From Alphaproteobacteria bacterium (GTDB taxonomy: Bacteria; Pseudomonadota; Alphaproteobacteria; ATCC43930; CGMCC-115725), in the NCBI GenBank assembly GCA_028871455.1, contig JAGWNF010000005.1, positions 1-64,000 of the forward strand: a stretch of 64,000 nt of DNA, in the 5' to 3' direction. This document shows, piece after piece, positions 1 to 64,000 of this stretch; position 1 is the stretch's first letter; the number at the start of each line of letters is the position of its first letter. The notes below the pieces were generated by a model. That model ran no database searches and was not told where the DNA came from. It worked only from the letters and a program-made list of their open reading frames with translations. Both the position numbers and the translations under genes were made by a program.

Positions 1-1290
1 CAACGGAACCTGCCGCAGCCCGTAGACCTTCCCCGACCCATCCAGACGCTGCACCAGCACCACGTCCCCCGCCGATACCACCGCCCCCGAATCCGCCGGT
101 ACCGGACCAACCGCGTCGTCGCTCAAATGCTTCCGCGCCCAACGGAGTTCTCCATAAGGGATTTCACTGCGCGCGCCGTTAGCTAACCCGATCGTCGCAC
201 CGTCCCGACCAGTCGACAGCACGACCGCCAGTGCCCAGCCAGCATCGGCAGCTCCGGCTGGGACCGGCATGGCCGCGAGCCTTGATTGCCAGTCGTCGCC
301 GAGCGCGATGTGCGTCACCGGACCGCGCCAGCCGTGGCGCCGGTCATAGGCCTCGAGCGCGTCGCGCAGCGCCTTGTCGGCATCCGCCTGCAGCCGGGGA
401 TCGAGGCTGGTGCGGACGAGCAGACCGCCCTCATAGACCGTGCGTTCGTCATATCGACCGATCAACTCGCGCCGCACTTCCTCACTGAAGTAATCGGCGC
501 GCGCCATCTCGGTTGCGTCGCGTTGCCGCAGCACGATCGGCTGTGCCTTGGCCGCGCTTGCCTGTTGCGGCGTGATGAATCCTGCGTCCGCCATGCGGTC
601 GATCACCCAGTCGCGACGGTCTTTCGCCGCTTCCGGATGGCGCTGCGGATTGTAGTTATTCGGCGCCTTGGGCAGCGCCGCCAGGAATGCCGCCTCTTGT
701 ATGTCGAGCTGATCGAGTGACTTGTTGAAATAATTGAGCGCCGCCGCCGCGACGCCGTAGCTGCCGCCGCCAAGATAGATCTCGTTGAGATACAGCTCGA
801 GGATGCGATCCTTGCTCATCGCTTGCTCCATGCGGATGGCGATGAGGGCCTCGCGGATCTTGCGCTTGATCGAGACCTCGTTGTTCAGCAGGAAGTTCTT
901 GGCGACCTGTTGCGTGATGGTCGACGCGCCGATTGGTCGGCGATGTTCGGCAAGTCGAAACAGATCCGTGATCGCGGCGCGGACCATCGATAGCGGATCG
1001 ACGCCAGGGTGGGAGTAAAAATTGCGGTCCTCCGCGGCTAGGAAGGCGTGGATCACCAGCGGCGGCATCGCGCTCACCGGCACGAACACGCGTTTCTCGG
1101 TGGCATATTCGGCGAGCAGCCGCCCGTCGGCGGCGTAGACCCGCGTCACTACCGGCGGCTGGTAATTCGCAAGCGCCTGATAGTCCGGCAGATCGCGGCC
1201 GAAATACCACACGGCCAAGCCGGCGATGCCAGCGCCGGCAACGCCCCCAAGCAGCACCAAAACCAGCAAGATTTTCAAAAGCTTAATCAT
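1..1290 (-). CDS. mrcA: Penicillin-binding protein 1A, 3' part cut by window edge
   Basis: Bifunctional class A PBP that polymerises and cross-links peptidoglycan at the inner membrane. The leftward frame is open from ATG at 1290 to base 1 (430 codons) with no stop, so the C-terminus is outside the window. Residues 5-29 form the membrane anchor. The GT51 glycosyltransferase follows, with the catalytic-Glu motif AEDRNFYSHPG (Glu87) and GASTITQQ (residues 121-128). After residue 300 comes the RHGWRGP start of the OB-like linker typical of PBP1A. The transpeptidase motifs (SxxK, SxN, KTG) are not yet reached. It runs head to head with rne. Identification is firm; completeness cannot be judged. 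Confidence 0.93.
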   Translation of the reverse strand, partial: MIKLLKILLVLVLLGGVAGAGIAGLAVWYFGRDLPDYQALANYQPPVVTRVYAADGRLLAEYATEKRVFVPVSAMPPLVIHAFLAAEDRNFYSHPGVDPLSMVRAAITDLFRLAEHRRPIGASTITQQVAKNFLLNNEVSIKRKIREALIAIRMEQAMSKDRILELYLNEIYLGGGSYGVAAAALNYFNKSLDQLDIQEAAFLAALPKAPNNYNPQRHPEAAKDRRDWVIDRMADAGFITPQQASAAKAQPIVLRQRDATEMARADYFSEEVRRELIGRYDERTVYEGGLLVRTSLDPRLQADADKALRDALEAYDRRHGWRGPVTHIALGDDWQSRLAAMPVPAGAADAGWALAVVLSTGRDGATIGLANGARSEIPYGELRWARKHLSDDAVGPVPADSGAVVSAGDVVLVQRLDGSGKVYGLRQVPL

Positions 1291-1781
1291 AATCCGGGCG
1301 CCACTGCCCCCTTCGGCGTCCGCGGCCAACCTTACCGGCGACGTCCAAACCCATCTTACGCCGGCTTTATGACCGCGTCGCGCCGGCTTTCCAAGGATAA
1401 AAGCGGCGGAAGTCACGGCCGCCTGCGGTTCGTTGCCAGGCGCTGGATGACGAAGCGGTTGCCGCCCGATGACACCATCTGTATCCTGTCGGCGCGAAAT
1501 ATCGCAGTCCCCTTCCGGCCCAAGGCCGAAGAGGGCGACGCGGCGGTTTGGGATGCGGCGACGCGCCCCGCCGGGACGCCAAAGGACCACGCGGTTTGAT
1601 CAAACCCAGAAGCCTGCGCCGGCCCCGTGGCCGGCTTGCGGCAGCCAGAGAGCCTTGAAAATGACCCTCGCTCTAGCCCGGTTCGACTCGCGGACGGGCT
1701 GTGCCGCCGGCTTCGCAGCAATCAGGTTGACGCCACCGCCCGTTCTTCGCGCGGGCGCGTGCGCGCACCTCGGAGTTTCGC
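1291..1781. other. Divergent intergenic region between mrcA and rne
   Basis: About 490 bp with no convincing gene. Short open frames on both strands lack ribosome binding sites and family resemblance. It must hold the mrcA promoter (leftward) and the rne promoter and 5' leader (rightward). RNase E leaders are often long and self-regulated. I could not find a good -35/-10 pair. A CGGAG element at 1771-1775 serves the rne start. The amidase gene (amiC) that often sits between rne and mrcA in alphaproteobacteria is absent. Confidence 0.55.
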
Positions 1782-4589
1782 ATGACCAAGCGCATGCTCA
1801 TCGATGCCGCCCACCCGGAGGAGACCCGGGTCGTCGTGCTCGACGGCAATCGTCTCGTCGAATTCGATTACGAGACCTCGACTAAGAAGCAGATCAAAGG
1901 AAACATCTACCTCGCCAAGGTGACGCGCGTCGAGCCGTCGCTCCAGGCGGCGTTCGTCGAATACGGCGGCAACCGCCACGGCTTCCTCGCCTTCAACGAG
2001 ATTCACCCGGACTACTACCGCATCCCGGTCGCCGACCGCGAGGCGGCGCTCGAGGCCGAGCGAGTCGCCGAAGCCGCCGAAAACTTGCGCGAGGAAGAGC
2101 GCGAGGAGGCTGGTCTCGATATTCCGCCGGAACCGTTCGACGTACCGGAGTCCGCGGCGCTCGAAATGCATCCGGATGAACTCTCGAGCGATACGCTTGA
2201 CGTCGCCGAGGCCGCGCCAGGGCACGACGAGACCGTTGCGAATGATACGTTCGATCACGAGCATCACGACAACGCGCACGAAGACGCCGGTGCAACCGAC
2301 GAATCCGCTCCGCCCGCCGATGAGGCCCGGGAGTTTGTGGAGCCGGAGCCCGAGTCGTTCGCGCCGAGCGACGGCGAAACCATGCCGATGACAGAGACCG
2401 CCGCCGCCGAAGCTGGGCCGTCGGGCGGTGCGCCGGTGCCGGTCGAGCCCGGTGTCGAGACCCTTGGCGGCGACGAGATCGAGGAAGCGCGCCGGCCGAT
2501 CCGCCGCCCCTTCCGTCACTACAAGATCCAGGAAGTGATCAAGCGGCGGCAGATTATGTTGGTGCAGGTCACCAAGGAAGAGCGCGGCAACAAGGGGGCG
2601 GCGCTGACCACCTACATCTCCCTCGCCGGGCGCTATTGCGTGCTGATGCCAAACACGCCGCGCGGCGGCGGCGTCTCCCGCAAAATCACCAGCGCCAACG
2701 ACCGCCGGCGCCTGAAAGATCTGATGAGCGACCTCGAAGTGCCGGAGGGTATGGGCGTGATCGTGCGCACCGCCGGCAGCGAACGCTCCAAGCCGGAAAT
2801 CGAGCGCGATCTCGAATACCTCCGTCGCCTGTGGGACGATATCCGCGAGTTGACGCTCAAATCGACCGCGCCGGCGCTGATTTACGAGGAAGGCAACATC
2901 ATCAAGCGCGCCATCCGCGATCTCTACAGTCGCGATATCGAGGAAATCGTCGTCGACGGCGAAGCCGGTTACCAGAACGCGCGCTCGTTCATGCAGATGC
3001 TGATGCCGGATCACACCCGGCGCGTGAAGCTCTATCGCGATCCTAACGTGCCGCTGTTCCAGCGCCATCCGATCGAAGGGCAGCTCGACGCGATCCATTC
3101 GCCGACGGTGCAACTCAAGTCCGGCGGCTACGTCGTCATCAATCCGACAGAGGCGCTGGTCTCGATCGACGTCAACTCGGGCCGCTCGACACGCGAGCGC
3201 AACATTGAGGAAACGGCGACCAAGACCAACCTCGAAGCGGCCGACGAGATCGCGCGCCAGCTGCGGCTCAGGGACCTCGCTGGCCTCATCGTCATCGATT
3301 TCATCGACATGGAGGTCTCGCGCAACCAACATGCCGTCGAGCGCCGACTCAAGGAAGCGATGCGTCAGGATCGCGCCCGCATACAGATCGGCCGCATCAG
3401 CCCGTTCGGCCTGCTCGAGATGTCGCGGCAGCGTCTGCGGCCGTCGTTGATCGAGACTTCGACCCAGCCTTGCCCGCATTGTGGCGGCACCGGTTATATC
3501 CGCTCGACGGAATCAACCGCGCTGCATGTGCTGCGGGCGATCGAGGAGGAGGGTGTGCGTCGCCGCTCGGGCGAAATCAGCGTAGCGGTGCCTGATGCCG
3601 TTGGCTTGTACATCCTGAATCAGAAGCGCGCCACTCTGCAGCAGATCGAGGCGCGTTGCGGCATGCGGGTTTACATCAAAACGGACACCGCACTCATTCC
3701 GCCGCAATACAAGCTCGAGCGGCTGCGCGCTTTGACACCATCAGAAATCGCATCGCTGCCGGTGACACCGGTTCCCGCCGCACCGATCGAAGCCGAGGAC
3801 AAAGAGGCGATCGCGATCGGTAGCGAGCCGCCGATCGCGTCGGAACCGATCGGCGAATCCGAAACCGGGCCAGCCGAGGATCATGGCGCCGGCGGCGAGC
3901 ATCACGAGTACGGCGCCGAAGGCGGCGGCCACCGACGCCGGCGCCGGCGGCGCGGACGTCGCGGCGGCCGCGGCCGTCATGGTGAAACGCCATTCCACGG
4001 CGACGTGACCGCCGCCGGCGAGCCACAGAAACCTCAGCCGCGTCCGGAACGCACGTTTAGGCCTTCGTTCGCTTTGTTGCCAGGCGAACCGGGCTACGTC
4101 GCCGCCGGCAGCGACGAAGAGCTCGGCGAAAACGAAGACCAGCCGCGTGAGTCGCCTGACGCGGGGAGCGATGCGCCACACGCTGGCGAGCCGCAACTTG
4201 GCCATGAGGCCATGCCGGGCCAGCAGTCCGAGGAGGGTCACCGCCGCCGTCGGCGCGGACGTCGTGGCGGACGTCGCCGGCGTGGCCGCGATCATCGCGG
4301 TGGCGAATCGGCGACAGTTGATTCGATGCCGGGCGAGTTCGCGCCAGAGACCGTGTCGAATGACCGCGAGCTAGTCGCGCCGCCGGCCGAATCCCATGCG
4401 CTGCCACTCGAACCGTCGCAGCCGCCGGCCTACGAGCCGCCGCCGCGGGCCGCCGCACCCAAGCCGACGCCAGCGCCCGAATCCACGGTGACCGAGGCTC
4501 AACGAGTGCCGGCGCAGCACAACGTGCCGCCCGCGCATGACGTCACCGGACCATCGGTAAATCCGAAGAAAGGGTGGTGGCGTCGTTGA
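1782..4589 (+). CDS. rne: Ribonuclease E/G
   Basis: Essential endoribonuclease that processes rRNA and tRNA and starts mRNA decay; it also scaffolds the degradosome. 935 aa. The N-terminal S1-type domain (residues 1-80) is interrupted by an Asp/Glu-rich insert at about residues 85-240, then resumes. The catalytic DNase I-like core has VSIDVNSGR (Asp463) and VIDFIDM (Asp506), matching the two metal-binding aspartates. A CPHCGG zinc-link (Cys564, Cys567) mediates dimer pairing. The C-terminal half is low-complexity with two Arg-rich blocks near residues 716-730 and 819-845, probably RNA-binding. It ends in KKGWWRR, a terminal signature common in alphaproteobacterial RNase E. The ATG has CGGAG six bases upstream. 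Confidence 0.96.
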   Translation: MTKRMLIDAAHPEETRVVVLDGNRLVEFDYETSTKKQIKGNIYLAKVTRVEPSLQAAFVEYGGNRHGFLAFNEIHPDYYRIPVADREAALEAERVAEAAENLREEEREEAGLDIPPEPFDVPESAALEMHPDELSSDTLDVAEAAPGHDETVANDTFDHEHHDNAHEDAGATDESAPPADEAREFVEPEPESFAPSDGETMPMTETAAAEAGPSGGAPVPVEPGVETLGGDEIEEARRPIRRPFRHYKIQEVIKRRQIMLVQVTKEERGNKGAALTTYISLAGRYCVLMPNTPRGGGVSRKITSANDRRRLKDLMSDLEVPEGMGVIVRTAGSERSKPEIERDLEYLRRLWDDIRELTLKSTAPALIYEEGNIIKRAIRDLYSRDIEEIVVDGEAGYQNARSFMQMLMPDHTRRVKLYRDPNVPLFQRHPIEGQLDAIHSPTVQLKSGGYVVINPTEALVSIDVNSGRSTRERNIEETATKTNLEAADEIARQLRLRDLAGLIVIDFIDMEVSRNQHAVERRLKEAMRQDRARIQIGRISPFGLLEMSRQRLRPSLIETSTQPCPHCGGTGYIRSTESTALHVLRAIEEEGVRRRSGEISVAVPDAVGLYILNQKRATLQQIEARCGMRVYIKTDTALIPPQYKLERLRALTPSEIASLPVTPVPAAPIEAEDKEAIAIGSEPPIASEPIGESETGPAEDHGAGGEHHEYGAEGGGHRRRRRRRGRRGGRGRHGETPFHGDVTAAGEPQKPQPRPERTFRPSFALLPGEPGYVAAGSDEELGENEDQPRESPDAGSDAPHAGEPQLGHEAMPGQQSEEGHRRRRRGRRGGRRRRGRDHRGGESATVDSMPGEFAPETVSNDRELVAPPAESHALPLEPSQPPAYEPPPRAAAPKPTPAPESTVTEAQRVPAQHNVPPAHDVTGPSVNPKKGWWRR

Positions 4590-4598
4590 TCGCGGCGC

Positions 4599-5747
4599 TC
4601 AACCGCGCCAAGCTTTGAGCCGGCGGACCGCTTCGGCGACCACGGCCGGCGATCCGGCATAGCATAGCCGGAGCGTCGCGCGGCCGCGCCGCGGGTCGAA
4701 ATCCATGCCCGGCGTGAGCGCGATTCCGGTGTCGCGCAACAGTTGGCGGCAGAACTCCTCGCTGTCGTTGGTGCGATGCGCGACGTCGGCATAGAGATAG
4801 AACGCGCCATCCGACGGCGCGAGGCGATCGAAGCCCGCTGCTGGCAACTCGCGCAGCAACAGGGCGCGATTTTCCGCGTAGTGCGCGACATTGGCGTCAA
4901 GCTCGGTCCGGCATTCGAATGCCGCGATTGCTGCATACTGCGACAGTGCCGGCGGCGAGATGTAGAGGTTCTGTGCCAGGCATTCGATCGCGCGCGCCAG
5001 ATCGTCGGGCGCGACCATCCAGCCGATGCGCCAGCCGGTCATTGAGAAATATTTTGAGAAGCTGTTGACGACGATCGCCTGTGGATCGAAGGCCAGTGCC
5101 GTCGCGGCCGGTTCGTCGTAGGTGATGCCGTGATAGATCTCGTCCGAGATCAAGCGGATGCCGGCGGCCCGGCAATGGCGGACTATGGCCTTGAGCTCAG
5201 CCGGCGGAATCATCGTCCCCGTCGGATTGGCCGGGCTGGCGATGATCAATCCGTCGACGCCCCGCCCCTGTGTCCGCAGGCGCTCGAGAGTGATTTGATA
5301 CCGTTCCTCGACGCCGGCGGTGAGCTCGATGGGCACCAGGTCGAGCGCTGTCAGAATATTGCGATAGGCCGGATAGCCGGGAAACCCGATCGCTACTTTG
5401 TCGCCTGGATCGAACGCGGCGAGACAGGCGAGGATGAAACCCGCCGATGATCCGGTGGTCGCGACGACGCGTGATGGGTCGAGCGCTACGCCATAGCGGT
5501 TGCGGTAATGGGCGGCGATCGCCGTGCGCAGCGCCGGCACGCCGAGCGCATCGGTATAGCCGAGCACTTCGCGCTCAAGCGCGGCCCGCGCCGCCACGAT
5601 GACACCCTTCGGCGCCCCGGTCGATGGCTGGCCGACCTCGAGATGGAGCACGTCCTTACCGGTCGCGGCACGCGCGTTGGCGTCGCGCAGCACGTCCATC
5701 ACGATGAAGGGCGGTACGCGTCCCCGCGCCGACACTTTGAGAGTCAC
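4599..5747 (-). CDS. Pyridoxal-phosphate aminotransferase, class I/II
   Basis: 382-aa fold-type I aminotransferase of the aspartate/aromatic group; the exact amino donor cannot be read from sequence. The PLP lysine is Lys232 in SFSKYFSMTGWRIG. Asn174 (SPANPTG), Asp202 and Tyr205 (ISDEIYHG) are the usual cofactor contacts, and an Arg in RATLRLCYAG near residue 356 should hold the substrate carboxylate. Length is normal. It is convergent with rne (9 bp between stops). The IS1595 element lies about 100 bp upstream of its start and may have altered its promoter. It could act as a kynurenine, methionine or aspartate aminotransferase. Confidence 0.88.
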   Translation of the reverse strand: MTLKVSARGRVPPFIVMDVLRDANARAATGKDVLHLEVGQPSTGAPKGVIVAARAALEREVLGYTDALGVPALRTAIAAHYRNRYGVALDPSRVVATTGSSAGFILACLAAFDPGDKVAIGFPGYPAYRNILTALDLVPIELTAGVEERYQITLERLRTQGRGVDGLIIASPANPTGTMIPPAELKAIVRHCRAAGIRLISDEIYHGITYDEPAATALAFDPQAIVVNSFSKYFSMTGWRIGWMVAPDDLARAIECLAQNLYISPPALSQYAAIAAFECRTELDANVAHYAENRALLLRELPAAGFDRLAPSDGAFYLYADVAHRTNDSEEFCRQLLRDTGIALTPGMDFDPRRGRATLRLCYAGSPAVVAEAVRRLKAWRG

Positions 5748-5837
5748 AGCTGACTATCCCCAATTGGCTTTGTTTTGCGAATTTTAATGTTCGGCGGCAC
5801 GCGCCGCCTGTTGGCTTCCGATCTTTCACCTTGTACG

Positions 5838-5845
5838 TTGTTTAC
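5838..5845. repeat. Left copy of 8-bp target-site duplication of the IS
   Basis: The octamer ttgtttac occurs here and again at 7955-7962, directly outside the two inverted ends of the IS1595-type element. The direct repeat can be read as long as 12 bp (tacgttgtttac at 5834-5845 and 7951-7962). Aligning the inverted repeats places only 8 bp outside the element, which is the duplication size known for IS1595 elements. Confidence 0.85.
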
Positions 5846-5871
5846 CGGAATTATCACCTTGACATAGGTTC
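5846..5871 (+). repeat. Left terminal inverted repeat of IS1595 element
   Basis: Starts cggaattatcacc. Read inward it matches the reverse complement of 7929-7954 at 20 of the first 24 positions, with mismatches at positions 3, 13, 16 and 17. It contains the -35 hexamer of the transposase promoter. Confidence 0.85.
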
Positions 5872-5887
5872 ACGCAAGCCCTAGATT
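5859..5887 (+). promoter_or_regulatory. Transposase promoter starting within the left repeat
   Basis: A perfect TTGACA at 5859-5864, a 17-bp spacer and TAGATT at 5882-5887. Transcription should begin near 5894, about 18 bases before the transposase ATG. The -35 lies within the terminal repeat; the same place in the right repeat reads TTTGCA, so the right end lacks it. Confidence 0.7.
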
Positions 5888-5911
5888 AGAGCCAGAAAAC
5901 GGGGCTTTGCC

Positions 5912-6835
5912 ATGAATCTGACTGATCCGATCTTCACCGACGAACGCAAGGCGCGTGAGTTCCTTGAGGAAACCCGCTGGCCGAAAGGGCCGGTCTGCGT
6001 GCATTGCGGCTGCGTGGACAAGGTCTATCGGCTAGCCGATGGCGGCAAGCACCGCGACGGGCTGCTCCACTGCAACAACTGCGATGGCTCTTTCACGGTT
6101 ACGACCGGGACCGTGATGGAAAGCTCGCATATCCCGCTCAACAAGTGGGTGATCGCCTATCGGCTCATGGCATCGGCCAAGAAGGGGATTTCGGCGCACC
6201 AGCTTCATCGCACCATCGGCGTCAGTTACAAGACGGCGTGGTTTCTCTGCCATCGCATCCGCGAGTCCATGCGCGATGCCTCGGGCGGTCCTCTTGGCGG
6301 CTCGGGCAAGATCGTGGAAGCGGATGAAACTTACGTGGGCGGCAAGCCCCGCAAAGGACGCCCGCGCATGAGCCGCATGGACACGAAAACGCCGGTTGCG
6401 GTCCTGGTCGAGCGCAATGGCCGCGCCCGTGCCACGCCGGTCTCACATCCTCTCGCTGGCGTCCTAAAGCGCAACATCGCCGCAAACATCGCGCCCGGCA
6501 CTGAGATGCACACCGACGAACACAAGGGCTATCGCGGCGTGGCCAAGATTACGGGCGGTCCGCATCGCACGGTGAAGCATTACCAAGGCGAATACGCCCG
6601 CGATGGCGTTCATATCAATACCGTGGAAGCGTGGAACGCGCTTCTCAAGCGTTCGATCGTCGGTGCCTTCCACCACGTTTCGCCGGAACACTTGAGCCGC
6701 TACTGCGACGAGGTTTCGTTCCGTTGGGATCACCGCCATGTCGGTGACAGCGAGCGCACGATTGCCGCCATCAAGGGCGGCGAAGGCAAGCGGCTGACCT
6801 ATCGGCGGACTAGTGCGCAGTCGGCTCGCGCGTAA
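5912..6835 (+). CDS. IS1595-family transposase (zinc ribbon, ISXO2-like DDE)
   Basis: 307-aa transposase that cuts and joins the element ends. An N-terminal zinc ribbon uses Cys29, Cys32, Cys54 and Cys57. A helix-turn-helix-like stretch follows at about residues 85-115 (ISAHQLHRTIGVSYKTAW). The catalytic core has Asp138 (EADETYVGG), Asp202 (HTDEHKGY) and Asn236 with Glu239 (HINTVEAWNALLKR), the DD-N arrangement known in this family. The frame is intact and of usual length, so the enzyme is probably functional. The promoter lies in the left terminal repeat, and the start has only a weak GGGG element upstream. Confidence 0.95.
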   Translation: MNLTDPIFTDERKAREFLEETRWPKGPVCVHCGCVDKVYRLADGGKHRDGLLHCNNCDGSFTVTTGTVMESSHIPLNKWVIAYRLMASAKKGISAHQLHRTIGVSYKTAWFLCHRIRESMRDASGGPLGGSGKIVEADETYVGGKPRKGRPRMSRMDTKTPVAVLVERNGRARATPVSHPLAGVLKRNIAANIAPGTEMHTDEHKGYRGVAKITGGPHRTVKHYQGEYARDGVHINTVEAWNALLKRSIVGAFHHVSPEHLSRYCDEVSFRWDHRHVGDSERTIAAIKGGEGKRLTYRRTSAQSARA

Positions 6836-6858
6836 CGCCGCGACGCTGCGCCGTTTGC

Positions 6859-7026
6859 TTAGGATTTTCGAGAGCTTTTAGCGCGCTTCAGCATCTTGGC
6901 GCGCGGCGTCTTGCCCTCGAAAGCCTCACGGGGCTTATGCGGCGTTGTCAGCGCCCGCCGGATTGCTTCTTTGAAGCGCCGATCAGCTTCGGCCGGGCTG
7001 TATTCGTCTCGTGCTTTTTCGGCCAT
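6859..7026 (-). CDS. 55-residue cargo protein of the IS, antisense to the transposase
   Basis: A leftward ORF with ATG at 7026 and TAA at 6859-6861, inside the IS, 23 bp past the transposase stop and opposite in direction. The protein is highly charged and Lys/Arg-rich, with EYSPAEADRRFKEAIRRAL near the N-terminus and a basic tail ending RAKSSRKS. The predicted helical, basic character would suit nucleic acid or protein binding, but I recognise no family with a known function. Similar short ORFs appear to travel with some IS1595 transposases (recollection, not checked). It has no membrane segment or cysteine. Confidence is limited by its size. Confidence 0.55.
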   Translation of the reverse strand: MAEKARDEYSPAEADRRFKEAIRRALTTPHKPREAFEGKTPRAKMLKRAKSSRKS

Positions 7027-7067
7027 GCTCGATCCTAATTCAAATTACGAAATGGAGGAAATGGACA

Positions 7068-7238
7068 ATGTCTGACTCAACGGAGAGCAAAATCGGTCGC
7101 GTTATTATTGGTTATGGCTTCAAACTGGCCGTCATTTCGCTGCTGGTATTCATTGCCTATCAGCAATCCCAAATCGCAAAAGGGCTCGTTTGGGTCATGA
7201 ATGATGATGTGCCGGTCAGGATCATCAGCGGGCAATGA
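7068..7238 (+). CDS. 56-residue single-pass membrane cargo protein of the IS
   Basis: The ATG at 7068 has a strong GGAGG at 7054-7058, which favours it over an upstream in-frame TTG at 7011. The product has a short polar N-terminus, one hydrophobic helix at about residues 16-35 (LAVISLLVFIAYQQ region) and a short polar tail. No family is recognised. It is inside the IS, 42 bp from the start of the oppositely oriented 55-residue ORF, so the two starts are divergent. Its A/T-ending codons differ from the chromosomal genes. A possible role in element maintenance or host interaction is only inference. Confidence 0.55.
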   Translation: MSDSTESKIGRVIIGYGFKLAVISLLVFIAYQQSQIAKGLVWVMNDDVPVRIISGQ

Positions 7239-7330
7239 ACATGGAGCATGAGCGGCAGGGAACTGGATTCGCACTCAGTTTCCCCGCCGCTGTATCCTAG
7301 GAACTGCCAAGTAACCTAGGAGCGAAAAGC

Positions 7331-7591
7331 ATGAAGTTTTTGCTGTTCCACGCTATTCAGCCCGATTTCGTCGTAAGGGGTCAGCATGACTGGAAGTCTT
7401 TTTTGCGCGAGGCTGCGTTGCTAAATCTGCCAGAAGGCGGCGAAGCACTTGCTCCAAATATTTGGTTGCTTCCCGATCACACCGAGACGGAACGCGAGCT
7501 TGGGCGTCTGGGCCACCGGTGGGAGATCGCGACGCGGATTCGCGCATTTTCCGGCGCATCACCTTGGCAGCCTTTAAGTCCTGCGCCGTAA
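7331..7591 (+). CDS. 86-residue cargo protein of the IS, unknown function
   Basis: The ATG at 7331 follows AGGAGCGA at 7318-7325, a good ribosome binding site. The protein starts MKFLLFHAI and contains PEGGEALAPNIWLLP and RELGRLGHRW. It looks like a compact soluble protein with several Trp and no signal or membrane segment. I recognise no domain. It is the last rightward gene in the IS. The opposite strand over the same bases is also open (7353-7865) with a CPWCGGGF zinc-ribbon-like string, but lacks supporting signals, so I prefer this strand. Confidence 0.5.
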   Translation: MKFLLFHAIQPDFVVRGQHDWKSFLREAALLNLPEGGEALAPNIWLLPDHTETERELGRLGHRWEIATRIRAFSGASPWQPLSPAP

Positions 7592-7928
7592 ATCCGCCTC
7601 CGCACCACGGGCAAGCGAGAGGGACATTCTCGGCACTGGAGTGCTGAGCTTGGTCCTTGACCTCGAATCGAGTCTCGGTCTTCAAATGTGTGGCTTCGCT
7701 CGGTTGCGGATGAACGCTCAGCATGAGCCGGTAAGCCAGTCGCGAAGCTGGCGGACCTGAGCTACCAGGGTCCAGAGGCGTGAATCCGCCACGCTTCCTT
7801 TCAATCCGACAGCATCGCAACCGACGGTGGCCACTATGGGCACCGCTTGCGTACACTTCAAGCACAAAATCGCCACCTAGAAAAGTTGTAGAAAACGCCG
7901 GCCTGTCAATGGGATACTAGCCATTGAT

Positions 7929-7954
7929 GGACCTATGCAAAAGTGATAATTACG
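7929..7954 (-). repeat. Right terminal inverted repeat of IS1595 element
   Basis: Reading inward from 7954 it starts cgtaattatcact and matches the left repeat at 20 of the first 24 positions. The two adjacent mismatches at positions 16-17 remove the -35 hexamer present at the left end. Confidence 0.85.
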
Positions 7955-7962
7955 TTGTTTAC
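7955..7962. repeat. Right copy of 8-bp target-site duplication of the IS
   Basis: Octamer ttgtttac, identical to 5838-5845 on the other side of the element. Confidence 0.85.
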
Positions 7963-8142
7963 GTTCATGTCTCTCTTAAGCGTACACGGATTGAAAGTCA
8001 AGCATTTGAGGCTTGGTCTCGGGTTGGGAGCCCTGTCGCGGAGACCGCCGCGTACGGCAGCGGGGCGCATGCCGCAACCGTATTCGAATCGGCGGTTGAC
8101 GGTGGCCGTGCCGGCGTTTACGAGGGGAGCGGAGCCGTTCCG

Positions 8143-9492
8143 TTGCGCGCCAAGCTCGTTCTCAAGGTTGGTTGCCTGCTGCTGGCGATGGGCGTCGTGC
8201 TTGTCCGGCAGGCGGCCGCGCAAGACTCGCCGAATCTCATCCGCGACGTCGAAACCGAGACAATGCTCCGTACCTTCGAGATGCCGGTGTGGCGCGCCGC
8301 CGGTCTCGATCCCAATGCCCTGCACTTCTACATCGTCCAGGACCCGCAGCTGAACTCGTTCGTCGCCGGCGGCCAGAATATCTTCATGAATACCGGCACG
8401 ATCGAACGTGCGGACCGGCCCAACGAACTAGTCGGCATCATGGCGCACGAGACCGGCCACATTGCCGGCGGTCACCTCGCGCGTTTCGCGACCGAGATGC
8501 ACGACGCAACGATCAAGGCGATCATCGCCATGGTCGTGGGCGGCGCCGCGGCGCTCGCCGCGGGCCAGCCCGGCGGTGTTGGCGGCGCGATGGCGGGCGG
8601 CGAAGGCGTCGGCGAGCGCTCGTTCCTGTCCTTCTCGGTGGCGCAGGAAGGCGCCGCCGATCATGCCGCGCTCTCCTTCCTCGACGAGACCCATCAATCG
8701 TCCAAGGGACTCCTTGATTTCTTCAAGATCCTCGAGCCCGAGGAGCTGCTCTCGCCGGCGTACCAAGATCCCTATTTGCGCACTCATCCGCTGACTCAAG
8801 AACGTATCGAATACGTGCAGCAGCACGTGCTGGATTCGTCGTACACCAACAATCCCGATCCGCCGCAATGGATCGCGATGCTCGCGAACGTGAAGGCTAA
8901 GCTCCATGGCTTTCTCGACCCGCCTGCGCAGACGCTGGAGAAATATCCGGCCAACGACAAGTCGATTGCGGCGCGCTACGCCCGGGCCATCGCCTACTAC
9001 CGCATTCCCGAATTGGACAAGGCGCTCGCCGAGGTCGACAGCCTGATCCACGACGAGCCCAACAATCCCTATTTCTGGGAATTGAAGGGCCAAATGCTCT
9101 TCGAGAATGGGCACGTTGCCGAGGCCGTGGCACCCTATCAACGCGCCGTCGCCCTCAACAACGCGCCCCTGATGCGCGTCGAGTTGGCGCAGGTCGAGCT
9201 CGAAACCGGCGATCCTAAACTGCTGCCCAAGGCATTGGCTCAGCTTTCCGACGCCGTCAATTTCGAGCACGATAATCCCGACGCCTGGCATTTCCTGGCG
9301 ATCGCCTACGGCCGGAGCAACAACATCGGCATGGCGGCGCTCTGTCTCGCCGAGGAAGGGATGGCCAACGGCGACTACAAGACAGCAATCCAACAGGCGA
9401 CGCGCGCGCGCCAGATCCTACCGGCGGGACCGCAGCGCCAGCGCGCCGAGGACATCTACAGCGAAGCCAAACGAATTCAGAACGGCTCCTAA
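8143..9492 (+). CDS. Periplasmic M48 zinc metalloprotease with TPR repeats (BepA/YfgC-like)
   Basis: Secreted protease of the outer-membrane quality-control type. I place the start at TTG 8143: it has GGAG eight bases upstream and gives a clean signal peptide (hydrophobic run, then RQAAAQ). The frame itself extends to 7924, inside the IS. The zinc site is HETGH (His102, Glu103, His106) with Glu169 and Asp173 in QEGAADHAA. A Gly/Ala-rich loop separates the two. Residues about 290-440 form TPR-like helices (ALAEVDSLI, AVAPYQRAVALN, AIQQATRARQILP). Length (449 aa) is normal for BepA-like proteins. It is 18 bp from the next gene, a DsbA-like protein, suggesting an envelope stress or folding operon. 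Confidence 0.9.
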   Translation: MRAKLVLKVGCLLLAMGVVLVRQAAAQDSPNLIRDVETETMLRTFEMPVWRAAGLDPNALHFYIVQDPQLNSFVAGGQNIFMNTGTIERADRPNELVGIMAHETGHIAGGHLARFATEMHDATIKAIIAMVVGGAAALAAGQPGGVGGAMAGGEGVGERSFLSFSVAQEGAADHAALSFLDETHQSSKGLLDFFKILEPEELLSPAYQDPYLRTHPLTQERIEYVQQHVLDSSYTNNPDPPQWIAMLANVKAKLHGFLDPPAQTLEKYPANDKSIAARYARAIAYYRIPELDKALAEVDSLIHDEPNNPYFWELKGQMLFENGHVAEAVAPYQRAVALNNAPLMRVELAQVELETGDPKLLPKALAQLSDAVNFEHDNPDAWHFLAIAYGRSNNIGMAALCLAEEGMANGDYKTAIQQATRARQILPAGPQRQRAEDIYSEAKRIQNGS

Positions 9493-9510
9493 CGAACGGA
9501 AGGATTGGGG

Positions 9511-10266
9511 ATGCGCAAGCTCGCCTGCATCGCGCTGATCGCTCTGGCGATCGGACTTAACGCCACGCCGCCAGCGGCGGCGCATTCCTTCTCGCCACAA
9601 CAGAAGCAGGAGATCGACAAGCTGATCCAGGACTACCTGAGGCAGCATCCCGAGGCGGTCATGGAATCGCTGAAGGCGGCACAGCAAAAAGCGGACGCGG
9701 CCCAGGCTGCTCAGCAACAGCAGGCGATTGCGTCGAAGCGCGGCGAGTTGCTGCATGATCCGAATTCGGCGATTGGCGGCAACCCCAATGGCGACATCAC
9801 GCTGGTCGAGTTCTTCGATTACCGCTGCCCCTATTGCAAGGCACTCGAGCCGTCGCTCGAAGCCTTGATCAAGGAGGACGGCAAGCTCCGTGTCGTCTAC
9901 AAGGAGTTTCCGATTCTCGGTCCAACGTCTGTGTTCGCGTCGCGCGTCGCAATCGCTGCGCGCAAGCAAGGCAAATACGCCGCGTTCCACGATCGGATGA
10001 TGGCGCTCCGCGGCACGATCGACGACGATGCGATCATGAACGTAGCGCGCGCCGCCGGTCTCGATCTGACGATACTCAAGAGAGACATGGCCTCGTCCGA
10101 GACCAAAGCCATCATCCAGCACAATTACGCATTGGCCGACGCACTCGGCATCGACGCGACGCCAGCACTGGTGATCGGCAATAAACTCACGATGGGCGCA
10201 GTCGACATCGACGGCTTGCGGCAGATGATCGCCGATGCGCGCAAGGCCGACAAGAAAGGGAGTTGA
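9511..10266 (+). CDS. DsbA-family periplasmic thiol-disulfide protein
   Basis: 251-aa secreted thioredoxin-fold protein. The ATG at 9511 follows AAGGA at 9500-9504 and gives a signal peptide ending about PPAAA-HS. A helical N-terminal arm (residues 28-85, Gln/Ala-rich) suggests oligomerisation, as in ScsC or Com1-like proteins. The active site is CPYC (residues 106-109) in LVEFFDYRCPYC, and the cis-Pro loop is GIDATPALVIG. It could oxidise or isomerise disulfides in envelope proteins. The M48 gene upstream points to the same compartment. No dsbB-like partner is nearby. Confidence 0.9.
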   Translation: MRKLACIALIALAIGLNATPPAAAHSFSPQQKQEIDKLIQDYLRQHPEAVMESLKAAQQKADAAQAAQQQQAIASKRGELLHDPNSAIGGNPNGDITLVEFFDYRCPYCKALEPSLEALIKEDGKLRVVYKEFPILGPTSVFASRVAIAARKQGKYAAFHDRMMALRGTIDDDAIMNVARAAGLDLTILKRDMASSETKAIIQHNYALADALGIDATPALVIGNKLTMGAVDIDGLRQMIADARKADKKGS

Positions 10267-10271
10267 TCCGA

Positions 10272-11000
10272 TCAGCCGCCCGTCGGACCGCTTAGTCCGC
10301 CGTCAACCGCCGCGACTTCCGGTCCGACCGGCGTCACCAACGCCGGCTCATCGATACGCGCCGAGTTGACCTGTTTGCCCACGGCAACGTACTGCAGGTC
10401 GGCGCTCGGCGCGCCGCCCAGCACGGGCGTGAGCCGCGCCGGATCGCTTTCCGGATCGAGCCAGATATCGAGCGCGGCGCCGACGAGAATCACAGGCATG
10501 CGCGGATGCAGCCGCCGCAGCAGATCGTTCGCGGCGGTCGTGACGATGGTGAAGGTGTCGATCGGCGTTTCGCCGCCGTCGCGCCGCTCGATCCAGCGAT
10601 CCCAGAGCCCGGCAAAGGCGAATGGCGCGTCGTCGCGGCGCGTCACGAGATAGGGCTGCCGGTCCGTCCCCTCCGCCGGCCAGTCATAGAAGCCATCGGC
10701 CAGCACGGCGCAACGTCGCTGGCGGAATGCGCGTGCGAAAGCCGGCCGTGAGGCCAGGCTTTCGGCGCGCGCGTTGATCAGCGACGTCGCGATCTTCGCA
10801 TCCTTGGCCCAAGACGGAATCAATCCCCAACGCAGGTTCCGCACCGTGCGTTCGCCCCGCGGTTGGCGGCGCTGGCGCACGACCGGCGCGTCTTGGGTCG
10901 GTGCGATGTTGTAGCGCGCCGGCAGGTTCGGCCGCTCGACGAAACCGAATACGTCGCGCAAGATTTCGGCGGGCGTTGCCAGCTTGTAGCGTCCGCACAT
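10272..11000 (-). CDS. SRAP-domain abasic-site sensor (YedK/HMCES family)
   Basis: Members of this family cross-link to abasic sites in single-stranded DNA through their N-terminal cysteine and so shield them. 242 aa, starting MCGRY, so Cys2 is exposed after Met removal. Asn76 (INARAES) and His165 (LHPRMP) match the YedK catalytic residues Asn75 and His160. The position of YedK Glu105 is Asp106 here (GFYDW instead of the usual GFYEW), a conservative but notable change. The C-terminal 20 residues are Gly/Pro-rich and family-variable. It is convergent with the DsbA-like gene (5 bp apart) and divergent from the CoxL-like gene. Confidence 0.93.
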   Translation of the reverse strand: MCGRYKLATPAEILRDVFGFVERPNLPARYNIAPTQDAPVVRQRRQPRGERTVRNLRWGLIPSWAKDAKIATSLINARAESLASRPAFARAFRQRRCAVLADGFYDWPAEGTDRQPYLVTRRDDAPFAFAGLWDRWIERRDGGETPIDTFTIVTTAANDLLRRLHPRMPVILVGAALDIWLDPESDPARLTPVLGGAPSADLQYVAVGKQVNSARIDEPALVTPVGPEVAAVDGGLSGPTGG

Positions 11001-11113
11001 GCGCGCCAGGACTCCATTCGCTCATACCGACCGGGCAAAAAAGGGCATTGGTCGGCTCGCCCGTCGGTCGCTATTTTAGCGCTCTTCGCCACCACGACAG
11101 AGATTTCCCCTCC

Positions 11114-13438
11114 ATGGGACAATTCGGCATGGGCCAGCCGGTGCGGCGTAGCGAGGATCGCCGCTTCATTACCGGTCGAGGCCGCTACACTGACGATATC
11201 GCCTTGCCGCGCGAAGTTGCCGGCTATGTCCTGCGCTCGCCGCACGCGCATGCGAAGCTCCGCACGATTGATACGGCCGTAGCCCGGGCCGCGCCGGGCG
11301 TGCTCGCGGTGTTCACCGGTGCCGATCTCGAGCGCGACGGCATCGGCCGGATTCCCTGTGTCGTGCCGCTCAAGAACCGCGACGGCAGTCGCATCAGGAT
11401 GGTCGAACATCCCCTGCTCGCAGCCAGCAGTGCGCGCCACGTCGGCGACGGCATTGCTTTTGTCGTCGCCGAGAGCGCCGCGGCGGCGAAGGACGCCGCC
11501 GAGTTGATCCAGGTCGAGTACGATGTCCTGCCGGCGATCGCCGACGCGGCGGGGGCGCTCGCGCCGGGCGCGCCGTTGGTTTGGGATGATATTCCCGACA
11601 ATCTCTGCTTCGACTGGGAGACCGGCGACCGCAAAGCGGTCGAAGCCGCCTTCGCGCGGGCGACGCACATCGTCGAGCTCAGCCTGGTCAACAACCGTCT
11701 GGTCGCGAATTCGATGGAGCCGCGCGGCGCATTCGGCGCCTTCGACGCCGCGGAAGAGCGCTTCACCCTCTACACTTCGACCCAGGGGTCGCACGCGATC
11801 CGCCGGTTGCTCGCGGCCAGCGTCTTCAGAATGCCCGAGAACCGCATCCGCGTCGTCACGCCCGATGTCGGCGGCGGCTTCGGTATGAAGCTGTTCCTTT
11901 ATCCGGAGCAGGGCCTCGTGCTCTATGCCGCGCGCAAGCTAGGCCGGCCGGTCAAATGGATCGGTGAACGCAGCGAATCCTTTCTCAGCGACGCGCAAGG
12001 CCGCGACAACATCACGCGCGCACGGCTCGCGCTCGATGCCGATCTCAACTTTCTTGCCATCGACGTCGAAACCGTGGCCAATCTCGGCGCCTATTTGTCG
12101 AATTTCGGCACCTTCATTCCGACCATGGCTGGCACTGCGATGCTCGCCGGCGTCTATCGTACGTCCGCCGCGGTCGTGCGCGTCAAAGGCGTCTATACGA
12201 ATACCGTGCCGGTCGATGCCTATCGCGGCGCCGGCCGGCCGGAGGCCAACTATGCCCTCGAGCGCCTGGTCGATCACGCGGCGCGCAAGCTTGGCATCGC
12301 GCCTGCTGAGTTGCGCCGCCGCAATTTCATTCCGCCCGACGCCATGCCCTTTAAGACGGCGCTCGGCATGACCTACGACAGCGGCGAGTTCGCGAAGAAC
12401 CTCAGCGACGCGCTCAAGCACGTCGACGCCGACGGCTTCGCTATGCGCCGGGCGCAATCCGAAGCACGCGGCAAGCTGCGCGGCCTCGGTATCTCGACCT
12501 ACATCGAGCAGTGCGGTGGCGGCTTCGACGAGATGGCCGAGATCCGCTTCGATTCGAGCGGCGCCGCGACCGTGATCGTCGGCTCCCAATCGACCGGTCA
12601 GGGCCATCAGACGGCTTACGCGCAGATCGTCGCCGACGGCCTCGGCCTGTCCTTCGAGCGCGTGCGCGTGCATCAGGGTGACACCGACATCGTCGGCTTC
12701 GGTCGCGGCACCGGCGGGTCGCGCTCGCTGCCGGTCGCCGGCAATGCGCTCGGCATCGCTATCCGACGGGTCATCGAGAAGGGCAAGAAGATCGCCGCGC
12801 ATCGCCTCGAAGCCGCCGAGGCCGATATCGAATTCGTCGACGGCCAATATGTGATCGCGGGCACGGACCGGCGCATCGGCATCGTCGAAGTCGCGCAAGC
12901 CGCATTCAACCCCTTGCTCCTGCCTCCCGGCTTCGAGCCCGGTTTCGACGAGAAGGCGCACTACCTGCCGGCCGCTCACACGTTTCCGAACGGTTGCCAC
13001 GCCTGCGAGGTCGAGATCGATCCCGAAACCGGTGTCACGACCGTGCTGCGTTATGTCGTCGTCGATGACTTCGGCAACGTCGTGAATCCGCTGCTGCTCG
13101 CCGGCCAGATTCACGGCGGCGTCGTCCAAGGCATCGGTCAGGCGCTTATCGAAGGCTGCATCTACGATGCCGGCGGCCAGCTGCTCACGGGCTCGTTCAC
13201 TGACTACGCGATGCCGCACGCCGACGACGTGCCGCCGATCGAATTCAGCTACAACGTCGTGCCGTGCCGGACCAACCCCCTTGGAATCAAAGGAGCGGGC
13301 GAAGCCGGTGCGATCGGCGCACCCCCAGCGGTAATCAATGCCATAGTCGACGCGATCGCGGGCCTCGGTATCGAAACCATCGAGATGCCGGCGACGCCCT
13401 ACAGCGTCTGGCGGGCAATTCAACAGGCACGGTTGTGA
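11114..13438 (+). CDS. Molybdopterin-binding subunit of a xanthine dehydrogenase/CoxL-family hydroxylase
   Basis: 774-aa large subunit of the molybdenum hydroxylase superfamily. The start at ATG 11114 gives the usual MGQPVRRSEDRRFITGRGRYTDD opening, with the GRG(R/K)YTDD motif at residues 21-28. The active-site loop is AYRGAGR (residues 369-375), the signature of form II CoxL-like enzymes, not the AYxCSFR of true aerobic CO dehydrogenase. The C-terminal [11 protein letters not shown] carries the conserved catalytic Glu. Genes for the FAD and 2Fe-2S subunits, normally adjacent, are missing here. Its stop overlaps the start of the next gene (GTGA), so it is translationally coupled to a CysQ-like phosphatase. 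The substrate is unknown; nicotinate-, aldehyde- or purine-type are possible. Confidence 0.92.
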   Translation: MGQFGMGQPVRRSEDRRFITGRGRYTDDIALPREVAGYVLRSPHAHAKLRTIDTAVARAAPGVLAVFTGADLERDGIGRIPCVVPLKNRDGSRIRMVEHPLLAASSARHVGDGIAFVVAESAAAAKDAAELIQVEYDVLPAIADAAGALAPGAPLVWDDIPDNLCFDWETGDRKAVEAAFARATHIVELSLVNNRLVANSMEPRGAFGAFDAAEERFTLYTSTQGSHAIRRLLAASVFRMPENRIRVVTPDVGGGFGMKLFLYPEQGLVLYAARKLGRPVKWIGERSESFLSDAQGRDNITRARLALDADLNFLAIDVETVANLGAYLSNFGTFIPTMAGTAMLAGVYRTSAAVVRVKGVYTNTVPVDAYRGAGRPEANYALERLVDHAARKLGIAPAELRRRNFIPPDAMPFKTALGMTYDSGEFAKNLSDALKHVDADGFAMRRAQSEARGKLRGLGISTYIEQCGGGFDEMAEIRFDSSGAATVIVGSQSTGQGHQTAYAQIVADGLGLSFERVRVHQGDTDIVGFGRGTGGSRSLPVAGNALGIAIRRVIEKGKKIAAHRLEAAEADIEFVDGQYVIAGTDRRIGIVEVAQAAFNPLLLPPGFEPGFDEKAHYLPAAHTFPNGCHACEVEIDPETGVTTVLRYVVVDDFGNVVNPLLLAGQIHGGVVQGIGQALIEGCIYDAGGQLLTGSFTDYAMPHADDVPPIEFSYNVVPCRTNPLGIKGAGEAGAIGAPPAVINAIVDAIAGLGIETIEMPATPYSVWRAIQQARL

Positions 13439-14205
13439 CGGCCAACTACAGTATGCTGCTCGAAGCCGCGCGCCGCGGCGTCGCCGCCGCGGCGGTGGCC
13501 ATCCTTCGTATCTATGCGACGCCCTTTGAAGTTCGGCGCAAGGCCGACCAATCGCCGGTGACGCTCGCCGACGAAGAGGCCGAGCGGCTGATCATCGCTG
13601 CGCTGGAGCAGGCCGCGCCCGATATTCCGGTGATCGCCGAGGAACAAGTCGCCGCCTCGGGCCTGCCCGCCACATTGGCGTCGCGCTATTGGCTGGTCGA
13701 TCCGCTCGACGGGACGCGCGGTTTCGTCGACCACAGCGACGACTTCAGCATCAACGTTGGCCTGATCGAGAACGGGTGGCCGGTGCTCGGCGTGATCGGC
13801 GTGCCGATGCAGCATCTTATCTACGCCGCCGCCGGTCCGGGCACCGCAACCCGCCAGCGCAACGGTGGCACGCCCGAGAAAATCGCCGCGCGCCTACCGC
13901 CGACCAAGCCGGTTGTGCTATCGAGCCGCCTGCACGGCGCCTCGCGTCGCGTCGACGCCTATCTCGAGACAGTGCCCGGTGCGGTGCGTCGACAAATGGG
14001 TAGTGCCTTCAAATTTTGCCTGATTGCCGAAGGTTCCGCCGATCACTATCCGCGTTACGGCGAGACCTGCGAATGGGATACCGCCGCCGGTCAGGCGATC
14101 GTCGAAGCCGCGGGCGGCAGCGTCCACACGCTGGAAGGTACACGACTCGGTTATGGCAAGCCCGGCTACCGTAATCCGGCGTTCATCGCACGCGGCCGGA
14201 CGTGA
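13435..14205 (+). CDS. cysQ: 3'(2'),5'-bisphosphate nucleotidase / inositol monophosphatase family
   Basis: 256-aa phosphatase of the FIG superfamily. CysQ hydrolyses 3'-phosphoadenosine 5'-phosphate (PAP), a by-product of sulfate activation. The start is GTG 13435, overlapping the previous stop. Metal-binding motifs are VIAEE near residue 68, DPLDGTRGFVD near residues 90-100 and WDTAAGQAIVEAAGG near residue 215; the WDTAAGQAI form favours CysQ over SuhB. Its stop overlaps the GTG of tsaC. The sulfate operon is 11 kb away, so the local context does not prove the PAP role. Confidence 0.85.
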   Translation: MTANYSMLLEAARRGVAAAAVAILRIYATPFEVRRKADQSPVTLADEEAERLIIAALEQAAPDIPVIAEEQVAASGLPATLASRYWLVDPLDGTRGFVDHSDDFSINVGLIENGWPVLGVIGVPMQHLIYAAAGPGTATRQRNGGTPEKIAARLPPTKPVVLSSRLHGASRRVDAYLETVPGAVRRQMGSAFKFCLIAEGSADHYPRYGETCEWDTAAGQAIVEAAGGSVHTLEGTRLGYGKPGYRNPAFIARGRT

Positions 14206-15149
14206 CGGAACGGCTGACCGCCACCGAAATCGATCGCGCCGCATCGCTCCTGCGCCACGGTGCCCTGGTCGCCTTCCCGACCGAGACGGTCTATGGCCTG
14301 GGTGGCGACGCAACGAACGACCGCGCGGTCGCCGCGATCTTCGCCGCCAAGGACAGACCTCGGTTCAATCCATTGATCGTCCACGTCGTCGATCTCGCTA
14401 CTGCCGAGACACTTGCGGTCTTCGACGAGCGCGCGCGGACACTGGTGCGGCGGTTCTGGCCGGGACCGTTGAGCGTGGTCCTGACACGCCGGAGCGACTC
14501 TCCGGTATCGGCGCTGGCCAGCGCCGGCCTCGACACCGTGGCGTTGCGCGCACCCGCGCACCCGCTGGCGCAGATGCTCCTGCGCGCGGTCGAGCGGCCG
14601 CTCGCCGCGCCGAGCGCAAACCGCTCAGGCCACGTCAGTCCGACAACCGCCGAGCACGTCCTCGCCGAGCTCGACGGACGGATTGCGGCGGTACTTGATG
14701 GCGGGGCCTGCCGCGTCGGCGTTGAATCCACGGTGCTCGATCTCACCGCAGCACGGCCGACGCTGCTGCGGCCGGGCGGCATCACGCGCGAGCAGCTCGA
14801 GGCCAAGATCGGACCGCTGACCGGTGGCGGCGAGCCGGACGCGCCCCGTTCACCCGGCATGCTGGAACGCCACTATGCGCCCGTGCGGCCGTTGCGGCTC
14901 GCGGCGACGCGTGTCGCGTCGGACGAAGCGCTGCTTGCCTTCGGCGACGCGTTGCACGGCGCGGCCATGACGATCAACCTGTCGCCGTCGCGCGATCTTG
15001 TCGAGGCAGCGGCCAACCTGTTCGCGGCTTTGCGCGCGCTCGATCAGCCGCATTTCAAAGCCATCGCGGTCATGCCCATCCCGGAAACCGATCTGGGCGC
15101 CGCGATCAATGATCGCCTCCGCCGTGCCGCCCAGGGCCGTCATGCCTAA
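14202..15149 (+). CDS. tsaC: L-threonylcarbamoyladenylate synthase
   Basis: Makes threonylcarbamoyl-AMP from threonine, bicarbonate and ATP for the t6A37 tRNA modification. At 315 aa it is the long Sua5 form: the YrdC domain (residues 1-190, with FPTETVYGLGGDA, KDRPRFNPLIVHV and the APSANRSGHVSPT nucleotide site) plus a C-terminal Sua5 domain starting near APRSPGMLERHYAP. GTG start at 14202, overlapping the cysQ stop by 4 bp. The linker SPGMLERHYAP is the known active-site cover. Last gene of a coupled three-gene run; a hairpin overlaps its stop codon. Confidence 0.94.
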   Translation: MTERLTATEIDRAASLLRHGALVAFPTETVYGLGGDATNDRAVAAIFAAKDRPRFNPLIVHVVDLATAETLAVFDERARTLVRRFWPGPLSVVLTRRSDSPVSALASAGLDTVALRAPAHPLAQMLLRAVERPLAAPSANRSGHVSPTTAEHVLAELDGRIAAVLDGGACRVGVESTVLDLTAARPTLLRPGGITREQLEAKIGPLTGGGEPDAPRSPGMLERHYAPVRPLRLAATRVASDEALLAFGDALHGAAMTINLSPSRDLVEAAANLFAALRALDQPHFKAIAVMPIPETDLGAAINDRLRRAAQGRHA

Positions 15150-15163
15150 ATATTAGGCACGGC
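15136..15163 (+). terminator. Hairpin overlapping the tsaC stop codon
   Basis: Seven-base perfect stem tgcctaa/ttaggca with a 3-base loop, extended by gccg/cggc across a 3-base bulge. It spans the TAA stop of tsaC. No T-tract follows, so it may be a weak terminator, an mRNA end protector or an operator for the MFS gene downstream. Confidence 0.4.
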
Positions 15164-15317
15164 GAGAACCGGAACTGCGAAACCTAAATACTTTGTAATG
15201 TAGCGAAACGGGCGATTTCGGTGCATTCTGGGATACCAGGGCGTCCCGGCCAAACTTGCCAGGGGCGCCGAACACAAAAAAGCCAAGAATCAAGAAAGCC
15301 AGGACAAGGAGGAAGAC

Positions 15318-16613
15318 ATGGCTACTAGGGCGACCGGTACTTACCAATCCGACACGGAGATCCTCGGCTATAGCCGATGGGTCGTTTTCATATGCGCGTT
15401 TTTGGCGATGGCGGTCATCAGCCCCTACGAATACGCGTGGAGCTCGATGGCGCAACACATCGGCGGCATTTATGGCTGGTCCAGTATTCAGATCGGCTGG
15501 ATGTTCACGCTGTTTGTGATTTTCGAATCGTTGGGTACGATCCCCGGCGGCATTCTGCGCGATAAATATGGTCCGCGTTGGGTGACCGCGATCGCGGGAG
15601 TGATCGCCGGCATCGGCATTTTCGCCACGTCATTGGGGCCGAGCTACAGCTTCGTGCTCGTACTGTGGTGCATCGGCAGCTTGTTTGCCGGCTTCATCTA
15701 CAACACCGCGGTGACGACGGCGAACAAGTGGTTCCCAGACAAGCGCGGTATCACCGCGGGCCTGATCGCCGGTGCGTTCGGCTGGGGCTCCTTGCCGTTC
15801 ATCTTCCCGATCCGGGCGATCCCGAAGACGGCGCCGGATACGACCTTCTTCCACGTCATCTACATCATGGCGGCGATCATCGGCGGCGTGGCGATTGTGA
15901 CCTCGCTGTTCATGAAGGATCCGCCGCAGGGCTGGCGTCCGGAAGGCTGGGTACCATCGAAGACGACGCAGCGGGCGACCGAGCACGAGTTCACACTCGG
16001 CGAAGCCGCGGCAACTTGGCAGTTCTGGGTGCTCATGATCTCGTTCATCCTGATCTCGAGCGCCGGTCTCGCGGGGGTGAGCAAGATCGTGAAGTACTCG
16101 AACAGCTTCCACTTCGCGGCAGCGGCGGCGACCGGAGCAGCCGGCGGCATCGCCCTCTTCAACGGCCTCGGCCGTGTCGTCTTGGGCGGAGTCTCGGACA
16201 AGATCGGGCGCGAGAACGCGATGATTTGGAGCTACCTACTGTGCGGCGCGTTCCTGTTCCTGACCATCATCGCCGGCTCCTCGGGCAGCGAAACGCTGTT
16301 CGTGATCTGCGCGATTGCTGCGTTCTTCTTCTGGGGACCGATGTTCTCGCTGTTCCCGGCGACGATCGGCCAGTACTACGGCGATCTGGCAGCAGGCTCC
16401 AATTATGGCCTGCTATACGGCATCGCCAAGGGGCTGGGCGGCGTCTATGGCGGCGTGCTCTCGGCCTTCCTGATCAAGGGTCAAGGCTACCCGGTGGCAA
16501 TGGGTGTGGCAGCGGTGATGGCAATCGTCGCCGGTCTGCTCATCATTCCGCTGAAGAGCAGCCCGCCGGTGAAGGTCGGCGAAGCCCGACGCGCTGGTCA
16601 GGCGGCGGAGTAA
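15318..16613 (+). CDS. OFA-family major facilitator (oxalate/formate antiporter-like)
   Basis: 431-aa inner-membrane carrier with about 12 hydrophobic helices. The loop 2-3 motif reads GGILRDKYGPRWV, and the second half has the matching GGVSDKIGRENAM. The N-terminal pattern SRWVVFICAFLAMAV and WFPDKRGITAGLIAGAFG fit the OFA branch that exchanges small carboxylates such as oxalate and formate. A very strong ribosome binding site (AAGGAGGAAG) precedes the ATG, suggesting high expression. It is a single gene with a strong hairpin 27 bp after the stop. No oxalate or formate enzymes are adjacent, so the substrate is open. Confidence 0.85.
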   Translation: MATRATGTYQSDTEILGYSRWVVFICAFLAMAVISPYEYAWSSMAQHIGGIYGWSSIQIGWMFTLFVIFESLGTIPGGILRDKYGPRWVTAIAGVIAGIGIFATSLGPSYSFVLVLWCIGSLFAGFIYNTAVTTANKWFPDKRGITAGLIAGAFGWGSLPFIFPIRAIPKTAPDTTFFHVIYIMAAIIGGVAIVTSLFMKDPPQGWRPEGWVPSKTTQRATEHEFTLGEAAATWQFWVLMISFILISSAGLAGVSKIVKYSNSFHFAAAAATGAAGGIALFNGLGRVVLGGVSDKIGRENAMIWSYLLCGAFLFLTIIAGSSGSETLFVICAIAAFFFWGPMFSLFPATIGQYYGDLAAGSNYGLLYGIAKGLGGVYGGVLSAFLIKGQGYPVAMGVAAVMAIVAGLLIIPLKSSPPVKVGEARRAGQAAE

Positions 16614-16639
16614 CGGCGTCCAACCTGGCTTGGGTTAAG

Positions 16640-16668
16640 AACCGGATCGGCGTAAAGCCGATCCGGTT
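16640..16668 (+). terminator. Strong hairpin after the MFS gene
   Basis: Perfect 12-bp inverted repeat (arms 16640-16651 and 16657-16668, aaccggatcggc and its complement) with a 5-base loop gtaaa. Downstream bases are CCCGTTTAG, so the T-tract is poor. It probably stops or stabilises the 3' end of the MFS transcript. Confidence 0.7.
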
Positions 16669-16762
16669 CCCGTTTAGTCGCGTCACTTCGCGTGGGATAC
16701 CGCAGCTAAGTTTTTGTGCACGTGGGTGCGGTGACTAGTCCATCGAGTCGGACAATGTTCCT

Positions 16763-16936
16763 TTGGAGATCGCCAACGTCGCGTCGGTCGGCGGCTTGAT
16801 GGTTTGTTTGACATTCGTTGTTGCGCTAGCGGCCGTCGACCGCACCATCGCGGACATTGCTGGCTTGTGCGTTTTCGGCGCGACGGCCGTTCTGCTCGGG
16901 TTCGGCGTCACGGTCAAACTGTTCGGAACGAGATAA
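16763..16936 (+). CDS. Possible 57-residue membrane protein before carbonic anhydrase
   Basis: An open frame ending TAA at 16934-16936, with TTG 16763 as the best early start. The product has two hydrophobic helices (GGLMVCLTFVVALAAV and IAGLCVFGATAVLLGFGV) and a basic end. The stop is 15 bp before the carbonic anhydrase start. The ribosome binding site is weak and there is no ATG except an internal one, so coding status is uncertain; the helical hydrophobic pattern is the main support. The remaining 16669-16762 holds nothing I recognise. Confidence 0.3.
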   Translation: MEIANVASVGGLMVCLTFVVALAAVDRTIADIAGLCVFGATAVLLGFGVTVKLFGTR

Positions 16937-16951
16937 GAGAACGGTAAGAGT

Positions 16952-17659
16952 ATGCAAGATTCGAATCCGGCCGCCCACATGGCGCGCACGCCGTTTCCCG
17001 AGCGGCTGATGACGGGTTATCGCTCGTTTTTGGGCGGACATTTCGCCAGCGAGCGTTCGCGCTACGAGCGCCTGGCCAAGGCCGGACAGAAGCCCGAGAT
17101 CATGATGATCGGTTGCGTCGACTCACGGGTTTCGCCGGAGGCGATCTTCGACGCCGCGCCCGGCGAGATTCTGGTCGTCCGCAATGTCGCCAATCTGGTG
17201 CCGCCGTGGCAGCCCGACCGCGATTCGCAACACAGCACCAGCGCCGCGCTCGAGTTTGGCGTCCAGGCGCTGCAGATCCGCCATATCGTCGTGCTCGGCC
17301 ATGCCTTCTGCGGCGGCATTCGCGCTTACGCCGACGAGCAGGCGCCGCTTTCGCCGGGCGACTTCATCGGCCGCTGGATGTCGCACATCGCGCCGGCGGC
17401 GGCGAGCCTCGGTCCGCGCGACCCGAAAGACGGCAACAGCTATCTGCGCCGGCTCGAATTTGCGTCCATCGAGAACAGTCTCAAGAACCTGATGAGCTTC
17501 CCGTGGATTCGTGCACGGGTCGAACGCGGCGAACTTGAGCTGCACGGTGCCTATTTCGGCGTCGCCAGCGGCCGCTTGATGGTGCGCGATCCCGCGACTG
17601 GCCGGTTCGAGCCGGCCGCGTCGGAGACCCTCGACGAGCCGGTCCGCCGCGCCCGCTGA
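16952..17659 (+). CDS. can: Beta-class carbonic anhydrase
   Basis: Interconverts CO2 and bicarbonate in the cytoplasm. 235 aa. Zinc ligands are Cys55, His117 and Cys120, with the Asp57-Arg59 dyad (GCVDSR and VLGHAFCGG). The pattern RNVANLVPPW between them is typical of beta-CAs. ATG at 16952; an internal Met (codon 10) could also serve, as the binding site upstream (GGTAAG) is weak. It stands alone between the MFS gene and the FAD-dehydrogenase gene, 70 bp before the latter. Confidence 0.94.
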   Translation: MQDSNPAAHMARTPFPERLMTGYRSFLGGHFASERSRYERLAKAGQKPEIMMIGCVDSRVSPEAIFDAAPGEILVVRNVANLVPPWQPDRDSQHSTSAALEFGVQALQIRHIVVLGHAFCGGIRAYADEQAPLSPGDFIGRWMSHIAPAAASLGPRDPKDGNSYLRRLEFASIENSLKNLMSFPWIRARVERGELELHGAYFGVASGRLMVRDPATGRFEPAASETLDEPVRRAR

Positions 17660-17728
17660 CGTGCCCGGCCGCAGCCGGCCCAACTGAGGACTGGACGGCG
17701 CCTGGTCGACGGCGATAGGGCTTTAGCC

Positions 17729-19141
17729 ATGGATAGCGTGGCTGCCGCCGACGTCGTCGGGCGGCTCAAGGCTGTTGTCGGACCGAAGGGCGTGGTCGAA
17801 GGCACCGACGCCGCCCCCTATTTCCGCGAGCAACGTGGACTCTATCGCGGCGCGGCGCTTGCCGTGTTGCGGCCGGCCTCCACCGACGAGGCCGCGCGGC
17901 TGGTCGCGATCTGCGCCGCGGCGCGCCTGCCGATCTATCCGCAAGGCGGCAACACCGGTCTTTCGGGCGGCGCCGTCGCGGCCAAGAACGGCGTGCTGAT
18001 CAACCTCGGCCGCATGAACCGCATTCGCGCGCTCGACGCGCTCAATTTCACGGTCACCGCCGAGGCTGGCTGCGTGCTCGCCGAGCTGCAACGCGCCGCT
18101 GAGGCTGCTGACCGGCTGTTCCCGCTGAGCCTCGGCGCCGAGGGTTCTTGTCAGATCGGCGGCAACCTTTCAACCAACGCCGGCGGCGTCAACGTCTTGC
18201 GCTACGGCAATGCGCGCGAACTGGCACTCGGCCTCGAAGTCGTGCTGCCGGACGGCCAAGTGTGGAACGGCCTGCGCGGCCTGCGCAAGAACAACACCGG
18301 CTATGATCTGAAGCAGCTCTTCATCGGCGCCGAAGGCACGCTCGGCATCATCACCGCGGCGACCTTGAAGCTCTTTCCGCGGCCGCGCGAAGTCGAGACC
18401 GCGCTGCTCGGCCTACGGCGCATCGACGACGTGATGGAACTCTTTGCGCGCGCCCGCGCCGCCAGCGGCGACCAGCTGACCGGCTTCGAGCTCATCCCCC
18501 GCATCGGCATCGACAACGTGCTGCGCCACGGCGAGGGATTCCGCGAGCCACTGGCGACAAAACATCCGTGGTACGCGCTGATCGAAATTTCGACCAGCCG
18601 CGGCGATGCCCAATTGCGCCAGGCGTTAGAGGGGCTGCTGGCCGCGGCCATGGACGCCGACTTGGTGCAGGACGGCACCATCGCCGAGAGCGAGGCGCAG
18701 CGTCGCGAGCTATGGCGCATCCGCGCCGCCCTCGCCGAGCAGCAGGAGAAACTGGGCGGCAGCATCAAGCACGACGTCTCGGTGCCGGTCAGCAAGGTCG
18801 CCGAGTTCATCGTGCGTGCGAGCGCCGCGGTCAGCGAACGCTTGCCGGGCATCCGGCCCTATCCCTTCGGTCACGTCGGCGACGGCAACATTCACTTCAA
18901 CCTGATGCAGCCCTCGGGTGCCGATAAAGCCGTCTATCTGAAGCGCTGGGCGGAATTCAATCGTATCGTTCACGACATCGTCGTGTCGCTCGGCGGCTCG
19001 ATCAGCGCGGAGCACGGCATCGGCCTCCTGCGTCGCGACGAACTCGCACATTACGCCGCGCCGCTGGAGCTCGAGACCATGCGCAAGGTGAAGGCGGCGC
19101 TCGATCCGCTCGGCATCATGAACCCGGGCAAGGTGATATGA
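17729..19141 (+). CDS. FAD-binding D-2-hydroxyacid dehydrogenase (GlcD/D2HGDH family)
   Basis: 470-aa flavoenzyme of the VAO/GlcD group, oxidising a D-2-hydroxy acid such as D-2-hydroxyglutarate, D-lactate or glycolate. The FAD domain has YPQGGNTGLSGGAV (residues 70-83), GAEGSCQIGGNLSTNAGG and GAEGTLGIIT. The C-terminal domain carries the metal-binding FGHVGDGNIHFN and ISAEHGIGLLRRDEL. The HVGDGN/EHGIG pairing without extra iron-sulfur modules fits the D-2-hydroxyglutarate or D-lactate dehydrogenase branch. Its stop overlaps the start of an acyl-CoA dehydrogenase by 4 bp, so both are likely co-translated and may pass electrons to the same ETF (inference). Confidence 0.9.
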   Translation: MDSVAAADVVGRLKAVVGPKGVVEGTDAAPYFREQRGLYRGAALAVLRPASTDEAARLVAICAAARLPIYPQGGNTGLSGGAVAAKNGVLINLGRMNRIRALDALNFTVTAEAGCVLAELQRAAEAADRLFPLSLGAEGSCQIGGNLSTNAGGVNVLRYGNARELALGLEVVLPDGQVWNGLRGLRKNNTGYDLKQLFIGAEGTLGIITAATLKLFPRPREVETALLGLRRIDDVMELFARARAASGDQLTGFELIPRIGIDNVLRHGEGFREPLATKHPWYALIEISTSRGDAQLRQALEGLLAAAMDADLVQDGTIAESEAQRRELWRIRAALAEQQEKLGGSIKHDVSVPVSKVAEFIVRASAAVSERLPGIRPYPFGHVGDGNIHFNLMQPSGADKAVYLKRWAEFNRIVHDIVVSLGGSISAEHGIGLLRRDELAHYAAPLELETMRKVKAALDPLGIMNPGKVI

Positions 19142-20910
19142 CGGAATACGCCGCGCCACTCGCCGACATGCACTTCGCGCTCGACGAAATTGCGCGGCTG
19201 CCCGAAATCACCCAGCTACCGGGCTGCGAGCACGCATTACCGGATGTGGTCGATGCCGTGCTGGCTGAAGCCGCGAAGCTCGCCGGCGAGGTCGTCGCGC
19301 CGCTCAACCGCATCGGTGACATCGAGAAGAGCCGGCTCGAGAACGGTGTGGTGCGCACGCCGGCCGGCTTCAAGGAGGCCTATCGCGCCTACGTCGACGG
19401 CGGCTGGAGCGGCCTGTCGTCGTCGCCCGCCTACGGCGGCCAGGGTCTGCCACGGGTCATCGACGCCGCCGTCAACGAGATGTGGATGAGCGCCAACCTT
19501 GCCTGGTCGCTCTGCCCGATGTTGAGTGTCGGCGCCGGCGAGCTGCTCGAACTGCTCGGCACCGAGCGGCAGAAACGGCTCTATCTTGACCGGCTGGTCG
19601 CCGGTGCATGGACCGGCACGATGAATCTGACCGAGCCGCAAGCCGGTTCGGACCTCGGCGCGCTGCGCACGCGCGCCCTACGCGAAGGCGATCATTACCG
19701 CATCGTCGGCCAGAAGATCTTCATCACCTGGGGCGAGCACGACATGGCGGCGAACATCGTGCATCTGGTGCTCGCCCGGCTGCCCGACGCGCCCCCCGGC
19801 AGCAAGGGCATCTCGCTCTTCCTGGTGCCGAAGTACCTGGTCAACGATGACGGCAGCCTCGGCGCGCGCAACGACCTGCGCTGCGTCAGCCTCGAGCACA
19901 AGCTCGGCATCCACGCCAGCCCGACCTGCGTGATGTCGTACGGCGACGACGGCGGCGCGATCGGTTATCTGGTCGGCGCCGAGAACCGTGGCCTCGAGGC
20001 CATGTTCGTGATGATGAACGCCGCGCGGCTGCACGTCGGTCTGCAGGGCGTGGCGATCGGCGAACGCGCCTACCAGCAGGCGCGCGCCTATGCGCGGGAG
20101 CGCGTCCAGGGCAAGCCGGTCACCGCCAAGGATGGCCACCGGCTACCCATCGTCCACCATCCGGACGTGCGGCGCATGCTGCTGTCGATGCGCGCGGCGA
20201 GCGAGGCGGCGCGTGCCCTCGCCTACTACACGGCCGGCCAGGCCGATCGCGCCCGCTACCATCCCGACGCCGGGCGGCGCGCCAAGGCCCAGGCGCGGCT
20301 CGACCTGCTGACACCAGTGGTAAAGGCCTGGTGCACGGATCTCGGCGTCGAGATCGCCAGCACCGGCATCCAGGTCCATGGCGGCATGGGCTTCGTCGAG
20401 GAGACCGGCGCCGCCCAGCATCTGCGCGACGCGCGCATCGCGCCGATCTACGAGGGCACTAACGGCATCCAGGCCAATGATCTGGTCGGCCGCAAGCTCT
20501 TGCGCGACCAGGGCGCCGCGCTCGGCGAGTTGGTCGTCGAGATGCGCAACGCCCTCGGTTCGCTCAACGGCCACGATGCCGACGGTCATCTGGCGCATGG
20601 CATCAATGCATTGGAGCGCGCGACCCGCGCGATCCTCGACAACGCGGCCGATGATCTGGGCACGGCGCTCGCTGGCGCCGTACCCTATCTGCAGCTCCTC
20701 GGCACGGTGGCGGGCGGCTGGCTAATGGCCGAAAGCGCCGCCGCCGCGGATCGCTGGCTGCGCACGGGTGCCGGCGATCGGCGCTTTCTCGAAGCCAAGA
20801 TCGCGACTGCGCGGTTCTATGCGGAGCACCGGCTGGCCCAGGCGCCGGCACTGCTACCGGCGGTCGCTGGCGGCCGCACGGTGATGGGCTTCGATCTCGA
20901 TCTGCTCTAG
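19138..20910 (+). CDS. Acyl-CoA dehydrogenase, long DmdC/AidB-like form
   Basis: 590-aa FAD-dependent dehydrogenase with the C-terminal extension seen in 3-methylmercaptopropionyl-CoA dehydrogenase (DmdC)-like proteins. Motifs: LTEPQAGSDLGALRT (residues 164-178), FITWGEHDM, and the catalytic base Glu439 in IYEGTNGIQ. GGMGFVEETGAAQ sits just before it. ATG at 19138 overlaps the previous stop. The exact acyl-CoA is not predictable; a methylmercaptopropionate role would need dmdB/dmdD, which are absent here. Coupling to a hydroxyacid dehydrogenase suggests catabolism of an organic acid. Confidence 0.9.
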   Translation: MTEYAAPLADMHFALDEIARLPEITQLPGCEHALPDVVDAVLAEAAKLAGEVVAPLNRIGDIEKSRLENGVVRTPAGFKEAYRAYVDGGWSGLSSSPAYGGQGLPRVIDAAVNEMWMSANLAWSLCPMLSVGAGELLELLGTERQKRLYLDRLVAGAWTGTMNLTEPQAGSDLGALRTRALREGDHYRIVGQKIFITWGEHDMAANIVHLVLARLPDAPPGSKGISLFLVPKYLVNDDGSLGARNDLRCVSLEHKLGIHASPTCVMSYGDDGGAIGYLVGAENRGLEAMFVMMNAARLHVGLQGVAIGERAYQQARAYARERVQGKPVTAKDGHRLPIVHHPDVRRMLLSMRAASEAARALAYYTAGQADRARYHPDAGRRAKAQARLDLLTPVVKAWCTDLGVEIASTGIQVHGGMGFVEETGAAQHLRDARIAPIYEGTNGIQANDLVGRKLLRDQGAALGELVVEMRNALGSLNGHDADGHLAHGINALERATRAILDNAADDLGTALAGAVPYLQLLGTVAGGWLMAESAAAADRWLRTGAGDRRFLEAKIATARFYAEHRLAQAPALLPAVAGGRTVMGFDLDLL

Positions 20911-20938
20911 GAGTCGGTTCCGGCGGGCGACGGCGCGC

Positions 20939-21565
20939 TCAAGCCGCCTTATCGTTGACGCAGCGCAGCAGTTTCCAATAGCCGAACAGATTGCTCGGTC
21001 GGATATCGCGCACCTCGAGTTTGCCGACCTCGATGAAGTCGTCGAGCGGGAAATCGGCATGGAATCCAATCTTGCCAGCAAGCGGCGCCAGCGCTTTTTC
21101 GAACCGGCTCACCAGCCAGCTGTCGCTGGTGAAATGATTGACGATGACGACGGTGCCACCCGGCCGGCAAACGCGCCGGATTTCGGCCGCAAAGCGCGCC
21201 GGATTGGGCACTACCGAGGCGACATAGAGCGCCAGCACGGCGTCGAAGCTGTTGTCGGCGAAACTCGTCTGCTCGGCATCCATCACGTGCAGACCTTTGA
21301 CCTGGACGAGCCGCCTGCGCGCGACGCGTGCCTTGGCCTTGGCCAGCATCTCGGCCGAGACGTCGATGCCCGTGACCTCGGAGTCCGGGCGGAAATAGGG
21401 CAGCGACAGACCGGTACCGACGCCGACCTCGAGAATGCGCTGACCGGGCAGGTTGTTGGCGATACGTACAGCTGCCTTACGCCCGGGGTGGAAGATTGGG
21501 CCGAAGACGAAATCATAAGAGCCGGAAAACAGCCGATAGGTCTTTAGTGTATCTTGCAGATCCAT
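20939..21565 (-). CDS. pmtA: Class I SAM methyltransferase, phosphatidylethanolamine N-methyltransferase type
   Basis: 208-aa soluble methyltransferase resembling alphaproteobacterial PmtA, which converts phosphatidylethanolamine to phosphatidylcholine. The N-terminus YDFVFGPIFHPGRKAAV matches the PmtA membrane-binding helix and family signature. SAM motif I is ILEVGVGTGLSLP (residues 44-56), motif II contains TGIDVSAEML, and VCRPGGTVVIVNHF is the post-motif loop. Short (about 23 kDa) as in Rhizobium and Rhodobacter PmtA. Convergent with the acyl-CoA dehydrogenase gene; 86 bp upstream lies the cold-shock gene in the same direction. A related quinone methyltransferase cannot be excluded. Confidence 0.75.
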   Translation of the reverse strand: MDLQDTLKTYRLFSGSYDFVFGPIFHPGRKAAVRIANNLPGQRILEVGVGTGLSLPYFRPDSEVTGIDVSAEMLAKAKARVARRRLVQVKGLHVMDAEQTSFADNSFDAVLALYVASVVPNPARFAAEIRRVCRPGGTVVIVNHFTSDSWLVSRFEKALAPLAGKIGFHADFPLDDFIEVGKLEVRDIRPSNLFGYWKLLRCVNDKAA

Positions 21566-21651
21566 GGACGATTTGCTCCGACGTCTTCTCTCAATGCAGA
21601 CAATAGTTTCCTCGGCTCCTGACGATGCGCCGGCTCCGGCGCCTGCGGATC

Positions 21652-22179
21652 TTATAGCAGCGTGATGTGATCGGCCTCGAGGCCCTTGCGCCCTTCGACA
21701 ACGTCGACGCGCACGCGTTGCCCGGGTTCAAGCGCGTTGACGCCGCTGCGCCGCAACACGGTGACGTGGACGAAGATGTCCTTGCCGCCGCCCTCGGGCG
21801 CGATGAAGCCGTAGCCCTTCTCGGCCTCGAACCATTTGACCTCGCCCTGGATCGTTTGTGCCGGACCACGCGGCGGCGCCGCACCGCGGCCGCCAGTGGA
21901 GGCGACCGCCGTGCTGTTGTCGAGGTTAAGCACGTTGAGCACCAGCGGACCCTTCGCGCCTGCCCCAATCTCGCAGACGATCGACGCGCCTTCGCGCGCT
22001 TCGCCATACCCCGCGCGACGCAGAACCGCCATCGGCAGAAATGCGTCGGGCGTACCATCGGATAGCGTGACGAACCCGAATCCCTTGGCGGTATTGAACC
22101 ACTTCACCTTGGCTTCGACGCGGCGGCCGGACGGCGCGACATCGTCGGCGCGAAAATAATCAGGACGGCGATCATACAT
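21652..22179 (-). CDS. Double cold-shock-domain protein
   Basis: 175 aa with two CspA-type OB folds joined by an Ala/Gly/Pro linker. The first starts AKVKWFNTAKGFGFV (about residues 23-85), but its second RNA motif is DAFLPM in place of the usual D(I/V)FVH. The second, GEVKWFEAEKGYGFIA (about residues 112-174), has canonical DIFVHVT. Such proteins bind single-stranded RNA or DNA and melt structure; two-domain versions are typical of alphaproteobacteria. I prefer ATG 22179, which starts MYDRRPDYFRADD, over TTG 22218 further upstream. Confidence 0.9.
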   Translation of the reverse strand: MYDRRPDYFRADDVAPSGRRVEAKVKWFNTAKGFGFVTLSDGTPDAFLPMAVLRRAGYGEAREGASIVCEIGAGAKGPLVLNVLNLDNSTAVASTGGRGAAPPRGPAQTIQGEVKWFEAEKGYGFIAPEGGGKDIFVHVTVLRRSGVNALEPGQRVRVDVVEGRKGLEADHITLL

Positions 22180-22292
22180 GGCGGTCAGGAAATCCTCTCC
22201 CCGGGGACAGCTAAACAAGAGTTTAGGTTAGCGCGAATCGGCTGTCGCCGCCAGCATGCGGACATCCTGCCAGCGCCGGCACATTGGACCCG

Positions 22293-23135
22293 TTAGCTGC
22301 GGTAGGCCACTACATTTTGCCGCTGTTCGCCGAGCCCGGTAATCGTCAGGTGCATGATGTCGCCGGGCTTCAGGAAGCGGTTGCGGCCCAGTCCGACCCC
22401 CGACGGCGTGCCCGTGGCGATAAGGTCGCCTGGCATCAGCGTCAGGAACTGACTTGTATAGCTGACAATCGTCGCGCAATCGAAGATCATGTCCTTGGTC
22501 GAGGCCTTCTGCATCACCTGACCGCTGACCTCGCACATAACCTCGAGGTTCTGCAGGTCGGCGATTTCATCCGGCGTCACCAGCCACGGGCCGGCGGGAC
22601 AGAAAGTATCGCAGCCTTTGCCCTTCATCCATTGCGGGCCGCGTTCAAGCTGGAAATTGCGCTCCGAGACGTCGTTGACGATGGTATAGCCGGCCACGTG
22701 CTTCAGCGCATCGGCCTTGGAGACGTATTGCGCCTTGGTGCCAATGTAGATGCCGAGTTCGACTTCCCAGTCACCCTTGATCGAATTCTTCGGCAGGATG
22801 ACGTCGTCATTGGGCCCCGAATACGACGTGATCGCTTTCATGAACAGAACCGGCTCGGTCGGAATCTTCATCGTCGCTTCGTTGGCGTGATCGATGTAAT
22901 TGAGCCCAACCGCGACGATCTTTGGCACGTTGCCGACGGGCGCGCCGAGGCGCGGAGCGCCTGAAACCGCCGGCAGCTTCGCCGGATCGAGCTTGCGCAG
23001 CTTATCGAGCGCGGCGGGCGCGAGCTGTGCCGGCGTGATATCGGCGATCACGCCGGAGAGGTCGCGGAGCTGCCCATCCTTGTCGAGCAGTCCCGGCTTC
23101 TCACTGCCGACCGGCCCAAAACGAAGCAACTTCAT
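22293..23135 (-). CDS. Fumarylacetoacetate hydrolase family protein
   Basis: 280-aa FAH-fold enzyme of the type acting on 2-oxo- or beta-diketo acids (ureidoglycolate lyase, HpcE or acylpyruvase-like). The metal site uses the Glu/Glu/Asp pattern in VELGIYIG (near residue 127) and YTIVNDVSERNFQ (near 150). GDLIATGTPSGVG near residue 240 is the family signature. The start at ATG 23135 (MKLLRFGPVG) is the normal N-terminus, rather than the upstream in-frame Met. It stands alone between the cold-shock and DUF1499 genes, so the substrate is open. Confidence 0.88.
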   Translation of the reverse strand: MKLLRFGPVGSEKPGLLDKDGQLRDLSGVIADITPAQLAPAALDKLRKLDPAKLPAVSGAPRLGAPVGNVPKIVAVGLNYIDHANEATMKIPTEPVLFMKAITSYSGPNDDVILPKNSIKGDWEVELGIYIGTKAQYVSKADALKHVAGYTIVNDVSERNFQLERGPQWMKGKGCDTFCPAGPWLVTPDEIADLQNLEVMCEVSGQVMQKASTKDMIFDCATIVSYTSQFLTLMPGDLIATGTPSGVGLGRNRFLKPGDIMHLTITGLGEQRQNVVAYRS

Positions 23136-23239
23136 GGTAACACGGCCCTTTCGTATTTTCGGGCGACGATTTCGTGCAGTGCGGAAGGACCGCGAACTTG
23201 CCACACGCGGTTATGGGCCGCAATCCGGCCGACGCCGGC

Positions 23240-24028
23240 TCAATGCGCGCCGGCTGCGAGCCGTGTCTTAAGCGCATCGAGATACGCCGTCACGCGCCGG
23301 GCGTTGGCACCGAAATCGCCACGCCCCTGACGCGAGAGCGAACGCACGTCGATGCGACTGCCGGCACCATGTGGCGATACGCGAATGCACACGTCGTCGG
23401 TGAAGCGCATCCAGAACGATTCCTCGCTCGCTTCGATGCGCCATGCCCCGGGTTCAGCGATAACGTCGATCCAGCCCGGCATCGCTTGTGCGACACCGAG
23501 CGCGACAGCGAAAGCCGCGCGCGGCGGCACTGACGTCGTTACCGGCGCGATCTGTGGATAATACGCGCGCTGCAGCTTGGCGACGGCCGGCCCGCCGTAT
23601 TCGACGGAATTGGCTTCCTCTATGGCGCGCGACGGCAGCACAGCCCAGAACGTCGGCGGGTTGACCGGATCGGTGGTGACGTCGTGAATCGGCGGCGTCG
23701 CAGCGGCGATCCGCGCGTAGTGCCAAGGCACGTAAACCACCGGGACGGCGACGGCGAACGCGACGAGCGCCATGGCACGGCGCGCGAGCAACAATCGCGG
23801 CCAGCCAATCAGGGCAACGATCGCCGTCAGCGTTGCCGCCAACGCAACATATGCTGCGTAGCGCATGAGCGCGAACGATACGTCATAATACCAAAGACCG
23901 AGGCGCCAGCCTGCGGGCACCATTGCGAACACCACCAACGCGACGCCGGCGAGAGCGAGCGCCACCACGGCCGCGAGGCCACGGGCGCCGCGCGGCGCGG
24001 TTATCTGCAGGCTATTCTGCGCCATCAT
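23240..24028 (-). CDS. DUF1499 membrane protein
   Basis: 262 aa. Three hydrophobic helices in the N-terminal 110 residues (LAAVVALALAGVALVVFAM, YAAYVALAATLTAIVALIG, ALVAFAVAVPVVYVPW) precede a soluble DUF1499 domain (residues 115-260) containing IHDVTTDPVNPP and SRIDVRSLSRQGRGDFGANARRV. The SRSRxGxxDFGxNxxRV-like motif is the hallmark of DUF1499. The function of this family is not established. Divergent from the tonB-like gene with 75 bp between starts. Confidence 0.85.
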   Translation of the reverse strand: MMAQNSLQITAPRGARGLAAVVALALAGVALVVFAMVPAGWRLGLWYYDVSFALMRYAAYVALAATLTAIVALIGWPRLLLARRAMALVAFAVAVPVVYVPWHYARIAAATPPIHDVTTDPVNPPTFWAVLPSRAIEEANSVEYGGPAVAKLQRAYYPQIAPVTTSVPPRAAFAVALGVAQAMPGWIDVIAEPGAWRIEASEESFWMRFTDDVCIRVSPHGAGSRIDVRSLSRQGRGDFGANARRVTAYLDALKTRLAAGAH

Positions 24029-24103
24029 CCCATCCGCTTCGATCCGCCCCTAGTACGCGGCTGGATTCATCCCAGATCATTGATTCACTTGGCATTCGAC
24101 GCC

Positions 24104-25117
24104 ATGTCGTCTATTGAGATTTTTGCACACACGATGGCTGTGGCGACCGAGGGCGTCTACACCCCGATAACGCCTGAACCGGCGGACCAATTCCGCGACC
24201 GGAACGATCGCAGGCGCCTGTGGCGCAGCATTGCCGACTCGCTTGTTCTGCATGGTCTGTTGCTCATCCTGCTATTCGGGTTGTGGCACGTGCCGCCGGC
24301 GCAAGAGACCGTGTTTCCGCCTGTCAGCATCAAATTCCTGGGCACCGGCGGTGCGTCCGGCTCACCCGGCGGCAGCGGTGGCGCGGCGCGATTGCCCGGC
24401 GAGCGCAACGCCGGCACGCCTCTAGTAGAAACGAGCACGCGGCCGCCGGCACCGAGTGCAACGCCGCCGCAGGCGAACGATACTGCGCCACCTTTGCCGA
24501 TGCCGAAGCCGACGTTGACGACGGTCGAGCACGCGACCGCGCCACTTAAGCCGCGGCAAGACCGCGTCGAGGCGCGTCAACGGATCACCAAGCCGGCGGC
24601 GGCTGCAGCGCCGAAACCGGCACCGCGGCCGGCGCCCACAATCACGGTCGCACCCATCCCCGCACCGCCTGCGACCACCCCCACTACCACGATGACCGCA
24701 AGCGGCAATCCAGCCGCGCTGGGCACCGGCATGACCGGCGTCGGCAGCGCTGGCAACGGCAATTTCGGCCTCAGCCAGGGCACCGGCGGTCCGGGTCGCG
24801 GCACCGGCTCGCCGGATGATTATCTCGATCGCGTCCGCCGCCACCTTGAACGCTACAAGCACTATCCCGAGGATGCATTGAAGAAGAAGGAAGAAGGCAC
24901 CGTCATGGTCGCCTTCACGCTGGCGCATGACGGTACGGTCACCGGGGCTTGGATCACACGTACCTCCGGGAATCCGTTGCTCGATAAGGCCGCGCTCGCC
25001 ATGCTCCACGACGGTTCGCCAGTGCCCCCGGTGCCGCAACAGTATTGGAACCGCACTGGGCCGATCACGCTACCGGTCAATTTCACCATCGGTTTCTTCG
25101 ACCGCATCCTGCGTTAA
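24104..25117 (+). CDS. tonB: TonB-family energy transducer
   Basis: Links the proton motive force (via ExbB/ExbD) to outer-membrane receptors. 337 aa: a cytoplasmic N-terminus, one transmembrane helix (about residues 43-62, LVLHGLLLILLFGLW), a Gly-rich then long Pro/Ala/Thr-rich periplasmic spacer (90-225), and the C-terminal TonB domain (245-337) with YLDRVRRHLERYKHYPEDAL and DGTVTGAWITRTSGN. ATG 24104 is chosen because the frame upstream (open to 23684) overlaps the divergent DUF1499 gene; ATG 24134 is an alternative. No exbB, exbD or receptor gene is adjacent. Confidence 0.9.
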   Translation: MSSIEIFAHTMAVATEGVYTPITPEPADQFRDRNDRRRLWRSIADSLVLHGLLLILLFGLWHVPPAQETVFPPVSIKFLGTGGASGSPGGSGGAARLPGERNAGTPLVETSTRPPAPSATPPQANDTAPPLPMPKPTLTTVEHATAPLKPRQDRVEARQRITKPAAAAAPKPAPRPAPTITVAPIPAPPATTPTTTMTASGNPAALGTGMTGVGSAGNGNFGLSQGTGGPGRGTGSPDDYLDRVRRHLERYKHYPEDALKKKEEGTVMVAFTLAHDGTVTGAWITRTSGNPLLDKAALAMLHDGSPVPPVPQQYWNRTGPITLPVNFTIGFFDRILR

Positions 25118-25176
25118 CCCTGGAAGCCACGGAAACGGGCATTAATGTGCTGGTGGCTAATAATAACACGATAATT

Positions 25177-25206
25177 TTGTTGTATGCTTTGAAACAACAC
25201 TAGGAT
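25177..25206 (+). promoter_or_regulatory. Putative cysH promoter with a dyad operator
   Basis: TTGTTG at 25177-25182, 18-bp spacer, TAGGAT at 25201-25206 in an unusually AT-rich stretch. An inverted repeat tgttg-N12-caaca (25178-25182 and 25195-25199) overlaps it and could bind a sulfur-responsive regulator. The implied start near 25213 favours GTG 25272 over ATG 25215 as the cysH start. Confidence 0.4.
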
Positions 25207-25271
25207 ATACGGCAATGAGGCTTATTTATCGGGATCATGCCGTATTTATCCCGTGGAAGAGGTTCATCGCT

Positions 25272-25961
25272 GTGGATATTGATCTGCCGACGACCGAAAC
25301 ACTCGCCCGCTTGCGGGCTGTCGCCGAGCGTCACACACCGGCGACGCTGGCCGCGAGTTTCGGCGCCGAAGACATGGTGCTGATCGACCTGCTGGCGCGG
25401 CATCGCCTGCCGATCAGCGTCTTCACGCTCGACACCGGGCGACTGCCGGAAGAGACGCAGTCGCTGATCCACGTGACCGCGCGGCGTTATGGGCTGGCGA
25501 TCACCGTCGTCGCGCCCGACGCGGGCGAAGTTGAGCGCTATGTAAGCACCCATGGCCCGAACGCGTTCTATGACAGCCGAGCCCTGCGGCTCGAATGCTG
25601 CGCCATTCGCAAGGTGCGGCCCCTCGCCCGGGCACTTGCCGGTCAGCGGGCATGGATCACCGGCCAGCGTCGCGCGCAGTCCGTCACGCGCCGTGCCCTG
25701 CCCTTACAGGAATGGGACGCGGAGCACGGCATCCACAAATTCAACCCCTTGGCCGACTGGTCCGATGACGCGGTTTGGACCTACGTTCGGACACACGACG
25801 TGCCTTACAACGCCCTGCACGACCGCGGCTATCCGAGTATTGGCTGCGCGCCCTGCACACGTGCGATTACGCCGGGCGAAGACAGCCGCGCCGGGCGGTG
25901 GTGGTGGGAATCTGACGAGCACCGCGAATGCGGCCTGCATACGCACCGGAGAGCGTCATGA
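25272..25961 (+). CDS. cysH: Adenylyl-sulfate (APS) reductase
   Basis: Reduces APS to sulfite with thioredoxin in assimilatory sulfate reduction. The double ECCAIRK and the later GCAPC pair are the four cysteines of a 4Fe-4S cluster, the marker of APS rather than PAPS reductases. The C-terminal ECGLH holds the catalytic cysteine. The P-loop-like ASFGAEDMVLID starts the domain. I chose GTG 25272 (GGAAGAGG nine bases upstream; the product starts with normal family sequence). ATG 25215 would add 19 atypical residues from an AT-rich leader. ATGA overlap with cysD. Confidence 0.92.
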   Translation: MDIDLPTTETLARLRAVAERHTPATLAASFGAEDMVLIDLLARHRLPISVFTLDTGRLPEETQSLIHVTARRYGLAITVVAPDAGEVERYVSTHGPNAFYDSRALRLECCAIRKVRPLARALAGQRAWITGQRRAQSVTRRALPLQEWDAEHGIHKFNPLADWSDDAVWTYVRTHDVPYNALHDRGYPSIGCAPCTRAITPGEDSRAGRWWWESDEHRECGLHTHRRAS

Positions 25962-26911
25962 GCCTGACCGCGACCGTCGCGCCGCACCGTGCCGCGGTGG
26001 CCATACCGAGCCTAGTGCCGAGCAGCCATCTCGACACGCTCGAAAGCGAAGCTATCCACATTCTGCGGGAAGTCGCGGCCGAGTTTCGCAACCCGGTCCT
26101 GCTTTTTTCGGGTGGCAAGGATTCAACCGTCCTGGTGCGCCTAGCCGAGAAAGCGTTCCGGCCAGGCCGGCTGCCGTTCCCGCTTCTGCATGTGGATACC
26201 GGCCACAATTTTCCCGAAGTCACGGCGTTTCGCGATCGGCTTGTGGCGCAGCTCGGCGAGCGCTTGATCGTTCGCACAGTGCAGGACTCGATCGACCGCG
26301 GCCGGGTGCGCCTCAAACACGCGAACCAGAGCCGCAACGCGTTCCAAACCGTGACCCTGCTTGATGCCATCGCCGAGTATGGCTTCGACGCCTGTATCGG
26401 CGGCGCCCGCCGCGACGAAGAGAAGGCGCGCGCCAAAGAGCGCGTCTTCTCGTTCCGCGACGCCTTCGGCCAATGGGATCCGCGTCGGCAGCGGCCCGAG
26501 CTGTGGAACCTCTACAATACACGGCTCGACGCCGGCGAGCACATGCGGGTGTTCCCGCTTAGCAACTGGACCGAGCTCGACGTGTGGCAGTACATCGCCC
26601 GCGAGCAGCTTGATCTGCCGCCCCTCTATTACGCGCACCCGCGCCGCGTCGCGGTCCGCGGTGACGCGCTCGTGCCGGTGGTCGACGTCCCGGAGTTGAG
26701 CGGTGGCGACCGCATCGAAACCCGGATGGTGCGATTCCGGACCGTCGGCGACATCTCGTGCACGCTGCCGGTCGAATCCGAAGCGGCGAGCGCCGCCGAG
26801 ATCATCGCCGAAATCCTGACCGCACAAGTCAGCGAGCGCGGCGCCTCGCGGCTCGACGACCGCACCTCCGACGCGTCGATGGAAGAGCGCAAGCGCGCCG
26901 GATATTTTTGA
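25958..26911 (+). CDS. cysD: Sulfate adenylyltransferase subunit 2
   Basis: Small, catalytic subunit of ATP sulfurylase, forming APS from sulfate and ATP together with CysN. 317 aa from ATG 25958, with GGAGAG upstream and a 4-bp overlap with cysH. The PP-loop is LLFSGGKDSTVL near residue 50. CIGGARRDEEKARAKERVFSFRD and the C-terminal RTSDASMEERKRAGYF are invariant family markers. Its stop overlaps the cysN ATG by one base. Confidence 0.96.
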   Translation: MSLTATVAPHRAAVAIPSLVPSSHLDTLESEAIHILREVAAEFRNPVLLFSGGKDSTVLVRLAEKAFRPGRLPFPLLHVDTGHNFPEVTAFRDRLVAQLGERLIVRTVQDSIDRGRVRLKHANQSRNAFQTVTLLDAIAEYGFDACIGGARRDEEKARAKERVFSFRDAFGQWDPRRQRPELWNLYNTRLDAGEHMRVFPLSNWTELDVWQYIAREQLDLPPLYYAHPRRVAVRGDALVPVVDVPELSGGDRIETRMVRFRTVGDISCTLPVESEAASAAEIIAEILTAQVSERGASRLDDRTSDASMEERKRAGYF

Positions 26912-28173
26912 TGCCTGACGCACAGGGTTGGGATGCTGGCCTGCTGCGCTTCACCACGGCCGGCAGCGTCGACGACGGTAAAAGCTCGCTTATCGGCCGG
27001 CTGTTGTTCGACGCCGGCGTCGTGCCGCGCGACCAACTTGGCGCGCTCGAGCGGGTGGCGGCGCGCAATGGTGAGGAGGCGATCGACCTGTCGCTTTTGA
27101 CCGACGGTCTAATCGCCGAACGCGAGCAGGGTATCACAATCGACGTCGCCTATCGCTACTTCGCGACGCCGCGCCGCAAATTCATCATCGCGGACACGCC
27201 AGGCCACGAGCAGTACACGCGCAACATGGTCACCGGCGCGAGCACCGCCGACGCAGCGGTCATCCTGGTGGACGTCCGCAAGGGCATGACTGTCCAGACA
27301 CGGCGACACCTGTTCCTGGCGCACCTTCTGGGCATCCGTCACTTGGTGATCGCCGTCAACAAGATGGATCTGGTCGACTTCGCCCACGGCCCATTCGATG
27401 CCATCGCCGGCGAGATCGCCGAGGCCGCCACGACCATCGGCACCGCGCCGCCGACGCTGGTGCCGCTTTCGGCAAAGCTCGGCGATAACGTGGTCCAGCC
27501 CAGCGTACAGATGCCCTGGTACGAGGGCGAGCCGCTGCTCGCGGTTCTTGAGCGGCTGCCGGCGACGACCGACGAGCGGCTGCTGCCATTCCGCTTCCCA
27601 GTGCAGTTGGTACGCCGCGTGACCACAGCGGCGAGCACGACGCGTCTCTATCTTGGCCGCATCGAATCCGGCGAGGTTGCAGTGGGCGACGCGGTCGCCG
27701 TGTTGCCCGCCGGTATCACCACTCGTATCCGCGCAATTGGCACCCATGAGCGGTCGCTCGACCGCGCCGCGGCGCCGCAGTCGGTCGCGATCGAAGTCGA
27801 GGACGAGGTCGACATCGGCCGCGGCGATATGCTGGTCGATCCGACGGTGCCGGCGACCGTCGCGAAGCAGCTCACCGCGACAATTTGCTGGTTCGATGAC
27901 GCGCCGTTTGCGACCGGCCGCCCCTATCTGATCAAGGCGGGCACGCGCACGACCGTTGCCCAAGTCATTGAACTGGTTGACCGCTTTGACCCGGCGAAGC
28001 TGTCCCGCGGACCGGCCACGGGTCTTGTCCGCAACGACATTGCCCGTATCCGTCTGGCCACTGCATTGCCCTTGACGTTCGATGCCTATCGCGTGAACCG
28101 TGCCACCGGTGCGTTCGTCTTGATCGACCAGCAGACCCACGCGACGGTCGCGGCGGGCATGATCGAGGACTGA
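26911..28173 (+). CDS. cysN: Sulfate adenylyltransferase subunit 1 (GTPase)
   Basis: GTPase subunit that drives APS synthesis by CysD. 420 aa, an EF-Tu-like three-domain protein. G1 is GSVDDGKSSLIGRLL (residues 15-29), G3 DTPGHEQYTRNM, G4 NKMD. It has no fused CysC (APS kinase) domain, which agrees with an APS-reducing pathway that skips PAPS. ATG 26911 overlaps the cysD stop; the longer upstream frame is only the shadow inside cysD. Confidence 0.95.
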   Translation: MPDAQGWDAGLLRFTTAGSVDDGKSSLIGRLLFDAGVVPRDQLGALERVAARNGEEAIDLSLLTDGLIAEREQGITIDVAYRYFATPRRKFIIADTPGHEQYTRNMVTGASTADAAVILVDVRKGMTVQTRRHLFLAHLLGIRHLVIAVNKMDLVDFAHGPFDAIAGEIAEAATTIGTAPPTLVPLSAKLGDNVVQPSVQMPWYEGEPLLAVLERLPATTDERLLPFRFPVQLVRRVTTAASTTRLYLGRIESGEVAVGDAVAVLPAGITTRIRAIGTHERSLDRAAAPQSVAIEVEDEVDIGRGDMLVDPTVPATVAKQLTATICWFDDAPFATGRPYLIKAGTRTTVAQVIELVDRFDPAKLSRGPATGLVRNDIARIRLATALPLTFDAYRVNRATGAFVLIDQQTHATVAAGMIED

Positions 28174-28181
28174 GGATCGGT

Positions 28182-28970
28182 ATGGTCGGCTCGCACGTGG
28201 CGGGTTTCCTCTATCCGCTATCGGGATTCATCGTCGGCATGCTCGTCGGCATGACCGGCGTCGGCGGCGGATCGCTGATGACGCCAGTCCTGATATTGCT
28301 GTTCGGCGTCTCGCCAGCCAGCGCGGTCGGCACCGATTTGCTTTACGCCGCTATCACCAAGATGGCGGGAACGACGATCCACGGCTTCACCGGCACGATC
28401 GATTGGCGGGTGGTTGGCCGACTCGCCGCCGGCAGCGTGCCGATGACGGCATTCACTCTGTTCGCGCTATCCCGACTTAATCTGGGCGGCTTTGCCGTTC
28501 ACCACCTGATCACGACGGTTCTCGGCTTTGCCCTCTTTGCGTCCGCGTTCGCCCTGATTTTCCGCAGCCGTATTGTGAGCCGCTATGGCCAGCTTGTCGC
28601 AGGACTCGATCCGAAACGCATCCGCTGGCTGACGATCGCCACCGGCGGCATGTTGGGTATCGTGGTGCCGATTTCGTCGGTCGGTGCCGGCGCCCTCGGC
28701 ACGACCGCCCTGCTACTGCTCTATCCGCGGTTGCCGACCGCCCGCATCGTCGGGTCGGACATAGCCCATGCGGTGCCGCTAACGCTCCTTGCGGGCCTCG
28801 GTCACTGGATGCTGGGCTCGATCCATTGGAACCTGCTGATCGCCCTGCTCATCGGCTCGCTGCCGGGTATCGTGCTCGGCAGCTATCTGGCAAGCCGCGT
28901 TCCCGAAGCGGCGCTCCGGTTCATCTTGGCGGCGACTTTGGTCGTGGCGGGCGGCCGGCTGGTTTTTTGA
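28182..28970 (+). CDS. TauE/SafE (TSUP) family permease
   Basis: 262-aa integral membrane protein, about 7-8 helices. The N-terminal repeat SGFIVGMLVGMTGVGGGSLMTPVLILLFGV and a related second half (GGMLGIVVPISSVGAGALGTTALLLL) are the TSUP signature. Start 8 bp after cysN, so part of the cys operon. TSUP proteins move sulfite, sulfoacetate, thiosulfate or sulfate. In this place it could import sulfate or export excess sulfite; the sequence does not decide. Confidence 0.87.
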   Translation: MVGSHVAGFLYPLSGFIVGMLVGMTGVGGGSLMTPVLILLFGVSPASAVGTDLLYAAITKMAGTTIHGFTGTIDWRVVGRLAAGSVPMTAFTLFALSRLNLGGFAVHHLITTVLGFALFASAFALIFRSRIVSRYGQLVAGLDPKRIRWLTIATGGMLGIVVPISSVGAGALGTTALLLLYPRLPTARIVGSDIAHAVPLTLLAGLGHWMLGSIHWNLLIALLIGSLPGIVLGSYLASRVPEAALRFILAATLVVAGGRLVF

Positions 28971-29081
28971 GGTCCCGGTGCTTTGCCGTCGAGGGCACCG
29001 CCTTCCGAGGGCCTGTGACCGGCGCGTTATGCTTCCCTTAACGTGGATTGTCTAAAATTGCGGGCGTAGAAGGAGGCGATT

Positions 29082-29678
29082 TTGGCCTATTCGACGCACG
29101 CCCTGCCCGATTGCAATCTCGAAGCAGCGACGACGCTCAGCCTCCGCCGCGAGCCCGCGTGCTTCGCGTTCCTGTGCAGCCGGGCGGTATCGCCGCCGCA
29201 GCCGATCGATTCTCTCAACCTCGACCTCGCCTCGGTCGATTATTTCAGCGGCCGCGCTTCGCTCTGGGCGACGCTTGAGATCCGCTCGTCGGCTTCGGAC
29301 GAAAAGGCCACCGCGATCCTGGGCTTCGACGAGAGCTTCTTGTCGCCGTTCACGCGCGCGCTCATCGAATGCGCCACCAGCCGGGTGCCCTACCGCATGA
29401 CGATCGCGCGCAGCGAGGACCGGCCGCAGCGGCTGGTGGAGTACGTTACCGGACCAGGCGTCGCGCTGACCGAACTCATCCTAACGCCGCAGGACAACGT
29501 CGTCGTGGTATCGGCGCGCGCCGACGGCGAGGACGAGGAGACCCTGTTCCAGTTGCCGCGCACCGATAGTTTCCTGCGCACCTTCGCCAAGATGACCTAT
29601 CAGGCGGACGCGCAGCTCCAACAGACGCTGGCCCAGACCGACAAACTCGGCCGCCGCCGTACGGCCGGCGCGGTTTAA
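29082..29678 (+). CDS. Conserved-looking protein of unknown function, 198 aa
   Basis: TTG start with a strong AAGGAGG at 29070-29076. The protein is soluble and without signal or membrane segments. It contains an alternating hydrophobic stretch (RASLWATLEIRSS, AILGFDESFLSPFTRALIE) and an acidic patch (ADGEDEETLFQLPRT), which suggest a mixed alpha/beta sensor-like fold, possibly PAS-like. I do not recognise the family. It overlaps the convergent DUF488 gene by 4 bp. About 110 bp separate it from the permease gene. Confidence 0.6.
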   Translation: MAYSTHALPDCNLEAATTLSLRREPACFAFLCSRAVSPPQPIDSLNLDLASVDYFSGRASLWATLEIRSSASDEKATAILGFDESFLSPFTRALIECATSRVPYRMTIARSEDRPQRLVEYVTGPGVALTELILTPQDNVVVVSARADGEDEETLFQLPRTDSFLRTFAKMTYQADAQLQQTLAQTDKLGRRRTAGAV

Positions 29679-30232
29679 CCGCCGTCAACCTCCACGCCAC
29701 TCAGCAGATCAGGCGCGGTATAGCGCAACACGCCGCTTGAAAGCACGCGCGCTTCAGGCGTGAGCACCGCGGCTTCACTTTTGCCGGGGCCGAGGATGTG
29801 CCGTACGGTCTCGCCGCCGGCGACGAGATAGTCACTGATGATTCGACGATGGCAGCGCCACCACACTGCCTCGGCGCACATGATCGCAACTGACTGCTTG
29901 CGCGCGAGCGCCCGCAGCTCGTCGAGCGCCGTGGCGAAGGCAGCCGTCTCGGCATAATCGGCGAAATTCCGGAACCCCTCTTCGCGCCAGTATGTGTTGC
30001 GCGATGCCGCGTCCTTGATGCGGTCGCGGCGACCACCCAGGCCCGCCAAGTGACGATAGTCGACACCAGCGGCGCGGAGCGCCGCTCCGAGGGTGTCGCT
30101 GTTGAACCGCGGATAGCGACCCGACCGCGGGATGCTGCGCACGTCGACGACGAGGGCCACACCGTTTTCGCGCAGGAGGGCCAGGAACACGTCGAGCTCG
30201 CGCGTCGAATGGCCGATAGTATAGATCGTCAC
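29675..30232 (-). CDS. DUF488 family protein
   Basis: 185 aa with the family start MTIYTIGHSTR and the core VVDVRSIPRSGRYPRFN. The CAEAVWWRCHRRIISDYL segment (near residue 120) holds a conserved Cys and an Arg/His cluster that in other DUF488 proteins reads CAE..x..CHR. The function is not established; the fold and Cys/Arg cluster suggest nucleic acid or nucleotide binding. It is convergent with the 198-aa gene. The promoter must lie in 30233-30553. Confidence 0.85.
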   Translation of the reverse strand: MTIYTIGHSTRELDVFLALLRENGVALVVDVRSIPRSGRYPRFNSDTLGAALRAAGVDYRHLAGLGGRRDRIKDAASRNTYWREEGFRNFADYAETAAFATALDELRALARKQSVAIMCAEAVWWRCHRRIISDYLVAGGETVRHILGPGKSEAAVLTPEARVLSSGVLRYTAPDLLSGVEVDGG

Positions 30233-30553
30233 ACCGTCCGATGTAGGCGCGATTCCTCGCCGTTCAAGCGCAATGGCGCGCGGCTGTGCTCATTGTTGAG
30301 ATGCACCAGGCGGGCGCAGCGGATCCATGAACACCGTGCGCTCGGTCGGCTTGAGCGGCGCGAGGATCATGTCCTGGACGCCCCCGACGCGGCTAAGCGC
30401 TCGCTGTGCTTTTTTAGCGAGGAGGTGATGCCGAGGTTTTCTAGGCGCGACGCACAAACCAGTGGATTTCCGACGTGGAAACCCGGGTAACCATTTAGAA
30501 ACCCCTGGGCCTTTAGCCTGTTTTTTAGCCGAGAGAGGCTAAAGGGGGTTCCG
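30233..30553. other. Intergenic region with repeated T-rich hairpin motifs
   Basis: 321 bp without a supported gene. It should contain the DUF488 promoter (leftward) and that of the 65-aa gene (rightward). Two related elements occur: one at 30400-30421 (arms ctcgct/agcgag around gtgctttttt) and one at 30510-30545 (9-bp arms). The two share a tg(c)ttttttagc-gag-gagg-like core, at about 30406-30424 and 30519-30538. Confidence 0.45.
30510..30545 (+). promoter_or_regulatory. Hairpin that can mask the ribosome binding site of the 65-aa gene
   Basis: Perfect 9-bp arms cctttagcc (30510-30518) and ggctaaagg (30537-30545) with an 18-base loop. The right arm overlaps the AAAGGGGG Shine-Dalgarno at 30541-30548, six bases before the ATG at 30554. 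When folded, the site would be partly paired, so a factor or temperature change could control translation. This is structural inference only. Confidence 0.5.
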
Positions 30554-30751
30554 ATGTCAAATACCGATACCTTGGCGACGCGGCGCAGCCGCAGCCAGCG
30601 TGCGAAATCCGTAACACTGTCGCTCGACGAACAGGTTCAGGATTTCCTCGACGCCCGCGACGGTTTGCGCATTTACGACGCGCTCTACGGCAACCTCGGC
30701 GACAAACTGCTGCCGCGTCGTCTAGCTACGGGCAAAAGCAAGCGCGCTTAA
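30554..30751 (+). CDS. 65-residue basic protein of unknown function
   Basis: ATG with a very strong AAAGGGGG site. The protein has a basic N-terminus (TRRSRSQRAKS), a short helical middle (LSLDEQVQDFLDARDGLRIYDALYGNLGDKLL) and a basic tail. It resembles small DNA- or ribosome-associated proteins in composition, but I recognise no family. It lies behind a hairpin that can mask its ribosome binding site and 36 bp ahead of the peptide-binding protein gene. Confidence 0.55.
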   Translation: MSNTDTLATRRSRSQRAKSVTLSLDEQVQDFLDARDGLRIYDALYGNLGDKLLPRRLATGKSKRA

Positions 30752-30787
30752 TCCGCACCGTCCCGTCTGCTATCCTCGCCGCGCAGA

Positions 30788-32464
30788 ATGCGGCGAGTCG
30801 TTCTCGTTCTCTTGTGCCTGCTGCTGCCGGCGGCCGCGCGCGCGGCCGAGCGGGTCGATGAGCTGTCCATCGGCATCAGTCAGTTTCCGGCGACGCTCAA
30901 TCCGCTGATCGACCCGATGGTCGCGAAAGCGTACGTGCTCGGCATGGTCCGCCGCCCGCTCACGACCTACGACGCCAGTTGGAAGCTCGTCTGCATGCTG
31001 TGCGAAGCCGTGCCGAGCTTCGCCAACGGGCTCGCGCAGAAGGTCACCTTGCCCGATGGCAAGATCGGTGTGCGCCTCACCTACACAATCAGGCCGGACG
31101 CGTTCTGGGACGACGGCACACCGGTCACGACGGCAGACGTCGTCTTCTCATGGCACGTCGGACGCGATCCGCAAACCGGCGTCGCCGAAGCCGAGCTGTA
31201 CCGCCGCATGGTCGACGTCAGGGCGGTGGACACGCACACGTTCGTTGTGACGCTTGACCGTCTTACCTTCGACTACGCCGCACTCAACGACTTCGAGATC
31301 CTGCCGGCACGGCTCGAGCGTGCGGCTTTCGCCGATCCGGCCGAATATCGTATCCGCTCGCTCTACGACGCTGATCCGACGGCCCACGGGCTTTACGACG
31401 GGCCCTATCGCATCACCGCCGTGTCGCCCGGCTCGCACATCGTACTCGAGCGCAATCCGGCCTGGGCGGGCTCTCGTCCCTACTTCCGGCGCATCGTGAT
31501 CTGGGCGGTCGAGAACACCGCCTCGCTCGAAGCGAACCTGCTGGCCGGCGGCATCGACATGGTGCCGGGCGAGCTCGGCCTACCGCTCGATGAAGCGCTG
31601 GCCTTCGCCCAGCGTCACGGCCACGAATTCAACATCATCTACAAGCCTGGGCTCGAATACGAACACATCGACCTCAATCTCGATGATCCGATTCTGGCTG
31701 ACGTACGCGTGCGCCGTGCCTTGCTTTACGCCATCGACCGCACGGCGATCAGCCAAGCGCTGTTTGCAGGGCGCAATCCGGTCGCCAACAGCTTCGTATC
31801 GCCGCTCGATTGGGTCTACACCACGAACGTGCCGCGCTATCCCTACACCCCGTCCAAGGCGCGGGCGCTGCTCGATGCCGCCGGCTGGCACGCAATCGGC
31901 GACGGCGTTCGACGCAACGCCGCCGGCCAGCGACTTGTCCTCACCTTGGCCACCACATCGGGCAACCGTACCCGCGAGCTGGTCGAGGAAGTGCTGCAGA
32001 GCCAGTGGCGCGACGTCGGCATCGACGTTCGGTTAAAGAACCAACCAGCCCGCGTCTTGTTCGGCGACACCATGACCAAGCGCAAATACCAAATGGCGAT
32101 GTTCGCGTGGTTCGCCGCGCCCGAGGATGTGCCCCGATCCGAACTCAGCTCGGACGAGATTCCGTCAGCCGTCAACGGCTGGAGCGGCGAGAACTACCTA
32201 GGTTGGCGCGACAGCGAGGCCGATCGGCTGATGGACGCGATCGAGACCGAACTCGACCGGCCCACGCGAGCGGCGCTGTGGTACCGATTCGAGGCACTTT
32301 ATGCCGAGCAACTGCCGGCGTTGCCGCTCTATTTCCGCGCCGATCCTTTCATCCTGCCGAAATGGCTGGCGGGCGTGACGCCGACCGGCAACGAATATCC
32401 GTCGACGTTATGGGTGCAGGATTGGCGTGCCGTCGGCCGCGGCGCTGAAGCGCAGGCACGATGA
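30788..32464 (+). CDS. Peptide/oligopeptide ABC importer, substrate-binding protein
   Basis: 558-aa SBP_bac_5 (cluster C) protein that captures peptides or similar solutes in the periplasm. Signal peptide MRRVVLVLLCLLLPAAARA. Typical strings: LNPLIDPMVAKAYVLGMVRRPLTTYD, FWDDGTPVTTADVVFSWH and VRRALLYAIDRTAI. ATG at 30788. Its stop overlaps the first permease gene by 4 bp. The solute cannot be read from sequence; dipeptides, oligopeptides, nickel or glycosides are all carried by this family. Confidence 0.9.
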   Translation: MRRVVLVLLCLLLPAAARAAERVDELSIGISQFPATLNPLIDPMVAKAYVLGMVRRPLTTYDASWKLVCMLCEAVPSFANGLAQKVTLPDGKIGVRLTYTIRPDAFWDDGTPVTTADVVFSWHVGRDPQTGVAEAELYRRMVDVRAVDTHTFVVTLDRLTFDYAALNDFEILPARLERAAFADPAEYRIRSLYDADPTAHGLYDGPYRITAVSPGSHIVLERNPAWAGSRPYFRRIVIWAVENTASLEANLLAGGIDMVPGELGLPLDEALAFAQRHGHEFNIIYKPGLEYEHIDLNLDDPILADVRVRRALLYAIDRTAISQALFAGRNPVANSFVSPLDWVYTTNVPRYPYTPSKARALLDAAGWHAIGDGVRRNAAGQRLVLTLATTSGNRTRELVEEVLQSQWRDVGIDVRLKNQPARVLFGDTMTKRKYQMAMFAWFAAPEDVPRSELSSDEIPSAVNGWSGENYLGWRDSEADRLMDAIETELDRPTRAALWYRFEALYAEQLPALPLYFRADPFILPKWLAGVTPTGNEYPSTLWVQDWRAVGRGAEAQAR

Positions 32465-33414
32465 GCCGTTTCGTCATCCGCCGTCTGTTTGAGATCGTCC
32501 TCGTGCTCGCGGCCATGTCGCTGGTGATCTATGCGCTGATCGGCCTGATGCCGGGTGATCCGGTCAACGTGATGATCGCTTCCAATCCGCACCTGACGCC
32601 TGCCGACGCCGCACGGCTGAAGGCCCTCTACGGCCTCGACAAGCCGCTGCTGGAACGCTACGCGGCCTGGGCCAATGCCGCGTTGCACGGCAATTTCGGT
32701 TACTCGCGGCTTTACGCCCGTCCAACGCTAGCGGTCCTGCTGCCGCGCCTCGGCAACACCGCCATACTGATGGGCACGAGCTTTGCGCTGACGCTGGCAT
32801 TGGCCTGGCCCCTTGGCGTGCTGGCGGCTCGGCGACCGGGCTCCTGGCTCGATGACGCCGCCAACCTCGAGAGCTTCGCCACGATTTCTATGCCGTCCTT
32901 CTGGCTGGCGCTGATGCTGATCCTGGTCTTCGCGGTCCGGCTTGGCTGGTTTCCGCCCGGCGGCGCCGCGACCATCGGTGCCGGCGGCATTGCCGATCGT
33001 GCCGACCACCTGGTGCTACCGGTGATCACGCTCGTGCTGGTCAATTTCGGGCCGCAGCTCCGTTACATGCGCGCCGCTATGGTCGAGACCCTCAACCACG
33101 ACTATATCCGCACGGCACGCGCCAAGGGCGCGGGCGAGGCTCGGATCCTGACCTTTCACGCGCTCCGCAATGCGCTCATTCCGCTGATCACCGTGGTGGC
33201 GTTGTCGTTCGGCTCGCTGTTTTCCGGCGCGCTCGTGACCGAGACGATGTTCGCCTATCCGGGCATGGGCAAGCTGATCTACGACGCGGTACTGGGCAAC
33301 GACTACAACCTCGCCCTCGCCGGCCTGTTGTTCGCGACACTGATGACGCTGCTGGCGAATTTCGCGGCCGACCTCGCCTATGCCGCGGCTGATCCGCGGA
33401 TCGTGTATCGATGA
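32461..33414 (+). CDS. Peptide-type ABC transporter permease, DppB-like
   Basis: 317-aa inner-membrane subunit with six helices. It has the DppB-type N-terminus FVIRRLFEIVLVLAAMSLVIYAL and PGDPV, and the EAA loop near residue 215 (YIRTARAKGAGEARILTFHALRNALIP) that contacts the ATPase. ATGA overlaps on both sides place it in a tight three-gene operon. Confidence 0.92.
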   Translation: MSRFVIRRLFEIVLVLAAMSLVIYALIGLMPGDPVNVMIASNPHLTPADAARLKALYGLDKPLLERYAAWANAALHGNFGYSRLYARPTLAVLLPRLGNTAILMGTSFALTLALAWPLGVLAARRPGSWLDDAANLESFATISMPSFWLALMLILVFAVRLGWFPPGGAATIGAGGIADRADHLVLPVITLVLVNFGPQLRYMRAAMVETLNHDYIRTARAKGAGEARILTFHALRNALIPLITVVALSFGSLFSGALVTETMFAYPGMGKLIYDAVLGNDYNLALAGLLFATLMTLLANFAADLAYAAADPRIVYR

Positions 33415-34277
33415 GCGCGCTGTTGCAGCCGCGAGTGCGTTTTGGCGGCGGAATGTTGCTGGCACTGGCGATCGCGGTGCTGCTGATGCCGTTCGTCGCA
33501 CAATTGCTCGGCACGCATGTCGACACCGTCGATCTCTATCATCGTCTCGCCGGCCCGTCGCTGCGTCATCCGCTCGGCACCGACGAACTCGGCCGCGACT
33601 TGTTGTTGCGACTGCTCGAGGGCGGCCAAGTTTCGCTGCTGGTTGGCATTACGGCTGCACTGGCGGCGGCGGTCCTCGGTACCGCTATCGGCCTCGTTGC
33701 GGGCTATTTCGGCGGCCGACTTGATGTGGCGCTGATGCGCATAACCGACGGCGTGATTGCGCTGCCGCTGTTGCCGCTATTGGTCGTGCTGGCGGCGGCC
33801 GACTTGCACAAGCTAGGTGTGCCGGCGACGCTGCGCGAGTCGGCGGCGATGAGCCTCTACCGGATCATCGCCCTGGTGACGCTGGTCGGCTGGACGACGG
33901 TGGCGCGTCTGGTGCGCGGTACGACGCTATCGCTGCGCCGGCAGGACTTCGTCCGCGCCGCCGAGGCGCTCGGCGCAAGCCACCGCCGCATCATGCTGGT
34001 GCACATCCTGCCCAATTTGACGACGCCGATTATCGTCGCCACCTCGCTCGCTGTCGGCGAAATCATCCTGCTCGAATCGGTGTTGAGCTTTCTGGGCCTC
34101 GGCATCACGCCGCCGCTCGCCAGCTGGGGCAACATGTTGACGGGCGCCGAGGAAACGATCGCGCTCGCGCCGATGCTAGCGGTCTATCCCGGCCTGCTGA
34201 TCTTCTTGACGGTGATGGCCTGCAACCTGCTTGGTGACGGATTACAGCAGGCGCTCGATCCGCGACAGCGGCGCTAA
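33411..34277 (+). CDS. Peptide-type ABC transporter permease, DppC-like
   Basis: 288-aa second permease subunit. HPLGTDELGRDLLLRLLEGG is the DppC signature, and FVRAAEALGASHRRIMLVHILPNLTTPIIV is the EAA loop. Six helices. The operon ends here: the next gene runs leftward from 2 bp away. The DppD/DppF ATPase genes that usually follow are absent, so ATPases must be encoded elsewhere or shared. Confidence 0.92.
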   Translation: MSALLQPRVRFGGGMLLALAIAVLLMPFVAQLLGTHVDTVDLYHRLAGPSLRHPLGTDELGRDLLLRLLEGGQVSLLVGITAALAAAVLGTAIGLVAGYFGGRLDVALMRITDGVIALPLLPLLVVLAAADLHKLGVPATLRESAAMSLYRIIALVTLVGWTTVARLVRGTTLSLRRQDFVRAAEALGASHRRIMLVHILPNLTTPIIVATSLAVGEIILLESVLSFLGLGITPPLASWGNMLTGAEETIALAPMLAVYPGLLIFLTVMACNLLGDGLQQALDPRQRR

Positions 34278-34278
34278 G

Positions 34279-34458
34279 CTATTCTTCGTCGACCGGTGGG
34301 GGATCGTAGAACAGCGATCCCTGCCGCCGTTTTTCGGCAACGCGCGGGTCGCGGCGCAGCCGGTCGATCACGCGGCGACGGTAGTGCGGGTCCGCAACTA
34401 CCCGGTCCATGTCCAGATTGTCGAAATCCTTGTTGTCGAGCGGCGGAAGCCCGGACAT
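34279..34458 (-). CDS. 59-residue acidic/basic small protein, unknown
   Basis: Start chosen at ATG 34458 (MSGLPPLDNKDFDNLDMDRVV) with AAAGG upstream, rather than a longer frame to 34518. The protein is highly charged, with a helical middle (HYRRRVIDRLRRDPRVAEKRRQG) and an acidic end (VDEE). It has no membrane helix or signal. Unrecognised, but composition and start look real. Convergent with the permease gene. The 318 bp upstream (to 34776) contains no other gene I can support. Confidence 0.5.
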   Translation of the reverse strand: MSGLPPLDNKDFDNLDMDRVVADPHYRRRVIDRLRRDPRVAEKRRQGSLFYDPPPVDEE

Positions 34459-34776
34459 GCGGCAAGCCTTTAAGCAAAGGGGAACTAGTGCGACCGACGA
34501 AGCATTGAACGGCGCCACGAGAGCACGCCAGTATCAACTTGCGCAAGACTGTCACAATCTGTGGATAAGTCTGTGAGCAAGCGATTGGATAAAATTCTGG
34601 CCGGACGATATCGGCAAGCGCGGGTCATCGGTTGTCGGGTCGGCTGCGACGGGATGCCGCACATGCCTGCCGGCGAGTCGTCGCATCCTCATGCCGCGAC
34701 CGGCCGATTTGACGGCGGACGGCGCCACGACCGATAGTAACAGCGACCCATCCGTCATTTCGCAAGGACCCTCCGC

Positions 34777-36171
34777 ATGCAGCGAGGCAACTCCGCCGCT
34801 AGCCGCGACATCGCCTTTCATCTGCACCCCTATTCGAACTTCCGTCGGCTGGAGCGCCAGGGCGAACTGTTGGTGATCGAGGGCAAAGGCGTCTGGGTCA
34901 AAGACGAGACCGGCAAGGAATATCTCGAAGGTTGTGCCGGCTTGTGGTGCACCGCGCTCGGGTTCGGCGAGGAACGGCTGATCGAGGCCGCGGCGCGGCA
35001 AATGCGCAAGCTGAGCTTCTATCACTCGTTTCACCACAAATCGCACGAAGTGGTCGGCGAGCTGGCTGAGCGCCTCGTCGCGATGATGCCGGTGAAGATG
35101 TCGCATGCCTTCTTCAACAATTCGGGCTCCGAAGCCAACGACACCGCCGTCAAGCTCGTCTGGTACTACAACAACGCGCGCGGCCGCCCGCGGAAGAAGA
35201 AGATCATTGCTCGTCTCAAGGGTTACCACGGCGTCACCGTGGCAACGGCCAGCTTGTCGGGTCTGCCCAATAACCACCGCTCGTTCGACCTGCCGATTGC
35301 GAACATTCGCCATGCTGACTGCCCGCATCACTACCGCTACGCCCATTCCGGCGAGAGCGAGGAAGATTTCGCGACACGGCTCGCCGAAAATCTCGATCTG
35401 ATGATCCAGCGCGAGGATCCGGACACGGTCGCCGCCTTCATCGTCGAGCCGGCGATGGGCGCGGGCGGTGTCATCGTGCCGCCGCGCACCTATTACGAGA
35501 AGATCCAGAAGGTGCTGAAGAAGTACGACGTGTTGCTGATTGCGGACGAGGTGATCACGGGCTTCGGCCGCACCGGCAAGATGTTTGGCACCGAAACCTT
35601 CGACCTAAAGCCCGATATCATTACGGTCGCCAAGGCTCTATCGTCGGCGTATTTGCCGATCTCGGCGACCGTGGTCAGCGAGCCGATCTACCAGACACTC
35701 GCCGACGAGAGTGACAAGATCGGCATCTTCGCCCATGGGTTCACCTATTCCGGTCATCCTGTGTGCTGTGCCGTGGCGATCGAGGCGCTCAAAATCTACG
35801 AAGAGCGCGACATTCTCGGACATATCCAGAAAGTGGCGCCACGGCTCCAGGACGGTCTGCGGCGGCGTTTCACCGACCATCCACTGGTGGGTGAAGTTCG
35901 CGGCGTTGGCCTGATGGCCGCCGTCGAATTGGTCAAGGACAAGGCCACCAAAGCACCATTTGATCCAAGTCAAGGCGCCGGTAACGTCCTGACGGCAGAA
36001 ATCAACAAACACGGCTTGATCCTGCGGCAAATCGGCGATGCCCAGGCTTTCTCGCCGCCGCTGGTGATCACGGAATCGGAGATCGACGAGATGCTCGACC
36101 GTTTCGGCAAGGCCTTGGACGACACGGCGGCGCGCCTTTCGCCGCGACAACCGGCCTCATTGCGGGCCTGA
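34777..36171 (+). CDS. Class III (omega) aminotransferase, pyruvate-dependent type
   Basis: 464-aa PLP enzyme of the class III group, similar to beta-alanine-, putrescine- or taurine-pyruvate aminotransferases. DEVITGFGRTGKMFG (cofactor Asp near residue 259) and ITVAKALSSAYLPIS (PLP lysine near residue 289) are plain. FFNNSGSEANDTAVKL and YHGVTVATASLSG are phosphate-binding parts, and ARHADCPHHYRY-like spacing fits the SpuC-like branch. The ATG has AAGGA about ten bases upstream. hemA follows 59 bp later with its own promoter. Confidence 0.9.
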   Translation: MQRGNSAASRDIAFHLHPYSNFRRLERQGELLVIEGKGVWVKDETGKEYLEGCAGLWCTALGFGEERLIEAAARQMRKLSFYHSFHHKSHEVVGELAERLVAMMPVKMSHAFFNNSGSEANDTAVKLVWYYNNARGRPRKKKIIARLKGYHGVTVATASLSGLPNNHRSFDLPIANIRHADCPHHYRYAHSGESEEDFATRLAENLDLMIQREDPDTVAAFIVEPAMGAGGVIVPPRTYYEKIQKVLKKYDVLLIADEVITGFGRTGKMFGTETFDLKPDIITVAKALSSAYLPISATVVSEPIYQTLADESDKIGIFAHGFTYSGHPVCCAVAIEALKIYEERDILGHIQKVAPRLQDGLRRRFTDHPLVGEVRGVGLMAAVELVKDKATKAPFDPSQGAGNVLTAEINKHGLILRQIGDAQAFSPPLVITESEIDEMLDRFGKALDDTAARLSPRQPASLRA

Positions 36172-36196
36172 CCACGGAGCCGTAACCAGCTATAAT
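36168..36196 (+). promoter_or_regulatory. hemA promoter
   Basis: CTGACC (36168-36173), 17-bp spacer and a perfect TATAAT (36191-36196). The -35 overlaps the stop codon of the aminotransferase gene. Predicted start near 36203, about 28 bases before the hemA ATG. Confidence 0.55.
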
Positions 36197-36230
36197 TATT
36201 CGCATTTTGTGGAAGGACCGTTTCCCGAAC

Positions 36231-37436
36231 ATGGATTTCGAGGCGTTCTTCAAGACCCGGCTCGATGCGCTGAAGGCCGAAGGCCGGTACCGCGTATTCA
36301 CCGATATCGCGCGCCGGGCCGGCGCCTTTCCACGTGCTTACGATGGCGCCCTCCGCGGCGATATCACCGTCTGGTGCTCCAATGATTATCTCGGCATGGG
36401 CCAGCATCCCGAGGTCCTGGCGGCGATGCGCGATGCGATCGACCGCAACGGCGCCGGTGCCGGCGGCACGCGCAACATTTCGGGCACTACGCATCACCAC
36501 GTCACGCTCGAACGCGAGCTCGCCAGTCTGCATCGTAAGGCCTCGGCGTTGACTTTCACTTCGGGCTACGTTGCGAACGAGGCGGCACTGGCGACGCTGG
36601 GTTCGCTGCTGCCGAACTGCGTCATCTTCTCGGATGCGCTCAATCACGCGTCAATGATTCAGGGAATCCGCCACAGCGGCGCCGAGAAGCATATCTTTAA
36701 GCACAACGATCCGGCGGATCTCGAGCGTCTGCTCAAGACCGCCGATCCTACGCGCGCCAAGCTCGTGGCGTTCGAATCGGTCTACTCGATGGACGGCGAC
36801 ATCGCGCCGATCGGCGAGATTTGCGACGTCGCCCGCCGCTACGGCGCGATGACCTATCTCGACGAGGTGCATGCGGTCGGGCTCTATGGCGAGCATGGCG
36901 CTGGCGTCGCCGAGCGCGACGGCGTGATGGATCGCGTCGATCTGATTCAGGGTACGCTGGCCAAGGCCTTCGGCCTGATGGGTGGCTATGTCGCGGCGTC
37001 GGCGGCGCTGGTCGATTTCCTGCGCAGCTATGCGCCGGGTTTCATCTTCACCACCTCGCTGCCACCGGCGATCGCGGCCGGCGCCGTCGTCAGCGTTCGC
37101 CACGTCAAGGAAGCGACGGAACTCCGCCGGCGCCATCAGGATCGTGCAGCGCGCCTCAAGCGCCGGCTGGCCGAGGCGCGGCTGCCGGTCATGCGGAGCG
37201 AAAGCCACATCGTGCCGGTGCTGATCGGCGACGCCCGACTCTGCAAGGAAGCAGCCGACGAGCTGTTGGAGCGGCATCGCATCTATGTTCAGCCGATCAA
37301 TTTCCCGACCGTGCCGCGCGGCGGCGAGCGCTTGCGGTTCACGCCGACGCCGCTCCATTCCGATCAAGACATCGAGATACTAGTCGCGGCGCTTTCAGAT
37401 GTCTGGTCGCGCCTGCCGATCCGTCGCGTCGCGTAG
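36231..37436 (+). CDS. hemA: 5-Aminolevulinate synthase
   Basis: First enzyme of tetrapyrrole synthesis by the C4 (Shemin) route: glycine plus succinyl-CoA to 5-aminolevulinate. 401 aa. The PLP lysine is Lys245 in [14 protein letters not shown], and Asp211 in [12 protein letters not shown] pairs with the pyridine nitrogen. [10 protein letters not shown] and [12 protein letters not shown] are the glycine/succinyl-CoA contacts. Start ATG 36231 gives [15 protein letters not shown], the usual alphaproteobacterial beginning. The C4 pathway is itself strong evidence for an alphaproteobacterium. Confidence 0.96.
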
Positions 37437-37512
37437 TTCTCTCGCGCGCCGCCGCGGGAGCGTCTTGCGACGACCATTTCCCACCGCGTGCGCCGTCCTC
37501 TAAAGTCGCCGC

Positions 37513-38037
37513 GTGCTCCGCGATCAACCCCTTATTCCGCTCGAAGCGATCAAGCTCGCGGCGCTTGGCTTTCTTGCCGAAGGCCCGCGCCGTTACGGCG
37601 ACCTTGCCGCCCAGGTGCGCCAATTCACCGCTCGGATCGCGGCGCCGTCGCTCGACTTGATGGGCAGTTCGCTCGAAGCGCTGATCATCGAAGGCTTGGC
37701 GTTGGCCAGCGAGGGCAAGGGCATGACCGACAACGCCGTGCTGTCCCTCACGCCCGCCGGCCGCGCCGCGCTCGGCTCGTTGCTGCTGGCGCCGCTCAAG
37801 GGTCCGCTTGGCGATCTCACCCGCCTGGTGCTACTGCTCAAGCTTCGCTTCCTGCACCACCTCGGCGAACGCGAGCGCCAAGCGCAAGTCGCGCATATTG
37901 GCGAAATCGTCGAGACTGAGATCGCCCGGCTTGGCGAGTTGCGCCGCAACGCCACCGGTGCGCCACAGCCTTATCTCGACTGGCTGGATGCCGATATCGC
38001 CCAGCTCCAGGGCAAACTAGCGCGGCTTGAGCGCTAA
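37513..38037 (+). CDS. PadR-like winged-helix regulator
   Basis: 174 aa from GTG 37513. The N-terminal part (residues 10-80) fits a winged helix (IKLAALGFLAEGPRRYGDLAAQV, LGSSLEALIIEGL-like recognition helix). A long C-terminal helical pair (REERQAQVAHIGEIVETEIARLGEL-like) should form the dimer, as in PadR/Vir C-terminal domains. The ligand and targets are unknown. It is 76 bp after hemA and convergent with an SDR gene. A non-DNA-binding structural role is possible, because the wing is not clear. Confidence 0.55.
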   Translation: MLRDQPLIPLEAIKLAALGFLAEGPRRYGDLAAQVRQFTARIAAPSLDLMGSSLEALIIEGLALASEGKGMTDNAVLSLTPAGRAALGSLLLAPLKGPLGDLTRLVLLLKLRFLHHLGERERQAQVAHIGEIVETEIARLGELRRNATGAPQPYLDWLDADIAQLQGKLARLER

Positions 38038-38087
38038 AATCCCTTCGCATCACGGGAAACCAGAGAACCAGGTTACTCCGCCAGTGC

Positions 38088-38828
38088 TCAGTAGAGGTGC
38101 TGGCCGCCGGTGACAAAGATTTCCGTGCCCGTGACGTAGGCCGATTCCGGCGAGCACAGGTAGAAGATCGTCGCCGCTACGTCTTCCGGCGTGCCGAGGC
38201 GATGGAGCGGAATGCGCGGCAGCAGCACTTCGGTCTCGGGCGACAACATCGCCGTCACGATCTCGCCCGGCGCCACCGCATTAACGCGAATGCCGAGCTC
38301 GGCGAACTCCACGGCCATCTCGCGCGTCAGCGCCGACAGCGCCGCCTTCGACGTCGAATAGGCCGAACCAGCGAAGGGATGGACGGCGTGACCGGCAATC
38401 GACGTGACATTGACGATCGTGCCCTTGCCTTTCGTCAACGGGCCGGCAAGACCGCGCGCCAGCATGACCGGCGTGAAGAAATTGAGCTGGAAGACGCTGC
38501 GCCAGTCGGCAAGATCGCCATTGAGGCAACCAAGCCGCTCTTTGAATGGGGTCTTGGGTGATACGCCGGCATTGTTGATCAGCGCATGCAACGAGGCATC
38601 GCCGAGCTCCTGCAGCACGGCGCCGACGAAGCCTTCGACGTCCTGGGTCTGCGACAGGTCGGCAGTGATGTGCTGTGTCCAGTTGGGATCGCGCTTGCAC
38701 TCTGGCGGCACCGGATCGCGCGACGAGGTGATGACGCGCCAGCCCGCATCGCTGAATCGCTTCACCGTGGCATGGCCGATGCCGCGGCTTGCGCCAGTGA
38801 GCAGGACCGTCTTGTGCTCGATGGTCAT
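38088..38828 (-). CDS. Short-chain dehydrogenase/reductase
   Basis: 246-aa classical SDR, NAD(P)-dependent. It has the Rossmann motif TGASRGIG (residues 11-18), NNAG (near 86-89) and the catalytic YSTSK (Tyr near 157) after a Ser in VTSIAGH. The C-terminal VTGTEIFVTGGQHLY is a usual end for the family. Acts on an unknown alcohol or ketone. It stands alone. Confidence 0.88.
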   Translation of the reverse strand: MTIEHKTVLLTGASRGIGHATVKRFSDAGWRVITSSRDPVPPECKRDPNWTQHITADLSQTQDVEGFVGAVLQELGDASLHALINNAGVSPKTPFKERLGCLNGDLADWRSVFQLNFFTPVMLARGLAGPLTKGKGTIVNVTSIAGHAVHPFAGSAYSTSKAALSALTREMAVEFAELGIRVNAVAPGEIVTAMLSPETEVLLPRIPLHRLGTPEDVAATIFYLCSPESAYVTGTEIFVTGGQHLY

Positions 38829-38869
38829 GCGCGAAGCTTAGGGTGACGGCGGCTTAAAAGAAAGCTAGG

Positions 38870-39796
38870 TCAGTGCGTATAAGCCGCGCGCGGCTCCTGG
38901 ATCCCGGCTGGATCCTGATGGATGATCACTTCGGAACGCGGATAAGCTGCCAGGATACTGGCCTCCACCTCGTCGGCGATGCGATGCGCCTTGACCAGCG
39001 GCAGGTTGCCGTCCATCTCCAGATGGATCTGGATGAACGAGATCGGACCGGCGGCGCGTGTCTTCATGTCGTGCACGGCCCGTACCTCGGGGTGGCTAAG
39101 CGCGATGGCGCGGATGCGTTCGCGCTCGACATCGGGCAACTCGCGGTCCATGAGCTGGACGATCGCTTGATTGGCGACCTCCCACGCGCCCCAGATGATC
39201 CATAACGCGATCGCTCCGCCGAAGATCGGATCGATCAGTACGTAGCCGAACTCGACCGTCAGCAGCAGCGCGACGATGACCGCAATGTTCAGAACCAGAT
39301 CGGCGCGGTAATGGAAGGCATCGACGCTCACCACGAGCGAGCCGGTACGCCTGACGACCGCACGCTGGTAGAGCACGAGCACCAGGGTCACGACGACCGC
39401 AAAAATCATCACCGCGAGGCCGGCCCGCGTGTTGGTGATCGGCTGCGAATGGATCAGGTGCTGGATCGCCTCGATCAGCAGCAGCACGGCCGAGCCGGTG
39501 ATAAACGCGGCTTGGCCGAGGCTTGCCAGCGGCTCCGCCTTGCCGTGACCGAAACGATGCTCACGATCAGGCGGCACGAGCGCCTGACGCACGGCGATCA
39601 GATTGGCGAGCGACGCGGCGCCATCCAGCAGCGAGTCGATCAAGCTGGATAGCAGGCTGACGGAATTGGTCTCGATCCACGCGCCGAGTTTGACCGTCAC
39701 CAGCAGCGTGGCAACTCCGATCGAGGCATAGGTCGCGCGGCGCATCAGCGTTCCGACGCGCTCCATCGACTCGCCGTGGGAACTTGCCTCGCTCAT
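38870..39796 (-). CDS. Cation diffusion facilitator (FieF/YiiP-like)
   Basis: 308-aa proton-coupled exporter of divalent metals (Zn, Fe, Mn or Cd). Six helices with SLIDSLLDGAASL (the DxxxD half-site) in helix 2 and FHYRADLVLN (HxxxD half-site) in helix 5, which matches FieF-like zinc/iron binding. A C-terminal dimerisation domain starts near IRAIALSHPEVRAVHDM. ATG at 39796 overlaps the pdxH stop (ATGA), so it is co-translated behind pdxH. Confidence 0.93.
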   Translation of the reverse strand: MSEASSHGESMERVGTLMRRATYASIGVATLLVTVKLGAWIETNSVSLLSSLIDSLLDGAASLANLIAVRQALVPPDREHRFGHGKAEPLASLGQAAFITGSAVLLLIEAIQHLIHSQPITNTRAGLAVMIFAVVVTLVLVLYQRAVVRRTGSLVVSVDAFHYRADLVLNIAVIVALLLTVEFGYVLIDPIFGGAIALWIIWGAWEVANQAIVQLMDRELPDVERERIRAIALSHPEVRAVHDMKTRAAGPISFIQIHLEMDGNLPLVKAHRIADEVEASILAAYPRSEVIIHQDPAGIQEPRAAYTH

Positions 39797-40380
39797 GGAT
39801 AGAGCCGCTCGCCGCGCCATCCGTCGCCGTCGCGAATATAGGCCTCGCGATCATGCAACCGATGGGGACGGAACGTCCAGAACTCGAAACAATCCGGCAC
39901 CAGGCAATAGCCCGACCAAAAATCCGGCCGCGGTACCGGCTTGCCGGCAAACCGGGCCTCGGCCTCGCGGAAGCGCGCCTCAAGTGCCGCCCGGCTTTCG
40001 ACCGTGCTGGACTGGCGCGAAGCCCAAGCCGCGAGCTGGCTCTCACGCGGCCGTGAGGCAAAATACGCGTCGGCCTCCGCTGGCGCGACGGCAACGATCG
40101 TTCCCTCGACGCGAACCTGACGGGCGATCGATTTCCAATGAAACAACAGTGCAGCGCGCGGATTGGCCTCAAGCTCGCGCGCCTTGCGGCTGCCGAGATT
40201 GGTATAGAACACGAAGCCGCGTTCGTCGGCCGCTTTGATGAGAACCATTCGCACCGACGGCCGGCCGTTGCGCGTCGCGGTGGCGAGCGTCGCGGCTTCA
40301 GGCTCTGACGGCTCCTTCGCACACGCCTCGGCGAAGGTGCGCTCGAACTGCCGGAATGGCTGCTGGAAAGGGATGGTCAT
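39793..40380 (-). CDS. pdxH: Pyridoxamine 5'-phosphate oxidase
   Basis: 195-aa FMN enzyme that makes pyridoxal 5'-phosphate from the PNP/PMP forms. The FMN site is RMVLIKAADERGFVFYTNLGSRKARELEANP. WASRQSSTVESRAALEARF and the C-terminal RLHDREAYIRDGDGWRGERLYP are the PLP-binding markers. Start ATG 40380 has GAGG upstream; the longer frame begins in the terminator region. It pairs functionally with pdxA (57.7 kb), which makes the precursor. Confidence 0.95.
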   Translation of the reverse strand: MTIPFQQPFRQFERTFAEACAKEPSEPEAATLATATRNGRPSVRMVLIKAADERGFVFYTNLGSRKARELEANPRAALLFHWKSIARQVRVEGTIVAVAPAEADAYFASRPRESQLAAWASRQSSTVESRAALEARFREAEARFAGKPVPRPDFWSGYCLVPDCFEFWTFRPHRLHDREAYIRDGDGWRGERLYP

Positions 40381-40446
40381 CAGTGTGCCTCGCGGGCGAC
40401 ACCATATAGGGCCCGGTACGGCTTTTTCCACCTCACGCACAAAAAA

Positions 40447-40472
40447 GAAGGCCCGGTGGGGGCCGGGCCTTC
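40447..40472 (-). terminator. Rho-independent terminator of the ompA-like gene
   Basis: A 10-bp GC-rich stem (gaaggcccgg/ccgggccttc, 40447-40456 and 40463-40472) with a 6-base loop. On the leftward strand it is followed by CTTTTTTG (from 40441-40446). It lies 26 bp past the stop of the OmpA-type gene. Confidence 0.85.
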
Positions 40473-40497
40473 CGTCGCGTTCCCCCTCTTCCGCGGA

Positions 40498-41607
40498 CTA
40501 CGGAATGATGATCTCGACGCGACGATTCTGAGCCTGACGCACGCCATTCGGCGTCGGCACGCGGAGATCGGCCTCACCCTTCCAGGCAACGCCAATGTCC
40601 CCCGGTGGTACGCCGAGTCGTATCAGCTCGGCGCGCACCGCTTCGGCACGCCGCCGGGACAGCGCGACGTTGTACCGCGCCGATCCGGACGTATCGGTGT
40701 AGCCGGTCAGCCTAAGCTCGGTCTTGGCGTTCTGCTGGAACGCTACCGCGGCTTGGGCCACCACATTGCGGCCCTCATGCGTCAGCGCGGCGCTGTTCAG
40801 GTTGAAGAAGACGAGATAGGTCATCGGTGCAGGCGCCGCGACGGCAGGCGGCGGTGCGGGCGGCGGTGCGGGCGGCACCACCGGCGGCCCGGCCTGCGGC
40901 GGCGGCGCCGGCGGCCCGGGCTGCATCGCCGGTGTCGGCTCGGGCACGCCGAAGTACCACGTCAAGCTGGCGAGCACGTTGTGGCTTTCGTTCTTAAGCC
41001 CGAGACGGCCGCCGGGCGTATAGGCGAACGTCGGATCGACCGTCGCGAAGTAGCGATATTCGAGACCGAGCGCGAGATTGGGCGTGATCAGATAGTTGAG
41101 GCCGACGATCGGCTCATAGGCGAAGACGGTGTCGGACGAGTTGCTGAGCGCCGTGCCATTGGCGCGGACGTTATCCAGGGTCACGTGCGACGCGCCGACG
41201 CCGATGCCGATGTAGGGAACGAAGTTCGTCCCCGTCCGCAAATCCCACAACGCGCGGACCATGGCCGACGTATTCTTGACCGAGCCGCTCACCGAGCTGG
41301 CGGTTGCGTTGTTGAGATCGATTTCCTTGATGCCGGAATTGCTGAAATCGAGACCGAGCTCGAGGCGCAGCTGATCGAGCTTCCAGCCGATCGCGCCGCC
41401 AACGGCGTAACCTTCATGTTGTTTCGACGTGTAGATGGTGCCGGTCGTTGTACGACCGGTCATGTCGTTCATATGCGACCAGCCGCCCTCGCCACGGATA
41501 TAGGGACCATTCGGTCCGGTGCCGGGTGAGCCGAAGGTCTGGGCAAAAGCCGGGCCGGCTAGCGTGCAAAGCACGAGACCCACGGCCGAGGCGCGAGCGA
41601 AATTCAT
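40498..41607 (-). CDS. OmpA-family outer-membrane protein
   Basis: 369 aa. A signal peptide (MNFARASAVGLVLCTLAGPAFA) is followed by an eight-strand beta-barrel (residues about 25-235, alternating aromatic strands), a Pro/Ala/Gly-rich spacer (238-275) and the OmpA peptidoglycan-binding domain (280-369) with LRLTGYTDTSGSARYNVALSRRRAEAV. The ending VEIIIP follows QAQNRRV. The start ATG 41607 has GAGGAG upstream. It anchors the outer membrane to the wall. It has a dedicated near-consensus promoter and terminator, as expected for an abundant protein. Confidence 0.92.
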   Translation of the reverse strand: MNFARASAVGLVLCTLAGPAFAQTFGSPGTGPNGPYIRGEGGWSHMNDMTGRTTTGTIYTSKQHEGYAVGGAIGWKLDQLRLELGLDFSNSGIKEIDLNNATASSVSGSVKNTSAMVRALWDLRTGTNFVPYIGIGVGASHVTLDNVRANGTALSNSSDTVFAYEPIVGLNYLITPNLALGLEYRYFATVDPTFAYTPGGRLGLKNESHNVLASLTWYFGVPEPTPAMQPGPPAPPPQAGPPVVPPAPPPAPPPAVAAPAPMTYLVFFNLNSAALTHEGRNVVAQAAVAFQQNAKTELRLTGYTDTSGSARYNVALSRRRAEAVRAELIRLGVPPGDIGVAWKGEADLRVPTPNGVRQAQNRRVEIIIP

Positions 41608-41653
41608 CGAAGTCTCCTCACCGACAACGTCCGAGACGGCTGTCGGCGGGATT

Positions 41654-41682
41654 ATTATAGTTAATGACGGGGACAGCAAGAA
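41654..41682 (-). promoter_or_regulatory. Promoter of the ompA-like gene
   Basis: On the leftward strand: TTCTTG (41677-41682), 17-bp spacer and a perfect TATAAT (41654-41659). The predicted start near 41647 leaves a leader of about 40 bases to the ATG at 41607. It lies in the AT-rich gap between this gene and mepA. Confidence 0.65.
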
Positions 41683-41820
41683 TTTACTTAAGTTTCTCCT
41701 GTAAAAACTTGGCTTTACTCCAAGAAATACCGAATATTACTTTTACAATTACTGAAAGAGCGTCACGGTGACTTGACAGTGGCGTTAAGCACGCCGACGC
41801 CAGCGGACCGCCGGTGTCGG

Positions 41821-42687
41821 TCAGCTTGCCGGCAGCAATGCGGCACAGACGGCGGGAAGCGGCGGCGGAATGCGCGGCGGCGGTACTGCCAGCTTGGGTT
41901 TGCTGAGCTCCTGCCTCCACCACGCGAAGATTGCCGGATCACAGCCGTCGCCGGCCGGCACCGGGGGCTGATCCTGGCAAAGCGGCGATCCAGCCGGGCA
42001 ATGAAGCCGCACGTGGAAATGGGCCTCGTGGCCGTACCACGGCCGGATGCGGTGCAACCAGCTATGGTTGCCGGCGCCGGCGGCGCCATAGCCCTTGCAC
42101 AGCGCCTGCTTGATCGCCGGATTGACGAAGATGCGATCGACTGCCGGATCGCTCGCAGCGAGGCGCAGCAGTTTGACCTGGCCAGGACCGAACCGGCTGG
42201 GATCGATCGCGCTCTGATCGGGCAGCACCATGGATGGCGGCTCAAGCGTCTGCCGCGCTGCCATCGGCAGCGTCGGATCAGTGTCGAGAATCAAATAGAT
42301 GTCAACGTCGACGCCGGTCTGGTGCGACACGTGTTGACTGGGCATCGGCCCGCCACGCGGTTGCGCCATGTCGCCGACATAGAACATCGGCAGCCCTGCG
42401 GCGTGCGCCCGGAGGCCGAGCCGCTCGACGAAACGTACTGTCGCCGGATCGCCGAAATAACGATGTTCTCCGGGTCGCAAGACCTCGTAACCGGGACCGC
42501 GCCAGGGCAGCACGGCGGCGCCGGCAATGCAGCCGTCCCAAGGTCGACCGATGACCCGCGCCGGCCCTCGCGAGGGCGTCAGCATAAGATTGCTCCACGG
42601 ATCGGTGGGGAGCGAATCCGCCCTGACCGCAACGCTCAGCAGCACTCCGATCAACACGGTCGCGCTTAACATCCCGGCGCGTATCAT
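41821..42687 (-). CDS. mepA: Penicillin-insensitive murein endopeptidase
   Basis: 288-aa LAS-type zinc peptidase that cuts D-Ala-mDAP cross-links in the periplasm. Signal peptide from ATG 42687 (MIRAGMLSATVLIGVLLSVAVRA). HQTGVDVDIYL (near residue 128) and EAHFHVRLHC (near 225) hold the zinc ligands His, Asp and His. The paired Cys (CIAG, ALCKGYG, LHCPAGSPLC, GDGC) match disulfides of the family. The C-terminus is Pro-rich. It starts 134 bp upstream of the ompA-like promoter and is divergent from purM. Confidence 0.92.
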   Translation of the reverse strand: MIRAGMLSATVLIGVLLSVAVRADSLPTDPWSNLMLTPSRGPARVIGRPWDGCIAGAAVLPWRGPGYEVLRPGEHRYFGDPATVRFVERLGLRAHAAGLPMFYVGDMAQPRGGPMPSQHVSHQTGVDVDIYLILDTDPTLPMAARQTLEPPSMVLPDQSAIDPSRFGPGQVKLLRLAASDPAVDRIFVNPAIKQALCKGYGAAGAGNHSWLHRIRPWYGHEAHFHVRLHCPAGSPLCQDQPPVPAGDGCDPAIFAWWRQELSKPKLAVPPPRIPPPLPAVCAALLPAS

Positions 42688-42883
42688 GACGTGCCAGCTT
42701 GGGCACAATCGTGCCGATCGAAGCAAGCGCAAAGGGAGAGAAGCAATTGCCTATGCCGCCAGCAAGACGCGGTCGAAACCCTGACCGTTGGCCTGTCCCG
42801 CGAAGTCGCGGCGGAAGGCAATCCGCATTGCGTCGATTGCGCGGGCTTTTCATCGTCGCCGTCCTGGCGTAGAAAACGCGCGA

Positions 42884-43957
42884 ATGGCTGACCCCAAGAA
42901 GAGCCGCAGCTACCGCGACGCCGGAGTCGACATCGACGCGGGCGACGCACTGGTGGAGGCCATCAAGCCATTCGCCAAGGCAACGGCGCGCGCGGGCACG
43001 AGCGCCGGCCTTGGCGGCTTCGGCGCGCTGTTCGATCTCAAGGCCGCAGGCTATCGCGACCCGATCCTCGTGGCGACCACCGACGGTGTCGGCACGAAGC
43101 TCAAAATCGCGATCGCCGCGAACCGGCACGACACGATCGGCATCGATTTGGTGGCTATGTGCGTCAACGACCTCGTCGTTCAGGGCGCCGAGCCGCTGTT
43201 CTTCCTTGACTACTTCGCGACGGGCAGGCTCGCGGTCGAGCAGGCGACGACCATCGTCAAGGGCATCGCAGCCGCTTGCGGCGCCGTCGGCTGCGCGCTG
43301 ATCGGTGGCGAGACTGCGGAGATGCCGGGAATGTACGCCGTCGGCGATTACGACCTTGCGGGGTTCGCTGTCGGCGCGGTCGAACGCAATCAGTTGCTCG
43401 ACGGCGCCAATGTCGCGCTGGGCGACGTCATCCTCGGTCTGGAATCGGATGGACTGCATTCGAACGGATTTTCTCTGGTGCGGCGAGTGGTCGACGAAGC
43501 TGGCCTCTCCTATACGGCGGCCGCGCCGTTTGCGCCGACCCGCAGCCTCGCCGACGAGTTGTTGCGGCCGACGCGGCTCTATGTGAAGCCGTGCCTCGCC
43601 GCCCTGAAAGCCGGCGGCGTGAAGGCCTATGCCCATGTCACCGGCGGTGGGATCGAGGAGAATGTTCCACGCGTGTTACCCGACGGCCTGACCGCCGAAA
43701 TCGACGTTGCGACGTGGCCTCTGCCGCCGGTCTTCGCGTGGCTCGCGCGCACCGCTGGAATCGCTCGCGCCGAGATGGCGCGGACGTTCAATTGCGGCAT
43801 CGGCATGGTTGCGATCGTCGCGCCGGGCCAAGTGGATGCAGTCGCGGGTGTTCTGACTCACGCGGGCGAGCGCGTCCATCGCATCGGTCGGATCGTCAAG
43901 GGCGCCGGCGAAGCTGGCGCGCATCTCCTCAACCTGGAGCGCGCGTGGCCCGGCTGA
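42884..43957 (+). CDS. purM: Phosphoribosylformylglycinamidine cyclo-ligase (AIR synthetase)
   Basis: Fifth step of purine synthesis: FGAM to AIR with ATP. 357 aa from ATG 42884, giving the normal [20 protein letters not shown] start. [12 protein letters not shown] (near residue 59), [11 protein letters not shown] and [14 protein letters not shown] are the nucleotide- and substrate-binding motifs. The purN GTG lies inside its last codons (13-bp overlap). Confidence 0.96.
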
Positions 43958-44586
43958 GAACCGCGGTGCTGATCTCCGGTCGCGGCTCCAATCTTCAGGC
44001 GCTCATCGACGCCTGCGCCGCGCGGGATTTTCCCGCCGAGATTGTTCTCGTCGTCTCTAATCGCGCCAATGCCCAAGGGCTCGAGCGCGCCGCGCGGGCG
44101 CGGATTCCGACGCGCGTCTTTTCCCATGGCGATTTCGCCACGCGCGACGCCTTTGACTCAGCGATCAACCGGGCGCTCAAGGATGCGGGTATCGAACTCA
44201 TCTGCCTTGCCGGATTCATGCGCGTACTCGGCGACGCCTTTGTCGTCGCCTGGCGCGATCGGCTGATCAATATTCATCCGTCGCTCTTGCCGCAGTTTCC
44301 CGGCCTCGATACGCATACGCGCGCACTGGCGGCATGCGTCGAGCGTCACGGCTGCACGGTTCATTTCGTGCGCCACGCGGTCGATAGCGGGCCGATCATC
44401 GTCCAGGGCTCTGTGCCCGTGCTGCCAAACGACACCGCCGATACGCTCGCGGCACGCGTGTTCGCGGTGGAGCACCGCGCCTATCCGCTGGCGGTCAGGC
44501 TGATCGCCGAAGGCCGTGTCCGGGTTTTGGATGACAACGTCGAGATCGATGGCCGGCCAGGCCCGGTGCGCCTCGACGCCGCATGA
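43945..44586 (+). CDS. purN: Phosphoribosylglycinamide formyltransferase
   Basis: Transfers formyl from 10-formyl-THF to GAR, the third step of purine synthesis. 213 aa from GTG 43945. [15 protein letters not shown] (phosphate site), [20 protein letters not shown] (with the catalytic Asn-His) and [15 protein letters not shown] (catalytic Asp) are all present. It overlaps purM by 13 bp and the next gene by 4 bp. Confidence 0.96.
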
Positions 44587-45722
44587 GGGCGACGCGCATG
44601 CTGATCGCGGCGCTGTTCTGGCTGGCCGTCGGCTTGGTGCAGATCTTCAACTGGAGCGAATCCGGACCCTGGAAGGGCTTGGTGCTGCTGGCATTGCTGG
44701 TATCGGTTCCTGCCGTCCTGCGGATGCTGCGACGTCCAGTTGCGGACGCGCCGGCGGGACGTTTGCTGTTGGCGCTCGTTATCGCGCTGGCGGCACTCGA
44801 GCTGGTCTACGGCACGGTGCGCCTGGTGCATCCACGCCTGATCGACATGGCGACGACGACGCTGGCCGCCGGGCACGCCATGCTGGCAGGCCAGAATCCG
44901 TATACGGTGCCGATCGACCCCGAGCTCGCCAGTGCCTTTGGCGGCTACAAGTATTTGCCGGTGATGCCGGCGATCTATCTACCGCTCGGCCTGGCGCTCG
45001 GCGCCCGCGGCGTGCTGGTGACCAACCTCCTGTTGCAGACTGCGACGATCGTGTTGATGCTCGGCTTAGGCCGTCGGATCGGCGCAACCCGGGCCGGCGC
45101 GATTGGCGCGGCACTCTATCTGTCGCTACCTCTCGTGGCTGAGCAACTGTTTGCCAAAGGCGCTACCGATCTCGCCGCCGTCGTCCCGCTGCTCCTTGCG
45201 TTCCTCGCCTTCGGCCGCAGCGATTTTCTGTCGGGCTTGTGCACCGGCCTGTCGATCGCGGCGAAGCTCTTCCCTGGCGTGATGTTCGCGCCTTGCCTGC
45301 TGCCGGCCGGCGGCCTAGCGCGCGTGCGTTACGCTCTGGGCATCGCCGTCGGCCTGCTGCCGGTCCTGCCCTATGCGCTCGCCGCGCCGACCGCCTTTTA
45401 CGACAACATCATCCTCTTCAATACCATCCGCCCGCCAGACGCGACGAGCTGGCTCGCCTTCGCGCCGGCCGGCGCCGCGGTCGCCGCGCGCTCGATCGTT
45501 GCCACCCTGGCGGTCGCCATTGTCGTCCACGTCTGGCGCCGCCCGCCGAATATTGCCGCGCGCTGCGCGCTCGCGGCAGCCTTGACCCTCGCGGCGATCC
45601 TGGCGGCGCCGACGGCGCATCACAATTATCAGCTCTGGTGGCTGCCGTTCTACGCGCTGGCGCTCGGTACCGTGCTGGCGCGTCCGCTCGGGGGTTTGCA
45701 AAAGCCCGCGGCCGCGCTATAG
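44583..45722 (+). CDS. GT87-like polytopic membrane protein (DUF2029)
   Basis: 379 aa with about 10 hydrophobic helices. After the first helices it has AGQNPYTVPIDP, near the catalytic-Asp region of polyprenol-phosphate-dependent glycosyltransferases, and later GLCTGLSIAAKLFPGVMFAPCLL. The K(L)FP pattern is typical of GT87/DUF2029. It may add mannose or another sugar to envelope glycans. ATGA overlap with purN suggests shared translation, though no functional link to purine synthesis is clear. Confidence 0.7.
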   Translation: MRATRMLIAALFWLAVGLVQIFNWSESGPWKGLVLLALLVSVPAVLRMLRRPVADAPAGRLLLALVIALAALELVYGTVRLVHPRLIDMATTTLAAGHAMLAGQNPYTVPIDPELASAFGGYKYLPVMPAIYLPLGLALGARGVLVTNLLLQTATIVLMLGLGRRIGATRAGAIGAALYLSLPLVAEQLFAKGATDLAAVVPLLLAFLAFGRSDFLSGLCTGLSIAAKLFPGVMFAPCLLPAGGLARVRYALGIAVGLLPVLPYALAAPTAFYDNIILFNTIRPPDATSWLAFAPAGAAVAARSIVATLAVAIVVHVWRRPPNIAARCALAAALTLAAILAAPTAHHNYQLWWLPFYALALGTVLARPLGGLQKPAAAL

Positions 45723-45753
45723 GTTTGTGAGCTTTTTGACGCAGAGGTTTGCT

Positions 45754-45873
45754 ATGACTACGTTCGACCTTCAGCCGCATCGCGAGACTTGGCTCGGCTT
45801 CGCGCGGCTCCTGCGCTGGGCCGTCGGTACCATCGTCGTCGTGCTGCTGCTGCTCGCCTACTTTCTGGTCTAG
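45754..45873 (+). CDS. aa3-type cytochrome c oxidase subunit IV (small form)
   Basis: 39 residues: a polar N-terminus (FDLQPHRETWLGFARLLRW) and one transmembrane helix (AVGTIVVVLLLLAYFLV). This is the pattern of the tiny bacterial aa3 oxidase subunit IV, HExTWxGFxRLxxW plus one helix. It associates with the heme-copper oxidase in the inner membrane. ATG at 45754, in the same direction as and 31 bp after the GT87-like gene. The other oxidase genes are not in this window. Confidence 0.8.
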   Translation: MTTFDLQPHRETWLGFARLLRWAVGTIVVVLLLLAYFLV

Positions 45874-45937
45874 GCCTTCTGCGGCCTCAGGCACCGCAGG
45901 CGTCGAAAAACCGAATAGCAGTCCGGGCCGGTGCAAA

Positions 45938-46351
45938 TTACGCGAGTTCAGGGAAAAAGAAGGCGATCTCGCGTCTCGCTGTCTCGGCAGAATCGGAGCC
46001 ATGCACCGAGTTGGCCTCGATCGATTCAGCAAAGTCCTTGCGGATGGTCCCCGGCGCCGCTTTCGCCGGATCGGTCGCACCCATGATCTCGCGATTAAGC
46101 GCGACGGCATTCTCGCCCTCGAGGACTTGAACCACCACTGGACCCGAGGTCATGAACGTCACGAGGCCGCGGAAGAATGGCCGCTCCTTGTGCACGTCGT
46201 AAAAACTTTCGGCCTGAGCCTGCGAAAGCTGCAGGCGCTTCTGTGCGACGACCTTGAGACCGCGGGCGGTGAAACGGGCATTGATCTTGTCGGTCAAATT
46301 CCGTTGCGTCGCGTCGGGTTTGATGATCGAGAGCGTACGTTCCTTGGCCAT
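45938..46351 (-). CDS. ndk: Nucleoside diphosphate kinase
   Basis: 137-aa enzyme that equalises NTP pools by phosphohistidine transfer. His117 in ANSVHGSDS is the phosphorylated residue, and [13 protein letters not shown] opens the fold. [27 protein letters not shown] is canonical. It has a promoter of its own and runs convergent to the oxidase subunit gene. A 6-bp hairpin (45879-45899) lies between them. Confidence 0.96.
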
Positions 46352-46384
46352 CGGCCGGGCCTCGTTGTTGCGTAAAGTCGCGGG

Positions 46385-46413
46385 TTTATAGCGGGATGGG
46401 CGCGCGGCTTCAA
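46385..46413 (-). promoter_or_regulatory. ndk promoter
   Basis: On the leftward strand: TTGAAG (46408-46413), exactly 17 bp, then TATAAA (46385-46390). It overlaps the stop codon of holC. The predicted leader to the ATG at 46351 is about 27 bases and contains GAGG. Confidence 0.65.
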
Positions 46414-46862
46414 CCGGCGCCGCCCTTCTCCCAGCCCTTCTCGGTCTGTTGCCAGTAGGTCAGCGCGTGACCCGCCGCCTTGGCTTGCTGCCACCGCGCC
46501 CGCGCCGCGACGACCGCGATTTCGTCGTTACCATCAAAGACGTCGAGCACCCGCTTGTAGCGCTCGAGATGGCGCGAAGTCGCACCATCGACCAGCACCA
46601 GCATGTCGGCGCCATTGGGATTCTCGTCCTCGACCGTGAGCCAGATCGGCTGCTGCGCCGCATTGCCATCCTTGATCGAACCATGCGGCAGAAAGGCGGC
46701 ATCGCTGTAGGTCCAGAACAGCGCATTGAGCTGATCGACGCGCTCCGCAGATCCGGCCATCAGCACCACGCGATAGCCGCCGGCATAGGCTTTCTCTAGC
46801 AACTGCGGCAGCGCACGGTCGAGCGTCAGATTCCGGAGATGATAGAAGCCGATCTCGGTCAC
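46410..46862 (-). CDS. holC: DNA polymerase III chi subunit
   Basis: 150-aa clamp-loader subunit that contacts SSB. GTG start 46862 overlaps the pepA stop by 4 bp. It begins [26 protein letters not shown], the usual HolC opening. [15 protein letters not shown] and [37 protein letters not shown] carry the remaining conserved parts. The pepA-holC order is common in alphaproteobacteria. Confidence 0.92.
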
Positions 46863-48355
46863 TTGCGTTCGGCGGTCTCGTAATTGTCGCGCACGAAGCG
46901 GTTGAGCAACCGGACGCCGAAGCCGGTCGCCCCCTTCGGTACGTTCGGCTTGTCCTTCGTCGCCCAAGCGGTGCCGGCGATGTCGAGATGCGCCCACGGC
47001 ACCTTGTTGACGAAGCGCTCGAGGAAGGTCGCGGCGGTGACACTGCCCGCATCGCGGCTGCCGCTGATGTTCTTCACGTCGGCCGCATCGCTGTCCATCA
47101 GCTTGTTGTAGGCCTCGCCCAGCGGCATGCGCCATAGCGTTTCGCCGGTCACCTTGCCCGACGCCATCAGCTGTTCCGCCAGCTTCTCGTCGTTGCTGTA
47201 GAGGCCGGCATGCTCATGCCCAAGCGCGATAATGATCGCGCCGGTCAATGTCGCGAGATCGATCATCAGCCGCGGCTTGAAGCGGTTTTGGCAGTACCAG
47301 AGCGCGTCGGCGAGGACGAGGCGACCCTCGGCGTCGGTGTTGAGCACCTCGATCGTCTGACCGGACATCGACTTGACGATGTCGCCGGGCCGTTGCGCGG
47401 TGCCGGAAGGCATGTTCTCGGCCAGCGCACCGATGCCGACCACATTGATTTTCGCGTTACGTCCAGCCAGCGCCAGCATCAAGCCGATCACCGCACCGGC
47501 GCCTCCCATATCCCACTTCATGTCTTCCATGCCAGCCGCCGGCTTGATCGAGATGCCGCCGGTATCGAAGGTGATGCCTTTACCGACGAAAGCGACCGGC
47601 GCCTGCTTCTTGTCGTCGGCGCCATGCCACTGCATGACGAGCAGCCGCGGTTGTCGGGCGCTGCCCTGGCCGACACCAAGCAGTGCGCCCATGCCGAGTG
47701 CCGCCATCTTCTTCTCGTCGAGGACTTCGACCTCGACGCCGAGCTTGGTCAACTCCCTGGCGCGCTCGGCGAGCGATTCAGGATAGATCACGTTTGCCGG
47801 CTCGGAGACCAGGTCGCGTGTGAAGAACACGCCGTCGGCAATCCTGTCGAGTGGCACATAGCGACGCCGCGCCGTGTTGAGATCGTCGACTAGGATCGAA
47901 AGCGTCTTGAGCGACGGCTTCTGGTCCGACTTCTCTTTGGTACGGTATTTGTCGAAGCGATACGAACGTAGCCGCGCACCGTAGGCGATATGGGCAGCGA
48001 TCTCGGCGCCGCGATCCTTCGTTTCGACGAGGACCGCGGCCTCGCTCTCGCCGGCGCCGTTGAGCGCGGCCACGATCACTCCACCGCAATGTTGCCATAG
48101 CGCGCGATCGGCCGGATCGGCCTTGCCCGCACCCACGAGCAGAACCCGTCCGACGCCAAGCTTCGCCGGCGCCAGGATGGCAAGCGTCTCCTCGGCTTTG
48201 CCCTTGAAGCGCGACGCATCGAGGGCACGTGTCAATGCCTTGCCGCTGCGCTTGTCGAGTTGACCACCCTGGGGCGACAGCTTGCGCCCCTCGCCGACGA
48301 ACAGCACGAGCGTTCCGGTCCTCGGCAGACGCGGTGGTACGAACTTGATTTTCAT
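46859..48355 (-). CDS. pepA: Leucyl aminopeptidase (M17)
   Basis: 498-aa cytosolic hexameric Zn/Mn aminopeptidase. The metal site lies in FVGKGITFDTGGISIKPAAGMEDMKWDMGGAG (Lys, Asp, Asp) and VLNTDAEGRLVLADAL (Asp, Glu and the catalytic Arg). The N-terminal macro-like domain (residues 1-170) mediates hexamer formation. Start ATG 48355 has GAGGA upstream. Coupled to holC by GTGA overlap; the membrane-protein gene ends 57 bp upstream. Confidence 0.95.
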   Translation of the reverse strand: MKIKFVPPRLPRTGTLVLFVGEGRKLSPQGGQLDKRSGKALTRALDASRFKGKAEETLAILAPAKLGVGRVLLVGAGKADPADRALWQHCGGVIVAALNGAGESEAAVLVETKDRGAEIAAHIAYGARLRSYRFDKYRTKEKSDQKPSLKTLSILVDDLNTARRRYVPLDRIADGVFFTRDLVSEPANVIYPESLAERARELTKLGVEVEVLDEKKMAALGMGALLGVGQGSARQPRLLVMQWHGADDKKQAPVAFVGKGITFDTGGISIKPAAGMEDMKWDMGGAGAVIGLMLALAGRNAKINVVGIGALAENMPSGTAQRPGDIVKSMSGQTIEVLNTDAEGRLVLADALWYCQNRFKPRLMIDLATLTGAIIIALGHEHAGLYSNDEKLAEQLMASGKVTGETLWRMPLGEAYNKLMDSDAADVKNISGSRDAGSVTAATFLERFVNKVPWAHLDIAGTAWATKDKPNVPKGATGFGVRLLNRFVRDNYETAERK

Positions 48356-48412
48356 AACCGATCCTCGATCCAAACCGCGAAATAGCGATAGAGCGTTGAA
48401 ACGCCGAACGTG

Positions 48413-50254
48413 TCAACCCGATAGGCAGAGCGGCGCGAGCGAGATGACCCGGGACCAGCGACCCTTGTCCGCCGCCGGATAGGACCAGTGCGCGACCAAG
48501 CGCCAACCGTCCGGCGTACGGCTGAACAGTGCGGCCTCGCCCGCCGGCACGCCCGGCATGTCGGCCGGCGTGCAGGAAATCAGCGCCCACCGATCGGCGG
48601 CGAGACCGCTAAAGACGTTCGGCGGCATCCTCGGAATGTCGTCGAGCACGACGTCGGGTCGACGCGGCGGCGTCATGCGCAGCAAGCCGTCGAGAACCGG
48701 AAACAGGCTGCCGCCATCGCCGGGCAGGATAAGCGCGACGCGATCGTGCGGCGCGATAGCGGCAGCGAGATGCTTCGCAAGGTCCCAGGCGCGACGTTGT
48801 GGCGTTTCGAGATCGAAGCGCAGCAACGGTAGAAACGCCACCGGGCAACCGATGAACGCAAGGATCGCCAGCGCCGACAGACTCGTTCGACCGCGCCGCG
48901 GCAATGTTTCGAACCACGCGCGCGCCGGCTCGCGCAACATGAGAACCAGCGTGACCATCAGCAACAGCGCCAGATGCGTGTTGTAGCGGAAGAACGAATG
49001 AGCGTCGGCCGCCATCTGGCCGCTGAAGTGGCCGACATAGCTCACGATCAAAGCCGCGTCGTAGAGCAGCGTGACGGTCAGCAGAACCAGTCCGGCCCGC
49101 TGGCCGACCGTTACTCTCATGCGACGCCAAGCGCGTGCGACGACAACCGCGAGGACGGCGACCAGCAGACCAAACAGTACAATCTTTTCCCCGAGGATAA
49201 TGACGATCTGCCGGAAAATCGTCGGTAGCATGCCCCATTGCCATTGCGCCAATGGCATCCAGGTGAGTTCGACGTCAGGATTTTTGAAATGCGTGTGGAC
49301 GTACCACGTCCAGAGCACATAGAGCGTAGCCGACGGAACCGCGACTACAACCGCGCGTAGCACGATGGCACGACGACGCTCGCCAAGCTCGCGCGGCTGC
49401 AGCACGGCGGCAAGTACGAGGCCGAGGACGAGAGCGATACTGTCCTGCTTAATCTCCACCAGCGCTGTGAGCACGGCTGCCAATAGGATCGAGGCAGCGC
49501 GATCGCGACGCAGCACCAGATAGCCGGCAAAGGCGAGCACGACCATCACGGAGGGTTCGCTGTAGCTCGACAGGTGGTAGCGCGGCACGAAGCCGGGATT
49601 CAGAGCCGTCGCCAGAAGCAGACCGAAGGCCGTGACGCTCCAGCCCGGCGCCTCGTTCCGTTCCTGGCCCGCGACCAGCCGCGCGAGCAACAAGCCGGCT
49701 GCAAGCTGAAGGACGATATTGAATCCAATCAGCGCAATGGCTGGGAATTGCGGCGTCAGCAGTCCGGCAACGAACCCCGCGAGCTGGAGATTGTAGGGTG
49801 CGGCTGGCAGCAGCGAGTGCACCGCCGGTCGCCCTGTGGCAGGAAATATGCCGTGGTCATAAAGATAGGCGGCGTTCGGCAATAGATTAAGGAAGGTATC
49901 GGGCTCGCTCGGCCGTGCCGATGCCATCACCGCCAGCAACGGTAGCGACAGCGCCAGCACGCGACCGAGCGCGCGCCAGTCGTCCGCGCCGAGCCGTGTC
50001 GTCGGCAGGAAAAGCGCGACAACGCCAAGGACAGCTAGCGCAACCGCCGGGCCGTGCAGCGACAAGGGGACTGCCACGCCCCAGGCGGTCAGCACGAGGC
50101 ACATAACACCCCAGCCGGCGACCAACGCGACCTCGGGTCGCGTGCGACCGGCCGTCAACGCGCGGCCGAGGCCGATGAAGATGAGAACCGCGAACCCGAC
50201 CCCTCCCCAGCTCGCGAGATCCGCGACGCTCGGCACCAGCAAGCTGCTGATCAT
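48413..50254 (-). CDS. Large polytopic membrane protein, glycosyltransferase-like
   Basis: 613 aa. About 12 hydrophobic helices over residues 1-460, then a C-terminal soluble part (residues 470-613) with APHDRVALILPGDGGSLFPVLDGLL and a Ser/Arg tail. The architecture (helices, long loops such as SEPDTFLNLLPNAAYLYDHGIFP, extracytoplasmic tail) resembles GT-C membrane transferases or O-antigen-type proteins. No catalytic motif is plain to me. It shares a 4-bp overlap with the 514-aa membrane gene upstream, so they are probably expressed as a pair. Confidence 0.6.
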   Translation of the reverse strand: MISSLLVPSVADLASWGGVGFAVLIFIGLGRALTAGRTRPEVALVAGWGVMCLVLTAWGVAVPLSLHGPAVALAVLGVVALFLPTTRLGADDWRALGRVLALSLPLLAVMASARPSEPDTFLNLLPNAAYLYDHGIFPATGRPAVHSLLPAAPYNLQLAGFVAGLLTPQFPAIALIGFNIVLQLAAGLLLARLVAGQERNEAPGWSVTAFGLLLATALNPGFVPRYHLSSYSEPSVMVVLAFAGYLVLRRDRAASILLAAVLTALVEIKQDSIALVLGLVLAAVLQPRELGERRRAIVLRAVVVAVPSATLYVLWTWYVHTHFKNPDVELTWMPLAQWQWGMLPTIFRQIVIILGEKIVLFGLLVAVLAVVVARAWRRMRVTVGQRAGLVLLTVTLLYDAALIVSYVGHFSGQMAADAHSFFRYNTHLALLLMVTLVLMLREPARAWFETLPRRGRTSLSALAILAFIGCPVAFLPLLRFDLETPQRRAWDLAKHLAAAIAPHDRVALILPGDGGSLFPVLDGLLRMTPPRRPDVVLDDIPRMPPNVFSGLAADRWALISCTPADMPGVPAGEAALFSRTPDGWRLVAHWSYPAADKGRWSRVISLAPLCLSG

Positions 50255-51795
50255 GAGGAGGAGCCGGTCAGCCGGTAGATCTGGAATTCAGGCGCGACAA
50301 AGATCGGCGTCAATCCGCTTGTAGCGGCGATCACGAACGCGTGTCGGGCCGCGAAGGTGATGTAATCGCAGTGCGCGAGTGCTTGGGCGAGTGTCGGCGG
50401 CATCGGCTTTTTGCCGTCAACATAGAATCGCCACAGCGCATTCGATGAAAGTTGCGCGGCAAGTACGCCGTAGCCGTCCGCAAACGCGACGGGCTGTTGC
50501 ATCGGATAGGCGAAAAGCGTCGGCACGAACGCGTCGCGCCGCGCCACCACCAAGACCGGAAAATGGAGGAGCGGCACCGCTCCGACATTGATCTCATCGT
50601 CGGAGAATGCCACTGCGATCCGGGCGCCGCGCGGCAAGGCATCGAGACCGGTGAGCAGCTGCGAATAGATTTGGCCACTTGCATGCCAACTCACCGCGAC
50701 CACGCCGATCCGGACGGCGAACATCATCAATGTCGCGGCAAGAAACTTCTTGGCGTCACGCGCGAATGGTACCTGCCATGCGCTACCGCCGACCAGTAGC
50801 ATCGCCATTGCGAGCGGCATCCGCCGGTCGGCGCCAGTGGCGCCGAAGAGCGTGCTCGGCATTGCCAGATAGAGCAGCATCAGCAGGAGCAGTGGTGCGC
50901 CGATCCCGGGCGCGAGGCGAAGCCAGCGTCGCCAATAAGCGACCGCCATGGCGATTATGGCAATTACGAAGCACGCCACGTCGAACGGACGGTTGTAGAG
51001 ATCGAAGATGCTGAATAGCAGGTCGAGCTTGCGGCCGGGTTGCGAATATCGGATTCCTGAAAGCAACGATCCGCCCGCGTGCAAGGAAACCAGAGTCGCA
51101 CCGAAGAGGGCGAGCGGCGGCAGAAATGGCAGCAGCGTGACCGACACCGCGCGGATCATCTGGGCGGCCGTCTCGCGGTGGTGCCGTGACCGGCCGACCT
51201 CATAGCCCAGGATCATCGCGCCATAGATGCCGAAGGCCATTAGATGGGCAAAATAGATGCTCAATGCGGCGATGAAACCGAACATCAGCCGCCAGCTGCT
51301 ATTGCGCTCGCGCCAGATGATCCACCCAGCCAAAGCCCAGAAGGCGAGACCGAGGCCAAACAGGAAATTGACGAGCCCCCACAGCAGGAGACGATTGTAG
51401 ACCAGAAGAAACACCGTGAGCGGCCATGCCGACCATCGTCCGTGGATCGCTCGGTGCAGTGCCGCCACGCCGCCCGCCGACAGGGCATATGCCGCCGCGA
51501 GGAACAGCTTACCGGCGGTTTGTAGCGAAACGATCCCAAGCAGCGGCGGGACGACGACATCCATCGCGAGATCGGGCAATGGCCGCCAAGCGACGACATA
51601 ATATTGGCGCAGCAACGACGCGCGGCTCCAGTTCGCAAGGACGTGCATGCGCGCGAGGTGGTTTGGATAGTCGACCAGCGGCGGCAGCGGCGTCAGTAGC
51701 AGCGGTACGCACGCGAACGCTAACAGGACCGCGAAGAGTGCGGCGAAGACGTGGAATGGCAAGTCCACCACTTCGATCCCAGTTCGATCTGCCAC
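50251..51795 (-). CDS. Polytopic membrane protein, GT-C-like
   Basis: 514 aa from GTG 51795 (GGAG five bases before it); the frame is open to 51927, but that stretch overlaps the lptF promoter and looks unrelated. About 11 helices. A short first loop PPLVDYPNHLARMHVL and YYVVAWRPLPDLAMD recalls GT-C enzymes, where acidic residues after the first helix bind the lipid-sugar donor. The C-terminal part (380-514) is soluble. First gene of the leftward run with the 613-aa protein, pepA and holC. Function unproven. Confidence 0.55.
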   Translation of the reverse strand: MADRTGIEVVDLPFHVFAALFAVLLAFACVPLLLTPLPPLVDYPNHLARMHVLANWSRASLLRQYYVVAWRPLPDLAMDVVVPPLLGIVSLQTAGKLFLAAAYALSAGGVAALHRAIHGRWSAWPLTVFLLVYNRLLLWGLVNFLFGLGLAFWALAGWIIWRERNSSWRLMFGFIAALSIYFAHLMAFGIYGAMILGYEVGRSRHHRETAAQMIRAVSVTLLPFLPPLALFGATLVSLHAGGSLLSGIRYSQPGRKLDLLFSIFDLYNRPFDVACFVIAIIAMAVAYWRRWLRLAPGIGAPLLLLMLLYLAMPSTLFGATGADRRMPLAMAMLLVGGSAWQVPFARDAKKFLAATLMMFAVRIGVVAVSWHASGQIYSQLLTGLDALPRGARIAVAFSDDEINVGAVPLLHFPVLVVARRDAFVPTLFAYPMQQPVAFADGYGVLAAQLSSNALWRFYVDGKKPMPPTLAQALAHCDYITFAARHAFVIAATSGLTPIFVAPEFQIYRLTGSSS

Positions 51796-51930
51796 CGCAT
51801 CTCCATTCGCCGCGCGCGGGCAGAGTTCCACGCCGTAGGTTTGGTCGCAAGCCGCTTGCAGTCCCACGACTCGGTTTTTTCGCCCGTGACGCGCGGGAAA
51901 TCCCACTATGGCAGAAGCCGGAGCCACACC

Positions 51931-51936
51931 TATAAT
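51931..51936 (+). promoter_or_regulatory. -10 element very close to the lptF start
   Basis: Perfect TATAAT nine to fourteen bases before the lptF ATG, which has no ribosome binding site. If transcription starts about seven bases downstream, the message would begin at or next to the ATG and be leaderless. The -35 region is poor. Confidence 0.45.
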
Positions 51937-51944
51937 CGCGCACC

Positions 51945-53045
51945 ATGGACCGATTGACGTGGTACGTTTTTCGCCAGGCCCTGATGGTGACGCTTTCGGT
52001 CGGCGTCATCTTCAGTGCCGCCGTGTGGCTTCTTCAGTCGCTGCGTCTCGTCGACCTGATCGTCAATCGCGGGCTGTCGTTTGGTCTCTTTCTGTACCTG
52101 GCGGTTCTGATTTTGCCGCGGTTCGTCGATGTCGTGCTGCCGATTGCGATTTTCACGGCGATCATTTTTGTCTATGCCAAGCTGATCGCGGAAAGCGAGC
52201 TCGTTGTCATGCGGGCGTCCGGCATGAGCCAATGGGCACTGGCGAAGCCAGCCATGATACTTGGTGTGGCCGGCATGATCGTGCTCTACGCCATGGGATT
52301 CTATTTCTTGCCCGCCTCCAACCGCGCGTTCAAGGACCTTCAGTTCGAGATCCGCAACAAGTTTGCCGCCGCGCTCATTCAGGAAGGCGTCTTCAACACG
52401 CTATCGGACACGCTGATGGTCTACGTCAAACGACGCGATTCGAAGGGCGATCTTATCGGTTTGCTGATCGAGAATACCAGCGACAAGGACAAGCCAATCA
52501 CTATTTCGGCGGAGCGCGGTGCGCTCGTCGAAACGTCGGACGGTCCACATATCCTTATGGTGAATGGCGTGCGCCAGCAATACGACCGTCTGAGCGACAA
52601 GCTGTCGTCGCTATCGTTCAAGAGTTACATCTTGGACCTGGCCGAAATGCGGAACGTACCGACCCTGCGCGACCGGCAGCCCGATGAACTCTATCTGAGC
52701 GAGCTTCTCGGCAACCTTGACAACCCCGCGCTGTATGTCGAGCTCAACATGCGGCTGGCGGGCCCCCTGACCGCACTGTCGATGGCTGCCATTCCGATCC
52801 TGTGCCTGCTGCCCGGTGAATTCAACCGGCGCGGCCAGGCGCGGCGTATCCTTGCGGCGATTGGTGTTGCGTTGACGATGGAGATCGTCGATGTCGGGCT
52901 GACTAACCTCTCGCGTAGCACGACGGCCGTGATGCCGTTCATCTATTTCAACGCGATCGGGCCGTTTCTGGCGGCCCTGTGGATAACCTGGCGCTCCGGC
53001 GCGCGGTTGCCCAGCGAATTCATAGCGCGGCGGGCTGTGCGATAG
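51945..53045 (+). CDS. lptF: LPS export ABC transporter permease LptF
   Basis: 366-aa inner-membrane subunit that, with LptG and LptB, extracts lipopolysaccharide and passes it to LptC/LptA. MDRLTWYVFRQALMV is the usual first helix. Six helices flank a periplasmic beta-jellyroll (residues 120-250), and ESELVVMRASGMSQWALAKPAMILG is the LptB-coupling helix. The ATG directly follows a TATAAT with no visible ribosome binding site. lptG starts 2 bp after the stop. Confidence 0.95.
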   Translation: MDRLTWYVFRQALMVTLSVGVIFSAAVWLLQSLRLVDLIVNRGLSFGLFLYLAVLILPRFVDVVLPIAIFTAIIFVYAKLIAESELVVMRASGMSQWALAKPAMILGVAGMIVLYAMGFYFLPASNRAFKDLQFEIRNKFAAALIQEGVFNTLSDTLMVYVKRRDSKGDLIGLLIENTSDKDKPITISAERGALVETSDGPHILMVNGVRQQYDRLSDKLSSLSFKSYILDLAEMRNVPTLRDRQPDELYLSELLGNLDNPALYVELNMRLAGPLTALSMAAIPILCLLPGEFNRRGQARRILAAIGVALTMEIVDVGLTNLSRSTTAVMPFIYFNAIGPFLAALWITWRSGARLPSEFIARRAVR

Positions 53046-53047
53046 CC

Positions 53048-54145
53048 ATGTCGCCCTGGAAGACGCTTTTCCGCTACATCGCACGCCAGTTCTTCATCTG
53101 GTTCTTCGGCGTCCTCTTCACAATGATGCTGATCGTCTTTCTGCTCGACTATGTCGAACTGATTCGGCGCGCCGGCACACGGGCGGATACGACACTGGCG
53201 GTTTTGTTGAAGCTCGCGCTGCTCAAGGAACCCGACATGGCGCAACAAATCTTGCCGTTTGCGGTGCTATTCGGCACCATGATGGTGTTTTGGCGCCTGA
53301 CGCGGAGTCACGAGCTTGTCGTCGCGCGCGCGTCGGGAATTTCGGCCTGGCAGTTTGTCGCGCCGCCGTTGGCGGGCGCTTTCCTGATCGGCGTGGTCGC
53401 GGTAACGCTGTTCAACCCGATCGCTTCTGTCATGCAGGCGAGCTACGAAACCCTGGAAAACCGCGTTCTCCACAGCAGCAACCCACAGTTCGCGCTGTCG
53501 CCCAACGGATTGTGGCTGCGGCAGAGCGACAACCAGGGCAATCCGTCGATCATTCATGCCGATCGCTTCATCTTGCCGAAGCGGACGTTGCACGACGTGA
53601 TGTTTTTGTTCCTCGCGCATGACACGCGGCTCGATCGACGTGTCGACGCCCGCGAGGCGGTGCTCGGTTCCGGCGTCTGGACGGTGCTCGACGGCAGCGA
53701 CTGGTGGCCCAACCGGCAGCCAGAACCATTCAAGCGACTGGAGATTTCCACCAATCTCACGACCAACAAAATTCAGGACAGCTTTGCTCCGCCGGAGACC
53801 ATGTCATTCTGGGAGCTGCCGGGATTCATCAGGCTGCTACAAGCCGCGGGTTTCTCATCGCAGCGTCATCAGCTTTATTTCGACACGCTGCTCGCGCGGC
53901 CGCTGCTGTTGGCGGCGATGGTCCTGATCGCGGCGAGCTTCAGCCTTCGGATGCAGCGCGCCGGCGGCGCGACGCTGATGATCGCCGTCGGCATCGCCAG
54001 CAGCTTTGCGCTCTATTTCCTGTCGGATATCGTGTTCGCGCTCGGTCTTTCAGCCACCATTCCCACGATGCTCGCCGCCTGGACGCCGGCCGGCGTTTCT
54101 TGGCTCGTCGGCGTCAGCCTTCTGCTGCATCTCGAAGACGGCTGA
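53048..54145 (+). CDS. lptG: LPS export ABC transporter permease LptG
   Basis: 365 aa from ATG 53048, giving SPWKTLFRYIARQFFIWFFGV. The same six-helix plus jellyroll layout as LptF, with the coupling helix RSHELVVARASGISAWQFVAPPLAG. The frame upstream of the ATG belongs to lptF in another register. Directly followed by lptD (5 bp). Confidence 0.95.
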   Translation: MSPWKTLFRYIARQFFIWFFGVLFTMMLIVFLLDYVELIRRAGTRADTTLAVLLKLALLKEPDMAQQILPFAVLFGTMMVFWRLTRSHELVVARASGISAWQFVAPPLAGAFLIGVVAVTLFNPIASVMQASYETLENRVLHSSNPQFALSPNGLWLRQSDNQGNPSIIHADRFILPKRTLHDVMFLFLAHDTRLDRRVDAREAVLGSGVWTVLDGSDWWPNRQPEPFKRLEISTNLTTNKIQDSFAPPETMSFWELPGFIRLLQAAGFSSQRHQLYFDTLLARPLLLAAMVLIAASFSLRMQRAGGATLMIAVGIASSFALYFLSDIVFALGLSATIPTMLAAWTPAGVSWLVGVSLLLHLEDG

Positions 54146-54150
54146 ACCTG

Positions 54151-56361
54151 ATGAGTGGGGGGAGGCTGATTTCCGGACTGATCGGGTTGTTGGCGGTGCT
54201 GGCTGCCGCGGGATCGGCGGTTGCGCAGCTGTCGACTCATGCGTCGAACAAACCGATCCTGTTTCAGGCGGATCAAGTCGAATACGACCAGGAACTCGGG
54301 CTCACCGTTGCGCGCGGCCATGTTGAGCTCGATCAGGCCGATCAGATCCTGCTTGCTGACACCGTGACCTACAATCAGCGCACCGACGTCGTCACCGCGT
54401 CCGGCCATGTCAGCTTGCTGCAGCCCGACGGTGATATTGTTTTCGCGGACTACATGGAGCTGCATGACGAACTCCGCGAGGGTTTCATCAAGGATGTCCG
54501 CATCCTGCTGTCGGATCGCTCACGACTTGCGGCCAACACCGGGCGGCGGGTCGCGGGCAACCGGACCGAGCTGCGCCGCGGCGTTTACTCGCCCTGCGAG
54601 CTCTGCGCTGACGATCCAAGCAAACCTCCGGTCTGGGAGATCAAGGCCGCGCGTATCGTGCACGACCAGCAGCAGCACATCATCGAGTATCACGATGCGA
54701 CGATGGACATCGACGGTTGGCCGGTGTTCTACACGCCCTACTTCTCTCACCCCGATCCGTCCGTGAAGCGCGCGAGCGGTTTCCTGCCGCCAATCGTCGG
54801 TGCAGGCGGCACGCTCGGCTTCCATTACACGCAGCCCTATTTCTGGGCGATCGCTCCGGACAAGGACATCACCTTCCGGCCGATGATTACACAGGACGCC
54901 GGCGTGGTCCTCGACCAGGAATACCGGCAGGCTTGGGGCTTCGGCAAACTCGACCTCGACGCCAGCGTCGAGGTCGGCGGCGCCCAGGTGCAGACGGGGC
55001 CCCTCGGCGTGTCCACGTCGACGGATTCGGCGACATCGGTCCGCGGTCACGTCTTCGGCACCGGTATCTTCGACCTCAACCAAGACTGGCGGACCGGGTT
55101 CGATCTACAGCGCGTGTCCGACCAGGCCTACCTGCTCAAATACCATTTCCGGCAGCCGCCCAATTTCCTAACCAGTCACGTCTATGCCGAGGATTTTGGT
55201 CCGCGCAGCTACGGCAACATCAGCGCCTACTCGTTCCAAAGCCTCAATTCGTTGGTCGGCGACGGTATCCAACCGATCGTCGCGCCGATCGCGACGTATG
55301 ATTGGACCAGCACTCCCGATCGTATCGGCGGCCGTCTGCACCTCGACGGCAACGTCCTCAACTTGGTTCGGCACAGCGGCGCCGACATTCGACGCGTGTC
55401 TCTGGGCTCCGACTGGCGATTACCCTTCAACGGTCCGCTCGGCGACCGCTACGCCTTTTCGATCGCCCTGCGCAGCGACGCCTACGATTCCAACGGCGTC
55501 CAGTTCGAACCAACCGATGTGAGTACACATTCGGGCGTAGCTGGCCGTATCTTTCCCCAGGCAGCGCTGCTATGGCGGTATCCCTGGGTGCGCCGCGATG
55601 GCGATACCAGCGAAGTCATCGAACCCAAGGCTGCGATCATCGGCGCACCCAATGGTGAAAACCCGGCTCTGATTCCGAACGAGGATAGCCAAGGCTTTGA
55701 ATTCGACGAGACCGATCTGTTCCGACCCAATCGTCTGCCTGGCTACGACCGCGTCGACAGCGGCCAGCGCGTTGATTATGGCCTCCATGCTGGTCTCTAT
55801 AATGCCGAATATGGCAGTTCGAGCGTGCTGATCGGTCAGAGTTATCGCTTCGAGACGCAGAGCCCCTTCCCCGTCGGCAGCGGGCTCGAGTATCAGCTGT
55901 CGGATATCGTGGGCGGGCTGCTTGTGTCGCCGTCGACTCTGCTCGATCTCTATTATCGGATGCGGCTCGATCACCATACATTGGCGATGCGCCGGCAGGA
56001 GACGGGCTTTTCGGCGGGTCCGGCGAACCTGCGGGTCTCGGGCTCGTTCATTTCCTTCAAGTCGATACCCGGCTTAACTTCGCCGCTCGAGATTGGTGAT
56101 CAGATCAGTGTGGCTGTGAACGCCGCGCTGACCCAGTATTGGTCGGTCGGCGTTCATGATACCCGCAACATCAGTCAGGGTGGCAACACGATCTACTCAG
56201 GCATCGACCTGACGTACCGCGACGACTGCTTTGCTATAACCACCTCCGTCCAGCAATCCGGTGTGCGGATCGGCGATGTCACACCCGGCATTAGCGCCTT
56301 GGTGACGTTCGTCTTCAAGAACCTGGGCGAAACCGGCGTGAAATTGCTGTCAACTCAGTAA
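54151..56361 (+). CDS. lptD: LPS assembly outer-membrane protein LptD
   Basis: 736 aa. A signal peptide (MSGGRLISGLIGLLAVLAAAGSAVA), an LptA-like N-terminal domain (residues 33-140, FQADQVEYDQELGLTVARGHVELDQADQ) and the large LptD barrel (240-736) with FLPPIVGAGGTLGFHYTQPYFWAI. Cys pairs appear in CELCADD near residue 151 and elsewhere only sparsely, so the disulfide pattern differs from E. coli. SurA, encoded just downstream, is needed to fold it. Confidence 0.94.
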   Translation: MSGGRLISGLIGLLAVLAAAGSAVAQLSTHASNKPILFQADQVEYDQELGLTVARGHVELDQADQILLADTVTYNQRTDVVTASGHVSLLQPDGDIVFADYMELHDELREGFIKDVRILLSDRSRLAANTGRRVAGNRTELRRGVYSPCELCADDPSKPPVWEIKAARIVHDQQQHIIEYHDATMDIDGWPVFYTPYFSHPDPSVKRASGFLPPIVGAGGTLGFHYTQPYFWAIAPDKDITFRPMITQDAGVVLDQEYRQAWGFGKLDLDASVEVGGAQVQTGPLGVSTSTDSATSVRGHVFGTGIFDLNQDWRTGFDLQRVSDQAYLLKYHFRQPPNFLTSHVYAEDFGPRSYGNISAYSFQSLNSLVGDGIQPIVAPIATYDWTSTPDRIGGRLHLDGNVLNLVRHSGADIRRVSLGSDWRLPFNGPLGDRYAFSIALRSDAYDSNGVQFEPTDVSTHSGVAGRIFPQAALLWRYPWVRRDGDTSEVIEPKAAIIGAPNGENPALIPNEDSQGFEFDETDLFRPNRLPGYDRVDSGQRVDYGLHAGLYNAEYGSSSVLIGQSYRFETQSPFPVGSGLEYQLSDIVGGLLVSPSTLLDLYYRMRLDHHTLAMRRQETGFSAGPANLRVSGSFISFKSIPGLTSPLEIGDQISVAVNAALTQYWSVGVHDTRNISQGGNTIYSGIDLTYRDDCFAITTSVQQSGVRIGDVTPGISALVTFVFKNLGETGVKLLSTQ

Positions 56362-56466
56362 TGTTTCCGATGGCAGGAGCAGTAGGAAAACCGCCCCCTG
56401 CCGGTGTATCTTCGCTCCCCGAGGGGACCCGTTCGGCTGTTTACCAGGCGAGATACTTACCCGATC

Positions 56467-57723
56467 ATGAAGCTGTTGCTGTCCGTTGCCCTGCTGTTCT
56501 GCGTTGTCTTCGGCGCGCAGGCGCAGGAAGAAAATCGCATCGCCGCCGTCGTCAATAGCGACATCATCACTTTGGATGACTTGTCGGCGCGCGTCGCGCT
56601 GGTGCTATCGTCGTCCAATCTTCCCGACACACCGGAAAACCGTCAGCGGTTGGAGCCGCGCGTGCTGCATCAGATGATCGACGAGAAGCTCGAGATACAG
56701 GAGGCACGACGGCTCAACATCACCGCAAGCAAGGGGGAGATCGATAATGCGATCGCTACCATCGAGCAGCGCAACAACATGCCGAAAGGTGGCCTCGAAG
56801 CGTATTTCCATCGCATCGGCATTCCGGTGTCCGCGTTGACCGATCAGCTGACGGCGGAGATCGCCTGGTCGAAGGTGGTGCGCGAGCAGCTGACTCAAGA
56901 CGTCGCAATCTCGGACGAGGAGGTCAACGAAGCGATGACGCAGCTCAAGGAGGACGCCGGACACCCTCAAAGCCACGTAGCGGAGATCTATCTCGCCATC
57001 GACAACCCGTCGCAGGCGCCGGACGTGGAGCGGCTCGCCAACCAGCTGATTCAGCAAATCCGGGCTGGTGCGAATTTCGCGGCAGTCGCGCAGCAGTTCT
57101 CGCAATCGCCGAGCTCGGCCGTCGGCGGCGACATTGGCTGGGTGACGCCAAGCCAGCTGCCGCCCCTGCTCGGCGAGGCGCTGGGGAAAATGAAGCCCGG
57201 CGAGATGTCTTATCCGATCAGAACGCCGGCCGGTTACTATATCCTCTACATGATCGACCGGCGCGTTCTCGGCCAGGTCAGCCCTGATGACATTCGATTG
57301 TCACTGACTGAAGTCGTGTTTCCGCTGCCGGCGACCGCGACTGCCGCGCAGCAGCAGCGGACCATGAATGAAGCGCAGCGCTTCTCAGATATGGCAAAGA
57401 GCTGTGGTGAACTTGCGAAGCTCGGCCACGATCACAATCCGCCGCTTCCCACGCAAAGCGGCGAGGTGATTGCCGGCCGGCTACCGGTCGATATCCGTTC
57501 CACCGTTCTGCAACTCAAGCTGGCGCAGGCCAGCCGGCCGGTGCGCCTCAGCAGTTCGCCCGGGATCGGCGTCTTCATGGTGTGCTCGCGGCAGGAGCCG
57601 AATACCGGCATGCCAACACGCGATCAGGTAACGGAGAACCTTGCCCGCGCGCGCCTCGACGCGTTGGCGCGTCGCTATCTTCTGGATCTGCGCCGGTCGG
57701 CATACATCGACATCCGCGCATGA
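56467..57723 (+). CDS. surA: Periplasmic peptidyl-prolyl isomerase / OMP chaperone SurA
   Basis: 418 aa from ATG 56467 with a signal peptide (MKLLLSVALLFCVVFGAQA). An N-terminal chaperone domain (residues 20-165, VVNSDIITLDDLSARVAL) is followed by a parvulin domain (170-275, AGANFAAVAQQFSQSPSSAVGGDIGWV); a second PPIase copy is weak or lost, as in many alphaproteobacteria. It helps LptD and other barrel proteins fold. ATGA overlap with pdxA. Confidence 0.92.
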   Translation: MKLLLSVALLFCVVFGAQAQEENRIAAVVNSDIITLDDLSARVALVLSSSNLPDTPENRQRLEPRVLHQMIDEKLEIQEARRLNITASKGEIDNAIATIEQRNNMPKGGLEAYFHRIGIPVSALTDQLTAEIAWSKVVREQLTQDVAISDEEVNEAMTQLKEDAGHPQSHVAEIYLAIDNPSQAPDVERLANQLIQQIRAGANFAAVAQQFSQSPSSAVGGDIGWVTPSQLPPLLGEALGKMKPGEMSYPIRTPAGYYILYMIDRRVLGQVSPDDIRLSLTEVVFPLPATATAAQQQRTMNEAQRFSDMAKSCGELAKLGHDHNPPLPTQSGEVIAGRLPVDIRSTVLQLKLAQASRPVRLSSSPGIGVFMVCSRQEPNTGMPTRDQVTENLARARLDALARRYLLDLRRSAYIDIRA

Positions 57724-58730
57724 CGGCGCCCCTCGCGCTCACCATGGGGGAGCCGGCGGGGATCGGCGGCGAGATCACGCTCAAGGCCTGGCACAAGCGC
57801 CGCGTCTATAAGCTGCCGTCATTTTTCGTGATCGACGATCCCGAACGTCTGGCTGCGTTGGGAGCCGCGCTCGGCGTCCAAGTGCTGTCCCGCGAGATTA
57901 GCGAGCCCGGTGAAGCCGCTGGAGTGTTTCCGACAGCTTTGCCGGTGCTGCGCCAGCCGCTGGCGCGCTCGCCGACGCCCGGCAAGCCCGATCCCGCCAA
58001 CGCACCGGCGGTCATCGCGGCAATCGAGCGAGCGGTGGCTCTCGTGCGCGACGGTCTGGCCGGCGCGGTCGTGACCAACCCGATCCACAAGGAGGCGCTC
58101 TATAGCACCGGCTTCGCCTATCCCGGCCACACCGAATTTCTTGGCGCGCTAGCCGGCGTTGCGCATCCGGTCATGATGCTCGCCGGCCCAGACTTGCGAG
58201 TCGTGCCGGTGACCATTCACTTATCGCTCGCCGCCGCGCTCACAGAGCTGTCGACAACAGCGATCGTGCGATGCGGCCGCGTCGCTGCCGCCGCCCTGAA
58301 GCGAGACTTCGGCATCGATCGGCCCCGGCTCGCGGTCGCGGCACTCAATCCTCATGCCAGCGAAGGCGGCGCCATGGGCAGCGAGGAACGGCAGATTATT
58401 GTACCGGCAATCGCACAGCTCACGGCTGAGGGTATTGCGGCGACCGGTCCCGCACCCGCCGACACCCTGTTTCACGCCGAGGCGCGCAAGCGTTATGACG
58501 CGGTCCTCTGCATGTATCACGACCAGGCGCTGATTCCTCTGAAGACCCTCGATTTCGACCGCGGCATCAACATCACCCTCGGCCTGCCCTTCATCCGCAC
58601 CTCGCCCGACCACGGCACAGCGTTGGACATCGCCGGCAAAGGTGTCGCCAACCCCGCCAGCCTGGTCGCGGCCCTGACGACCGCGGGTGCCATGGCCACT
58701 CGGCGCGCGATGCAGCGGGCCGAGGTCTGA
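57720..58730 (+). CDS. pdxA: 4-Hydroxythreonine-4-phosphate dehydrogenase
   Basis: 336-aa metal-dependent enzyme of vitamin B6 synthesis. TMGEPAGIGGEI opens the protein. VTNPIHKEALYSTGFAYPGHTEFLG holds a metal-binding His, and MYHDQALIPLKTLDF and LPFIRTSPDHGTALDIAG the rest of the site. Overlaps surA by 4 bp and sits 9 bp before rsmA; the surA-pdxA-rsmA order is classical. Confidence 0.95.
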   Translation: MTAPLALTMGEPAGIGGEITLKAWHKRRVYKLPSFFVIDDPERLAALGAALGVQVLSREISEPGEAAGVFPTALPVLRQPLARSPTPGKPDPANAPAVIAAIERAVALVRDGLAGAVVTNPIHKEALYSTGFAYPGHTEFLGALAGVAHPVMMLAGPDLRVVPVTIHLSLAAALTELSTTAIVRCGRVAAAALKRDFGIDRPRLAVAALNPHASEGGAMGSEERQIIVPAIAQLTAEGIAATGPAPADTLFHAEARKRYDAVLCMYHDQALIPLKTLDFDRGINITLGLPFIRTSPDHGTALDIAGKGVANPASLVAALTTAGAMATRRAMQRAEV

Positions 58731-58739
58731 GAGCGGGAC

Positions 58740-59576
58740 TTGGCCGACGCGCTCTCGCTGCCACCGCTGCGCGACGTCATTCGGCGTCATGGCCTCGCAG
58801 CGCGCAAATCGCTGGGACAGAATTTTCTCCTTGACCTCAACCTGACGCGCCGCATCGCGCGCAGCGCAGCGCCGCTCGATGGGTTCAACGTCATTGAGAT
58901 CGGGCCAGGTCCCGGCGGGCTGACACGGGCACTGCTGCTCGAAGGCGCGCGACGCGTGGTGGCGATCGAGCGCGACGCGCGCTGCCTGCCGGCATTGGCC
59001 GAGCTCGCGTCAATCTTTCCGGGTCGCCTTGAGGTCGTGCCGGGCGACGCCCTGGCGATTGATCCTACGACGTTAACGCCGGCACCGCGTAAGATCGTCG
59101 CCAACCTGCCGTACAACATCGCGACGCCATTGCTAGTCGCCTGGCTGCCGCACCTCGGGGAATTCGCCGACTACACGCTTATGTTCCAGAAGGAGGTGGC
59201 CTTGCGCCTCGCGGCCAAGCCGGGCACGAGCGAATACGGTCGGCTTTCGGTATTGACGCAGTGGCTCGCCTATGTCGAGCGGCTGTTCGACGTCACGCCC
59301 AAAGCCTTTGTACCGCCGCCTAAGGTGACATCGACGCTCGTGCGGCTGACGCCACGGCCCAAACCGCAGGCGCCTTGCGACCAGGATGCACTCGAGCGCG
59401 TCACCGCGGCGGTCTTTGGACAGCGCCGCAAGATGCTGCGCCAAAGCCTCAAGCCGCTTGGCGATGCGGCGCGGCTGCTGCACGACGCCATGGTCGATCC
59501 GACCGCACGCGCCGAGGCCCTCACCGTGAGCGAGTTCTGCGCGCTGGCGCGCGCCCTGATGATCACATCGATCTAA
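58740..59576 (+). CDS. rsmA: 16S rRNA (adenine1518/1519-N6) dimethyltransferase
   Basis: 278-aa KsgA/RsmA enzyme that dimethylates two adenines in the 3' hairpin of 16S rRNA and checks small-subunit maturity. It has [18 protein letters not shown] motif [15 protein letters not shown] (residues 52-66) and the catalytic [11 protein letters not shown] (near residue 122). The best start is TTG 58740. The stop overlaps the gmk stop convergently by 4 bp. Confidence 0.95.
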
Positions 59577-60214
59577 ACGCCGCGGAGTTTGTTGACAAAT
59601 TCGGCCAGGCCGACCTGACGCTGTCGGCGCACGCGCTCGGCACTGAGGATGGCTTCCACGCGGCGCACGCTGTCCTCGAAGTCGTCGTTGACAAGGACAT
59701 AATCGTACGCATCCCAGTGACTCATCTCCTCGGATGATTTTGCCATCCGCGACCGTACGACTTCGGCGCTGTCTTGGGCGCGCATGCGAAGCCGCGATTC
59801 CAAAGCCGCCATGCTCGGCGGCAGCACGAAGACTGAAACCAGGTCTGCGCCGATCTTCGCCTGCAACTGCTGCGTCCCCTGCCAGTCGATGTCGGTGATG
59901 ATATCACGGCCCGCCTCGATCGCGCCGATGACGGGCGCGCGCGGCGTGCCGTAGCTGTGACCAAAGACCGTGGCGTGTTCGAGCAGTTCAGCCTGCTCGA
60001 CCATACGCGCAAAGCGCCTCGGATCGACGAAATGATAGTCCTTGCCGTCGACTTCACCGTTCCGCCTGAGGCGTGTCGTGGCGGAGACCGACAAAGCCAG
60101 GAGCGGATCGCGCGTCACCAGCGCGCGCGTGATCGTCGTCTTGCCCGCGCCGGACGGCGATGACAGCACCAGCAGGATGCCGCGTCGTTTGATGTCGTGA
60201 GCCGCCATCGTCAT
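59573..60214 (-). CDS. gmk: Guanylate kinase
   Basis: 213 aa, phosphorylates GMP. The P-loop is [10 protein letters not shown] (residues 18-27), with [18 protein letters not shown] as the GMP-binding part. It overlaps the yicC stop by 4 bp upstream and ends 4 bp into the convergent rsmA. The yicC-gmk pairing is a standard alphaproteobacterial order. Confidence 0.96.
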
Positions 60215-61098
60215 TCGATATTCTGCACCTGCTCGCGCAGTTGCTCGATTGCCGCCTTGAGGTCGAGCGCGATGCGCGTCAGCGTCAGATCCGGCGACTT
60301 TGATGCCAATGTGTTGGCCTCGCGATTGAGTTCTTGGCAGAGGAAATCCAGCCGCCGGCCGATCGGCCCGCCTTCGTTCAGCAGGCCGCGGGCGGCGTCG
60401 ACATGGGCCACGAGCCGGTCGAGTTCTTCGCGAATGTCGCCACGAGCGACGATGACGGCGGCTTCCTGCGCCAACCGCTCTTCGGGGATTGCGGGCACCG
60501 CGTCAATCAACACCGCGATTTGCTCCTTGAGCCGCGCCTTGGCCGCGGCCGGTTGCGCCGCCGAGGTTTGCTCCGCCGAGGCAGCTAGCGCCGCGATTTC
60601 GGCGAGACGCGCCTCAAGTACGGGCAGCAGCCGGCTGCCTTCTGCGAGCCGCATCGAGGCCAGCGCGCCCAGCGCCGCTTGGAAATCGCGCTCCATTGCC
60701 GTCCGGTGGCGCTCGTTAGTGGCCTCGTCCGCGGTTTCTTCGCTCGATTCGAGCACTCCTTTAAGCGCCAACAGCCCGTCGATGCGCGGCGGCGCAGCGC
60801 CGGTTTCGCTGGCCAGTTCCCTCGCCAGCACCATGATTTCAGCCAAGGCCGTGCGATTCACCCGTAGCGGCGCACCACTTGTCGTCTTGGTGATCATCAG
60901 ATTGACGCTCACCGCACCGCGTTTCAGCCGCTCGGCGAGGCCCATGCGCAACCGCGGCTCGAGCGCGTCGTAGCCCGCAGGCAGCCGGCAGCGTAGATCG
61001 AGCGATTTGGAATTGACGCTCTTGATCTCCCACACCCAGCCGAGTCCGTCGGCATGACCTTCCGACCGTGCGAATCCGGTCATGCTGGCGACGCTCAT
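60211..61098 (-). CDS. yicC: YicC family endoribonuclease-like protein
   Basis: 295 aa from ATG 61098 (starts MSVASMTGFARSEGHADG). Met at 61083 and 61125 are alternatives. MTGFARSEG, the central VWEIKSVNSKSLDLRCRLP and the C-terminal FLCQELNREANTLASKSPDL are the YicC signatures. Family members are RNases or stress-linked RNA regulators. Coupled to gmk. A TIGR00255-type protein of normal length. Confidence 0.93.
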   Translation of the reverse strand: MSVASMTGFARSEGHADGLGWVWEIKSVNSKSLDLRCRLPAGYDALEPRLRMGLAERLKRGAVSVNLMITKTTSGAPLRVNRTALAEIMVLARELASETGAAPPRIDGLLALKGVLESSEETADEATNERHRTAMERDFQAALGALASMRLAEGSRLLPVLEARLAEIAALAASAEQTSAAQPAAAKARLKEQIAVLIDAVPAIPEERLAQEAAVIVARGDIREELDRLVAHVDAARGLLNEGGPIGRRLDFLCQELNREANTLASKSPDLTLTRIALDLKAAIEQLREQVQNIE

Positions 61099-61167
61099 GG
61101 TGCGGCGATTCTCCCGTGTGGCCATGAGCTTATAGCCTCGGCCCGCGGCGGCAACAACAACAGCGCA

Positions 61168-62163
61168 CTATTGTGCCGCGCTCTGGGCCTTGGCCTGCGT
61201 GTGCTCGCGCAGCGCGGCGATGTTCTTATCCTGCGCGGCGAGCGTCTTGGCAAAACGGTGCCCGCCGTCGCCATCGGCGACGAAGTAGAACTCGCCACGC
61301 AGCTCGGGGTGGACCGCCGCGTAGAGCGCGGCTTTGCCCGGATTGCAGATCGGCGTCGGCGGCAGTCCTTTGAACTTATAAGTGTTGTATGGCGTGTCAA
61401 TCAGCACGTCGTCATGGTCGAGGATATGGCCGAGTGGTTTTCGCCCGCTGTCCGTCAGCCCGTAGATCACGGTAGGATCCGCCTGAAGCGGCATGTCAAT
61501 ACGCAACCGATCAACGTAGACGCCGGCGATCCGCGCGCGCTCGTCGGGCCGCGCGGTCTCGCGCTCGATGATCGAGGCCAGCGTCACCATCTGCTGCGCG
61601 TTAGCGAGCGGTAGGTTGGGCGCCCGCCCAGCCCAGATTTTCTCTACCATTTTATCCATTGCTCGCGTCATGCGCGCGATCAATTCGCTGCGTTGTTCGC
61701 CGTAAATATAGAAATAGGTTTGCGGCAAGACGCTGCCCTCGGGCGGCGGAATTGTGATCGAACCTTCGAGCGCCGGCGCCGCATCGACCAATGCGACGAC
61801 CTCGGCGCTGGTCAGACCCTCGGCAATCGTCAGCTTGTGGCGCACAACCCGCCCGGATAGCAGTAACTCGATGACGCCACGTGGGCTGATCGCCGCTGCG
61901 AACTCGTACTCACCGGCCTTGAGCCGGCTCGCCGCGCCGGTCACGTGTGCCGCCATGGCGAACGCCCATGGATGAGCGATGATGCCGGCATCGGCGAGGC
62001 GATCCGCGATCTGCTCGACGCTCGAACCTCTGGGAACGACGATGGTCTTCGGCTGGGCCAGTGGCCCCGTGCCAACGTAGTCTCCGATTCCCCAGCCCAG
62101 CACCGCCGCCGCCACGACCACTAGGGCGATGCCCCCCAGCGTGCCGTAACGCAGCCATTTCAT
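61168..62163 (-). CDS. mltG: Endolytic murein transglycosylase
   Basis: 331 aa, inner-membrane anchored (residues 6-26), cleaves new glycan strands to set their length. A LysM-like segment lies near residues 40-100. The YceG domain has EGSVLPQTYFY and LASIIERETARPDER, where the first Glu after SII corresponds to the E. coli catalytic Glu218. IYGLTDSGRKPL and SPYNTYKFKGLPPTPICNPG-like text are conserved. The start is 1 bp past the fabF stop, so co-translation is likely. Confidence 0.94.
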   Translation of the reverse strand: MKWLRYGTLGGIALVVVAAAVLGWGIGDYVGTGPLAQPKTIVVPRGSSVEQIADRLADAGIIAHPWAFAMAAHVTGAASRLKAGEYEFAAAISPRGVIELLLSGRVVRHKLTIAEGLTSAEVVALVDAAPALEGSITIPPPEGSVLPQTYFYIYGEQRSELIARMTRAMDKMVEKIWAGRAPNLPLANAQQMVTLASIIERETARPDERARIAGVYVDRLRIDMPLQADPTVIYGLTDSGRKPLGHILDHDDVLIDTPYNTYKFKGLPPTPICNPGKAALYAAVHPELRGEFYFVADGDGGHRFAKTLAAQDKNIAALREHTQAKAQSAAQ

Positions 62164-62164
62164 G

Positions 62165-63427
62165 TCAGGGCGCCGGACCGAAGATCAGCGAGGCGTTGGT
62201 TCCGCCGAAGCCGAACGAGTTACTCAGCGCATAACGCACTGGCCGCTCCTTCGCCTTCAGCGGTACGAGATCGAGATCGCAACTGGGCGACGGATTCTCG
62301 AGATTGAGCGTCGGCGGAACGATGCCGTCGCGCAATGCGAGGATCGAGAAGATCGCCTCGACACTGCCCGCGGCGCCTAACAGATGCCCGATCGCCGACT
62401 TGGTCGACGACATCGAAAGCTTGTAAGCGGACTCGCCAAAGAGTCGCTTGACCGCGCCCAACTCGATCTCGTCACCCAGTGGGGTCGACGTGCCGTGGGC
62501 GTTGACGTAATCGACTTGGTCCGGCGACAGCTTGGCGCGATTGAGCGCGTTGCGCATGGCACGATAGGCGCCGCTGCCGTCTTCGGCTGGCGCGGTGATG
62601 TGGTGTGCGTCGCCCGACATGCCATAGCCGATCACTTCGGCATAGATTTTGGCACCGCGCTTCTTCGCGTGCTCAAGTTCCTCGAGCACGACGATACCCG
62701 AGCCCTCGCCCATGACGAAGCCGTCACGGTCCTTGTCCCATGGCCGCGACGCACGCTGTGGCTCATCGTTGAATTTGGTCGACAGCGCACGGGCAGCGGC
62801 GAAGCCGGCGATGCCGATGCGGCAGATCGCGGCCTCGGTGCCGCCCGCCACCATCACGTCGGCGTCATCCCACATAATGATTCGTGCCGCATCGCCGATC
62901 GCATGCGCACCGGTCGAACAGGCGGTGACGACAGCGTGATTCGGACCGCTGAATCCGTAGCGTATCGAAACATGGCCCGAGGCCAGATTGATCAGGTTCG
63001 CCGGGATGAAGAACGGCGACAATCGGCGCGGACCTTTTTCATGAACGATCAGCGCTCCTTCGGTGATGCCGGGCAAGCCGCCGATGCCCGAACCGATCAT
63101 TACGCCGGTGCGCTCGCGCTCGACCGGGTCGATCGGCTTCCAACCGGAATCGTCCACCGCCTGCGCCGCTGCGGCGAGCGCAAAGACGATGAACTCGTCC
63201 ATCTTGCGCTGCTCTTTCGGCGGCACCCAGTCATCGGCGTTGAATGAGCCCGAAGCCGTCTCACCGCGCGGAACTTGGCCGGCGATCTTCGCCGGCAGGT
63301 CCGAAACGTCGAAGCTCTGGATCGCGCGAATGCCGGACTGGCCGTCGAGCAACCGCTTCCAGACAGTCTCGGTCCCCACGCCCAGAGGCGTGACGACACC
63401 ACATCCGGTGACGACAACGCGTCTCAT
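62165..63427 (-). CDS. fabF: Beta-ketoacyl-ACP synthase II
   Basis: 420-aa condensing enzyme of fatty acid elongation. Cys in VVTACSTGAHAIG (near residue 167), His in NAHGTSTPLGD (near 308) and His in SAIGHLLGAAG (near 345) form the Cys-His-His triad. It starts 10 bp after acpP. The fabG-acpP-fabF-mltG order is typical. Confidence 0.97.
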   Translation of the reverse strand: MRRVVVTGCGVVTPLGVGTETVWKRLLDGQSGIRAIQSFDVSDLPAKIAGQVPRGETASGSFNADDWVPPKEQRKMDEFIVFALAAAAQAVDDSGWKPIDPVERERTGVMIGSGIGGLPGITEGALIVHEKGPRRLSPFFIPANLINLASGHVSIRYGFSGPNHAVVTACSTGAHAIGDAARIIMWDDADVMVAGGTEAAICRIGIAGFAAARALSTKFNDEPQRASRPWDKDRDGFVMGEGSGIVVLEELEHAKKRGAKIYAEVIGYGMSGDAHHITAPAEDGSGAYRAMRNALNRAKLSPDQVDYVNAHGTSTPLGDEIELGAVKRLFGESAYKLSMSSTKSAIGHLLGAAGSVEAIFSILALRDGIVPPTLNLENPSPSCDLDLVPLKAKERPVRYALSNSFGFGGTNASLIFGPAP

Positions 63428-63437
63428 CGACGAAACG

Positions 63438-63674
63438 CTATGATTTGTGCTGCTCGATGAAGTTCACCGCGTCCTTCACGGTCACGATCTTCTCGGCCGC
63501 GTCGTCGGGAATTTCGCAGCCGAATTCCTCCTCGAACGCCATGACGAGCTCGACCGTGTCGAGGCTGTCAGCACCGAGGTCGTCGATGAAACTGGCGTTC
63601 TCGGTCACTTTGGACTCGTCGACGCCCAGATGCTCGACGACGATCTTCTTAACCCGGTCGGCGATATCGCTCAT
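63438..63674 (-). CDS. acpP: Acyl carrier protein
   Basis: 78-aa, acidic, helical carrier. Ser37 in [10 protein letters not shown] carries the 4'-phosphopantetheine. ATG at 63674 with GAGGTAAGGT upstream. Leader of the fabF-mltG-yicC-gmk run. The 160 bp to fabG contain its probable promoter, but I could not assign clear boxes. A GC-rich hairpin (ccgcc/ggcgg, 63762-63780) may end the fabG message. Confidence 0.97.
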
Positions 63675-63834
63675 GAGACCTTACCTCGGAAAGATTGACG
63701 CGCTGTTGGCTACAAATGTCGTTTGATCAAGGTGTTAGACAACCGCCCGACCGCCCGGGAACCGCCGTCGGACGAGGCGGGGGGTGACATAACATAGATG
63801 GCGGGCCCATGGCCACACTCGAACGAATTCCGCC

Positions 63835-64000
63835 TCAGACCATCGCCAGTCCGCCGTTGACGTGCAACGTGTGTCCGGTGACGTAACGCGATTCATCGCT
63901 CGCGAGAAATAGGACGCAGGCTGCGACCTCGTCGGGCGTGCCCTGGCGGCCGAGCGGGATCGCCGCTTCGAGTTTCGCCTTCTGCTCCGCCGACAACACC
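63835..64000 (-). CDS. fabG: 3-Oxoacyl-ACP reductase FabG, C-terminal end only
   Basis: The last 54 codons plus stop (TGA at 63835-63837) of a leftward gene that enters from the right edge. The visible end [40 protein letters not shown] is the conserved C-terminus of SDR-type ketoreductases. Position ahead of acpP-fabF identifies it as fabG. The catalytic part is outside the window. Confidence 0.9.

Follow-up and report, generated by a model that had tools for sequence, protein, structure and literature searches.

Positions 5846-7954 of the window (the whole 64,000-nt stretch of DNA analysed here) are occupied by a passenger-carrying insertion sequence of known kind, and we put the probability that it is a complete IS1595-family transposable element, probably autonomous and of the passenger-carrying type, at about 0.93. 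A preliminary description had already called it a complete IS1595 element with defined ends, and its family, boundaries, duplication and intact transposase were all verified here. This element fits into a wider explanation, which we offer as a rather doubtful proposal: passenger IS1595 elements, best sampled in Alphaproteobacteria, might be compact cargo shuttles in which a core of transposase and dedicated companion protein is combined with interchangeable cargo, often of nuclease- or defence-like type; some of these elements would use a new cis-regulatory RNA (two hairpins with the ribosome site paired in) as plug-in control of the following cargo gene. The features are listed in Table 1.

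Table 1. Features of the 2109-bp element and its target site (window coordinates)
Feature	Position	Strand	Basis
Target duplication, left copy TTGTTTAC	5838..5845	.	sequence, repeat search
Terminal inverted repeat, left	5846..5869	+	20/24 against right end; 27 nt at 81% when extended to 5872
Probable transposase promoter	5859..5887	+	TTGACA 5859-5864, 17 nt, TAGATT 5882-5887; consensus match only
IS1595-family transposase, 307 aa, zinc ribbon and DDN catalytic domain	5912..6835	+	profiles, residues
ORF A, 55 aa, companion protein (TPHKP family)	6859..7026	-	profile and same family in relatives; convergent with transposase
ORF B, 56 aa	7068..7238	+	GGAGGA 8 nt before ATG; codon score; divergent from A
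Two-hairpin leader (hairpin 1 7251-7291, hairpin 2 7295-7321)	7251..7333	+	folding, covariation, copies elsewhere
ORF C, 86 aa, frame behind two-hairpin leader	7331..7591	+	ATG 38 nt after TATCCT, as in other leader copies
170-aa ORF antisense to ORF C	7353..7865	-	probably no gene
Terminal inverted repeat, right	7931..7954	-	repeat search, end comparison
Target duplication, right copy TTGTTTAC	7955..7962	.	sequence, repeat search

Ends, target duplication and insertion site

Comparison of the left terminal repeat with the reverse complement of the right one gave 20 identical positions out of 24, the same value as claimed before, and the flanking octamers, likewise claimed to be identical, are perfectly alike. 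These octamers lie within a 12-nt direct repeat (TACGTTGTTTAC); we read the additional TACG as coincidence, because its right-hand copy falls within the element end. When inverted ends bordered directly by an 8-bp duplication were sought, a single solution emerged around the transposase, and none of 2000 dinucleotide-preserving shuffles of both flanking regions gave ends matching at 16 or more of 20 positions together with a perfect octamer (the best reached 14; 12 was attained in 61 of the 2000). The left boundary has independent support, since the best DNA match found (genome G020, 69%) starts exactly at 5846; a further match in G067 starts at 5847, one base inside it. The right boundary is based on ends and duplication, and a search for homologous DNA there found none. 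Relatives of the element have the same type of ends.

The element sits in intergenic DNA between divergent aminotransferase and M48 genes. In two genomes of the same genus (loci L080 in G002 and L079 in G003) these two genes are adjacent and no match to the element DNA occurs; the non-matching DNA that separates the aligned portions measures ~0.2 kb for L080 and ~0.7 kb for L079, compared to ~0.3 kb for the window minus the insert. As to the empty site with one octamer copy that had been proposed as a check, the flanking genes thus stand side by side without the element in two congeners, but the exact single octamer is not visible in the intergenic DNA (the closest by eye in L080 is ATTGTCTTC), and a base-exact empty site was discarded as not demonstrable because this DNA is too diverged. 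No second copy was found in the element's own assembly, so that recent movement is not evident.

The transposase and related elements

The transposase reading frame is intact and matches PF12762 (1.1e-32, 113.7 bits; cut-off 27), the zinc ribbon PF12760 (7.6e-11, 42.2 bits; cut-off 25.4) and NF033547 (6.7e-57, 192.8; cut-off 75). Retention of the zinc ribbon and of the DD-N residues, as stated in the preliminary description, is borne out by C29, C32, C54 and C57 and by D138, D202 and N236. Among aligned relatives D138 and D202 are found in 81/81 sequences each, N236 in 77/81 and K246 in 75/81; we take these four to be the catalytic positions (motif DDNK). The TTGACA of the putative transposase promoter sits inside the left end, and many relatives have TTGAC at the corresponding position of their ends; consensus promoters numbered one, with a mean of 0.6 (sd 0.9) in shuffles. 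Judging from the family, the transposase would bind the ends, make a circular copy-out intermediate and insert it with an 8-bp stagger, preferably into AT-rich DNA, and its promoter would start inside the left end. We read the remainder of the element as a small cargo module.

The same architecture with 8-bp duplications was observed at 52 other loci, and we compared 53 end-defined IS1595-family elements, the window element included (from 54 loci with ends L149 was excluded for weak ends and two mismatches; the tree has 50 rows, three of the 53 being left out for a stop within the aligned span). Perfect 8-bp duplications are present in 50 of them, and over all 53 the AT content is 66% in the duplications vs 38% in the left flanks. 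Lengths range from 1.8 to 4.0 kb, and in each of the 53 the sequence additional to the transposase amounts to 0.8 kb or more. The length of the window element had been attributed to three extra small ORFs; ORF A does have homology support, whereas B and C are without convincing relatives, and the extra length itself is normal within the compared set (>1.8 kb in 53/53).

A companion protein family and varying cargo

The ORF A family occurs in 17 of the 53 elements (the window and 16 others), in all 17 on the strand opposite the transposase. A family profile built without the window row scored ORF A at 34.7 bits, the best of 1000 shuffles reaching 9.8, and a plasmid search with ORF A gave no match. 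One of five companion clusters is found in 40/53 elements; a recognised companion is absent from the other 13. Clusters A and D are related according to hhalign (probability 91%), but for the remaining nine of ten pairs no relationship could be demonstrated, and we rejected the idea of one superfamily for all five. The companion family may be new. In three clades one companion is retained and the large cargo differs, and because the companion stays with the transposase while the larger cargo changes, we tentatively place ORF A in the transposon core, where it would most likely be a small basic regulator, an assignment to which we give somewhat less than even confidence. On the other hand, ORF A and HEPN-like ORFs co-occur in distant transposase lineages, so A may travel with cargo.

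The cargo of relatives includes DUF3800, HEPN-like or PD-Lambda-5 genes. Pfam recognises DUF3800 in seven of the 96 cargo ORFs, and among the 25 of 122 control families listed it is absent; a local DUF3800 profile labelled five elements. PADLOC does not recognise the DUF3800 proteins carried by L036 and L040 at E <= 0.001, and no DUF3800 was found in the scanned ORFs of three contrast rows from two clades (2/2 ORFs in L031, 2/3 each in L038 and L039). PD-Lambda-5 gene pairs lie inside matched ends in L025 and L028, the duplication being perfect in L025 and carrying one mismatch in L028. HEPN proteins carry the motif R-x(4-6)-H; in the HEPN-like cargo ORFs R-N is invariant (9/9 aligned), and the H is not present in all. 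The HEPN assignment is suggestive only.

Alternatively, ORF A could serve a toxin-like passenger as its antitoxin or immunity protein, making these elements addiction or defence transposons. Its presence in 11 of 13 elements labelled HEPN-like (ten labels by blastp cluster, three by eye) would fit such a role, as would the company that the A-related D cluster keeps with the PD-Lambda-5 genes of L025 and L028. Also in favour, HEPN toxins come up at Z 6-7 for the structural model of one HEPN-like ORF, among other helical bundles and with a top row that is not HEPN. Against such a role, Foldseek gave no match at E <= 0.001. In addition, ORF A is kept in 4/12 elements without a HEPN-like label in the Sphingomonadales clade, and the window element has ORF A and no recognisable toxin. 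We also compared PADLOC families in 96 cargo ORFs (>=100 aa, longest non-overlapping, from the 53 elements) and in a random 96 of 200 flank ORFs: 54 families were matched by cargo vs 106 by controls. We claim no defence enrichment of the cargo, and as PADLOC includes generic models these counts speak neither for nor against defence cargo as such. Overall we consider the antitoxin role unlikely and retain the core regulator as the preferred reading of ORF A.

A proposed two-hairpin leader in front of ORF C

Directly before ORF C lies a block that the preliminary description did not contain. It folds into two hairpins, with a Shine-Dalgarno-like AGGAG (7318-7322) in the 3' arm of the second and the ATG at 7331, and it recurs elsewhere upstream of mostly different ORFs. 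Across the copies we counted 25 double-changed pair cells vs 9.9 in shuffles (0/500 as high), slid controls being far lower. Hairpin 1 folds well in most viral copies, though the search patterns made no requirement of hairpin 1; the window fragment 7298-7340, in which hairpin 2 is incomplete, shows no folding advantage over shuffles (z -0.23). Searching window 5000-9000 with Rfam 15 yielded nothing for the leader at E <= 1, and of the two weak matches obtained in L271, L257 and L152 neither coincides with it. Like the cis-regulatory leaders of Rfam, the block places the ribosome site in the 3' arm of a hairpin ahead of the start codon; unlike them, it lacks an Rfam 15 match. It may be new.

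In whole-genome scans an IS1595 transposase adjoins the leader at 5/7 places (three of these five copies come from IS1595 loci; of the three places first found by the scans, two adjoin such a transposase). The leader is nevertheless no hallmark of IS1595 elements: it is present in only 4 of 107 IS1595 loci, a number that model R2 does not raise at E below 0.08, and also in IMG/VR contigs, 6/8 of which have no transposase in the contig DNA examined. Copies without transposase are those at L266, L268-L270 and L272-L274. Two pattern scans of viral contigs recovered the leader, and another, for the window-type variant, gave no match; a plasmid search yielded nothing for the L152 copy and three partial matches only for the L192 copy.

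We consider it an even call that translation of ORF C, a presumed passenger, would be gated by this leader through pairing of the Shine-Dalgarno sequence into hairpin 2. Our confidence was lowered by 4 of 13 distinct copies in which a good frame is missing at the expected start (none in L259, 13 aa in L260, 35 aa in L257, 44 aa in L258). Such copies would suit a block acting as DNA, i.e. as promoter or operator with TATCCT as -10 box, and so would the invariance of TATCCT, its resemblance to a -10 box and its near-fixed spacing to the ATG (37-40 nt in 12/13 copies). However, by eye no conserved -35 lies at a suitable spacing; the stretch upstream is hairpin 1, in which the letters vary and the pairing is kept, and hairpin 2 covaries as well, making a DNA role rather unlikely in our view compared with the RNA leader.

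ORFs B and C are both preceded by ribosome-site-like sequences, and no consensus promoter was found for either. ORF B, which would also be a passenger, has a hydrophobic stretch that by eye resembles one membrane helix and a codon score that is best in its own frame; family-profile and plasmid searches found no relatives. The codon score of ORF C is weak. It has no plasmid match at E <= 1, and its two matches at E ~0.005 in 289 genomes are regarded as chance, leaving no credible relatives. A guess that ORF C is a Cas2/SinR-like protein was dropped, as the single-sequence model was unreliable (pLDDT 45.8) and not used, and plasmids gave no match. The antisense ORF is probably not a gene (codon score -0.18, little above its other frames; family matches all below cut-off). 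The lack of credible relatives for B and C and the poor codon scores of ORF C and the antisense ORF would agree with the 1.1-kb non-transposase half being neutral filler in a plain IS1595 insertion without functional cargo, but the ORF A family is fixed to one strand in its 17 elements, the leader covaries, and extra sequence beyond the transposase is present throughout the compared set. We regard filler as quite improbable and a passenger-carrying element as the better reading.

Comparison with known elements

ISApl4 (712 bp, with a 654-bp transposase gene, 14-bp ends and 8-bp repeats; PMC12561309) shares with the window element, as far as the published details considered here go, the IS1595 transposase, the inverted ends and the 8-bp duplication, but is much shorter and has no comparable extra sequence. 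Closer in kind are MTnSag1/tISSag10, a mobilizable element for which a circular form was observed, and tISCpe8, titled a lincomycin resistance element, both tIS with IS1595-family transposases (PMC5704250) and, as we read our element too, insertion sequences with passenger genes. In the window element no such gene is recognised. Regarding the tIS criterion of non-transposition genes between the ends, ORF A is supported by homology, B and C are not, and no gene has a known accessory function. The parts of the tIS account considered here (PMC5704250) make no mention of the companion family or the leader, and a literature search at title and abstract level found neither these nor defence genes in IS1595 elements, which is no proof of absence.

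If the companion holds up, it provides a protein marker for this group that does not depend on knowing the cargo; the leader, if it does, is an RNA-like element, unmatched in Rfam, with which more genes of this sort can be sought. Together they would open two testable ways into the question of how small transposons carry their cargo and express it. Among the relatives, L025 and L028 (PD-Lambda-5) and L030 (DUF3800/PDC-M04A) are elements of the same kind with matched ends, although the window element has no such gene; the companion in L025 and L028 is a relative of ORF A, and the gene pairs of these two elements indicate that a transposon of <4 kb can accommodate a two-gene defence system.

Boundaries and insertion site of the element

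The focal element is very probably a passenger-carrying insertion sequence of a known kind, IS1595-family elements with passengers being named tIS in an excerpt of PMC5704250. Both ends proposed in the preliminary description hold to the base, with 20 of 24 positions matching, the octamers flanking them are indeed identical, and the boundary search returned a single solution; the top result among 2000 shuffled controls was a pair of ends matching at 14 of 20 positions with a perfect octamer. Independent support for the left end comes from the best DNA match elsewhere, which starts exactly at 5846. The direct repeat spans 12 nt, 4 more than the duplication, and we attribute the additional TACG to coincidence. 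The assignment to IS1595 was likewise correct: the 307-aa transposase exceeds the curated thresholds of both the IS1595 DDE domain and the zinc ribbon; among 81 aligned relatives, D138 and D202 are kept in all and N236 in 77. In a tree of 50 transposases it forms a lone branch of length 0.92. TTGACA in the left end, with TAGATT 17 nt downstream, gives a 10/12 promoter match, and TTGAC is also found in the ends of many relatives.

Coordinates of the features discussed (bare numbers, window; L, compared locus)
Feature	Position	Strand
Aminotransferase gene	start 5747	minus
12-nt direct repeat	5834-5845 / 7951-7962
Octamer duplications	5838-5845 / 7955-7962
IS1595 element	5846-7954
ORF A (55 aa)	6859-7026	minus
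ORF B	7068-7238	plus
Leader	7251-7333
ORF C	7331-7591	plus
M48 protease gene		plus
Aminotransferase-M48 gap, G003	L079:787-1502
PD-Lambda-5 elements	L025:2910-6725; L028:2925-6725
Head-to-head pairs	L046:4308-5088; L019:4258-4957; L013:4352-5063

Flanked on one side by an aminotransferase gene and on the other by that of an M48 protease, the element thus appears to disrupt no gene; the two genes are adjacent without insert in two same-genus genomes. In one of these congeners (G003) the gap is ~0.7 kb, ~0.4 kb above that in the window minus the insert. The element is single-copy in its own 3.0-Mb assembly, which also holds seven divergent IS1595 transposase loci (36-50% protein identity). These lie on contigs C20, C46, C12, C26 and C41, and ends were detected in four (L148, L156, L176, L187). 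Transposition would be of the copy-out type; for MTnSag1, a circular intermediate was observed in E. coli (excerpt of PMC5704250).

For comparison, 46 loci of the GTDB contig collection were scanned together with the window and a further 60 stretches of relatives' DNA (n = 107). Matched ends and an 8-bp duplication with at most two mismatches were found in 54; one weak case was dropped, leaving 53 elements, a sample that favours kin of the focal transposase and loci with sufficient flank. The duplications are perfect in 50 of them and AT-rich (66% AT vs 38% in left flanks). Element lengths range from 1824 to 3968 bp, the focal element (2109 bp) falling toward the short end, and none of the 53 is a bare transposase.

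Companion proteins and cargo

ORF A scores 34.7 bits with a profile made without the window row (best of 1000 shuffles, 9.8), and searching 385 class genomes with a 13-row alignment located its family at 25 places in 22 genomes. Five places were already in the IS1595 set; among the 20 others, which were fetched, the stretch contains an IS1595 transposase at 13 and lacks one at 7. One of the 13 places (L232) is at a distance of 3.9 kb and falls outside the element; ends were found in 7 of 12 checked places with a transposase, with A inside in 6. The ORF A cluster occurs in 17 of the 53 elements, always on the strand opposite the transposase. With four additional companion clusters (13, 6, 2 and 2 elements), of which only cluster D is demonstrably related to A, 40 of 53 elements have a companion. 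Companion labels change 13 times on the transposase tree vs 28 on average when shuffled (none of 200 shuffles came as low), an agreement to which near-copies add.

Large cargo varies under a constant companion in three clades, Sphingomonadales (n = 12; 8 HEPN-like, 4 other), Mesorhizobium (n = 4; 2 DUF3800, 2 other) and Beijerinckiaceae (n = 2; 1 and 1), and because of this constancy we read the companion as part of the transposon core, a role that ORF A would share. Counting against this, A and HEPN-like cargo co-occur in three lineages outside the Sphingomonadales clade (L022, L166, L202), which speaks for ORF A being instead the antitoxin or immunity partner of a toxin-like passenger, a reading we consider less probable. 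At three loci the companion and HEPN-like ORFs lie head to head, with predicted starts that touch or overlap and no promoter space between, although the start choices may be wrong. A second small minus-strand ORF family, with an ITPEM-like motif, adjoins the right end in L013, L019, L027, L174 and L194.

Thirteen elements carry the HEPN-like ORF (175-223 aa), 10 of them assigned by blastp clustering and three (L014, L021, L022) added by eye, and R-N is invariant in 9 of 9 aligned. Its model (pLDDT 80.6) retrieves several HEPN toxins at Z 6-7 alongside other helical bundles, so that a HEPN identity is graded likely at most. PD-Lambda-5 A and B are matched in L025 (E = 1.4e-124 and 1.8e-117) and L028 (7.6e-126 and 3.8e-118), with a perfect flanking duplication in the former and one mismatch in the latter. 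Both are matched-end IS1595 elements that hold the two genes and a small companion gene. In L030 a DUF3800 protein matches candidate PDC-M04A (2.2e-21), and L042 has a PDC-M24B match (6.7e-10). PADLOC family counts (cargo 54 vs flanking genes 106) give no cargo enrichment.

A proposed leader before ORF C

Matching DNA in the interval that separates ORF B from ORF C pointed to the two-hairpin leader. A pattern derived from the copies in the window, G020 and G003 hit four places in 116 genomes (these three and G024; reversed control, 0), three of them beside an IS1595 transposase, the G020 copy lying 35 bases from a contig end. Another copy (L192, genome G025) was detected among IS1595 loci. A covariance model built from these five copies and searched against 289 class genomes and 156 relatives, overlapping sets, yielded seven places. 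Besides the original five these were G314 (E = 8.5e-9), where the copy follows an IS1595 transposase on its 3' side and shares its strand, and G031 (E = 2e-4; transposase absent from its 3-kb contig). Five of the seven are beside a transposase, but three of these five (the window, G003 and G025 copies) were drawn from IS1595 loci; of the three that whole-genome scanning brought up first (G024, G314, G031), two are. The leader is rare (4 of 107 IS1595 loci) and had no Rfam match.

Across 13 distinct rows, standard pairs fill 86% of the pair cells, double changes occur at 9 of 16 pairs, and double-changed cells number 25 vs 9.9 in shuffles, with a structure derived from 5 of the rows and an alignment fitted to it. 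Since, in addition, the viral search patterns predetermined much of hairpin 2, the cleanest test is hairpin 1 in six viral rows, with folding z of -4.9, -3.3, -2.4, -2.2, -1.7 and -0.6; model-found rows gave -3.8 (L257) and +0.9 (L266). The window segment 7240-7335 has a folding energy of -38.3 kcal/mol (z -3.69).

An ATG follows the invariant TATCCT by 37-40 nt in 12 of 13 distinct copies and opens a frame of at least 73 aa in 9; the others have 44 aa (L258), 35 aa (L257), 13 aa (L260) or none (L259). The leader, with its Shine-Dalgarno in hairpin 2, may control translation. Passenger IS1595 elements might be cargo shuttles, with a core of transposase and companion, exchangeable cargo and, in a subset, control of cargo by leader RNA. 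We give this about 30%, lowered from 35% because the tie between leader and IS1595 comes partly from IS1595-locus copies and 4 of 13 leader copies have no good frame. With its companion family and covarying leader, the focal element is a variant deserving follow-up.

In IMG/VR, eight contigs carry the leader (six distinct copies); the two that also have the transposase represent a single distinct copy. In L268, L269, L270, L272, L273 and L274 it precedes small ORFs, with no IS1595 transposase in the sequence examined. The proteins behind the leader differ, except for the related pair in L266 and L268 (45%, E = 5e-19).
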